From: Clostridia bacterium
Lineage (GTDB): Bacteria > Bacillota > Clostridia > Oscillospirales > Butyricicoccaceae
Reading direction: 5' to 3'
DNA: 34,480 nt
NCBI GenBank assembly: GCA_017441945.1
Contig: JAFSBG010000045.1
Span: 1-34,480, forward strand
Part shown: positions 1 to 34,480 of the stretch, piece by piece
Layout of the letters: every line of letters starts with the position of its first letter
Position numbering within the stretch: position 1 is the stretch's first letter
Notes under the pieces: model-generated
The model's input: the letters and a program-made list of their open reading frames with translations, nothing else
What the model was told of the DNA's origin: nothing
The model's database searches: none
Program-made: the position numbers and the translations under genes

Positions 1-21
1 AAATAGTGGTAAGTCAAAAAC

Positions 22-50
22 GGGGACCCCATTGAGCCTGCTCAATGGGG
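22..50. repeat. Family G hairpin (CCTG loop)
   Basis: GGGG-A-CCCC is followed by arms ATTGAG and CTCAAT around a CCTG loop and then GGGG. Read on the minus strand, the hairpin lies just after the aldo/keto reductase stop and is followed by TCCCCGTTTTTG, so it may also serve as that gene's terminator. Further copies are near 3194, 6636, 6727 and 34144. Confidence 0.65.
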
Positions 51-72
51 AGAACGACACATGGAGCGACTT

Positions 73-1248
73 TTACTTTTTATTCTTCTTTGCGGCTTCT
101 TCGCGTTCCTTGCAGATTGCGGCCCAGCTTGGGATTTTTTCAAGCTCGTTGACAAAGTCCTTCATGATTTCAGGAATGTCAAGACCCTGTGGGCAGGCGT
201 GCTTGCAGGCGCCGCAAGCCACACAAGCGGATGGACGCTTGTCCTCTGGCAGGGATTCGATAATCATTGCGTTGATAGTAGTCGGCGCAAACTTGATGTC
301 ATTGTAAACCGAAATAAGCATCGGAATATCAAGTCCCATAGGGCAGCCGTCTGTGCAGTAACGGCAGGCTGTGCAAGGCACAGCATTCTTTAAGCCCTCT
401 GCAATCTGGAAAAGTGTATTGATTTCAGTATCGGAAAGCGGCTTTTCGCCTTCGAATGTCTTTACATTGTCCACCATCTGGTCAAAATTGGACATACCGG
501 AAAGCACCATTGTGACACCCTTTACACCCTGGAGGAAACGGAAGCCCCAGGCAGGAATGCTTTCGTCAGGGCGCATAGCCTTGAGTTTTGCTGTGTCAGC
601 TTCGTTAAGGCTTGCCAGCTTGCCGCCGCGGACAGGCTCCATAACCCAGATCGGAATGTTGTGCTTGTTTAAAATCTCAACCTTTTCCTTTGCATTCTGC
701 AATGTCCAGTCGAGATAATTGAGCTGAATCTGGCAGAACTCCATGTGTTCGCCGTAAGTTGCGAGGAAATCTTCAAGGAGAGCAGGCTTGCCGTGGCTGG
801 AGAAGCCTAAATGCTTGATTTTGCCCAGCTTTTTCTGCTCGATGAAGTAGTCGACGATGCCCCACTTAGGGTCCTTGTAAACGTCGATGCAGTTTTCGCA
901 GACATTGTGGAGCAGATAGAAGTCGAAATAATCGACACCGCACTTTTTGAGCTGCTCTTCAAAAATCGCCTTAGGGTCATAAGAGCTTGCAATCTGGTGT
1001 CCCGGATATTTGTCGGCAAGATAGAGGGATTCGCGTGGGTATTTTCTGAGAGCCTTGCCGATGGAAACTTCGGAAAGCCCGTTGTGATAAGGATAGGCTG
1101 TGTCAAAATAATTGATGCCGTGCTCAATGGCATAATCGGTCATCTTTTCCACCTGCTCCTGGTCGATAGCGCCGTCAATGAGCGGCAGACGCATTGTGCC
1201 GAAGCCGAGGAGAGAGAGCTTTTTGTCCTGAAAATCTCTGTAAATCAT
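73..1248 (-). CDS. Aldo/keto reductase with C-terminal 4Fe-4S ferredoxin domain
   Basis: A 391-residue cytoplasmic oxidoreductase. Residues 1-270 form an aldo/keto reductase barrel with the tetrad visible as D49, Y54, K80 and H114. Residues 290-360 carry two ferredoxin-type cysteine sets, C292/C295/C298/C302 and C342/C345/C348/C352, each followed by GLDIP. This is the layout of the Fe-S aldo/keto reductase family of anaerobes, which is thought to couple carbonyl or sugar reduction to ferredoxin-like electron flow; the substrate is unknown. The start is supported by AGGAGG seven bases upstream of the ATG. It ends in a lysine-rich tail. A promoter at 1451-1479 could transcribe it together with a 39-residue ORF that precedes it. 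Confidence 0.93.
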   Translation of the reverse strand: MIYRDFQDKKLSLLGFGTMRLPLIDGAIDQEQVEKMTDYAIEHGINYFDTAYPYHNGLSEVSIGKALRKYPRESLYLADKYPGHQIASSYDPKAIFEEQLKKCGVDYFDFYLLHNVCENCIDVYKDPKWGIVDYFIEQKKLGKIKHLGFSSHGKPALLEDFLATYGEHMEFCQIQLNYLDWTLQNAKEKVEILNKHNIPIWVMEPVRGGKLASLNEADTAKLKAMRPDESIPAWGFRFLQGVKGVTMVLSGMSNFDQMVDNVKTFEGEKPLSDTEINTLFQIAEGLKNAVPCTACRYCTDGCPMGLDIPMLISVYNDIKFAPTTINAMIIESLPEDKRPSACVACGACKHACPQGLDIPEIMKDFVNELEKIPSWAAICKEREEAAKKNKK

Positions 1249-1280
1249 AATTTCCTCCTATGTATTATATTTATAATTGC

Positions 1281-1400
1281 TTATTTCTTTTTGCTCAGTC
1301 GGCAGAATAAAATCCCACCAATCGAATTACCTAAAGTCATAATCAAAAGATAAATTACAGTATGTATAGACCAAGCCTTTGCTATCGTGAAATAAAACAT
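1281..1400 (-). CDS. Possible 39-residue membrane peptide or transporter remnant
   Basis: A short ORF of 40 codons with AAAGG six bases before its ATG, placed between a good promoter (1451-1479) and the aldo/keto reductase. It has one hydrophobic segment (about residues 15-33) that includes LGNSIGGILF, and a tail of SKKK. The LGN-IGG pattern resembles the last membrane helix of formate/nitrite transporters, so this may be the remnant of a deleted transporter gene rather than a functional small protein. No homology search was possible. Confidence 0.35.
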   Translation of the reverse strand: MFYFTIAKAWSIHTVIYLLIMTLGNSIGGILFCRLSKKK

Positions 1401-1450
1401 ATTTGCCTTTCTTCCAAAAGGAGAAGGCAAAATGCCAGTTGTTTAATCAT

Positions 1451-1479
1451 ATTATAGCATAGTTTATCTCCTTTGTCGA
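1451..1479 (-). promoter_or_regulatory. Predicted sigma-A promoter
   Basis: On the minus strand, TCGACA (1474-1479), a 17-bp spacer and TATAAT (1451-1456). It points toward the 39-residue ORF and the aldo/keto reductase. Confidence 0.6.
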
Positions 1480-1481
1480 GG

Positions 1482-1521
1482 AAAGAAAAAGCCTCCCTTT
1501 GCCGAAACGGCAGAGAGAGGC
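1482..1521 (-). terminator. Rho-independent terminator of the XRE regulator gene
   Basis: On the minus strand, GCCTCTCTCTGCCG, loop TTT and a matching arm ending GGAGGC, followed by TTTTTC. It lies 20 bp after the stop codon at 1541. Confidence 0.8.
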
Positions 1522-1540
1522 ATATAAATTATGGCTTTTG

Positions 1541-2077
1541 CTATTCAATTATTTTTATACGCATCCATTTTCTTTCTGTTTTTGCGCTGTATTTCAAGGT
1601 ATATGTCGCAACCCCATTCCGGATAGCGCTATAGATCTCCGAAATTTCTTTTGATATCAGCTCTTTATTCGCGTACCATCCCAGAAAGGTGGTCGGCTCG
1701 CCCCAAAAGGACGGAGTGCCGTTGCTGACTCCATAGAGGGCGTACTGGGGAGACGATTTCCCGCCCGACATTTTTCCGGAAGATGAAACCTTATAGCAGG
1801 TCGCTATCACATTTTCATGAGGCGATGTTATGACGATAGTCCCCGTCACATTCCTGCTTTCCATGTCGAGCTTCTGCGCGATTTCTGTTGACATCAAGCT
1901 GTCGAGCGAGATATTCAGCTTACGCGAAAGCAGCAGAAGCTTTTCCACTTCGGGATATCCGATTCCCTGTTCCCATTTTGAAATCGCCTGACGGGAAACA
2001 TCGAGCATCTCTGCCAGCTCCTCCTGGGATAATTGCCTTTCTTTTCTCAGTTGTTTCAGATTATCTGCAAAACTCAT
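1541..2077 (-). CDS. XRE-family transcriptional regulator with uncharacterised C-terminal domain
   Basis: 178 residues. Residues 7-61 form a Cro/C1-type helix-turn-helix; LSQEELAEMLDVSRQAISKW is typical of the family, and the recognition helix lies around SRQAISKWEQG. Residues 75-178 form a beta-rich domain I do not recognise, which includes a run of Gly/Ser (SSSGKMSGGKSSP) and two conserved-looking Trp. Such regulators usually sense a ligand or partner through the C-terminal part. The ATG is preceded by GGAGGT. It has its own terminator and shares no operon with its neighbours. Confidence 0.85.
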   Translation of the reverse strand: MSFADNLKQLRKERQLSQEELAEMLDVSRQAISKWEQGIGYPEVEKLLLLSRKLNISLDSLMSTEIAQKLDMESRNVTGTIVITSPHENVIATCYKVSSSGKMSGGKSSPQYALYGVSNGTPSFWGEPTTFLGWYANKELISKEISEIYSAIRNGVATYTLKYSAKTERKWMRIKIIE

Positions 2078-2185
2078 ACGATTTACCTCCTGTCTGTAAC
2101 CAATTATAGGATACTAAGGCGAAGAAGTCCACTAACTTAAATTTGCGATTGTGCAACCTGAAGTTGCCAAGCGAATTTTCAATAA

Positions 2186-2210
2186 GTGAAAAGCCACCTG
2201 TGAGGGTGGC
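2186..2210 (-). terminator. Terminator after the flavoprotein gene
   Basis: GCCACC, a short loop and GGGTGGC (2193-2210). On the minus strand the stem is followed by TTTTCAC. A family B repeat (2231-2309) lies between it and the stop codon at 2345. Confidence 0.65.
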
Positions 2211-2230
2211 TTTTATGCTATAAGGTTACT

Positions 2231-2309
2231 ACCCCTCCATCATTCTGTCGGTGGCGACGTGAAGCTAGTGCCGTTTACGGCGCCCCCTCCACCACTGACA
2301 AGGGGAGGC
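2231..2309 (+). repeat. Family B repeat, long form
   Basis: Starts ACCCCTCCATCATT and ends ACAAGGGGAGGCGAGG. Compared with the short form it carries extra sequence, GCGACGTGAAGCTAGTG and TTTACGGCGCC, in the middle. A close relative is at 34079-34190, and GAAGCTAGTG also recurs, inverted, in family D. Confidence 0.75.
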
Positions 2310-2344
2310 GAGGTTCTGTGGAAATGGGGTAGCTTTATTGTGTC

Positions 2345-2968
2345 TTATCTTATAAAGTTTGTTGTGTTGCCGCGTTCTGCTTCAGGGACAGGAACGCCGT
2401 TATTTTTGCCCAGCGCGATGCACTTAATGAGCCATGCCATATTTGTGCCGAGATTGCGCATGATCTGCAAGCCTTCAAGGTCCTGCATTACATCTTCAGG
2501 CTTGTTGCCGTGGATGTTGTTCCAGTATGTGGACGAAACGACAGGCATCTGTGCGATTGTGAAGTACTTGTTCATAACGTCGAAGGAAGCTGTTGTGCCG
2601 CCGCGGCGAGCGCAGACGATGGAAGCTGCAGGCTTGTGAGCGAAATGCTTGGAAGCCGAATAGAAAAGTCTGTCCATGATAGAAAGCACTCTGCCCGATG
2701 GATGAGCGTAGTAAACAGGTGTGCCGAAGACAAAACCGTCAGCTGTCTTTGCCTTTTCGATGATTTCATTGCAGATATCGTCGTCGAAAACGCACTTGCC
2801 GAGCTTGCGGCATGCACCGCAGGCGATACAGTCGCGGAAAGTGCCGTTGCCAAGCCAGATAATTTCTGTGTCGATGCCGTTTGCATTAAGTGTCTTTTCC
2901 ACTTCGCAAAGACCTGTGTAAGTACAGCCCTTTTCGTGTGGACTGCCGTTGATGAGCAAAACTTTCAT
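2345..2968 (-). CDS. Flavodoxin-fold NAD(P)H oxidoreductase, iron-sulfur flavoprotein type
   Basis: 207 residues. The protein opens MKVLLINGSPHEKGCTYTGL, the FMN-phosphate-binding loop of the NADPH-dependent FMN reductase family. Around residue 48, CIACGACRKLGKC gives the compact C-x2-C-x2-C-x5-C pattern of Isf-type flavoproteins, which hold a 4Fe-4S cluster in methanogens and clostridia; many homologues keep the pattern. GTPVYYAHPSGRV follows, typical of the flavin-binding core. The frame is open 70 codons further upstream, but that part crosses a hairpin array. The ATG at 2968 has AAAGGA eight bases upstream, so I start there. Likely a cytoplasmic electron carrier or quinone/aromatic reductase. 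Confidence 0.9.
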   Translation of the reverse strand: MKVLLINGSPHEKGCTYTGLCEVEKTLNANGIDTEIIWLGNGTFRDCIACGACRKLGKCVFDDDICNEIIEKAKTADGFVFGTPVYYAHPSGRVLSIMDRLFYSASKHFAHKPAASIVCARRGGTTASFDVMNKYFTIAQMPVVSSTYWNNIHGNKPEDVMQDLEGLQIMRNLGTNMAWLIKCIALGKNNGVPVPEAERGNTTNFIR

Positions 2969-3002
2969 GGTTATATTTCCTTTCGTGGTATGGATTTTTA
3001 GA

Positions 3003-3130
3003 ATGAATTGTGCTATAGTGTCACCGATGGTGACGCGATATGTGCAGACGCACGCGATATATAAATGCGATATGCACCTACAGTGCGCGATATATTTACT
3101 GTCGCAAATGTTGCGGTGTGATAAATCACA
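3003..3130. repeat. Family E hairpin array with GCGATAT connectors
   Basis: Four copies of GCGATAT (3035, 3054, 3067, 3087) separate the units GTCACC-gat-GGTGAC, GTGC-agac-GCAC, ATAAAT and GCAC-ctaca-GTGC. Then come CGCAA-atg-TTGCG and GTGAT-aa-ATCAC. An ATGAATT (family F connector) precedes the array at 3003. It lies in the probable 5' leader of the flavoprotein gene. Confidence 0.8.
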
Positions 3131-3154
3131 TTGAATAAAACGCCCCATGGGCTG

Positions 3155-3242
3155 CACCTCATCCGTCTTGCTGCGCAAGCCACCTTCCCAAATGGGGTCC
3201 CCGGGCGGCCTGCCGTCTGGGGTATGAATCGAGGGGAAGGCT
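3155..3242 (+). repeat. Family B repeat interrupted by a family G hairpin
   Basis: CACCTCATCCGTC, the hairpin TTGCTGCGCAAG and CCACCTTCCC are followed not by the usual short loop but by a complete family G element (3190-3229). Then GAGGGGAAGGC completes the family B stem. Confidence 0.7.
3194..3223 (+). repeat. Family G hairpin nested in family B
   Basis: GGGGTCCCCGGGCGG, then CCTG loop context, then CCGTCTGGGGT. Its arms differ from those at 22, 6636 and 34144 while the loop and outer CCCC/GGGG stay the same. Confidence 0.7.
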
Positions 3243-3255
3243 GAAAGGATTTTTA

Positions 3256-3282
3256 TGTCATCCTGAGCGTAACGAAGGATCT
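3256..3282 (-). repeat. Family K repeat
   Basis: TGTCATCCTGAGCG-TAA-CGAAGGATCT, an imperfect palindrome. Relatives are at 14202-14227, 27980-28006 and 34217-34247. Confidence 0.65.
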
Positions 3283-3313
3283 CCTGCAGTTTTCTTGCGC
3301 ACGAAGTGCAACA

Positions 3314-3808
3314 CTAAATCTCGCTGTATTTGAGAAGAATGCTTACGAATTTTTCAAGGCCGGCTTTGTCTTCGTCGTCGAAGCGTTCAAAAATCGGAGC
3401 GTCGATATCGAGCACGCCGATGATTTTGTCATCCTTAATCATAGGCACGACGATTTCCGAATTTGATGCGCTGTCGCAGGCGATATGGCCGGGGAATTCG
3501 TGGACATTCTTTACAACCACAGTTTCACGGGCGATTACAGCGGCGTTGCAGACGCCCTTGCCGTCCTTTAAACGAGTGCAGGCAGGCATACCGCAGAATG
3601 GAGCAAGCACAAGCTCCTTGTTGTCCTCATTCCAGAGATAGAAGCCCGACCAGTTGATATCCTTGAGAATATTCCACAGAAGCGCGGCGCCGTTTGCCAT
3701 ATTTGCGATGAAATCGCTTTCTGTCGAAACGAGGGCTGTCATCTTTGTGGCGATGAAGTTATACTGCTGTTTTTTAGTTTCAAAATTGAGCTTTTCAAGC
3801 TTTACCAT
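3314..3808 (-). CDS. msrC: Free methionine-(R)-sulfoxide reductase (GAF domain)
   Basis: 164 residues, a single GAF domain. It reduces free L-methionine (R)-sulfoxide in the cytoplasm using thioredoxin. The family's three redox cysteines are all present: C77 in GMPACTR, C87 in GKGVC and C111 in the signature HEFPGHIACDSASNSEIVVP. LDIDAP near the end is also diagnostic. An ATG three codons upstream (3817) abuts the AAAGG ribosome site; the ATG at 3808 sits eight bases after it and is the better start. It is likely an oxidative-stress repair enzyme, which fits the flavoprotein and aldo/keto reductase nearby. It has no clear terminator; a repeat cluster separates it from the flavoprotein gene on the same strand. 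Confidence 0.94.
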   Translation of the reverse strand: MVKLEKLNFETKKQQYNFIATKMTALVSTESDFIANMANGAALLWNILKDINWSGFYLWNEDNKELVLAPFCGMPACTRLKDGKGVCNAAVIARETVVVKNVHEFPGHIACDSASNSEIVVPMIKDDKIIGVLDIDAPIFERFDDEDKAGLEKFVSILLKYSEI

Positions 3809-3875
3809 AGAGGTCATCCTTTCATATACTGTTTATGATAATATTATAATATGATTGGAGTAACTATGCAAGAGA

Positions 3876-3904
3876 AAAATTAAAGCCACTCCTTGCGGGG
3901 TGGC
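3876..3904 (-). terminator. Terminator after the CNNM/CorC gene pair
   Basis: GCCACTCC-ttgc-GGGGTGGC (3885-3904), followed on the minus strand by TTTAATTTTTC. A family B repeat lies between it and the stop codon at 4011. Confidence 0.7.
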
Positions 3905-3921
3905 TTTTGTTGTATAAAGAG

Positions 3922-3974
3922 ACAACCCCTCCACCATCGTTCCGATGGTTCCCCGCCCCTTACACAGGGGAGGC
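3922..3974 (+). repeat. Family B repeat
   Basis: ACAACCCCTCC, the hairpin ACCATCGTTCCGATGGT and CCCCTTACACAGGGGAGGC. The outer ends are constant and the first hairpin is unique to this copy. Confidence 0.75.
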
Positions 3975-4010
3975 TGTGGTGGGAAAGTAATGGGTGGCTT
4001 GTATTTTTTA

Positions 4011-5264
4011 TTATTCTTTCTCTTTTTCCTCAGGAAGGATATCGACACGGAGGTTTGTGGCGCATAAATCTTCGGTTTCAAGGATTGTGAACACGAGATT
4101 TCTGTACCGGAATGTATCGCCAACCTCAGGATAATCGTCGAGCACTTCGGTGATATAACCGCTGACGGTGATAACATAATCCTCAAGCTCAGGGTCCTCG
4201 ATTTCAACATGGTCGAGAAGGTCGGAGAGCATTGTTGTGCCGTCGACTGTCAGCGAGCCGTCCTCATTTTCAACGATGTCAGGGTCGATTTCGTCGGTTT
4301 CGTCCCAGATATCGCCCACCAATTCCTCAAGAATGTCTTCCATAGTGACAATGCCCAGCGTGCCGCCGTAGTTGTCTGTCACGATGAGAATGTGATTCTG
4401 GGACTGGCGCATCTGCTCGAGAGCTTCGGGGAGCTTTCTCGTCTGCGGAACAAATTCAGGCTCGGAGAGAAGGGAGCGAATGTCGGGCGCAGGCTCATCG
4501 AGCAGAGCCTTGAGAAGATTTGAAACAGGCAGTACGCCGATGATATCGTCTATCGTATCGTCATAGACAGGGATTCGTGAAAACTCCGATTTAAGGGCGA
4601 TTTCGATATTTTCCGAAAGAGAATCATTGATATCGAGAGCTGTGAGCTCTGTGCGGTGTGTGACTATCTCCTGCACCTCGGTCTCGTCAAATTCGATTGC
4701 CGACTGGAGTAGCTCACTCTGGTCTTCGTCGATAACCCCTTCTTCCTCGACAGTTTCGATAATCGTCACAAGGTCCTCATAGGTGATGGAGGTTTCGTCA
4801 CTTGCGCCGCCCCAGAGATGGGAAAGCTTTTCCATGAATTTCATGAAAATATGCACAAGCGGAGCAGTTATCCACATAAATATGCGTAAAATCGGGGAAA
4901 TTGCCAGAGCATAAGGGTCCGAAAACTTTTTCGCAAGCTGTTTCGGCAGTATTTCGCCGAAAATAAGCAGCAGGACTGTCATTACAAATGTGGCTATCGC
5001 AACGCCTGCATCGCCGACGAGAGCCATTGCCACAACTGTCGCCACAGAGGACGACGCTATATTTACAAGGTTGTTGCCGATGAGAACAGAGCAGAGAGCC
5101 TTGTCATAGTGGTCAGAAATATCGACAGCCCACTGCGCCTTTATATCCCCTGCTTCGGCGGCCTTTTTAAGGCGGGATTTATTGACAGAGGCGTATGCAA
5201 TCTCAGCCGATGAGAAGAACGCCGAGCCTATCATAAGTAAAACTATGCCTAAATATGGATTCAT
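4011..5264 (-). CDS. CNNM/CorC-family membrane protein (DUF21-CBS-CorC_HlyC)
   Basis: 417 residues. Residues 1-150 carry the DUF21 transmembrane domain, with three or four helices and the conserved FFSSAEIAYASV and IFGEILPKQ segments. Residues 190-320 hold a CBS-domain pair (FSRIPVYDDTIDDIIGVL and ILIVTDNYGGTLGIVTMEDI). Residues 330-417 are the CorC_HlyC domain. The family is linked to Mg2+ or Co2+ efflux and is often misnamed hemolysin. Its ATG overlaps the stop of the upstream paralogue by four bases (ATGA), so the two are translationally coupled and may form a heterodimeric transporter. The C-terminus is rich in Glu and Lys. Confidence 0.92.
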   Translation of the reverse strand: MNPYLGIVLLMIGSAFFSSAEIAYASVNKSRLKKAAEAGDIKAQWAVDISDHYDKALCSVLIGNNLVNIASSSVATVVAMALVGDAGVAIATFVMTVLLLIFGEILPKQLAKKFSDPYALAISPILRIFMWITAPLVHIFMKFMEKLSHLWGGASDETSITYEDLVTIIETVEEEGVIDEDQSELLQSAIEFDETEVQEIVTHRTELTALDINDSLSENIEIALKSEFSRIPVYDDTIDDIIGVLPVSNLLKALLDEPAPDIRSLLSEPEFVPQTRKLPEALEQMRQSQNHILIVTDNYGGTLGIVTMEDILEELVGDIWDETDEIDPDIVENEDGSLTVDGTTMLSDLLDHVEIEDPELEDYVITVSGYITEVLDDYPEVGDTFRYRNLVFTILETEDLCATNLRVDILPEEKEKE

Positions 5265-6274
5265 CCTGCGGCAGCCTCCTTTACTGTGTCGCGTTCATCG
5301 AGGATATCGCCTACCAGCTCTTCGAGAATATCCTCCATTGTGATAATGCCGCAGGTCTTCCCTCTCTCGTCCTTTACAAGGCAGAGATGGTTTCGTGTCT
5401 GGGACATTTCTTCAAGAAGGTCGTCGATAGGCTTATCGAATGAAACAGACATTGTCTTGCGCAGAAGCCTGCGCAGAGTGAGAGTCTTGCCGGATGCCAG
5501 ATAGCTTTTCATAAAGCTTCGCACGTCGATAATACCGATTATATTGTGCTTTTCGCGGTTATAAACAGGTATTCTTGAAAACTTCGTTGTGCGTATAAGC
5601 GCGAGAACATCCTCTTTGCGGGTGGAGATATCGACAGATACCACATCGCATAAAGGCGTCATAGTCTGCCCTGCCGTCTTGCCGTCAAAGGCTATTGCCG
5701 AATGAAGCAGCTTTGAACGCTCAGGGTCCCCTTCTTCGCTTTCGCCCAGCGAATCGATTATCTCGATAAGCTCGTCTTCGGTGACTGTCGGCTCCTCTTT
5801 CACCTTGAAAAGGGAACAAACCCACGCAGCAAGACCGTCAAATATGGCGGAAATCGGGGAAATCAGTTTCATAAGCATATGAAGTGACGGAGCGAAGATA
5901 AGCCCCATGGTTTCCGGCATATCCTTGGCAAACTCCTTCGGAATCATTTCCGAAATGAAGAAGACAACGATGGTTGTGACTATTGTGGTAATACCTGTGT
6001 AGCCCTCGCCCCATGTCTTTGTGACAAGGTATGTGGAGAGGGACGCTGTGCCGATATGCATGATATTTGTGCCGATAAGCAGGGTGGAGAGCGCCTTGTT
6101 GAAGTTTTCGAGAACATATTCGGCGTGCTCAGCCCGCTTTTCGCCGTTTTCAGCCCTGTGGCGTATGCGTACAGGGTTGAGAGATGCAAAGGCTGTTTCG
6201 GCTGCGGCAAAATATCCGCCTCCGAAGATGAGTGTGATCAGAAGTGCAAAAAGTATCCAACTGTCAGGGTCCAT
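5261..6274 (-). CDS. CNNM/CorC-family membrane protein lacking the CorC_HlyC domain
   Basis: 337 residues. The DUF21 transmembrane domain (YFAAAETAFASLNPVRIRHRA; FISEMIPKEFAKDMP) is followed by a CBS pair (FSRIPVYNREKHNIIGII; LCLVKDERGKTCGIITMEDI). The protein ends a few residues after EDILEELVGDI, where its partner continues into CorC_HlyC. The frame opens nine codons earlier at 6301, but AAAGGAG lies inside that stretch and points to the ATG at 6274, which begins MDPDSW. The four-base overlap with the next gene and their shared domain plan suggest one divalent-cation transport unit. Confidence 0.9.
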   Translation of the reverse strand: MDPDSWILFALLITLIFGGGYFAAAETAFASLNPVRIRHRAENGEKRAEHAEYVLENFNKALSTLLIGTNIMHIGTASLSTYLVTKTWGEGYTGITTIVTTIVVFFISEMIPKEFAKDMPETMGLIFAPSLHMLMKLISPISAIFDGLAAWVCSLFKVKEEPTVTEDELIEIIDSLGESEEGDPERSKLLHSAIAFDGKTAGQTMTPLCDVVSVDISTRKEDVLALIRTTKFSRIPVYNREKHNIIGIIDVRSFMKSYLASGKTLTLRRLLRKTMSVSFDKPIDDLLEEMSQTRNHLCLVKDERGKTCGIITMEDILEELVGDILDERDTVKEAAAG

Positions 6275-6451
6275 AAAGACAATAGCTCCTTTCGTTTTCA
6301 TAGGCAGGATAGCCCTGCCCGGATTCAGATATAAATATTATATTATAATTTATTTAAATTTTCAATAAGTCTGTGATATGTCGGATAAGATTTGTAAAAA
6401 ACCGACAAAAAATCAGTATGATTTGTTTGCATTGTGACGATTAAACTTTTT

Positions 6452-6480
6452 TTGCACAGCCTGTGGATATGTGGTATAAT
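6452..6480 (+). promoter_or_regulatory. Strong predicted sigma-A promoter facing a repeat cluster
   Basis: TTGCAC (6452-6457), a 17-bp spacer and TATAAT (6475-6480). It faces about 540 bp of hairpin repeats before the next gene (7024), so the transcript would be either a structured noncoding RNA or a very long leader. Confidence 0.55.
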
Positions 6481-6495
6481 GTAGAGGGGAATAAA

Positions 6496-6515
6496 GCCTT
6501 CTCTTTGAGGGGAAG
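6496..6515 (-). repeat. Short family B hairpin
   Basis: GCCTTCTC-tttga-GGGGAAGG, only the terminal hairpin of the B element. It lies in the predicted start of the transcript from the 6452 promoter. Confidence 0.5.
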
Positions 6516-6522
6516 GTGTATT

Positions 6523-6549
6523 GTAGGGAATGGCGTCCTCGACATTCCG
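6523..6549 (+). repeat. Family C REP (GTAG-headed)
   Basis: GTAGGGAATGGCGTCCTCG followed by ACATTCC; GGAATG pairs with CATTCC, preceded by GTAG. Other copies, mostly inverted, are near 24810, 26111, 27867 and 30628. Confidence 0.65.
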
Positions 6550-6557
6550 CATAAATT

Positions 6558-6606
6558 AAAGTTTTAATTAAATCGAAAACCTTCTCGCCACGCGCAAGGC
6601 GTGGAA
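6558..6606 (+). repeat. Family H repeat
   Basis: AAAGTTTTAATTAAATCG, then CTTCTCGCCACGCGCAAGGC, then GTGGA, including the hairpin CCACGC-gcaag-GCGTGG. A near-identical copy is at 13711-13758. Confidence 0.7.
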
Positions 6607-6635
6607 CGTCTTCGACGAGTTCTTTATGCGATTTA

Positions 6636-6665
6636 CCCCATAAAACAGGTTTTATGGGGACCCCC
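6636..6665 (-). repeat. Family G hairpin
   Basis: Inverted copy. Arms ATAAAA and TTTTAT flank a CAGG loop (CCTG on the other strand), and CCCC/GGGG closes the stem, followed by ACCCC. Confidence 0.65.
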
Positions 6666-6726
6666 AAGTGATTAAATAGGCACGCGGACACTCGTCCGCG
6701 GAGAACCAAAATGCCCAAACGAAAAC

Positions 6727-6756
6727 GGGGTCCCCGGGCGACCTGTCGTCTGGGGG
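6727..6756 (+). repeat. Family G hairpin next to the long inverted repeat
   Basis: GGGGTCCCCGGGCGA, CCTG, TCGTCTGGGGG. It lies 8 bp before the 183-bp inverted repeat. Confidence 0.65.
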
Positions 6757-6764
6757 TGAAATTA

Positions 6765-6947
6765 CACGCAGTTTGATCACGGGACCAGAGAGCACTCTGG
6801 ACTACCATAGGAGCGCCGAGTGCGCGACCGGTGGCGAGTGCCACCGCACCCTATTTAATATTGTGGGTTCACTGACGAGCCTGCTCGTTAGGGTAAATTG
6901 GTTCGTTCCTCACAAATGGACACATTGGGGTGGGTTACATTTCTGGG
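6765..6947 (+). repeat. Long inverted repeat, left copy (183 bp)
   Basis: Matches the reverse complement of 34298-34480 over 183 positions with only scattered substitutions. It is itself a chain of hairpins: CCAGAG-agca-CTCTGG, GGTGGC-gagt-GCCACC and GACGAG-cctg-CTCGTT. The minus-strand frame through it shows no protein-like features. The match runs to the window edge, so the true repeat may be longer. Confidence 0.85.
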
Positions 6948-7023
6948 TATATTTTGATAAAATCGCAGGATTTGCATAGTGCAATTCATTATATAAATCA
7001 CACCACCGAAAGGATAAACATAT

Positions 7024-7545
7024 ATGAAACAGTACATAAAAACCACACCGCTTGAAGGCATCGAGATAAAAATGGGCGAAAATATCCACAATATCGCCTT
7101 CGGCTGGACAAAAGACCAGCTCACTTCTGCCATCGGCAACCCTAAACGCCCTTCGGAGACCTCCCTTTACTACTGGGGCTCTTCCCTCCGCTTTGATTTC
7201 GAGGACGACAAGCTTGTGTTCATCGAATTTTTAGGCGGCATTGACGGGCCTTTCCAGCCTGTTTGTTACGGCAATCCTGTCTTTGAAATGGAGGCCGACG
7301 ATGCCGTTGCCATGTTCAAAAAACGCGACAGCGATATGACAGACGAGGAAAAGGGACATTGCATCACATTTAAGAATATCAGCGTGGGACTTTACCGCGA
7401 AAATACCCCTGAAAGCGTCAGCGAAACTGTCCGCGAATATGCAAATATGGGGCATCCCCTTTCTGCCGAAAATATTATGGCAGAAAAGCGCCGCGCCGCC
7501 CATTGGGATACATTTGGCATAGGCAAAGAAGGATATTATAAGTAA
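7024..7545 (+). CDS. Hypothetical protein
   Basis: 173 residues, no signal peptide or membrane segment. AAAGGA lies nine bases before the ATG. I do not recognise the family. Residues 16-60 read like a short alpha/beta module: an IG-like turn, the stretch AFGWTKDQLTSAIGNP and then a beta hairpin (LRFDFEDDKLVFIEFLGG). The GWTKDQL--AIG-P pattern resembles the BamE/SmpA-like fold, which also occurs in small immunity and inhibitor proteins, but that is only a pattern impression. The C-terminal half is acidic, then basic. It stands alone, after the long inverted repeat and before a repeat-filled gap. Confidence 0.75.
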   Translation: MKQYIKTTPLEGIEIKMGENIHNIAFGWTKDQLTSAIGNPKRPSETSLYYWGSSLRFDFEDDKLVFIEFLGGIDGPFQPVCYGNPVFEMEADDAVAMFKKRDSDMTDEEKGHCITFKNISVGLYRENTPESVSETVREYANMGHPLSAENIMAEKRRAAHWDTFGIGKEGYYK

Positions 7546-7590
7546 TAAGTGGATAATTACGGTGCGCTTCGCTCATTGCACATGTTTCGC

Positions 7591-7637
7591 TCCCTCCGCC
7601 TCGTTTTACTCGGCACCTCCCTCTACGAGAAGGAGGC
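7591..7637 (+). repeat. Family B repeat, degenerate
   Basis: TCCCTCCGCC, then TCGTTTTACTCGGC, then ACCTCCCTCTACGAGAAGGA and GGC. The arms are less perfect than in other copies. Confidence 0.55.
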
Positions 7638-7648
7638 AAATGCGTATT

Positions 7649-7675
7649 GTAGGGGACGACGCCCACGGCGTCCCG
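7649..7675 (+). repeat. GTAG-headed REP, C-like
   Basis: GTAG, then GGGACGACGCCC-a-CGGCGTCCC. The stem is GGGACG...CGTCCC. Confidence 0.6.
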
Positions 7676-7751
7676 TTCTGCGGTGTAGGGATTTGGTACA
7701 CTCCACTTGTTAATCACATCAAAAATCAATACTGAAAAGGAGAGATATACT

Positions 7752-8918
7752 ATGATAGCTATTATCAACGCAAAGATTCTGACAGTCACAAACGGCACTA
7801 TCGAAAATGGTGCGCTTCTCGTCGAAGAAGGCAAAATTGCAGGCTACGGCGCTGACATTCAGATTCCTGAAGGCGCTGAAATCATCGATGCAAAGGGCGG
7901 CTGGCTCACTCCTGGCCTTATCGATGCTCACACTCATATGTGCGTTTTCGGCGAGCCTAACACAATGCCTGGCCTGCAGGGCGACGGCAACGAAGGATCT
8001 TCACCTATTACTCCTGAGCTTGACGCTGTTTATGCCCTCAATCCACACGATATTTCTATAGAAAAGGTGCGTAATGCAGGCTTCACAACCTGCTACACAG
8101 GTCCTGGCTCTGCCAATGTAATCGGCGGCACAGGCGTTACATTCAAGCTGAGAGGCAATTCTCCTGAAGAAATGGAAATCCCTGGCCACCGCCATATGAA
8201 GATGGCTCTCGGCGAAAATCCAAAACGCTTCTACGGCACAAACAAGAAGGTTGCTCCTTGGACACGTATGGGCACAGGCGCTCTTCTCCGCAAGTGGCTC
8301 CAGATGGCAAAGAATTATTCCGATGAGCTTATCGCTTTTGAAAAGGGCGAAGGCAAGAAGCCTAACTACGATTTCCAGCTCGAAGCTCTCGTGCCTGTTG
8401 TACGCGGCGAAATGAAGGCAAGAATCCACGCTCACCGCGCTGACGATATCGAAACAGCTATCCGCATTTCCCACGAATTCAACCTTGATTTCTCGGTTGA
8501 ACACGCAACGGAAGGCTATAAAATCATCGACATCTTAAAGGAAAACAAGGTCGATGTCATCATTGGTCCGCTCATTCCAAGCTGGGCTAAGATGGAAACA
8601 TGGGGCAGAATGCCTGAAACAGCAGGCGTATTAAACGAAGCGGGCATCAATGTTATGCTGACAGCCGACAAGAGCTCTGCTACTGCTCATCTTCCAATGG
8701 AAATCGGCTACTGCATGGCTCGCGGCTTAAAGTTTGACGATGCTCTTGAAGGCATCACAATCCGCCCTGCACGATTCCTCGGCGTAGGCGATAAGGTCGG
8801 CTCCATCGAAATCGGCAAGGATGCTGACATTGCGATTTTCAACGGCAATCCATTTGAAAACTTCACACTCTGCAAGCTGACAATGATTGACGGCGTAGTT
8901 TACAAGAACGAATTATAA
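7752..8918 (+). CDS. Amidohydrolase-superfamily enzyme, copy 1 of 4
   Basis: 388 residues, cytoplasmic, related to the imidazolonepropionase-like amidohydrolases (COG1228 type). Metal ligands of the barrel are visible: H60 and H62 in IDAHTHM, H226/H228 in [10 protein letters not shown]251 in SVEHATEGYK and D306 in LTADKSS. N- and C-terminal beta strands form the usual urease-like sandwich ([10 protein letters not shown]...; [14 protein letters not shown]). The substrate is unknown; a cyclic amide or a small peptide amide is plausible. AAGGAG precedes the ATG at 7752. Unlike copies 2-4 it has no TTGACA promoter in view, and its codons are more mixed (GCA/GCG as well as GCT). Its own terminator separates it from the aminotransferase. 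Confidence 0.9.
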   Translation: MIAIINAKILTVTNGTIENGALLVEEGKIAGYGADIQIPEGAEIIDAKGGWLTPGLIDAHTHMCVFGEPNTMPGLQGDGNEGSSPITPELDAVYALNPHDISIEKVRNAGFTTCYTGPGSANVIGGTGVTFKLRGNSPEEMEIPGHRHMKMALGENPKRFYGTNKKVAPWTRMGTGALLRKWLQMAKNYSDELIAFEKGEGKKPNYDFQLEALVPVVRGEMKARIHAHRADDIETAIRISHEFNLDFSVEHATEGYKIIDILKENKVDVIIGPLIPSWAKMETWGRMPETAGVLNEAGINVMLTADKSSATAHLPMEIGYCMARGLKFDDALEGITIRPARFLGVGDKVGSIEIGKDADIAIFNGNPFENFTLCKLTMIDGVVYKNEL

Positions 8919-8935
8919 TTAAATCCCCACATAAT

Positions 8936-8965
8936 AAAAAGACCATCCGAAAGGGTGGTCTTTTT
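8936..8965 (+). terminator. Rho-independent terminator
   Basis: GACCATCC-gaaa-GGGTGGTC with flanking A and T runs. The same stem recurs after several other genes here. Confidence 0.9.
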
Positions 8966-8975
8966 GCATTGTCTG

Positions 8976-8984
8976 TGATATAAT
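8976..8984 (+). promoter_or_regulatory. Extended -10 promoter for the aminotransferase operon
   Basis: TGATATAAT is an extended -10 element 39 bp before the ATG at 9023. A -35 box is weak and would overlap the preceding terminator. Confidence 0.5.
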
Positions 8985-9022
8985 TTATTCATAATAAAAA
9001 CAGGCGAAAGGCAGGATATTTT

Positions 9023-10192
9023 ATGCTCGATCTTAACCTTATACAGAAAGAATACGGCTTTATGGGGGATACGATTTTCCTCAATGTTTCTCAGGTGGTT
9101 GTGCCGCCAAAGCGTGTGCAGGACGCATACCGCAAGTTTATGGACGACTATGTCGCCAATTTCGGCATAGATATCGTGCCGCGGGCGTGGGATATTGTAA
9201 ACAATGCCCGTCCAAAGCTGCAGAAGCTTATCAATGCAAGGGACCCTCACGAAATCGCATTTGTCAAGAATACCGCCGAGGGCATTTCAATTCTTGCCAA
9301 CGGCATTAAGTACAATGAGGGCGACAATATCGTAATATCCGACCAGGAGCACCAGTCGATTCTCTTTCCGTGGATTGCGGCGCATGAGCGTTACGGCGTT
9401 AATCTGAAAGTTGTAAAATCCATTGACCGCGAGGTCGATGTTGACGGTCTTATTGAGGCTATCGACGAGCACACAAGGGTGCTTGCTGTGTCTGCGGTGC
9501 AGTTTTCCACAGGTTTCCGTGCAAACTTAAAGAAGTTGGGCGATGCCTGCCACGAAAAGGGTGTAATCTTCTGCGTTGACGGCATTCAGGCTCTCGGCAG
9601 GCTGAAAATTGATGTGCAGGACTGCCATATCGACTATATGGCGGCAGGCGGCAACAAGGGTTTGCTTGCAACGTTAGGCGCAGGCTTTGTCTATTGCTCC
9701 GACAGAATAGTCGAGGACATTATCCCTTGCTATGCAGGCTACCAGAGCACTGTCAGCCATGTTTCTCCGCCGTCTATTACGACTGAGTTTGACAGCTTTG
9801 AATGGTATCCTCACGCGAGAAGATTTGAGTCGGGCAATCTCAGCTACAACTGCATTGAAGCAATTTCAAACGGCGTTGATTTAGTCCTTGAATTGGGTAT
9901 TGAAAACATCGAAGAACATATAAAAAAGCTTGAAAAGCATCTCAGATACCTTATTTCCGACCTTAAACTCCATGTTGTACAGGCAAAGGACGAGGAAAAC
10001 TGGGGCGGCGTGGTCTGCGTTTACTACCCTGCCGAGCGTGAAAATGATGTTGTGCGTATTCTTGAGGAGCACAAAATCGTATGCACTATGCGCGGCGGCT
10101 ACATCCGTTTTGGTCTTGAGTTTTATAATACAATCGAGCAGATGGAAATTGTGGCGAAGGCTTTACACATAATCGACAAATTGGAGGCATAA
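9023..10192 (+). CDS. Class V aminotransferase / cysteine desulfurase-like PLP enzyme
   Basis: 389 residues, fold type I PLP enzyme. H110 (DQEHQS) should stack on the cofactor, D186 and Q189 (VDGIQA) hold its pyridine ring and phenol oxygen, and K212 in GGNKGLLA is the Schiff-base lysine. It lacks the mobile catalytic-cysteine loop of IscS, so a transaminase or lyase role is more likely than sulfur transfer. ARRFESGNLSYN is typical of the aminotransferase V family. It ends one base before the dehydrogenase gene, and the two should be co-translated. A joint role in interconverting an amino acid and its oxo-acid is inferred. Confidence 0.9.
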   Translation: MLDLNLIQKEYGFMGDTIFLNVSQVVVPPKRVQDAYRKFMDDYVANFGIDIVPRAWDIVNNARPKLQKLINARDPHEIAFVKNTAEGISILANGIKYNEGDNIVISDQEHQSILFPWIAAHERYGVNLKVVKSIDREVDVDGLIEAIDEHTRVLAVSAVQFSTGFRANLKKLGDACHEKGVIFCVDGIQALGRLKIDVQDCHIDYMAAGGNKGLLATLGAGFVYCSDRIVEDIIPCYAGYQSTVSHVSPPSITTEFDSFEWYPHARRFESGNLSYNCIEAISNGVDLVLELGIENIEEHIKKLEKHLRYLISDLKLHVVQAKDEENWGGVVCVYYPAERENDVVRILEEHKIVCTMRGGYIRFGLEFYNTIEQMEIVAKALHIIDKLEA

Positions 10193-10193
10193 T

Positions 10194-10994
10194 ATGAAAA
10201 AACTTGCTGTTATCGGCTGCGGCGCGCTGGGCAGAATCCTCTGCACCAATGTGAAAAAGCTGCTTGATGATAAATATGAGATAGTCGGTCTTTTCGATAT
10301 GAATAAAGAGGCTGGCGTGGCGCTTGCCAACGATGTCGGCTCGGTTTTTGTTGATAAAATCGAGGATTTGTACGCCATGAAGCCTGATATTACCGTGGAA
10401 ATCGCAGGTATTCCTGCGGCGAAAGCCTATGGCGAGGAGATTTTAAAGAATGTCAGCGATTTTATAATCGTGTCGGTCGGCTCCCTTGCCGATGAGGATT
10501 TCAAGAATAAGCTTGTAAATGCGGCTGAGGAATCTGGTCACAGGCTTTATATTCCGAATGGTGCTGTGGGCGGCTTCGACCTTATGCAGATTTTCTCCCT
10601 GATGGGGGCGAAAAGTGTGTCTATCGAAAGCACAAAGGCTCCGCGAAGCCTTAACGGCGCCCCTTATCTTGAGGGCAGAGAGCTTTCCGAAACAGAGGAA
10701 GAGCTTGTTTTCAAGGGCAATGTGAAGGATGCCATCAAGGGCTTCCCGAAGAATGTCAATGTGGCGGTGGCAACTGCGTTGGCTTCCGACTTTGAAAATA
10801 CCGAGGTGCGCATCAGAAGTGTGCCGAATAAGAGGGAAAATTCTCATGCAATTACCCTTGAAGGGGAAAATATGAAGGCGGAGATTAAAATTACATCCAC
10901 ACCTGACCCTGTCAATCCAAAATCCAGTGTCAGCGCCGCCTGGAGTGTGGTGGCTCTCTTGAAAAACCTGGCAAGCCCGATGTTTTTCTATTAG
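10194..10994 (+). CDS. Aspartate dehydrogenase-like NAD(P)-dependent oxidoreductase
   Basis: 266 residues. An N-terminal Rossmann fold starts VIGCGALGRIL (GxGxxG at residues 8-13). The rest matches the aspartate dehydrogenase (NadX/DUF108) layout: IPNGAVGGFDLMQIFS, GFPKNVNVAVATALAS and the closing PDPVNPKSSVSAAW. Known members oxidise L-aspartate to iminoaspartate, or reduce it in reverse; no nadA or nadC is near, so a catabolic role beside the aminotransferase is more likely than NAD synthesis. The start follows GGAGG within the end of the upstream gene, with a one-base gap between stop and ATG. Confidence 0.88.
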   Translation: MKKLAVIGCGALGRILCTNVKKLLDDKYEIVGLFDMNKEAGVALANDVGSVFVDKIEDLYAMKPDITVEIAGIPAAKAYGEEILKNVSDFIIVSVGSLADEDFKNKLVNAAEESGHRLYIPNGAVGGFDLMQIFSLMGAKSVSIESTKAPRSLNGAPYLEGRELSETEEELVFKGNVKDAIKGFPKNVNVAVATALASDFENTEVRIRSVPNKRENSHAITLEGENMKAEIKITSTPDPVNPKSSVSAAWSVVALLKNLASPMFFY

Positions 10995-11000
10995 AATATG

Positions 11001-11031
11001 AAAAAAAAGACCGCAAAAGCGGTCTTTTTTT
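11001..11031 (+). terminator. Rho-independent terminator
   Basis: A8, GACCGC-aaaa-GCGGTC, T7, directly after the dehydrogenase stop. The symmetric A and T runs would let it work on both strands. Confidence 0.92.
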
Positions 11032-11092
11032 GAAGTAATAAGTAAGAGTTAAGAGTGAAGAAGTGCGGTGTCTGCGACGCATCTGACAGAGG

Positions 11093-11143
11093 ACAACCCC
11101 TCCGTCACACTTTGTGTGCCACCTCCCCTTGCACAGGGGAGGC
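11093..11143 (+). repeat. Family B repeat
   Basis: ACAACCCCTCCGTCAC, the hairpin GTCACACTTTGTGTGCC and ACCTCCCCTTGCACAGGGGA, then GGC. Confidence 0.75.
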
Positions 11144-11203
11144 TTTTGTTTCGAAAGGGTGTTTTTTATTTTGCGATGCGTCATCACCTACATTGGATTG
11201 TAT

Positions 11204-11230
11204 GTAGGGGCGGGTTTCCATGCCCGCCCG
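11204..11230 (+). repeat. Family A REP
   Basis: GTAG, then GGGCGGG-tttccatg-CCCGCCC. Just downstream of the M20 hydrolase stop codon. Confidence 0.8.
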
Positions 11231-11244
11231 CATTGAAAATACAA

Positions 11245-12558
11245 TTACTTATTTACATTATTGAGGTTGCTTACGCAGACAGAGAACATTCTTGCAGCGT
11301 AGATAAGACCGCTGTCGTCGATGTCATAGTAGCCGTTGTGAGCAGAGCCCTTTGTATGTGTGCCGAGACCGAAGTAAACAGCCTTGCCGCCGTGAGCCTG
11401 TGTTGCGCGCATCATGTATGTGGCGTCTTCAGAACCGCCACCGCCGCCTGCCTTTGGCATTTTGAGTTCGATACCAAGAGCTTCCTTCATGATTTCGCCG
11501 AGCTGTGCGCCGAAGTCCATATCGCTTGTTGCGCCCTGTGCGCCGCCCATCTTCTTGAATTCGCAAGTACAGCCGTACATATCAGCAGCCGCCTTGACAG
11601 CGCGTGTGACCTTCATATAGATTTCTTCTTCGATTTCTGTTGTAGCGCCGCGTGTTTCAAACCAGAGTTCAGCCTTTTCAGGAACAACGTTACGGCCTGT
11701 ACCTGCAACAAGACGACCTACGTTTACACGACCTGCGCCTCTGCCGTCCTGTGTGAATGCGTAAGCGTTAGTAGCTGCTGCGCAAGCTGCGAGGAGAGCG
11801 TTGTTGCCGAGCTGTGGAGAACCGCCTGCGTGAGTTGGCTTGCCGTAGATATATGCGTTGAACTTGCTTGTTGCAAGATAGCTGCTGCCACGGAGAGTTA
11901 CATCGCCGATGTTTTCTGCTCTGCCGAGATGACCGCAGATGAAGTAATCTGCATCGTCAAACCAGCCCTTCTTAACCATGGAGAGAGCGCCACGAACGCC
12001 TTCTTCAGCTGGCTGGAAGCAAAGTCGGATTGTGCCGCAAAGGTCATCCTTTATCTTATTGAGGGACATTGCTGTAACCAAGCCGATGGAAGCGTGACCG
12101 TCATGGCCGCAAGCGTGCATACACTGTGGATTTCTAGAGCGGTAGCCGCCTACAAATGGTGCGTGGTCGTTGTCCATACATTCGTCAACATCGTTGGAGT
12201 CGATATCGAAGCGGAGAGTTGTGACAGGGCCCGGTCTGCCTGTTTCGATAACAGCAACAACGCCTGTGTAGCCCTTTGTCATTTCGACATACTTAGGGTC
12301 AGCGCCCTGGTCGATTGCGCGAGCCATTTCGCCCTTGATGAAGTCAGGGTCTTCAGGATAACCCATGACGAATTCTGTGTTGATAGCGTCAGGACCCATG
12401 AAGAACTTGATGCCGTTTTCGTCGAGCATCTTTGCGATCTTTGCAGTTGTGCGGAATTCGCGCCATGCCGGCTCGGCATAAGTGTGGAAGTCGCGGCGGA
12501 TCTTTACGATCTCGTCCTTGTAGTCGTTAACGATGGAAATAATCTTTGAATAATCCAT
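11245..12558 (-). CDS. M20D metallo-hydrolase, AbgA-like
   Basis: 437 residues. From memory it follows the aminobenzoyl-glutamate hydrolase subunit A (AbgA) sequence closely: RRDFHTYAEPAWREFRT, TGRPGPVTTLRFDID, MHACGHDGHASIGL, FQPAEEGVRGA and a closing GSEDATYMM. Metal-site residues expected for M20D are C150, H152, E186, H210 and a His near the C-terminus (GSAHNGYYD). Relatives cleave the amide bond of acyl- or aroyl-amino acids in the cytoplasm. No AbgB-like second subunit and no AbgT transporter lie nearby, so it may act alone on another N-acyl amino acid. AAGGAG precedes the ATG. It converges on the aspartate dehydrogenase gene, which could use a released amino acid. Confidence 0.92.
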   Translation of the reverse strand: MDYSKIISIVNDYKDEIVKIRRDFHTYAEPAWREFRTTAKIAKMLDENGIKFFMGPDAINTEFVMGYPEDPDFIKGEMARAIDQGADPKYVEMTKGYTGVVAVIETGRPGPVTTLRFDIDSNDVDECMDNDHAPFVGGYRSRNPQCMHACGHDGHASIGLVTAMSLNKIKDDLCGTIRLCFQPAEEGVRGALSMVKKGWFDDADYFICGHLGRAENIGDVTLRGSSYLATSKFNAYIYGKPTHAGGSPQLGNNALLAACAAATNAYAFTQDGRGAGRVNVGRLVAGTGRNVVPEKAELWFETRGATTEIEEEIYMKVTRAVKAAADMYGCTCEFKKMGGAQGATSDMDFGAQLGEIMKEALGIELKMPKAGGGGGSEDATYMMRATQAHGGKAVYFGLGTHTKGSAHNGYYDIDDSGLIYAARMFSVCVSNLNNVNK

Positions 12559-12610
12559 AATTACGCTCCTTTTTATATAAATTTTATTGTTATACTGATG
12601 TTGTGTGTGA

Positions 12611-12651
12611 ATGAATTGGCTTTGCCGTGAATTGTGCTTCGCACATGAATT
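12611..12651. repeat. Family F hairpin array (ATGAATT connectors)
   Basis: ATGAATT, hairpin GGC-ttt-GCC, GTGAATT, hairpin GTGC-ttc-GCAC, ATGAATT. Connectors are 16 and 18 bp apart. It is in the upstream region of the M20 hydrolase gene. Confidence 0.75.
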
Positions 12652-12683
12652 GAATAAGTTATATTAAATAGACGCCTGCGGCT

Positions 12684-12736
12684 ACACCCCTCCACCATTC
12701 TGATGAATGGTCCCCCTCCCCTTAACAAGGGGAGGC
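12684..12736 (+). repeat. Family B repeat
   Basis: ACACCCCTCC, hairpin ACCATTCTGATGAATGGT and CCCCTTAACAAGGGGAGGC. It faces another B copy 15 bp away. Confidence 0.75.
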
Positions 12737-12750
12737 TTACATTTTTTCTT

Positions 12751-12800
12751 GCCTCCCTTGTGTAAAGGGAGGTGGCACACGAATGTGTGACGGAGGGATT
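12751..12800 (-). repeat. Family B repeat, inverted
   Basis: GCCTCCCTTGTGTAAAGGGA, GGTGGC, hairpin around CACACGAATGTGTG and ACGGAGGGA. With 12684-12736 it forms an inverted pair, close to the 3' end of the HAD gene. Confidence 0.7.
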
Positions 12801-12856
12801 GCTCCTATTTAATGTGACATGTCACACATTACTTCTTCACTATTAACTTTTACCTA

Positions 12857-13510
12857 TTACTTCTGAGTCCCTAAATACTCCATAACCTCGCCTAAGTTAC
12901 CGAAGATCTTATGGCACAGGGTTTTGATTTCCTCTGTCGGGGTGACTAAATCGGGCACCATGATTGGCTTTGCGCCCGAAGCGTGGGCGGCACGGATGCC
13001 GTTTGCCGAATCCTCAACGATGAAGCAGTTTTCAGGCGTTTCGTCTAAATCGGCTATGGCTTTGAGGAAAATATCAGGCTCAGGCTTGCTTTTTGCCACT
13101 AAGTCGCCGCCGATTATGACGTCGAAATAATCCACAAGCCCTTCCTGTGTCAGCTCGCGAATGACCACTTCGTAGCGGGTTGACGATGCGAGAGCCGTTT
13201 TTATGCCGTTTTTCTTCAAAAATTCAAGGATTTCACGGGCGAATGGGCGCAGCGGGATTTTAGTCATAAGCACATCGCGGATGAAAGCGCCTGCTTCTTT
13301 TCGGAAATCCTCAGACGGGAAGTCTTTTCCGAAGTTTTCGCGGATAATTTCGTTGCCTCGCTCGACTTTTGTGCCGATAATAAGGCGGTAGACACGGTTT
13401 ATCTCGTCTTCACCTATGCCGTATTTCACGCCTGCCTTGCGCCACGCGGCAATGCCGAGATTTTCTGTGTCGAGAATAACACCGTCCATATCAAAAACAA
13501 CTGCGTACAT
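12857..13510 (-). CDS. HAD-superfamily phosphatase/phosphomutase (beta-phosphoglucomutase-like)
   Basis: 217 residues. Motif I is FDMDGV with nucleophile D7 and acid D9. Motif II is S109 in ALASST, motif III is K142 in KSKPEPDIF and motif IV is E166/D167 in VEDSANGI. The cap after motif I is the helical C1 type, as in beta-phosphoglucomutase, phosphoglycolate phosphatase and YcjU-like sugar phosphatases. The exact substrate cannot be read from the sequence. GAGGT lies eight bases before the ATG. It is a single gene between two repeat fields, with no operon partner. Confidence 0.9.
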   Translation of the reverse strand: MYAVVFDMDGVILDTENLGIAAWRKAGVKYGIGEDEINRVYRLIIGTKVERGNEIIRENFGKDFPSEDFRKEAGAFIRDVLMTKIPLRPFAREILEFLKKNGIKTALASSTRYEVVIRELTQEGLVDYFDVIIGGDLVAKSKPEPDIFLKAIADLDETPENCFIVEDSANGIRAAHASGAKPIMVPDLVTPTEEIKTLCHKIFGNLGEVMEYLGTQK

Positions 13511-13608
13511 AAACTACCTCGCGAAAAATATTATACATTTATATAATAACGGAAAAATGTGAGCGTGTCAAATGAAAGTGAGTGGGAAATAATGTTTTGT
13601 GAGACAAA

Positions 13609-13630
13609 GTCACCGTTGGTGACGCGATAT
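13609..13630. repeat. Single family E unit
   Basis: GTCACC-gtt-GGTGAC followed by GCGATAT. The same hairpin and connector begin the array at 3020, with a different loop. Confidence 0.65.
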
Positions 13631-13641
13631 GTTCCTTAAAA

Positions 13642-13688
13642 GCCTTCCCCTTGAGGGGAAGGGGGACCGCTATGCGGTGGATGAGGTG
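13642..13688 (-). repeat. Family B repeat, inverted
   Basis: GCCTTCCCCTTGAGGGGAAG, hairpin ACCGC-tat-GCGGT and GGATGAGGTGT. An uninterrupted version of the copy at 3155. Confidence 0.65.
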
Positions 13689-13710
13689 TCCTGAATCTTA
13701 TTTGCAAGTT

Positions 13711-13758
13711 AAAGCTTTAATTAAATCGAAAGTTTTCTCGCCACGCGCAAGGCGTGGA
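13711..13758 (+). repeat. Family H repeat
   Basis: AAAGCTTTAATTAAATCG, then TTTTCTCGCCACGCGCAAGG and CGTGGA. A close copy of 6558-6606. Confidence 0.7.
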
Positions 13759-13792
13759 ATGCCTACGGCATATCAGGCTATTGAATAGGGTT

Positions 13793-13837
13793 CTCTCCCC
13801 CCGTCACTGCGTGACACCCCCCTCGTCAGAGGGAGGC
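13793..13837 (+). repeat. Family B repeat
   Basis: TCTCCCCCCGTCAC, hairpin GTCACTGCGTGAC, CCCCCTCGTCAGAGGGAGGC. Confidence 0.7.
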
Positions 13838-13850
13838 AGGGGGCTTGGTT

Positions 13851-13875
13851 GTAGGGGCGAGCATTGCTCGTCTGC
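13851..13875 (+). repeat. Family A REP variant
   Basis: GTAGGGGCGAGCATTGCTCG followed by TC. The inner palindrome is GAGCA-TGCTC in place of GGGTTTCCATGCCC. Confidence 0.65.
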
Positions 13876-13910
13876 ATTATTGAATTTGCGACAAGCGCAC
13901 ATTTAATAAG

Positions 13911-13963
13911 GCGGGAGGGCATACTCCAGAGCACTAGCTTCGCGTCGCGAGACCCTCCCCTGC
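13911..13963 (-). repeat. Family D REP
   Basis: GCGGGAGGGCATACTCCAGA, GCACTAGCTTCGCGTCGCGA, GACCCTCCCC. The outer stem is GGGAGGG/CCCTCCC. The near-identical second copy is at 21981-22033. Confidence 0.75.
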
Positions 13964-13986
13964 AAATTATCCACAACAGAACAGTC

Positions 13987-14013
13987 GTAGGGGCGGGTTT
14001 CCATGCCCGCCCG
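13987..14013 (+). repeat. Family A REP
   Basis: GTAG plus GGGCGGG-tttccatg-CCCGCCC, identical in core to the copies at 11204 and 24859. Confidence 0.8.
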
Positions 14014-14042
14014 AATTATTTAATGCGTCGCAGACACATCAA

Positions 14043-14112
14043 TGTTCCGTAGGAACAATTCATGCGTTTGCGCAATTCATGGCAACGCCGATTCATGACG
14101 AAGTTAATTCAT
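14043..14112. repeat. Family F hairpin array (AATTCAT connectors)
   Basis: TGTTCC-gta-GGAACA, ATTCAT, GCG-tttg-CGC, AATTCAT, GGC-aac-GCC, GATTCAT, GAC-gaa-GTT, AATTCAT. Connectors start at 14057, 14074, 14090 and 14106, so the period is 16-17 bp while the hairpins all differ. Confidence 0.8.
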
Positions 14113-14123
14113 TTATTAAGTTT

Positions 14124-14173
14124 CTCTCCCTCCGTCTTGCTGAAGCAATCCACCTCCCTCGTCAGAGGGAGGC
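14124..14173 (+). repeat. Family B repeat
   Basis: CTCTCCCTCCGTC, hairpin TTGCTGAAGCAA, CCACCTCCCTCGTCAGAGGG, AGGC. Confidence 0.75.
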
Positions 14174-14201
14174 AAGGGGCTGTGTGCCATTGGGGTGGAA
14201 A

Positions 14202-14227
14202 GATCCTTCGCTTCGCTCAGGATGACA
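14202..14227 (+). repeat. Family K repeat
   Basis: GATCCTTCGCTTCGCTCAGG followed by ATGACA, an imperfect palindrome upstream of the copy 2 promoter. Confidence 0.65.
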
Positions 14228-14283
14228 TTGCAGGTGAATTATGCAATTTCACTACATTTTTGATATTTCGGTTTTGATTTTTA

Positions 14284-14312
14284 TTGACATTGACGCAAAA
14301 ATGGGATATTAT
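14284..14312 (+). promoter_or_regulatory. Near-consensus sigma-A promoter of amidohydrolase copy 2
   Basis: TTGACA (14284-14289), 17 bp, TATTAT (14307-14312). The first part of the spacer (TTGACG) matches the promoter of copy 3 at 28114. Confidence 0.85.
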
Positions 14313-14387
14313 TATCATAGGGTACGGTGGAAATGCTGTCCTGCTATGAAAAACAACAATAAATATGACATAAAGGAGAAACTTATC

Positions 14388-15554
14388 ATGATTGCTATTA
14401 TCAATGCTAAGATCGTTACTGTTACTAACGGTACTATCGAAAAGGGCGCTCTTCTTGTTGAAGACGGCAAGATCAAGGCTTACGGCGCTGACATTCAGAT
14501 CCCTGAAGGCGCTGAAATTATCGACGCTAAGGGCGGCTGGCTCACACCAGGTCTTATCGATGTACATACACATATCTCCACATTCAATGAACCAAACACA
14601 ATGCCTGGTCTCCAGAACGACGGCAACGAAGGTTCTTCCCCAATCACACCGGAAATCCGTGGTCTTGATGCTCTCAACCCACACGACCCAGCTATCGAAA
14701 ATGTTCGTAAGGCTGGCTTTACAACTTGCTACACAGGCCCTGGTTCTGCTAACCTCATCGGCGGCTCCGGTCTTACATTCAAGCTCCGCGGCAACGACCC
14801 TGAAGAAATGGAAATCCCTGGCCACCGCCACATGAAGTTCGCTCTCGGCGAAAATCCTAAGCGTTTCTACGGCTCCAAGGGCAAGGCTCCATGGACAAGA
14901 ATGGCTTCCGGCGCTATGATCCGCAAGCAGCTCATTCTTGCAAAGCAGTATTCTGACGCTCTCCTCGCTTATGAAAAGGGCGAAGGCGAAAAGCCAAAGT
15001 ATGACTTCCAGCTCGAAGCTCTCGTTCCAGTAGTACGCGGCGAAATGAAGGCAAGAATCCATGCACACCGTGCTGACGATATTCTCACAGCTATCCGCAT
15101 CGGTACAGAATTCAATCTCGACTACTCCATCGAGCACTGCACAGAAGGCTACAAGATCATCAAGGAACTCCAGGCTGTCAAGGCTGACGTTATCCTTGGT
15201 CCTCTTATGACAGGCACAGCGAAGATGGAAATCTGGGGCGGCAAGAAGGAAAACCCTGGCATCCTCAACGCAGCAGGCGACATCAACGTTATGCTGACAG
15301 CTGACAGCCAGTCCGCAACAGCTATGCTCCCTGTTCATATCGGTATCTGCATGGCTCACGGTCTTAAGGAACAGGATGCTTTTGAAGGCGTTACAATCCG
15401 CTCCGCTAAGTTCCTCGGCATCGACGATAAGGTCGGTTCCATCGAAGTTGGCAAGGATGCTGACATCGCAATCTTCGACGGTCACCCATTCTGCAACTTC
15501 ACACGTTGTAAGCTTACAATGATCGACGGCGTTGTATATCACAATACTTTGTAA
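14388..15554 (+). CDS. Amidohydrolase-superfamily enzyme, copy 2 of 4
   Basis: 388 residues, the same family and metal-ligand set as the gene at 7752 ([33 protein letters not shown]). It differs in the region after the first metal motif ([12 protein letters not shown] instead of [12 protein letters not shown]) and has [14 protein letters not shown] where copy 1 has KKVAPWTRMGTGAL. These stretches may line the substrate pocket. The frame is open upstream to 14241, but GGAG and the promoter fix the start at 14388. Codon use is very biased (GCT, CTC, ATC, GGC, AAG), as expected for a highly expressed gene. A 10-bp-stem terminator follows. Confidence 0.92.
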
Positions 15555-15590
15555 TTTACGGTTGTAATCTATAATTGCACATAAAAACTG

Positions 15591-15625
15591 CAGGCACAGC
15601 GGTAAAATGCTGTGCCTGTATGTTT
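15591..15625 (+). terminator. Rho-independent terminator of amidohydrolase copy 2
   Basis: CAGGCACAGC, an 8-nt loop, GCTGTGCCTG (perfect 10-bp stem, 15591-15618) and then TATGTTT. Confidence 0.75.
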
Positions 15626-15652
15626 CTGCGATATAAACTGAAAGGAAAAATT

Positions 15653-16222
15653 ATGGGAATATTCGATAGTCTGTTTGGAAAGAATACAAAAAATACGGCG
15701 CTTGAGCCGCTGACTTCAAACGATATCACAGGCTGTTTTACAGCTTATTTTATAAAAATCAGCGATATGCTCACAGGGGAGCAGTATGAGGATATTCCTG
15801 TGAAAGAGGAGCTGTGCGCCGCTATGATGGCAACTCTTGAATATACTGCGGCTTCAAAATATATTCATATAAATGAGCATCGTCAGGCGATCATAGACTG
15901 GTTTATCGGGGAAACGGGCAAAAAGGCGGAAAAGCCTGCCCGCCAGTTTGGCAAGCGCCTTGAGGTTTACCGCAGCCGTGAAAAAGAGGGAAATCTCAGA
16001 GGCGAGTTTTTGCCTTATGAGATTTCCGATGCGGACAAGGAATATCCGCCTTTCCGCTATGGCGTGATTTTCTGCGACCGCATTTATAATCCGGGGCTTA
16101 TCGTCGAATATGACAAAGCTCCTGCCCTGCCTGAGAAAAATCCGGAAAAAGCGGCGGTCTGCATGGAAATCCTGCAGAAACTTAACGAATACGCACAGGA
16201 AATAAAAGAAATAGTGAAGTAA
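15653..16222 (+). CDS. Hypothetical protein
   Basis: 189 residues from the ATG at 15653, which has AAAGGA eight bases upstream; the open frame before it runs through the preceding terminator. The N-terminus, MGIFDSLFGKNTK, is a pattern common in small cytoplasmic proteins and has no targeting value. The middle is helical and the rest mixed, with many charged residues and no recognisable catalytic motif. I do not know the family. It lies between the copy 2 terminator and a bidirectional terminator shared with ftsH, so it is probably a single-gene unit. Confidence 0.75.
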   Translation: MGIFDSLFGKNTKNTALEPLTSNDITGCFTAYFIKISDMLTGEQYEDIPVKEELCAAMMATLEYTAASKYIHINEHRQAIIDWFIGETGKKAEKPARQFGKRLEVYRSREKEGNLRGEFLPYEISDADKEYPPFRYGVIFCDRIYNPGLIVEYDKAPALPEKNPEKAAVCMEILQKLNEYAQEIKEIVK

Positions 16223-16223
16223 A

Positions 16224-16256
16224 ACAAAAGACCATCCGTATGGGTGGTCTTTTTTG
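16224..16256. terminator. Bidirectional terminator between convergent genes
   Basis: GACCATCC-gtat-GGGTGGTC with A-rich and T-rich flanks. It serves both the hypothetical gene and ftsH. Confidence 0.88.
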
Positions 16257-16261
16257 GTGTA

Positions 16262-18082
16262 TTACGAATTGAGGATGCTCATAAACTCCTCGCCTGTGAT
16301 GGTTTCCTTTTCGTAAAGGCAGAGGGAGAGTATCTGCAGCTTTTCTCTGTTGTCCATAAGAAGCTTACGGGCTTTTTCGTGCTGTTTTTTGACAAGCTCA
16401 ACGACGAGTTCATCGATTTTTGTCTGTGTTTCAGCCGAGCAGGCAAGACTTGCATCGCCGCCGAGATATTGATTTGTCACAGTTTCGAGAGCTACCATAT
16501 CGAACTTTTCACTCATGCCGTATCGCGTTATCATGGCGCGGGCAAGCTTTGTTGCCTGCTCGATATCGTTTGATGCCCCTGTCGATACCATTCCGAGAGC
16601 CACTTCTTCTGCGGCGCGGCCGCCTGTGTATGTGGCTATCTTATTTTCGATTTCCTCCTTTGTCAGCAGATAGTGGTTGCCTTCATCGACCTGCATCGTA
16701 TAGCCGAGAGCGCCCGATGTGCGTGGAATTATGGTTATCTTCTGGACAGGGGCAGAGTTGGTCTGCAAAGCGGCAACAAGGGCGTGACCGATTTCATGAT
16801 ATGCAACAGCCATCTTTTCCTTGTCGCTGAGTATGGCGTTTTTCTTCTGGTAGCCTGCGATGACAACTTCAATGGATTCCTCAAGGTCGGACTGGTCTGC
16901 CGCCTTTTTGCCGTTTCGCACAGCGCGGAGAGCCGCTTCGTTGATAATATTTGCAAGCTCTGCGCCCGATGCGCCCGATGCCATTCTGGCTATCTGGCGG
17001 AAGTCCACATTGTTGGCGAGTTTTATCTTTTTGGCGTGTACTCTGAGTATCTTTTCGCGTCCGTCAATGTCGGGAAGCTCGACAGGGACTCGGCGGTCAA
17101 AACGTCCCGGACGTGTGAGAGCAGGGTCTAAAGATTCAGGGCGGTTTGTGGCGGCAAGAATCATAACGCCTGAATTGCCTTCAAAGCCGTCCATCTCTGT
17201 CAGGAGCTGGTTGAGAGTCTGCTCACGCTCATCGTGACCGCCCATTCCGCCTCCTGCATTTCGTTTCTGGCCTATGGCATCTATTTCGTCAATGAAAATG
17301 ATGCAGGGTGCTTTTTCCTTTGCCTGCTTGAAAAGGTCGCGGACCTTTGAAGCGCCCATACCAACAAACATTTCAACGAATTCCGAGCCGGAAATCGAGA
17401 AAAACGGCACATTTGCCTCGCCGGCAACAGCCTTTGCAAGCATTGTCTTACCTGTGCCCGGAGGACCTACGAGAAGGACGCCCTTTGGCATCGTTGCGCC
17501 TATCTCGCTGTATTTCTCAGGGTTATGGAGATAGTCCACGATTTCGGCAAGGCTTTCTTCGGCTTCGTCAACCCCTTCCACATCGGCAAAGCTTATGCCG
17601 TCGGAGGATTTAACATAGATTTTTGCGTTGCTCTTGCCCATATTGAAGGACATTGCTCCTGCGCCGCCCCCCATTTTATCCATCATTTTCTTTGAAAGGA
17701 GCTTGCCTACGAGAGAGAAGATGAGCATAGGCAGTATCCATGTCATAAGAAGGCTGACGAGAGGGGAGGCTTCTTCGATTATTTCGCCGGAAAACTCAAC
17801 GCCGGCATCATAAAGACGCTCTGTGCGTCCGGGGTCTTCAACAAGACCTGTTTTATATACCTTGATTTCTTCCTTGTCTGTAAAAAGTATCTGGTTTGTC
17901 TGTATCTGGACAAGGCCTATCTGTTTTTCTTCGGTCATTTTCATAAATGTGCCGTAGTCGACCTCTTCTATCTGCTTGCCTGCTATCCACGGCATTACAA
18001 AGGCATTGAAAAGGAAGATAACGACCATCACCACCGCATAGTAATATATAAGCGGTTTTTTAGGGCTGTCTACTTGCTGCAT
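16262..18082 (-). CDS. ftsH: ATP-dependent zinc metalloprotease FtsH
   Basis: 606 residues, a membrane-bound AAA+ protease that degrades unneeded or misfolded membrane and regulatory proteins. Two transmembrane segments (about 11-31 and 106-127) flank a short extracytoplasmic domain. The AAA domain has Walker A GPPGTGKT (206-213), Walker B IIFIDEID (261-268) and the second region of homology ending RPGRFDR. The zinc site is HEIGH (429-433). The frame opens ten codons earlier at 18112 with no ribosome site; GGAGG lies eight bases before the ATG at 18082, which begins MQQVDSP. Length and order are normal for FtsH. It is divergent from a TetR gene. Confidence 0.97.
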
Positions 18083-18129
18083 ACTGTATACCTCCGGTGT
18101 AGTATTTGACATTTTGTGCGACTAATGGT

Positions 18130-18158
18130 ATTATAATATACAAATGTCGCATATTCAA
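18130..18158 (-). promoter_or_regulatory. ftsH promoter with flanking inverted TGCGAC half-sites
   Basis: On the minus strand, TTGAAT (18153-18158), 17 bp and TATAAT (18130-18135). TGCGAC at 18117-18122 and GTCGCA at 18146-18151 form an inverted pair around the -10 box and could be an operator. Confidence 0.6.
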
Positions 18159-18241
18159 CAGTACGTTTTGCTGATTTTGTTGCGAAGTCAACATAACTAT
18201 TGCAAGTGTTTTAAAGTTTACAAAAAGTTAAGGAGTTCAGT

Positions 18242-18799
18242 ATGAAAGAAAATCTGCGTGTTGTTATCACAAAGAAGATGCTGAAGGAAGGCCTTCTGCG
18301 TATTCTCGAAACAAAAGACATAAACGCCGTTAAAATAAACGAGCTGTGTCTTGAAGCAGAGGTCAACCGCGCCACATTTTATCGGCACTATGAAACACCT
18401 TATGATATCCTTGCCGAAATTGAGGAAGATATGATACACGAGATGTTCACCTTTAATTTCACCTCGGATACAGATGTTCTCTGTGAGCTGAAAAATGCCT
18501 GCAGGTATATTTATGAGAATAAAAAGATTGTGAAAATACTTTTCAAATGCCATACAGATAAAGTTATGCAGAAAAAGATGAACGATATGTATGCCCATCT
18601 GCTCGATGTAAAGACACGGGATACAAGATTGTCTGCAATTGATGACGATACAGCAAAAATAATCGCGGCTCTGATAGGCGGCGGATGCTATTGTATGATG
18701 AGACAGTGGATAACCGACGATATTGGGAAAAGTCCCGATGAAATAGCAGAAATAATGTGCAGAATGATGCGCCGTCCATCTCAGGAAGATTTTATATAA
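18242..18799 (+). CDS. TetR/AcrR-family transcriptional regulator
   Basis: 185 residues. Residues 8-54 form the TetR DNA-binding domain, with KINELCLEAEVNRATFYRHY as the helix-turn-helix. The C-terminal ligand domain is all helical, contains a Cys-rich GGGCYCMMRQW segment and is of the kind common in Firmicutes regulators of unknown ligand. AAGGAG precedes the ATG. It is divergent from ftsH across about 160 bp, so it may control ftsH, itself or both; the half-sites near the ftsH promoter are candidates. An imperfect copy of the common terminator follows. Confidence 0.9.
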   Translation: MKENLRVVITKKMLKEGLLRILETKDINAVKINELCLEAEVNRATFYRHYETPYDILAEIEEDMIHEMFTFNFTSDTDVLCELKNACRYIYENKKIVKILFKCHTDKVMQKKMNDMYAHLLDVKTRDTRLSAIDDDTAKIIAALIGGGCYCMMRQWITDDIGKSPDEIAEIMCRMMRRPSQEDFI

Positions 18800-18800
18800 T

Positions 18801-18830
18801 AAAAAGAACATCCGTATGGGTGGTCTTTTT
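18801..18830. terminator. Terminator between convergent genes
   Basis: GAACATCC-gtat-GGGTGGTC followed by T5. One arm carries A instead of C, giving a mismatch in the otherwise recurrent stem. Confidence 0.7.
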
Positions 18831-18848
18831 GCGGTTCGGAAAAATCCT

Positions 18849-19283
18849 CTATTTAATTTCAATTATATGATTTTTTTTGCGGAGTGCGTACTCGATAAGT
18901 TTCCGCGAATTTCCCGGATATTTTACATAAGATATAATATATTCTGACATATCGACCGCATATCTGTTGGCGCGTACTATGGCGGCTTTGCGCGGCACTT
19001 TTTCCATGTTCGGTGGATAGAAAGTGCCGTCAAAGTTTTCGTTTACCGCAGGATAACGGTCTGCAGGGTGGTAGGGAAGCAGTAATGTCAGCCTTACTTG
19101 GTGTTTTTTCTTCGCATCGGCAACTGCTCTCGCCGCCATACTGTCAAAATCTCCGTAATGCCCTACAATAAATTCGGTTACGCCGGATTCAGTTATGCAT
19201 TTTTCCACAGCGTTACACAGGGAGGGGAAGATTTCCCAAGGCGTATTTCTGTGTCCGATAAAAAAGCAAATATTTCCGTTCAT
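18849..19283 (-). CDS. SLOG/DUF1273-like predicted nucleotide-binding protein
   Basis: 144 residues. FFIGHR at the N-terminus, FIVGHYGDFDSMAARAV in the middle and LLLPY thereafter follow the Rossmann-like SLOG plan (YpsA/DUF1273 relatives), whose members bind nucleotides or nucleotide-derived ligands. The frame is open 29 codons further upstream, but GGAGC sits five bases before the ATG at 19283 and the first conserved strand starts four residues later. The function is unknown. It is divergent from a small XRE gene; the pair may be functionally linked but nothing in the sequence proves it. Confidence 0.75.
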   Translation of the reverse strand: MNGNICFFIGHRNTPWEIFPSLCNAVEKCITESGVTEFIVGHYGDFDSMAARAVADAKKKHQVRLTLLLPYHPADRYPAVNENFDGTFYPPNMEKVPRKAAIVRANRYAVDMSEYIISYVKYPGNSRKLIEYALRKKNHIIEIK

Positions 19284-19320
19284 ATATAGCTCCGTGCTTG
19301 TGTTTATCGTAATAATTATA

Positions 19321-19362
19321 CGATATAAATAATTATATTGCAACGATATATTAAAGTATAAT
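19321..19362 (+). promoter_or_regulatory. Promoter region with repeated CGATATA sites
   Basis: CGATATA occurs at 19321 and 19344 (23 bp apart) in an AT-rich stretch that ends in TATAAT (19357-19362). A -35 box is not clear. The sites could be an autoregulatory operator for the XRE gene at 19395. Confidence 0.4.
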
Positions 19363-19394
19363 TTACGCATAATACAAGTGAAAGGCGTTTAATT

Positions 19395-19697
19395 ATGAAA
19401 GATATTCTTGCGGAAATAGTCAGATATCGTGAGGAACGGGGCTGGTCTGAATATCAGCTTGCGGAAAAATCCGGACTTCCTCAGTCTACAATCTCATCCT
19501 GGTATCGCAAGAAAATGATGCCGTCACTGTCTTCTCTTGAGAAAATATGTTCAGCTTTTGGGATAACAATGTCACAGCTTTTTGCAGAAAACGAAGCTGT
19601 TTCATTAACCGATTCCCAGAAAAAGCTCCTTGAGCGCTGGTCCCATCTCAGCAAGGAACAGCAGGAGGTCATATTTGCCCTTATTGATAAAATGTAA
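19395..19697 (+). CDS. Small XRE-family regulator
   Basis: 100 residues. Residues 6-60 form a Cro/C1-type helix-turn-helix (WSEYQLAEKSGLPQSTISSW, then PSLSSLEKICSAFGITMSQLF). The remaining 35 residues are helical and probably dimerise (KKLLERWSHLSKEQQEVIFALI). AAAGGCG lies upstream of the ATG. Genes of this size and shape are common both as chromosomal regulators and as cargo of mobile elements; nothing mobile is next to it beyond the usual repeats. Confidence 0.87.
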   Translation: MKDILAEIVRYREERGWSEYQLAEKSGLPQSTISSWYRKKMMPSLSSLEKICSAFGITMSQLFAENEAVSLTDSQKKLLERWSHLSKEQQEVIFALIDKM

Positions 19698-19750
19698 TGG
19701 GTTAATTGCGACACATACAGAATCAGGATGCACAAAGCTTGTGATATAAT

Positions 19751-19780
19751 AAAAAGACCATCCATACGGGTGGTCTTTTT
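19751..19780 (+). terminator. Rho-independent terminator
   Basis: GACCATCC-atac-GGGTGGTC followed by T5, with A5 before it. A family B repeat starts at its last T. Confidence 0.9.
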
Positions 19781-19829
19781 CTCTCCCTCCGTCTTGCTGC
19801 GCAAGCCACCTCCCTCGTCAGAGGGAGGC
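19781..19829 (+). repeat. Family B repeat
   Basis: CTCTCCCTCCGTC, hairpin TTGCTGCGCAAG, CCACCTCCCTCGTCAGAGGG, AGGC. It abuts the terminator directly. Confidence 0.75.
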
Positions 19830-19865
19830 GAGAGATGCGGTACTTGCCACAAATTTCACAAAACA

Positions 19866-19894
19866 TTGACTAAAATGCCGTTGTGGAGTAAAAT
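19866..19894 (+). promoter_or_regulatory. Predicted promoter of the ABC importer operon
   Basis: TTGACT (19866-19871), 17 bp, TAAAAT (19889-19894), 46 bp before the ATPase ATG. Confidence 0.65.
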
Positions 19895-19940
19895 TGTTTT
19901 ATAAAATAAAATCCATACCAATTATATAAAGAGGTACGAT

Positions 19941-21044
19941 ATGAAGATTGTTTTTGAACATCTCACCAAGACCTTCCCGGGCAAGGGCAAGAAGGCTTCC
20001 CCTGTGACGGCGGTGAATGACTTTAACTTTGAAATCCCTGACGGCAAGCTGATTGGTCTTTTGGGCCCGTCGGGCTGCGGCAAAAGTACGGCGCTCAATC
20101 TTTTGTGCGGTCTTATCAAGCCGACAAGCGGCAAGATATATTTCGGCGACGACGATGTGACCGAAATCCCGCCTGAAAACCGTGGCGTCGGCTTCGTTTT
20201 CCAGAATTACGCCCTCTACCCTCACATGACTGTACGCCAGAACATCATGTTCCCTCTGCAAAACTTAAAGGGCAAGGACAAGCTGACTAAGGAAGTAATG
20301 GAAGAAAAGGCGTTAGAGGCGGCAAAGCTTGTGCAGATTGACGGTCTTATGGACAGAAAGCCTGCCGAAATGTCAGGCGGACAGCAGCAGCGCGTTGCCA
20401 TTGCAAGAGCACTTGTTAAAATGCCTCGCGTACTTCTTATGGACGAGCCGCTTTCCAACCTTGATGCAAGATTACGCCTGCAGACTCGTGAGGAAATCCG
20501 CCGTATCCAGAATGAAACCAAAATCACAACCATCTTCGTAACCCACGACCAGGACGAAGCTATGAGCATTTCCGACCTTATCGTCGTTATGAAGCTGGGC
20601 GTTATTCAGCAGATGGGCAAGCCTCAGGAGGTTTATGATGACCCTCACAACCTCTTTGTTGCCACATTCTTAGGCACACCGCCTATCAATGTTTTTGATG
20701 CAAAGGTGAAAAACGGACAGATTTTCATTGGCGATGAAGCTGTGCTCGACATCAAGGGTGTCAAGGACGGCGAATACACAGCGGCTATTCGTCCTGAAGG
20801 CTTTATGCTGAATGAAAACGGCAGATTTACCTGCAAATTAGACCGCGTTGAGGTCATGGGACGCGATATCAGCGTTGTTTCCCGCCACAGCGCAAGCAAA
20901 AACGACACTATCCGCTCGATTATTTCTTCCAATAATGAAGTTAATGAAAATACAAACCATGTAAAGTTTGACATCCGTCCAAACAAGATTTTCCTCTTTG
21001 CCAAGAGCGAAGCCGAAGAAAGAGTATATTTCGAGGAGGCGTAA
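19941..21044 (+). CDS. ABC importer ATPase, MalK/UgpC/MsmX type
   Basis: 367 residues. Walker A GPSGCGKST (42-50), Q-loop Q88, signature MSGGQ (144-148), Walker B VLLMDE (164-169) and switch H202 are all intact. Residues after about 240 form the TOBE-like regulatory domain, which is shorter and more divergent than in MalK. It energises uptake by the two permeases encoded downstream. GAGGTACG lies before the ATG; the stop is three bases from the first permease ATG. CUT1 importers of this kind usually carry oligosaccharides or glycerol-phosphate compounds, but no glycosidase or sugar enzyme lies in this operon, so the substrate stays open. Confidence 0.95.
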   Translation: MKIVFEHLTKTFPGKGKKASPVTAVNDFNFEIPDGKLIGLLGPSGCGKSTALNLLCGLIKPTSGKIYFGDDDVTEIPPENRGVGFVFQNYALYPHMTVRQNIMFPLQNLKGKDKLTKEVMEEKALEAAKLVQIDGLMDRKPAEMSGGQQQRVAIARALVKMPRVLLMDEPLSNLDARLRLQTREEIRRIQNETKITTIFVTHDQDEAMSISDLIVVMKLGVIQQMGKPQEVYDDPHNLFVATFLGTPPINVFDAKVKNGQIFIGDEAVLDIKGVKDGEYTAAIRPEGFMLNENGRFTCKLDRVEVMGRDISVVSRHSASKNDTIRSIISSNNEVNENTNHVKFDIRPNKIFLFAKSEAEERVYFEEA

Positions 21045-21047
21045 CAG

Positions 21048-21938
21048 ATGGAGAGAAGCAACAACAAGGCGTGGATTTATCTCCTGCCTGCCCTGCTGTT
21101 TCTGGTTGCATTTATGGTCTATCCTCTTGTGGACGTTTTCATCTACTCCTTTGAGGAGGGCTATAACTCAGCTTCCCAGACCTATAACGGCATAGGGCTT
21201 TACAATTATAAATATGTCCTCAGGGACCCTTATTTCCTGCAGGCTGTAAAAAATACCTTTATTTTAGTTGCGGTGACTGTACCGATTTCCACAGCGCTCG
21301 CCCTTGTCATTTCGGTGGCGCTCAATTCGATAGAAAAGCTCCGCAATATGTTCCAGACCATATATTTCCTGCCTTATGTGACAAATACGCTGGCTGTCGG
21401 TCTGGTTTTCATGATCCTTTTCAAGCAGACACCGTACACAGACGGCTTTATCAATATGATTTTAAGCCTTTTCGGCATTGCGCCAATCGACTTTATCGGC
21501 GGACCATACTGGGCAAAAATGCTGGTGCTTTCGATTTATACGATATGGGTGGTACTGCCTTTCAAGATTCTCATTCTCACAAGCGCGCTGGCATCTGTAA
21601 ACAAGGATTATTACAATGCGGCTAAGGTCGACGGCACATCAAGATGGCGTACTTTTACAAGAATCACCGTGCCGATGATTTCGCCGACTCTGTTTTATCT
21701 CATCATCACAGGCTTTATCGGCGCTTTCAAGGCTTATTCCGATGCTGTCGCCCTTTTCGGCACAGACCTGAATGCGGCTGAAATGAACACAATCGTCGGC
21801 TATGTCTACGATATGCTTTACGGCAATTCGGGCGGCTATCCGTCCTTTGCATCCTCTGCGGCGATTATTCTCTTCGCCATCGTGCTGACGATTACCTGCA
21901 TTAACCTGATTATCAGCAAGAAGAATGTGCACTATTAA
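21048..21938 (+). CDS. ABC importer permease, MalF/UgpA type
   Basis: 296 residues with six predicted transmembrane helices, the first at about 11-31. The EAA loop that docks the ATPase is DYYNAAKVDGTSRWRTFTRI near residue 190. It should pair with the second permease at 22218. GGAGG overlaps the end of the ATPase gene. The sequence ends KKNVHY, normal for the family. Confidence 0.95.
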   Translation: MERSNNKAWIYLLPALLFLVAFMVYPLVDVFIYSFEEGYNSASQTYNGIGLYNYKYVLRDPYFLQAVKNTFILVAVTVPISTALALVISVALNSIEKLRNMFQTIYFLPYVTNTLAVGLVFMILFKQTPYTDGFINMILSLFGIAPIDFIGGPYWAKMLVLSIYTIWVVLPFKILILTSALASVNKDYYNAAKVDGTSRWRTFTRITVPMISPTLFYLIITGFIGAFKAYSDAVALFGTDLNAAEMNTIVGYVYDMLYGNSGGYPSFASSAAIILFAIVLTITCINLIISKKNVHY

Positions 21939-22114
21939 AATGTGACTTTGTCACATTTTAATAAGACGGACTTCGTCCTTGCGGGAGGGCATACTCCAGA
22001 GTACTAGCTACGCGTCGCGAGACCCTCCCCTACAAACAGTCTTTAAAAGAATGAATGTAGGGGCGGTGGTTCCATCCCCGCCCGCATTACAAAATTGCAT
22101 CGCAGATGCATTTC
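21939..22114. repeat. Repeat cluster inside the ABC operon (TGTGAC hairpin, D, A)
   Basis: TGTGACTTTGTCACA, hairpin GGAC-ttc-GTCC, family D REP (21981-22033), family A REP (22057-22084, slightly altered) and hairpin TGCAT-cgcag-ATGCA (22096-22110). Together with the array at 22115-22200 they split two permease genes of one operon by 279 bp. Confidence 0.8.
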
Positions 22115-22200
22115 ATTTGCAAAGCAAATATATCGCATCCAAAGGATATATCGCATTTATATATCGCGCGCAAGGCGCATATCGCTTTTGCGCAGCAAAA
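22115..22200. repeat. Family E hairpin array with ATATCGC connectors
   Basis: ATTTGC-aaa-GCAAAT, ATATCGC, ATCC-aaa-GGAT, ATATCGC, ATTTAT, ATATCGC, GCGC-aag-GCGC, ATATCGC, TTTTGC-gca-GCAAAA. Connectors start at 22130, 22148, 22161 and 22179. The centre (connector, ATTTAT, connector) equals the inverted centre of the array at 3020. Confidence 0.85.
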
Positions 22201-22217
22201 ATACAAGGACTGACCTT

Positions 22218-23072
22218 ATGGAAAATTACAAAAGAACTCTGACTAAAAACAGGGTGATAAAGGGAACGACATATATATTTCTCGGCATTTGGGCTGTGAT
22301 GGTGCTCTTTCCGTTTTACTGGATGGTGCTCACCTCGATAAAGAGCTACAGCTCCTATAACTCGGAGTACATCCCCACACTTTTCACCCTCTCCCCTACT
22401 TTTGAAAACTACAAAGAGGTGTTCACATCTGTCCCATTGGCAGACTATCTCTTCAACACCCTCGTTTTCACCGTGCTGACAACTGCGCTTATGCTTTTTG
22501 TGACAGTTTTTGCCGCATTTGCCTTTGCGCGAATGGACTTCAAGGGCAAGGACACAGCCTTCACCCTTTTCCTCGCTCTTATGATGATTCCAAGTGAGCT
22601 TGTTGTCATCACAAACTTTGTAACGATAACAAATCTTGACCTTCGCAACTCCTTCCCCGGCTTGATTCTGCCGTCTGTGGCATCGGTTTTCTATATTTAC
22701 TTGTTAAAGGAAAACTTCGCACAGGTGCCTGACGAACTTTATTATGCCGCAAAGGTCGACGGCTGCAGCGACTTCAAATACCTTTTCAAGGTGCTTCTGC
22801 CGATTTGCAGACCGACTGTCGTGACGATTACCATTCTTAAAGTTATCGAGTGCTGGAATTCATACGTCTGGCCTCGTCTTATCACCGATGAACAGGCCTA
22901 TTTCCTCGTTTCAAACGGTATTCAGGAAATACGCGAAAACGGCTTGGGACGCGAAAATATTCCTGCCATGATGGCGGCTGTCGTTGTTATTTCCGTGCCG
23001 CTCATCGTGCTTTTCCTCATTTTCCGCAAGAAAATCATGGAAGGCGTATCGAGAGGAGGCACAAAGGGATGA
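22218..23072 (+). CDS. ABC importer permease, MalG/UgpE type
   Basis: 284 residues, six predicted transmembrane helices; EAA loop ELYYAAKVDGCSDFKYLFKV. The open frame extends 41 codons upstream, but that part is the translated hairpin array (a run of I, R and Y residues). AAGGA lies seven bases before the ATG at 22218, and the MENYKRTL start fits the family's short cytoplasmic N-terminus. Its stop overlaps the binding-protein ATG (ATGA). It completes the membrane pore with the permease at 21048. Confidence 0.94.
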   Translation: MENYKRTLTKNRVIKGTTYIFLGIWAVMVLFPFYWMVLTSIKSYSSYNSEYIPTLFTLSPTFENYKEVFTSVPLADYLFNTLVFTVLTTALMLFVTVFAAFAFARMDFKGKDTAFTLFLALMMIPSELVVITNFVTITNLDLRNSFPGLILPSVASVFYIYLLKENFAQVPDELYYAAKVDGCSDFKYLFKVLLPICRPTVVTITILKVIECWNSYVWPRLITDEQAYFLVSNGIQEIRENGLGRENIPAMMAAVVVISVPLIVLFLIFRKKIMEGVSRGGTKG

Positions 23073-24658
23073 TGAAACGCAATATTTCTATTCTTTTAGC
23101 TCTCGTTATCTGCGTAACTCCTCTGCTTTCTGCCTGCCACGGCTCAGTCGGAATGGCGGGATTTGAAGTGCCTGAAAACTTCGATATGAGCAAGAATTAC
23201 GAGATTACTTTCTGGGCGAAAAACGATACAAACAAGCTGCAGACAAATATTTACGAAAAGGCTATCGCCGATTTTCAGGCGCTTTACCCTAATATCAAGG
23301 TAAATCTCCGCCTTTACACCGATTACGGACGCATTTACAACGATGTTATCACAAATATCGCCACAAATACCACACCGAATGTGTGCATAACTTATCCTGA
23401 CCATATTGCAACTTATATGACAGGCGCAAATACTGTCGTGCCGCTTGACACCCTCTTTGCCGATGAAAAATACGGCTTGGGCGGCAGTGAGCTGCTTTTC
23501 GATGGCCCGACTTATGAGGAAATGGTGCCGAAATTCCTTGAGGAATGTAAAATCGGCGGCACGCACTATGCCATTCCTTATATGCGCTCGACAGAAGCCT
23601 GCTATATCAATGTGACATATCTTAACGAGATGGGCTATGAATTGCCTGACGAGCTGACATGGGATTTTGTATGGGAGGTTGCCGACAAGGCGGCTGAAAA
23701 GAATGATGACGGCACATATAAGGTCAACGGTCAGCAGGTCATGATTCCGTTTATCTATAAGTCGACCGACAATATGATGATTCAGATGCTCAAGCAGAAG
23801 GGTGCTGAATACTCCACAGATGCGGGCGAAATCGGCATTTTCAACGATACCACAAAGGAATTGCTCTATGGCATCGCCGACCATGTAAAGAAGGGCGCAT
23901 TCTCCACTTTTAAGATTTCCAGTTATCCTGCAAACTTCCTCAATGCCGGTCAGTGTATTTTTGCCATCGACTCGACAGCAGGCGCAACATGGATGGGCTC
24001 TCACGCTCCGCTTTCCGATATTGCCGAGGACAAATTCGTCGAGTTTGAAACGGCTGTAAGAACTATCCCTCAGTTTGACACGGAAAACCCACAGATGATT
24101 TCGCAGGGACCTTCCATGTGTATTTTCAATAAGGAGGACGAGGGCGAAGTTCTCGCTTCATGGCTTTTCGCTCAGTATATGCTGACAAATGAGGTGCAGG
24201 TTGCCTACGCCGGTACAGAAGGCTATGTGCCTGTAACTCTCAAGGCTCAGAAGTCGGATGAATATCTCGATTATCTCTCCCGCGAGGGCGAGGACAATGA
24301 ACATTATTATGATATCAAGCTCAAGGCGACAAAGCTGCTCATTGAAAATACTGAAAATACATTCGTAACCCCTGTTTTCAACGGCTCGGCTTCCCTGCGT
24401 GATGCGGCAGGCTCGATGATTGAAAGTGTCACCAAGTCGATTCGCCGTAAGCAGACTGTCGACGAGGAGTATATGGTCAAATTGTATGATGATACCAATT
24501 CCCTTTACCGCCTCGACCAGATAGAGAGAGTTTCGGGCGGAAACGAGGATTTAGGACCATTGCCGACAACAAGTAAGCTGTTACTCGGCGGACTGGGTTT
24601 TGTATGGGTATGCATAGGGGCTTATGTTGTAAAAGATAAGATGAAGAAGAAAAATTAA
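23069..24658 (+). CDS. Sugar-type ABC binding lipoprotein with C-terminal membrane anchor
   Basis: 529 residues. A signal peptide ends in the lipobox LLSAC, with C23 as the lipidated residue. The body is a family 1 extracellular binding protein (EITFWAKNDTN, FQALYPNIKVNLRLYTDYG, a hinge region GTHYAIPYMRSTEACYIN). It captures substrate outside the membrane for the two permeases. Unusually it also ends in a hydrophobic helix (about 503-521, LLLGGLGFVWVCIGAYVV) and a KDKMKKKN tail, so it may be anchored at both ends. The start overlaps the permease stop by four bases. It is longer than the typical 420-450 residues of the family. A terminator follows. Confidence 0.93.
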   Translation: MMKRNISILLALVICVTPLLSACHGSVGMAGFEVPENFDMSKNYEITFWAKNDTNKLQTNIYEKAIADFQALYPNIKVNLRLYTDYGRIYNDVITNIATNTTPNVCITYPDHIATYMTGANTVVPLDTLFADEKYGLGGSELLFDGPTYEEMVPKFLEECKIGGTHYAIPYMRSTEACYINVTYLNEMGYELPDELTWDFVWEVADKAAEKNDDGTYKVNGQQVMIPFIYKSTDNMMIQMLKQKGAEYSTDAGEIGIFNDTTKELLYGIADHVKKGAFSTFKISSYPANFLNAGQCIFAIDSTAGATWMGSHAPLSDIAEDKFVEFETAVRTIPQFDTENPQMISQGPSMCIFNKEDEGEVLASWLFAQYMLTNEVQVAYAGTEGYVPVTLKAQKSDEYLDYLSREGEDNEHYYDIKLKATKLLIENTENTFVTPVFNGSASLRDAAGSMIESVTKSIRRKQTVDEEYMVKLYDDTNSLYRLDQIERVSGGNEDLGPLPTTSKLLLGGLGFVWVCIGAYVVKDKMKKKN

Positions 24659-24660
24659 AG

Positions 24661-24690
24661 GAAAAAGCGGTCAGAAATGACCGCTTTTTT
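24661..24690 (+). terminator. Rho-independent terminator of the ABC operon
   Basis: GCGGTCA-gaaa-TGACCGC followed by T6, starting a few bases after the stop codon. Confidence 0.93.
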
Positions 24691-24718
24691 GATGAAGTGG
24701 CATGCGCCATGAATATTT

Positions 24719-24743
24719 GTAGGGGCGAGCATTGCTCGTCCGG
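24719..24743 (+). repeat. Family A REP variant
   Basis: GTAGGGGCGAGCATTGCTCG followed by TCCGG, as at 13851. Confidence 0.65.
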
Positions 24744-24809
24744 TTACAGTTTACAATTGAAAATTGACAGTTGACAGTTAAGGTGTGATGAATCACATTT
24801 GGTAATGGC

Positions 24810-24835
24810 GGAACGTCGTGGGCGCCGTTCCCTAC
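24810..24835 (-). repeat. Family C REP
   Basis: GGAACGTCGTGGGCGCCGTT then CCCTAC; inverted relative to GTAG. GGAACG pairs with CGTTCC. Confidence 0.65.
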
Positions 24836-24858
24836 AAATTGTCCACAAAAGAACGGCT

Positions 24859-24885
24859 GTAGGGGCGGGTTTCCATGCCCGCCCG
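24859..24885 (+). repeat. Family A REP
   Basis: GTAG plus GGGCGGG-tttccatg-CCCGCCC. It lies 24 bp after an inverted family C copy. Confidence 0.8.
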
Positions 24886-24949
24886 TGGGAGTAAGTGAAG
24901 AATGAATAGTGAATAACTGAGGTGTGACTTTGTCACATTTGATAGGTTT

Positions 24950-24996
24950 CTCTCCCTCCGACGGCTTCGCCGCCACCTCCCTCGTCAGAGGGAGGC
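24950..24996 (+). repeat. Family B repeat
   Basis: CTCTCCCTCCGAC, hairpin GGCTTCGCC, GCCACCTCCCTCGTCAGAGG, GAGGC. Preceded by the TGTGACTTTGTCACA hairpin (24923-24937). Confidence 0.72.
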
Positions 24997-25046
24997 GAGG
25001 GCTTTTGCGGTAATTCACCACATCACTGTCAACCTTTTAACAATTC

Positions 25047-25074
25047 TTGATTTATTTTTAAAAAGGTGTATAAT
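25047..25074 (+). promoter_or_regulatory. Predicted promoter of the lipoprotein gene
   Basis: TTGATT (25047-25052), 16 bp, TATAAT (25069-25074); about 85 bp before the ATG. Confidence 0.7.
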
Positions 25075-25159
25075 ATCTCTTGGTTATGAAAATAGCCGTA
25101 AAAAACATATCAGTAACCTTGATATAAAGGGTACTCAAAGAAAAAAGGAGAAAATGAAA

Positions 25160-25975
25160 ATGAAGAAGTTTATTGCAATGACACTTGCTCTTGTAATGAT
25201 GCTCGCTATGTTTGCTGGCTGCTCTTCCAAGGAAGAAACAACAACAGCTGCAACAGAAGCTCCAACAACAGCAGCAACTGAAGCTCCAACAACAGCAGCT
25301 ACAGAAGCTCCAACAGAAGCACCTGCTGACATCCACGCTAAGGGCGAAGGCGTTATGACTTACGAAGAATACGCAGCAGCTGAACTCGACAGCGAAGTTG
25401 TTATCGAAGCTTTCGTACAGGGCAAGCAGTCCTGGTGGGAAGACAAGGCTACAGTATATCTCCAGGACAAGGACGGCGCTTATTTCGTATACGAAATGGC
25501 TTGCTCCGAAGAAGACTATGCTAAGATTCCTACAGGCACAAAGATCAAGGTAACAGGCTACAAGGCTGAATGGTCCGGCGAAGTTGAAATCGTTGACGCT
25601 ACATTCGAAATCCTCGAAGGCGAATACATTGCTGAAGCAACAGACGTTACAGCTCTTCTCGGCAAGGATGAACTCATCGAAAAGCAGAATATGTTCGTTT
25701 CCTTCAAGGGTATGACAGTTGAAGCTTCCGAAGGCGATGCTCCATTCCTCTACAAGTGGGATGGCTCCGGTCAGGAAGGCGACGATATCTACTTCAACGT
25801 TTCCATCGATGGCCAGACATATAACTTCACAATCGAATCCTACCTCACAGACTCCTCCACAGACGTTTACAAGGCTGCTCAGGGTCTCAAGGTTGGCGAT
25901 GTTATCGACATGGAAGGCTTCCTCTACTGGTACGAAGGTGTTAACCCACACATCACATCTATCACAGTTAAGTAA
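25160..25975 (+). CDS. Secreted lipoprotein with Thr/Ala/Glu/Pro linker
   Basis: 271 residues. A signal peptide ends in the lipobox FAGC (C21). Residues 25-55 are a low-complexity linker built from repeats of TTAATEAP. The rest looks like two beta-rich OB-like modules (VVIEAFVQGKQSWWEDKATV..., FEIL; then FVSFKGMTVEAS..., ITSITVK); the KIKVTGYKAEWSGEVEI part is typical of an OB barrel. The function is unknown. AAAGGAG lies nine bases before the ATG at 25160 and only three before another at 25154. Codon use is extremely biased (GCT, ACA, GAA, CTC, ATC), like amidohydrolase copies 2-4, which suggests an abundant surface protein. Confidence 0.85.
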   Translation: MKKFIAMTLALVMMLAMFAGCSSKEETTTAATEAPTTAATEAPTTAATEAPTEAPADIHAKGEGVMTYEEYAAAELDSEVVIEAFVQGKQSWWEDKATVYLQDKDGAYFVYEMACSEEDYAKIPTGTKIKVTGYKAEWSGEVEIVDATFEILEGEYIAEATDVTALLGKDELIEKQNMFVSFKGMTVEASEGDAPFLYKWDGSGQEGDDIYFNVSIDGQTYNFTIESYLTDSSTDVYKAAQGLKVGDVIDMEGFLYWYEGVNPHITSITVK

Positions 25976-25992
25976 TTAAAAAATAATTTTAC

Positions 25993-26020
25993 AAAGACCG
26001 TCCACAAGGGCGGTCTTTTG
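25993..26020 (+). terminator. Rho-independent terminator
   Basis: AAAGACCGTCC-acaa-GGGCGGTCTTT, a variant of the recurrent stem with compensating changes. Confidence 0.9.
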
Positions 26021-26022
26021 TG

Positions 26023-26052
26023 TTATAATATCTGCAAAGGCAGATATTATAA
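26023..26052. repeat. Perfect 13-bp inverted repeat containing TATAAT
   Basis: TTATAATATCTGC-aaag-GCAGATATTATAA, directly after the terminator. It could be a cruciform, a protein-binding site or a weak bidirectional -10 region. Confidence 0.7.
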
Positions 26053-26110
26053 TGAATTGCGCCTGTGATGCAACATTAAGGTGTGAACTTCGTTCACGAA
26101 TTAAATAAAC

Positions 26111-26135
26111 GGTGCGTCGAGGGCGCCGCACCCTA
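26111..26135 (-). repeat. Family C REP
   Basis: GGTGCGTCGAGGGCGCCGCA then CCCTAC, inverted relative to GTAG; GGTGCG pairs with CGCACC. A hairpin GTGAAC-ttc-GTTCAC precedes it. Confidence 0.65.
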
Positions 26136-26149
26136 CAACTGCACCTCTT

Positions 26150-26199
26150 GCCTCCCTCTGACGAGGGAGGTGGCTGCCGTCAGGCAGACGGAGGGAGAG
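26150..26199 (-). repeat. Family B repeat, inverted
   Basis: GCCTCCCTCTGACGAGGGAG, GTGGC, hairpin TGCCGTCAGGCA, GACGGAGGGAGAG. Confidence 0.72.
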
Positions 26200-26253
26200 A
26201 AACCTATCCAATGCGCCGCAGGCACCACACTTCTTCACTTATAATTTATTCTG

Positions 26254-26277
26254 CGGACGACCAATGGTCGCCCCTAC
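26254..26277 (-). repeat. Family A REP variant
   Basis: CGGACGACCAATGGTCGCCC then CTAC. The inner palindrome is GACCA-TGGTC. Confidence 0.65.
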
Positions 26278-26301
26278 AGTTTGTGTTTTGTGGACTACTT
26301 T

Positions 26302-26328
26302 GTAGGGGCAGGTCTCCACGCCCGCCCG
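26302..26328 (+). repeat. Family A REP
   Basis: GTAG plus GGGCAGGTCTCCACGCCCGC then CC. It is followed by CACGGCACGCCGTGTCCC, which is shared with the copy at 27904. Confidence 0.72.
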
Positions 26329-26426
26329 CGGACACGGCACGCCGTGTCCCTACGAGATTGTGCGAATGGGGTGGAGATTCTTCACTTTTCACTTTTACTT
26401 ATAACTTTAATTTAAAGGAGAATGGT

Positions 26427-27767
26427 ATGAAAAAGAAACTCATTTCAATGCTTCTCGTTATGGCTATGCTTGTGCCGATGATGGCAGCCATGATGCCTGC
26501 CAAGGCAGCCGCACCTGCAAGAACGCCTATCCGCAGTCCTCAGTGGCATGTTGCGGCAATGGTAATTGATATCGTAGAGCAGACGGGAGCGAAGAATTAC
26601 ACAAGCGACCGCGACCGTATACAGGCTGTCTACGACTGGATTATCAAAAACTGTAAGCGTTCGGGCTCGGCGGATAAATATTACGTTGACCTTGATGACC
26701 TTGAAGCACGCGCGGATGAGATAATAGAGATGCTCCAGTCCGACCTTGACAACGGCAGAGCGGCTATGCGTGATGACCTTAACTATCCGCTTCACGGCGA
26801 TTATACTACAAATTATTATCTCGACCATTTCGGCGGAGAAATGGCGGTTTTCCGCGTGGGCAACTGTCTCCACTATGCCTGCCTGCTGACACTCTGCCTC
26901 GGTGAGCTTGGCTATACTTCCTATGTAATTCCCGGTGAGCTTATTTCGGGTGGTCAGGAGCTTGAGCACAAGTGGAATATGCTTATTCTGGATGGTAAGC
27001 CATATTATCTCGATATCCGCACAGACCATGCAAGCTATGAAAGCCGCGGAAAGATAAGCCATAAGTATTTCATGGTGGAAAGCTTCAATGAGTTCAGCAA
27101 AAATCATAAGGAATGGAACTCGATGCTCAAGCAGTTCCTTATCAATGAATATAATTACGGACGTCATCCGTATTACTATAACGGCATGGATTATTCCTCT
27201 CTGCCAAATGATAAGTGGGAGAAAAACTCCCCTTGGGCGGACAAATATCTCTATCAGGCTCTTGAGGAAGAGCTGATTCCAAAGGTGATGCAGTATAAAG
27301 ATTTTACTCAAAACATCACTCGTGAGGAATTTGCCGCCCTTGCGGTAACTCTTTACGAAAAGCAGAGCGGCAAAACTGCCGAAGTTGCCCCTGTAAATCC
27401 GTTTAACGATACGACTTCCGAAGACGTGCTCAAGGCTTATAACCTCGGCATCGTCAAGGGCGTCGCCCTCGACCATTTTGCACCGACTGCCCCTCTCACA
27501 CGCGAGCAGGCGGCAACTATGCTGGGCAGAGTCCATGAATTGATTAAAAAGGGCAAAGTCGGCGACGGAAGCGGGCTCGATACATCAGGTGCAACTGCAT
27601 TTACAGACGATAATTTGATCGGCGGCTATGCTGTGCCTTATGTGTATTTTATGAATGCCAATAAGATTCTCGAAGGCGTGGGCAACGGCAGCTTCAACCC
27701 GCTGGGCAATACAACCCGTGAATCGGCTGTTAAGATTGCCGTAACCATGTGGACAAATCTGAAATAA
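26427..27767 (+). CDS. Secreted transglutaminase-like protein with C-terminal SLH repeats
   Basis: 446 residues. A signal peptide (about 1-27, ending PAKAAA) sends it out of the cell. Residues 45-230 form a transglutaminase-like domain with the triad C147 (VGNCLHYA), H181 (LEHKWNML) and D196 (YYLDIRTD). Residues 290-446 hold two S-layer-homology repeats (ITREEFAALAVTLYE, LTREQAATMLGRV) and part of a third (TTRESAVKIAV), which should bind it to secondary cell-wall polymer. It may be a protease or cross-linking enzyme acting at the cell surface. The frame opens at 26112 through repeats, but AAAGGAG seven bases before the ATG at 26427 and the signal peptide fix the start. Confidence 0.92.
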   Translation: MKKKLISMLLVMAMLVPMMAAMMPAKAAAPARTPIRSPQWHVAAMVIDIVEQTGAKNYTSDRDRIQAVYDWIIKNCKRSGSADKYYVDLDDLEARADEIIEMLQSDLDNGRAAMRDDLNYPLHGDYTTNYYLDHFGGEMAVFRVGNCLHYACLLTLCLGELGYTSYVIPGELISGGQELEHKWNMLILDGKPYYLDIRTDHASYESRGKISHKYFMVESFNEFSKNHKEWNSMLKQFLINEYNYGRHPYYYNGMDYSSLPNDKWEKNSPWADKYLYQALEEELIPKVMQYKDFTQNITREEFAALAVTLYEKQSGKTAEVAPVNPFNDTTSEDVLKAYNLGIVKGVALDHFAPTAPLTREQAATMLGRVHELIKKGKVGDGSGLDTSGATAFTDDNLIGGYAVPYVYFMNANKILEGVGNGSFNPLGNTTRESAVKIAVTMWTNLK

Positions 27768-27774
27768 TAGCAGG

Positions 27775-27803
27775 AAAGACCATCCGAAAGGGTGGTCTTT
27801 TTT
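27775..27803 (+). terminator. Rho-independent terminator
   Basis: AAAGACCATCC-gaaa-GGGTGGTCTTT, then more T. It begins a few bases after the stop codon. Confidence 0.92.
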
Positions 27804-27866
27804 AGCTGATAACTGAAAACGGAGAGTTGACAGTTGAGGTGTTGCTCCGCAACTGATTAAATAAGC

Positions 27867-27892
27867 GGAATGTCGAGGACGCCATTCCCTAC
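27867..27892 (-). repeat. Family C REP
   Basis: GGAATGTCGAGGACGCCATT then CCCTAC; almost the exact inverse of the copy at 6523. Hairpin GTTGC-tcc-GCAAC lies just before. Confidence 0.68.
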
Positions 27893-27903
27893 AACGATAC
27901 AAT

Positions 27904-27930
27904 GTAGGGGCGGGTCTCTGTGCCCGCCCG
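27904..27930 (+). repeat. Family A REP
   Basis: GTAG plus GGGCGGG-tctctgtg-CCCGCCC, followed by CACGGCACGCCGTGTCCC as at 26302. Confidence 0.75.
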
Positions 27931-27979
27931 CGGTCACGGCACGCCGTGTCCCTGCGAGATTGTGCAAATGGTGCGGAAA

Positions 27980-28033
27980 GATCCTTCACATTCGTTCAGG
28001 ATGACATTGTAGGGGTGACCATTGGTCGTCCGC
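27980..28033 (+). repeat. Family K repeat followed by family A variant
   Basis: GATCCTTCACATTCGTTCAG then GATGACA (27980-28006), directly joined to GTAGGGGTGACCATTGGTCG (28009-28028). TGAC-gaa-GTCA and ATTCAT (28046-28062) follow, a family F unit. Confidence 0.65.
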
Positions 28034-28113
28034 CTATTTAATACGTGACGAAGTCAATTCATCTGATGTTATGCACAAACAACATAAAATTGCAAAAAAA
28101 TCGCAGAATTTTG

Positions 28114-28142
28114 TTGACATTGACCGCAATTTGGTATATCAT
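28114..28142 (+). promoter_or_regulatory. Near-consensus promoter of amidohydrolase copy 3
   Basis: TTGACA (28114-28119), 17 bp, TATCAT (28137-28142). TTGACATTGAC is shared with the copy 2 promoter. Confidence 0.75.
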
Positions 28143-28227
28143 TAAATTAGAGAACAAGGCGGGAATATTTTTCCACGCTTCTCACATATTATGTTTTGAA
28201 TCTATTGCAAAAGGAGATTTGATAACC

Positions 28228-29391
28228 ATGATTGCTATTATCAATGCTAAAATCGTAACAGTTACTAACGGCACAATCGAAAACGGCGTTCTTCTCGTTG
28301 AAGACGGCAAGATCGCCCATTACGGCGCTGATGTTGCAGTTCCGGAAGGTGCTGAAATTATAGATGCAAAGGGCGGCTGGCTCACACCTGGTTTCATCGA
28401 TGTACATACTCATATGTGCACATTCGGCGAACCTAACACAATGCCTGGTCTTCAGGGCGACGGCAATGAAGGCTCCTCCCCAATCACACCTGAAATCCGC
28501 GCTATCGAAGCTCTCAACCCACACGATATGTCTGTTGAAAAGGTTCGTAACGCAGGCTTTACAACTTGCTACACAGGTCCTGGCTCCGCTAACATCATCG
28601 GCGGTACAGGCGTTACATTCAAGCTCCGCGGCAACTCCCCTGAAGAAATGGAAATCCCAGGCCACCGTCATATGAAGATGGCTCTCGGCGAAAATCCAAA
28701 GCGCTTCTACGGCTCCAAGGGTATCGCTCCATGGACACGTATGGGCACAGGCGCTATGCTCCGCAAGCAGCTCCAGCTTGCTAAGAACTACTCCGATGAA
28801 CTCATCGAAGCAGAAAAGAACGGCACAGCTAAGCCAAAGTGGGATATGCAGCTCGAAGCTCTCGTTCCAGTAGTACGCGGCGAAATGAAGGCAAGAATCC
28901 ACGCTCACCGTGCTGACGATATTCTCACAGCTATCCGCATTGCTAAGGAATTCAACCTCGACTATTCCGTTGAACACTGCACAGAAGGCTATAAGATCGT
29001 TAAGGAACTCCAGGCTGCAAAGGTTGACGTTGTTGTAGGTCCTCTTATGATGGGTACTATGAAGATGGAAATCTGGGGCACAAAGCAGGAAACACCTGGC
29101 ATCCTCAATGAAGCTGGCATCAATGTAATGCTCACTCAGGATACAGGCTCCCAGACAGCTCTCCTCCCAATGTACATCGGCTTCTGCATGGCTCGCGGCC
29201 TTAAGGAACAGGATGCATTTGAAGGTATCACAATCCGCGCTGCTAAGTTCCTCGGCATCGGCGATCAGGTCGGTTCTATCGAAGTTGGCAAGGACGCTGA
29301 CATCGCTATCTTTGACGGCCATCCATTCTCTAACTTCACACTCTGTAAGCTTACAATGATCGATGGCGTTGTTTACAAGAACGAATTGTAA
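28228..29391 (+). CDS. Amidohydrolase-superfamily enzyme, copy 3 of 4
   Basis: 387 residues, same architecture as the genes at 7752 and 14388. The metal motifs are [26 protein letters not shown] and LTQDTGS; Q replaces A before the aspartate, and the D itself is kept. In the N-terminal half it is closest to copy 1 ([31 protein letters not shown]). In the second half it shares EQDAFEGITIRAAKFLGI with copies 2 and 4. AAAGGAG lies before the ATG at 28228; a longer open frame from 28045 contains the promoter and is rejected. Codons are strongly biased. A GC-rich terminator separates it from the RAYT gene. Confidence 0.92.
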   Translation: MIAIINAKIVTVTNGTIENGVLLVEDGKIAHYGADVAVPEGAEIIDAKGGWLTPGFIDVHTHMCTFGEPNTMPGLQGDGNEGSSPITPEIRAIEALNPHDMSVEKVRNAGFTTCYTGPGSANIIGGTGVTFKLRGNSPEEMEIPGHRHMKMALGENPKRFYGSKGIAPWTRMGTGAMLRKQLQLAKNYSDELIEAEKNGTAKPKWDMQLEALVPVVRGEMKARIHAHRADDILTAIRIAKEFNLDYSVEHCTEGYKIVKELQAAKVDVVVGPLMMGTMKMEIWGTKQETPGILNEAGINVMLTQDTGSQTALLPMYIGFCMARGLKEQDAFEGITIRAAKFLGIGDQVGSIEVGKDADIAIFDGHPFSNFTLCKLTMIDGVVYKNEL

Positions 29392-29456
29392 TTTAATATT
29401 TTAATTGGTTTTCATAATTTGACATTTTTTTCATAATTTTGGACTCCTTTCAAAGG

Positions 29457-29490
29457 AAACAGCGGCGACCGGTAGCCGCTGTTTTCTTTT
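29457..29490 (+). terminator. Rho-independent terminator of amidohydrolase copy 3
   Basis: AAACAGCGGC, an 8-nt loop, GCCGCTGTTT, then TCTTTT. Confidence 0.82.
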
Positions 29491-29510
29491 CCGGAGGGTG
29501 GTGGAATGAG

Positions 29511-29987
29511 ATGACATTACCGCAGAGAAAATCGCCAAGACTGAAAGACTTTGATTACAGCACAAACGGAAAGTATTTCGTCACAGTGTGTACCCACGAA
29601 AAAAAGAAAATATTATCCTCTATAGAATATGTAGGGGAGGGTCTCTGCGCCCTCCCGCAAATAAAGCTTACCGAAATCGGTGAAATTGTGGAAGAAAGCA
29701 TAAACTTTGTCGATAAAAATACCGAGGGTGTTGTAATTGAAAAGTATATCATAATGCCTAATCATATCCATCTGTTGATAGAACTTACGGCGGGCGGGCA
29801 TGGAAACCCGCCCCTACAGGATGTGGTTGGAAGAATTAAGTCTTATACGACATACAGATATGGCGGTAGGCTCTGGCAGCGTTCATATCACGACCATTGT
29901 GTGCGGTCGGAGGGAGATTATCTGAAAATCTGGACTTATATTGACAGCAATCACCAGAAATGGGATAAGGATTTATATTATATTTAA
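29511..29987 (+). CDS. RAYT: REP-associated tyrosine transposase (IS200-like, Y1 HUH family)
   Basis: 158 residues. The HUH metal motif is H85-I86-H87 in MPNHIHLL. The family signature continues with LWQRSYHDH and then VRSEGDYLKIWTYIDSNHQK, in which Y137 is my best candidate for the nucleophile (Y143 is the alternative). RAYTs cut and join single-stranded DNA at REP hairpins and are single-copy domesticated relatives of IS200 transposases. Two GTAG-type REP palindromes lie inside the gene in frame, encoding VGEGLCALP (residues 41-49) and GGHGNPPLQ (95-103). Both fall in loops, the second just after the HUH strand. The start at 29511 follows GGAGG at 29492. It ends 14 bases before the alkyltransferase ATG. 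Confidence 0.9.
   Translation: MTLPQRKSPRLKDFDYSTNGKYFVTVCTHEKKKILSSIEYVGEGLCALPQIKLTEIGEIVEESINFVDKNTEGVVIEKYIIMPNHIHLLIELTAGGHGNPPLQDVVGRIKSYTTYRYGGRLWQRSYHDHCVRSEGDYLKIWTYIDSNHQKWDKDLYYI
29631..29658 (+). repeat. REP palindrome inside the RAYT gene (A/D type)
   Basis: GTAG plus GGGAGGG-tctctgcg-CCCTCCC. It is read in frame as residues 41-49 of the transposase. The stem is the one used by family D. Confidence 0.8.
29791..29817 (-). repeat. Family A REP inside the RAYT gene, inverted
   Basis: CGGGCGGGCATGGAAACCCG then CCCCTAC, the exact reverse complement of the A core. Read in frame as residues 94-102 or so. Confidence 0.85.
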
Positions 29988-30001
29988 GGGAGGTTTCGTC
30001 T

Positions 30002-30463
30002 ATGCGTCATTATATTTATATGAACTCGCCTGTGGGGATGCTGACGCTGGGCGAGGAAAACGGCTATATCACCCATATTTTGTTCGGCAAGCGGCAGCTT
30101 GAGGGGTATTTTCTCGAAAATGACCTGCTGAGCATGGCGAAAAGCCAGCTTAACGAGTATTTTGACGGCGTGCGAAAGAACTTTGCTCTGCCGCTTATGC
30201 CTGAGGGCACCGATTTCCAGAAAAGTGTCTGGCGTGCGCTGACCGATATTGGCTACGGCACCACCGCAACTTATGGGCAGATTGCCGAAATGATAGGCGC
30301 ACCTAAGGCGGCGAGGGCTGTCGGTATGGCGAATAATAAAAATCCTGTCGCCATCGTTGTGCCGTGACACCGCATTGTGGGAGCGGACGGCTCTCTGACA
30401 GGCTTTGCCGGCGGCATCGACACCAAGCGTTTTCTGCTTGCTCTTGAAGAAGAAAATATGTAA
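30002..30463 (+). CDS. ogt: Methylated-DNA--protein-cysteine methyltransferase with in-frame TGA at the catalytic position (predicted selenoprotein, or pseudogene)
   Basis: Read through one TGA, the frame is 153 residues plus TAA, normal for a small Ogt-type suicide enzyme that takes alkyl groups off O6-guanine. DNA-binding and base-flipping residues are present: Y91 ([10 protein letters not shown]), arginine finger R105 (KAARAVG) and hinge N114 ([11 protein letters not shown]). The acceptor motif should be PCHR; here codon 122 is TGA, giving P-(TGA)[16 protein letters not shown]. Nothing else in the gene is damaged, and the part after the TGA is fully family-like. A SECIS-like hairpin follows 17 nt after the TGA. 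Selenocysteine would be an excellent nucleophile. A simple TGC-to-TGA mutation, leaving an inactive 121-residue product, is the alternative. GGGAGG precedes the ATG; it may be co-transcribed with the RAYT gene. Confidence 0.85.
30376..30400 (+). promoter_or_regulatory. Candidate bacterial SECIS element
   Basis: GGGAGC (30379-30384), loop GGACG (30385-30389), GCTCTC (30390-30395): six pairs including one G-U. The outer TGT (30376-30378) can pair with ACA (30398-30400) across a two-base bulge. The loop begins 17 nt after the TGA at 30365-30367 and starts with GG, as does the E. coli fdhF loop (GGUCU) as I remember it. Confidence 0.6.
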
Positions 30464-30495
30464 AAAAAGACTCCACAGGTTGTGGAGTCTTTTTG
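30464..30495 (+). terminator. Rho-independent terminator of the alkyltransferase gene
   Basis: A-run, GACTCCACA-ggt-TGTGGAGTC (30469-30489), T5. It begins right after the TAA at 30461, which supports the long reading as the true gene end. Confidence 0.93.
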
Positions 30496-30516
30496 GTGAA
30501 TTGGCTGATTTGCATT

Positions 30517-30543
30517 GTAGGGGCTGGTTTCCGTGCTCGCCCG
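30517..30543 (+). repeat. Family A REP, diverged
   Basis: GTAGGGGCTGGTTTCCGTGC then TCGCCCG; several stem mismatches. Confidence 0.55.
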
Positions 30544-30627
30544 CTTTACAGAATAAAGTCTTTATAAAATTGCTATCTCCCCTGCCACGCGCAAGGAGCG
30601 GAGCATCTTCGATGAATGTGATAAGGC

Positions 30628-30653
30628 GGTGCGTCGAGGGCGCTGCACCCTAC
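30628..30653 (-). repeat. Family C REP
   Basis: GGTGCGTCGAGGGCGCTGCA then CCCTAC, nearly identical to 26111-26135. Confidence 0.65.
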
Positions 30654-30728
30654 AAATAATCTCTGTGATATTTCCGCAACAGGGTGAATTCACAAGGGGA
30701 GGCTGTGGGGCTTCTCGTTCCGCAGAAC

Positions 30729-30787
30729 ATATCGCATCCAAAGGATATATCGCATCACAGATATATCGCAGGCGAAGCCTATATCGC
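30729..30787. repeat. Family E hairpin array with ATATCGC connectors
   Basis: ATATCGC at 30729, 30747, 30763 and 30781. Between them are ATCC-aaa-GGAT, ATC-aca-GAT and AGGC-gaa-GCCT. The first hairpin is shared with the array at 22115; the others are not. Confidence 0.82.
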
Positions 30788-30842
30788 TCACAATTATATA
30801 TGCAAACCACACATAATGCCGTATAATGACACCATATTTTTA

Positions 30843-30887
30843 TTGACAACTTACCAAAAATGGAGTATTATTAAGTTACCAAAAATA
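30843..30887 (+). promoter_or_regulatory. Promoter of amidohydrolase copy 4 with direct repeat
   Basis: TTGACA (30843-30848), 17 bp, TATTAT (30866-30871). TTACCAAAAAT occurs in the spacer (30851-30861) and again downstream of the -10 (30877-30887), a possible operator pair 26 bp apart. Confidence 0.8.
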
Positions 30888-30908
30888 AATCAAAAGGAGA
30901 GATATCCC

Positions 30909-32072
30909 ATGATTGCTATTATCAATGCTAAAATCGTAACTATTACTAACGGTACTATCGAAAACGGCGTTCTTCTCGTTGAAGAAGGCAAGATCAAGGC
31001 TTATGGCGCAGATGTTCAGGTGCCTGCTGGCGCTGAAATCATCGACGCTAAGGGCGGCTGGCTCACACCTGGCTTTATCGATGTACATACACATATGTCC
31101 ACATTCGGCGAACCTAACACAAACCCAGGTCTCCGCGGCGACGGCAATGAAATGTCCTCCCCTATCGTTCCTGAAATCCGTGCTATCGACGCTCTCAACC
31201 CACACGACCCATCTATCGAAGCTGTTCGTAACGCAGGTTTCACAACTTGCTATACAGGCCCTGGCTCCGGTAACGTATGCGGCGGTACAGGCGTTACATT
31301 CAAGCTCCGCGGCAACACAGCTGAAGAAATGGAAATCCCAGGCCATCGCCACATGAAGTTCGCTCTCGGCGAAAATCCAAAGCGTAACTACGGCGCTCGC
31401 AACCAGATGCCTATGACACGTATGGGTATCGCTGCTACATTCCGTAAGCTCCTCACAAACGCTAAGGCATACTCCGATGAACTTCTTGAAGCTGAAAAGA
31501 ACGGCACACCAAAGCCAAAGCACGACTTCCAGCTCGAAGCTCTCGTTCCAGTAGTTCGCGGCGAAATGAAGGCTCGTATCCACGCTCACAGAGCTGACGA
31601 TATCATCACAGCTATCCGTATCGCTCACGAATTCAACCTCGACTTCTCGGTTGAACACGTAACAGAAGGCTACAAGATCATCAAGGAACTCAAGGAAAAC
31701 AACGTTGACTGTATCGTTGGTCCACTTCTTATGGGTCCTTCCAAGATGGAAATCTGGGGCTGCCGTCAGGATACACCAGGCATCCTCAACGATGCCGGCA
31801 TCAATGTAATGCTCACAGCTGACACAGGCTCCCAGACAGCTCATCTCCCAATGCACATCGGTTTCTGCATCGCTCGCGGTCTTAAGGAACAGGACGCATT
31901 TGAAGGCGTAACAATCCGCGCTGCAAAGCTTCTCGGCATCGACGATATGGTTGGTTCCATCGAAGTTGGCAAGGACGCTGACCTTGCAATTTTCGACGGC
32001 TTCCCATTCTCCAACCTTACACTCTGTAAGATGACAATGATCGACGGCGTCGTTTATAAGAACGAATTGTAA
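30909..32072 (+). CDS. Amidohydrolase-superfamily enzyme, copy 4 of 4
   Basis: 387 residues, with metal motifs [26 protein letters not shown] and LTADTGS. It departs most from the others in probable pocket regions: GEPNTNPGLRGDGNEMSS, GSGNVCGGTGV and NYGARNQMPMTRMGIAATF. This suggests a different substrate preference. C-terminal motifs ([20 protein letters not shown]) are as in its paralogues. GGAG precedes the ATG at 30909; the longer open frame from 30684 crosses the hairpin array and promoter. Codon use is highly biased (GCT, ATC, CTC, AAC). A terminator follows. Confidence 0.92.
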   Translation: MIAIINAKIVTITNGTIENGVLLVEEGKIKAYGADVQVPAGAEIIDAKGGWLTPGFIDVHTHMSTFGEPNTNPGLRGDGNEMSSPIVPEIRAIDALNPHDPSIEAVRNAGFTTCYTGPGSGNVCGGTGVTFKLRGNTAEEMEIPGHRHMKFALGENPKRNYGARNQMPMTRMGIAATFRKLLTNAKAYSDELLEAEKNGTPKPKHDFQLEALVPVVRGEMKARIHAHRADDIITAIRIAHEFNLDFSVEHVTEGYKIIKELKENNVDCIVGPLLMGPSKMEIWGCRQDTPGILNDAGINVMLTADTGSQTAHLPMHIGFCIARGLKEQDAFEGVTIRAAKLLGIDDMVGSIEVGKDADLAIFDGFPFSNLTLCKMTMIDGVVYKNEL

Positions 32073-32085
32073 TAATATGATATAG

Positions 32086-32114
32086 AAAAAGCCTCCCTGA
32101 TGGGAGGCTTTTTT
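32086..32114 (+). terminator. Rho-independent terminator of amidohydrolase copy 4
   Basis: A5, GCCTCCC-tgat-GGGAGGC, T6. Confidence 0.92.
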
Positions 32115-32122
32115 ATGTATGT

Positions 32123-32173
32123 GGCTCCCCTGTGCAAGGGGAGCTGGCATCCATAGGATGACTGAGGGGTTGT
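32123..32173 (-). repeat. Family B repeat, inverted, left flank of the DUF559 gene
   Basis: GGCTCCCCTGTGCAAGGGGA, GCTGGC, hairpin ATCC-ata-GGAT, GACTGAGGGGTTGT. Its last base is the first base of the DUF559 stop codon complement. Confidence 0.78.
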
Positions 32174-32532
32174 TATAACACAGGCCGCTTTACAAGCATA
32201 TCTATATAATCACATACTCCTCTGAAATTATGATTGACTTCATTATTCGGAATACGAATGACATTCAAATCATATTGCTGTAAAAATAATGTGCGCTCTA
32301 CATCATATTCCACAGTTTTTTCATCAAAATGTTGTGAACCATCCAGTTCGATGACCAGTTTTGCTTCTCTGCAATAAAAATCTACTATATATTTTCCCAA
32401 CACTTTTTGCCTGTAAAATTTGACGGGATAATCCCGCAGGAAATCATACCAGAGATGTCGCTCTTCCTTTGTCATGTTTTTTCGCAATTCTTTTGCCGAG
32501 GAAACCAGTTTTGCATTATGTTTTCTGTCCAT
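32173..32532 (-). CDS. DUF559 endonuclease-like protein (Vsr/PD-(D/E)xK fold)
   Basis: 119 residues. The core follows the very-short-patch-repair-like nuclease plan: helix RKNMTKEERHLWYDFLRD, strand with D51 (KYIVDFYC), then E62 and D64 (LVIELDGSQH) with Q67 and H68. These are the expected metal-binding acids. The DUF559 family is widespread, often alone, and its role is not established. The gene is bounded on both sides by inverted family B repeats: one overlaps its stop codon and the other starts 5 bp before its ATG. The GGAGGGG at the end of that repeat (minus-strand reading) seems to act as its ribosome site. No promoter of its own is evident. Confidence 0.9.
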   Translation of the reverse strand: MDRKHNAKLVSSAKELRKNMTKEERHLWYDFLRDYPVKFYRQKVLGKYIVDFYCREAKLVIELDGSQHFDEKTVEYDVERTLFLQQYDLNVIRIPNNEVNHNFRGVCDYIDMLVKRPVL

Positions 32533-32537
32533 ATTTC

Positions 32538-32589
32538 ACAACCCCTCCGGTTTTGTAAACAAAACCACCTCCCCTTGCACAGGGGAGGC
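32538..32589 (+). repeat. Family B repeat, right flank of the DUF559 gene
   Basis: ACAACCCCTCCGGTTTTG, a hairpin from GGTTTTG-taa-CAAAACC, then ACCTCCCCTTGCACAGGGGA and GGC. Opposite in orientation to 32123-32173. Confidence 0.78.
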
Positions 32590-32603
32590 GTTTATAATAT
32601 ATA

Positions 32604-33857
32604 TTACAGCACTTTTGCGCTCTTTTTATATTCCTCGATTGGGGAGATTTTGCCGACAGCGGCGAGGGACATCTTATCAAAATCAAAAATCAGGTTTGCA
32701 AGCGCCTTCACATCTTCAAGAGTTACCGCTTCATAGCCTGCTGCGATTTCCTCAGGAGTGATTTCTCTGCCGTAAACCATGTGGTTCTTGGCGTTGTTTG
32801 TCATGCGGGTTGCAGTATTTTCAAGGCTCATGAGAGCTGCCGCCTTGAGCTGGCTCTTGGAGCGGTCGAGCTCCTCAGGAGTTACGCCGTTTTCGCACAC
32901 ATCACGGCAAACATCGCAGATAAGCTGGACAGCCTTGTGCTCTGTGTTCTTGTTTGTAGCTGTGTAAATGCCAAGAACGCCTGTGCCGACAGAGGAAGAA
33001 ACGAAGGAATAAACTGTGTAGCAAAGACCGTTCTGCTCTCTTACTGTCTGGAAAAGACGGGAGGACATACCGCCGCCGAGGATATTATTGAGCACAGCAG
33101 CAGTAAAGCGTCTGTCGTCGCCCTGCTGGAGAGCAGGGAATGCGATGTAGATGTGATTCTGCTCGATATCGCGCTCCTTATTGACGAAAACAGGTGTGTA
33201 AACAGCTTCAGGCATAACAGGTGGGTTGCCCTCAGGCATATTTTCAAAGCGAGCGATGATTTTATTAAGGCTTTCTTCCGAGAAAGAGCCTGCAAGAGAA
33301 ACGATAGTGTTCTTAGGTGTGTAATTCTTCTTGTAGTAGTCCATGAGAATCTTCTCGTCAATGCCTGCAAGAGATTCGCGTGTGCCGAGGATTGGACGGC
33401 CGAGGGAGCAGGTGCCGTACATATTCATAGCGAGAAGCTCGTTTGCAACGTCCTCAGGTGTGTCCTCGTACATACCGATTTCTTCGACGATAACGCCGCG
33501 TTCAAGGTCGACATTTTCCTTTGTAAATACCGAGTCGAAATACATGTGGCAGAGGGTTTCTGCGCCCTTATCAAGGTATTCGTCGAGAGTCTTGAGGTAA
33601 TAGCAGGTGTTTTCCTTAGTTGTGAATGCGTTGACACCGCCGCCGATAGCGTCGAAAGCTTCGGCGAGCTGGGCAGCATTCATCTTGTCTGTGCCCTTGA
33701 ACATCATGTGCTCGATAAAGTGGGAAATGCCCGAAAGCTCCTCAGGCTCATGGCGTGAGCCGCTTTCAACCCAGATACCGAGAGAACAGGAGCGGAGGGA
33801 AGGCACCTGTTCGTAAACGACGCGGACGCCGTTTTTAAGTGTGATATTGTTGACCAT
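32604..33857 (-). CDS. M16-family zinc peptidase (processing-peptidase-like)
   Basis: 417 residues. The inverted zinc motif HFIEH gives H46, E49 and H50; the third ligand is E126 in VIVEEIGMYEDTPED, 76 residues after H50, as in the family. GLCYTVYSF near residue 285 is the R/Y-type substrate-binding segment of the second half. Single-subunit bacterial M16B enzymes of this length (often called YmxG/MlpA-like) are cytoplasmic and degrade peptides. No signal peptide is seen. AAAGGA lies nine bases before the ATG. It has its own promoter (33919-33947). DUF559 follows downstream on the same strand across a repeat. Confidence 0.94.
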   Translation of the reverse strand: MVNNITLKNGVRVVYEQVPSLRSCSLGIWVESGSRHEPEELSGISHFIEHMMFKGTDKMNAAQLAEAFDAIGGGVNAFTTKENTCYYLKTLDEYLDKGAETLCHMYFDSVFTKENVDLERGVIVEEIGMYEDTPEDVANELLAMNMYGTCSLGRPILGTRESLAGIDEKILMDYYKKNYTPKNTIVSLAGSFSEESLNKIIARFENMPEGNPPVMPEAVYTPVFVNKERDIEQNHIYIAFPALQQGDDRRFTAAVLNNILGGGMSSRLFQTVREQNGLCYTVYSFVSSSVGTGVLGIYTATNKNTEHKAVQLICDVCRDVCENGVTPEELDRSKSQLKAAALMSLENTATRMTNNAKNHMVYGREITPEEIAAGYEAVTLEDVKALANLIFDFDKMSLAAVGKISPIEEYKKSAKVL

Positions 33858-33918
33858 AATAATTATGTTTCCTTTCGTATATTGAAATGCGGAATATCCG
33901 CAGATGTGGCTATATTAT

Positions 33919-33947
33919 ATTGTACTTATTTTTGACAGAAATGTCAA
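33919..33947 (-). promoter_or_regulatory. Predicted promoter of the M16 peptidase gene
   Basis: On the minus strand, TTGACA (33942-33947), 17 bp, TACAAT (33919-33924). TATAAT also occurs 5 bp further on. Confidence 0.72.
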
Positions 33948-33978
33948 ATATTATTATTGAGGGAAGCGGATAGAATGA

Positions 33979-34047
33979 CAATCCCTCCGTCACTGCACAG
34001 GGGAGGAGTTTCGCCTCCTGCGGGCGGGCGCGGAGACCCGCCCCTAC
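33979..34047. repeat. Truncated family B repeat next to an inverted family A REP
   Basis: ACAATCCCTCCGTCAC then GCACAGGGGAGG, with the central part missing; then GGAG-tttcg-CTCC; then CGGGCGGGCGCGGAGACCCG followed by CCCCTAC (34021-34047), an inverted A REP. Confidence 0.65.
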
Positions 34048-34078
34048 GGGATTGTGTGTAAGGGGCGGGCATATTGAA

Positions 34079-34190
34079 TCCCTCCACCGTCATTCGTGGC
34101 GACGCGAAGCTAGTGCCGTTTACGGCGCCCCCTCCCGATAAATGGGGTCCCCGCAAAACCTGTTTTGTGGGGTGAATAGCAAGGGAGGCG
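34079..34190 (+). repeat. Family B repeat (long form) interrupted by a family G hairpin
   Basis: CCCTCCACCGTCATTC, GTGGCGACGCGAAGCTAGTG, CCGTTTACGGCGCC and CCCTCCC lead to a family G element (34141-34179), then AAGGGAGGC closes the B stem. The uninterrupted relative is at 2231-2309. Confidence 0.75.
34144..34173 (+). repeat. Family G hairpin nested in family B
   Basis: GGGGTCCCCGCAAAA, CCTG, TTTTGTGGGGT. The arms CAAAA/TTTTG are fully complementary. Confidence 0.72.
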
Positions 34191-34216
34191 AGAATAAGAT
34201 TGTGTGTAAGGAGGGG

Positions 34217-34247
34217 AGATTCTTCGGGCTATGCCCTCAGAATGACA
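34217..34247 (+). repeat. Family K repeat, diverged
   Basis: GATTCTTCGGGCTATGCCCT then CAGAATGACA. The inner hairpin GGGC-tat-GCCC is unique to this copy. Confidence 0.55.
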
Positions 34248-34297
34248 GGGTGTTTTGTAGAGACAAATCGAAAATATTACGATTTAAACAAGGTTTC

Positions 34298-34480
34298 CCC
34301 AGAAATGTAACCCGCCCCAGCCTGTCAATATGTGAGGAACGAACCAATTTACCCTAACGAGCAGGCTCGTCAGGGAACCCACAAGATTAAATAGGGTGCG
34401 GTGGCACTCGCCACCGGTCGCGCACTCGGCGCTCCTATGGGAGTCCAGAGTGCCCTCTGGTCCCGTGATCAAACTGCGTG
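34298..34480 (-). repeat. Long inverted repeat, right copy (183 bp, cut by window end)
   Basis: Reverse complement of 6765-6947 with scattered substitutions and no visible gaps. Hairpins with loops CAGG, ACTC and GCC-type are kept; one arm differs (CCAGAG-tgcc-CTCTGG against agca in the left copy). Confidence 0.85.

Follow-up and report, generated by a model that had tools for sequence, protein, structure and literature searches.

The RAYT gene and its surroundings

The window, that is, the whole stretch of 34,480 nucleotides of a Clostridia bacterium that was analysed, carries at 29511-29987 of the forward strand a gene for a 158-residue protein, which is identified as a RAYT (TnpAREP-like, Y1/HUH) by the list of open reading frames, family scans, invariant residues and a fold match. 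As is characteristic of RAYTs, the protein combines an HUH motif (H85-I86-H87; codons at 29763-29771, +) with a single catalytic tyrosine, Y143, in a Y---N context with N147; H85, H87, Y143 and N147 are invariant in both alignments (A1 and A2). The Y1_Tnp profile matches with 24.2 bits, just above its cut-off of 23, and the NF047646 REP_Tyr_transpos profile with 65.3 bits, below its cut-off of 80. By sequence profile, the nearest solved structure is that of E. coli TnpAREP (4er8, E 9e-11). An AlphaFold model (mean pLDDT 86) gives IS200/IS605 transposases and 4er8 as the best Foldseek matches (E 2e-7 to 9e-7), with TM values of 0.65/0.62 against 4er8. The motif WQRSYHDHCVR (29874-29906, +) contains, in the profile alignment, the equivalents of the GTAG-contacting residues W94, Q95, E100 (D in the window protein), H101 and R104 of the E. 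coli enzyme, whose roles are described in the main text of Quentin et al. (2018; PMC6006769) and in PMC8266576.

Two inverted GTAG REPs, presumably cognate and also dispersed genome-wide, as expected for a RAYT, are represented by a pair inside the gene and by 151 copies in the genome. Judged by its features, the gene is placed in subclass 2.4 (RAYT group 4): it is without a C-terminal extension, has a variable segment between HUH and Y and harbors in-frame REPs. The genome possesses six RAYT loci (L001-L006, L001 being the window gene) and one fragment. An autonomous IS200/IS605 insertion sequence was considered and rejected, since the remaining copies, at different loci of the genome, share 45-52% identity and include no near-identical one. 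One paralogue, L006 (G000:C151:8507-8996; G000 denotes the window genome, G001 and G002 the other genomes of the genus), is apparently broken, with frame breaks inside or just after its first internal REP.

Directly downstream of the RAYT gene, an O6-methylguanine-DNA methyltransferase gene is found at 30002-30463 (+; Pfam match of 120 bits with TGA read through). Its in-frame TGA (30365-30367) occupies the position of the catalytic cysteine (P-U-H-R) and is followed by a short stem-loop, and selB is detected above the cut-off in this genome; the product is probably a selenocysteine-containing Ogt. Four amidohydrolase-like paralogues, 67-85% alike at the DNA level, lie within 25 kb (7751-8888, 14387-15524, 28227-29361, and 30908-32042), and two of them bracket the RAYT and Ogt genes. 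The window also contains a 209-nt inverted repeat (6765-6973 and 34272-34480, 91% complementary), the second arm of which is the contig end.

Two REPs within the reading frame

The first-pass annotation of this DNA had reported two GTAG palindromes in the RAYT gene, and both are present in frame within the ORF. Internal REP 1 (29631-29658, +; further designated F) consists of GTAG and a 7-bp stem GGGAGGG/CCCTCCC, reads GTAG-GGGAGGG-TCTCTGCG-CCCTCCC-GC and encodes residues 41-50 (VGEGLCALPQ). Internal REP 2 (29791-29817, -; designated R) is inverted, has a 7-bp stem GGGCGGG/CCCGCCC, reads GTAG-GGGCGGG-TTTCCATG-CCCGCCC-G on its own strand and encodes residues 94-103. Each of them folds alone into a 7-bp hairpin immediately after GTAG, and the HUH codons are located between them. 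According to the structure model, residues 41-50 form a turn or loop between strands 36-41 and 48-53, while residues 94-103 form a loop between the HUH strand (85-92) and helix alphaC (102-117), in agreement with the earlier reading of both segments as loops of the protein.

Conservation of the pair among homologues

Both internal GTAG hairpin sites were found, at the same two places and in opposite orientation, in 66 of 81 non-redundant full-length homologues (three have the first site only, six the second only, and six neither), while 20 synonymous-codon shuffles gave 0-1 of 81. Among all 256 possible tetramer feet, GTAG ranks first with 136 hits in the 81 homologues; shifted tetramers overlapping it follow (TGTA 88, TAGG 81, CGTA 46, AGGG 22), and the best unrelated tetramer reaches 15. 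These two controls rule out chance palindromes. In all six RAYT loci of the window genome, HUH is preceded by a forward REP and followed by a reverse one, the pairs being mostly of different types. The GTAG of the first REP is translated as Val-Gly in 68 of 70 genes, and two main frames are used for the second REP; the resulting peptides vary widely (distinct in 53/70 genes at F and in 63/70 at R), and therefore it is the DNA hairpin, rather than the peptide, that is conserved. A subclade of four genes (L057, L070, L082, and L098) has both REPs after HUH, the reverse one first (CTAC...GTAG), with a loop of the ATTTAT type.

According to the first-pass annotation, the two segments would have to be regarded as ancestral protein sequence if all homologues shared them. 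Our comparison revealed that the sites are common and their sequence is not: the REP type varies from gene to gene, even between paralogues of the same genome, and some homologues (L012, L033, L063) lack internal REPs and carry REPs in their flanks instead. The segments are therefore not ancestral protein sequence. As to the suggestion that the targets of the enzyme have entered its own gene, it stands in so far as the in-frame palindromes are probable targets; the arrangement is, however, no private feature of the window gene, being the rule in this RAYT subclass.

Within-gene matching and joint change

The stems of F and R are 0.90 identical within a gene vs 0.47 between genes, which is above all 10,000 permutations (maximum 0.58). 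Between genes, F-R, F-F, and R-R similarities are about equal at every level of protein divergence, and all of them decay with divergence. Among 34 disjoint pairs of related genes, joint changes at F and R were counted for 54 stem positions, 40 of which show the same change; seven positions changed at F alone and 16 at R alone, and the expected number of joint changes is 20.9 (p 5e-27). The loops of these 34 pairs, like the stems, change jointly at F and R.

In some relatives, the F and R subtypes appear swapped between the sites (L167 vs L190/L191; L102 vs L077/L099), as might result from inversion or from dispersed copies taking the place of the internal ones.

Dispersed REPs

The REP census comprised 234 kb of G000 and was complemented by genome-wide pattern counts. 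The 234 kb contain 82 dispersed GTAG hairpins starting with GG. Internal REP 1 has four exact copies and 16 within two edits and internal REP 2 has 13 exact copies, as the first-pass annotation had anticipated when relating both palindromes to intergenic families; REPs of the other RAYT paralogues match smaller dispersed families. In the window itself, REPs identical to internal REP 2 are located at 11204-11229, 13987-14012 and 24859-24884 (all +), a REP of the same family combining a REP 1-like loop with the GGGCGGG stem of REP 2 at 27904-27929 (+), and one more member of this family at 34022-34047 (-). Dispersed REPs are often arranged as head-to-head dimers (CTAC, about 23 nt, GTAG; e.g., G000:C162:59496-59570), several of which consist of one REP-1-type and one REP-2-type element.

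A pattern covering both REP types of the window has 151 matches in G000 vs none for the reversed control, 51 in G001 and 132 in G002, and none in the other genomes searched of the family and order. The REP type of L015, a RAYT gene of a sister species, is found 38 times in G001 vs eight and two times in the other two genomes of the genus, and the type of L022 is equally common in G000 (17) and G002 (14). Thus the abundance of REPs tracks the local RAYT allele only partly: a strict correspondence holds for the window and L015 types and fails for the L022 type.

REPs inside and outside the gene

The comparison of internal and flanking REPs was performed on a wider set of 104 genes, including those from Chloroflexota, Bacteroidota and distant members of the phylum. 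Internal REPs are present in both orientations in 78 genes, as F only in three, as R only in eight, and absent from 15. The number of REPs within 500 nt is 4.3 for genes without internal REPs and 0.5 for genes with both. An F-oriented REP lies no farther than 500 nt upstream of 16/23 genes lacking internal F vs 9/81 of the others (p about 1e-7), and an R-oriented REP lies downstream of 14/18 genes lacking internal R vs 11/86 of the others (p about 1e-7); this contrast may in part reflect shared ancestry, because the unrooted gene tree is poorly resolved (7/101 inner branches starred) and a branch-independent test, with 5-6 usable pairs only, did not reach significance. In L051 and L092, F is inside and a REP of the same type follows 57-60 nt downstream; in L164 and L122, R is inside and the same REP type is found upstream; L033 has none inside, and its flanks hold the REP types of the window gene. 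In L010 and L093, the internal REPs are decayed, and an F-oriented REP of similar type is situated 40-63 nt upstream. Most simply, the internal REPs can be taken for the two flanking REPs of a REPtron that were drawn into the ORF, although an unrooted tree does not prove in which direction the change went.

Probable block exchange at syntenic loci

The window gene and L015 occupy the same chromosomal locus, the upstream regions being 90% identical over 1179 nt. The two sequences can be aligned up to 15 nt before REP 1, the similarity is lost until 57 nt past REP 2, and it is regained from there into the downstream gene. By its N-terminus and C-terminus L015 is the nearest relative of the window gene, while by the core it ranks 48th of 103; the best core match of the window gene is L027, which has the same REP type as the window gene. 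In the case of L003 and L022, the flanks are 96% and 93% identical, and the RAYT centres and REP types differ. Syntenic pairs that share the REP type display no such valley of similarity. Considering the valleys in both pairs, the enzyme centre, the helix and both REPs have most likely been replaced together.

Coupling of the REP type to helix alphaC

In a regression, the between-gene similarity of REPs was explained by the protein identities of four segments. The alphaC segment (roughly 24 residues, from REP 2 to the WQ motif) yielded a standardised coefficient of 0.53, the null maximum being 0.105, and the other segments predicted the REP type with coefficients of about 0.03 or less. These coupling statistics single out the codons of residues 104-121, mostly helix alphaC, at 29820-29873 (+) as those of a putative REP-specificity helix. 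The inter-REP core, which the exchange between L001 and L015 had led us to expect as the specificity determinant, was not borne out, its coefficient across all genes being 0.01. Since this segment is linked to both REPs and yet uncoupled from their type, physical linkage alone does not explain the coupling of alphaC.

The single positions most informative of the REP type are, in descending order, 111, 107, 108, 114, and 112, all on one side of the helix. Positions 107, 108, 111 and 112 (G, R, S, and Y in the window protein) around the invariant K110 were used as a four-residue key. With relatives of >55% identity left out, the key predicted the REP type with a mean edit distance of 4.0. Random quadruples of columns not belonging to this helix averaged 7.64, the best of 300 reaching 6.2, and the opposite helix face gave 7.43; the key positions had been chosen after inspection of the columns in the same 69-70 genes. 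Applied to the flanking REPs of 22 genes outside the choice of positions, which is the only out-of-sample test among these, the same key gave 5.9 vs 8.0 (p 0.0009). In the distant homologue L132, the hairpin predicted by the key was found exactly. Examples of the correspondence are S-T-x-K-R-F with CGGCGTCCTCGACG, G-Y-x-K-M-N with TTCAYGAA, G-W-x-K-Y with GGGGTNNCCCC, and R-S-x-K-T with CGATGCCYWCATCG. In a profile alignment at about 20% identity, window position 111 aligns with K82 of E. coli TnpAREP, a residue of the DNA-binding helix alpha3 that contacts the REP (PMC8266576).

We put at even odds the stronger proposal that residues 107, 108, 111, and 112 make up a readable code for the REP hairpin, and that REP 1, the HUH core, REP 2 and the helix form one swappable, self-labelled block at a fixed chromosomal slot.

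Discussion

We suppose, with a probability of roughly three in four and on the grounds of sequence comparison, that the internal palindromes are the gene's own cognate REP pair, which was internalised, is inherited with the enzyme and is kept matched to its recognition helix. The inverted pair that flanks a canonical REPtron would in this case reside inside the ORF, at two sites coding for surface loops. The RAYT would bind the internal hairpins in single-stranded DNA; alphaC would recognise the upper stem and the loop, and the WQ...DH..R region would recognise GTAG. Recombination or transfer would move the enzyme and its targets together, because the targets and the helix that would recognise them alternate within a single short ORF, and this linkage could be of benefit. 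More speculatively than the rest of the scheme, the internal pair might act as a cis-linked seed for the copying of dispersed REPs. Two observations count against the scheme: REP abundance tracks the local RAYT allele only in part, and the subclade of L057, L070, L082 and L098 has the opposite layout, with both REPs after HUH. As for the role of the pair, seeding and linkage on the one hand or autoregulation on the other may be envisaged.

The published reading for the subclass, which the first-pass annotation had also listed, is simple tolerance: REPs would have landed by chance in two permissive loops and would persist as passive passengers. The placement of both sites in surface loops by the model, the diversity of the encoded peptides and the occurrence of REPs in unrelated genes as well (PMC3733652) agree with it, as does the opinion expressed in the main text of Quentin et al. 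(PMC6006769). Passengers, however, would hardly be expected at two fixed sites, in opposite orientation in most homologues and of the gene's own type, and further arguments against this reading are the match between the two REPs of a gene, their joint substitutions, the way in which flanking REPs complement missing internal ones and the coupling to one helix. The reading is disfavoured by these data, and we regard it as improbable. Under homogenisation, the matching would be a by-product without benefit: by gene conversion or RAYT-mediated exchange, the internal REPs would repeatedly be overwritten, either by dispersed REPs or one by the other. The apparent swaps of subtypes between relatives and the joint change of loops as well as stems speak for it, but several REP families coexist in one genome and yet each RAYT has its own type; besides, homogenisation alone leaves unexplained why alphaC is coupled to the REPs and the inter-REP segment is not. 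We consider it a less likely explanation.

Autoregulation seems unlikely to us; here the RAYT would restrict its own expression by binding to the hairpins of its mRNA or of its gene in single-stranded form, the pair being retained for that purpose. The hairpins do lie in the transcribed region and match the presumed target of the enzyme, and the mRNA folds more stably than shuffled sequences (z -3.6). However, REPs that are not internal lie tens to hundreds of nucleotides upstream or downstream, where they need not be transcribed, and are nevertheless of the same type; the known substrates of TnpAREP are single-stranded DNA, and the second hairpin would appear on the mRNA as the inverted strand (iREP), which TnpAREP neither binds nor processes (PMC8266576). 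Finally, inverted, nearly identical elements are complementary by construction, and F and R could have been kept alike in order to form a long-range stem with each other in mRNA or single-stranded DNA, not for separate recognition. This we find scarcely credible, as each REP is a stable hairpin alone, REPs outside the gene match equally well (L164, L122, L051, and L092), and, in the GACGAT type, F consistently has another loop than R. Autoregulation and drift-like homogenisation may, all the same, act alongside the recognition of a cognate internal pair. Self-targeting, which the first-pass annotation had suggested together with autoregulation at the mRNA level, is likewise conceivable.

Behind these observations stands the question of REP recognition by RAYTs and, where a genome has several REP families, of the RAYT responsible for each. 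If the internal REPs are indeed cognate, each gene of the subclass holds an enzyme together with its target, so that sequences by themselves would disclose many natural enzyme-target pairs, and simple swaps could test a code of four residues on one helix. In-frame REPs would then have to be viewed as coevolving target sites instead of tolerated inserts, and a route would be indicated by which a domesticated transposase can switch its specificity while retaining its substrate.

Comparison with known systems

E. coli TnpAREP (4er8; PMC8266576) shares with the window protein the HUH/Y core, the residues W94, Q95, H101 and R104, and K82 on alpha3, corresponding to window position 111. The two proteins are, however, about 20% identical, E100 is replaced by D in the window RAYT, the GTAG-contacting C-terminal tail of the E. 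coli enzyme is absent from it, and the E. coli REPs lie outside the gene. REPs and RPEs in other genes (PMC3733652) resemble the internal pair in being palindromic repeats translated in frame with the gene unbroken; those reside at scattered sites in unrelated host genes, whereas here the presumed cognate enzyme has them at fixed sites of its own gene.

In the description by Nunvar et al. (2010; PMC2817692), every RAYT gene has an inverted pair of REPs at its flanks, and these REPs coevolve with the RAYT. This canonical REPtron (REP-rayt-REP) has the same two inverted cognate REPs per rayt, the same REP-RAYT coevolution and cognate REPs abundant in the genome, but its pair flanks the ORF, whereas in the window gene the pair is inside. 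The closest likeness is to subclass 2.4, i.e., Y1/HUH RAYTs without a C-terminal extension, with a variable HUH-Y segment, in-frame GTAG REPs and stems starting with G-C, as characterized in the main text of Quentin et al. (PMC6006769). There, in-frame REPs inside tnpAREP genes of subclass 2.4 (RAYT group 4) are described as generally located between HuH and Y, in a peripheral region where the insertions probably have little impact on activity; that main text makes no mention of a second REP before HUH, of pairing in opposite orientation or of within-gene matching, nor does it refer to flanking REPs that complement the internal ones, to a coupling with alphaC or to exchange as a block. In-frame REPs in such genes were thus already known, while their pairing, matching, coupling to the helix and exchange go beyond the main text of these two papers (PMC6006769; PMC2817692).
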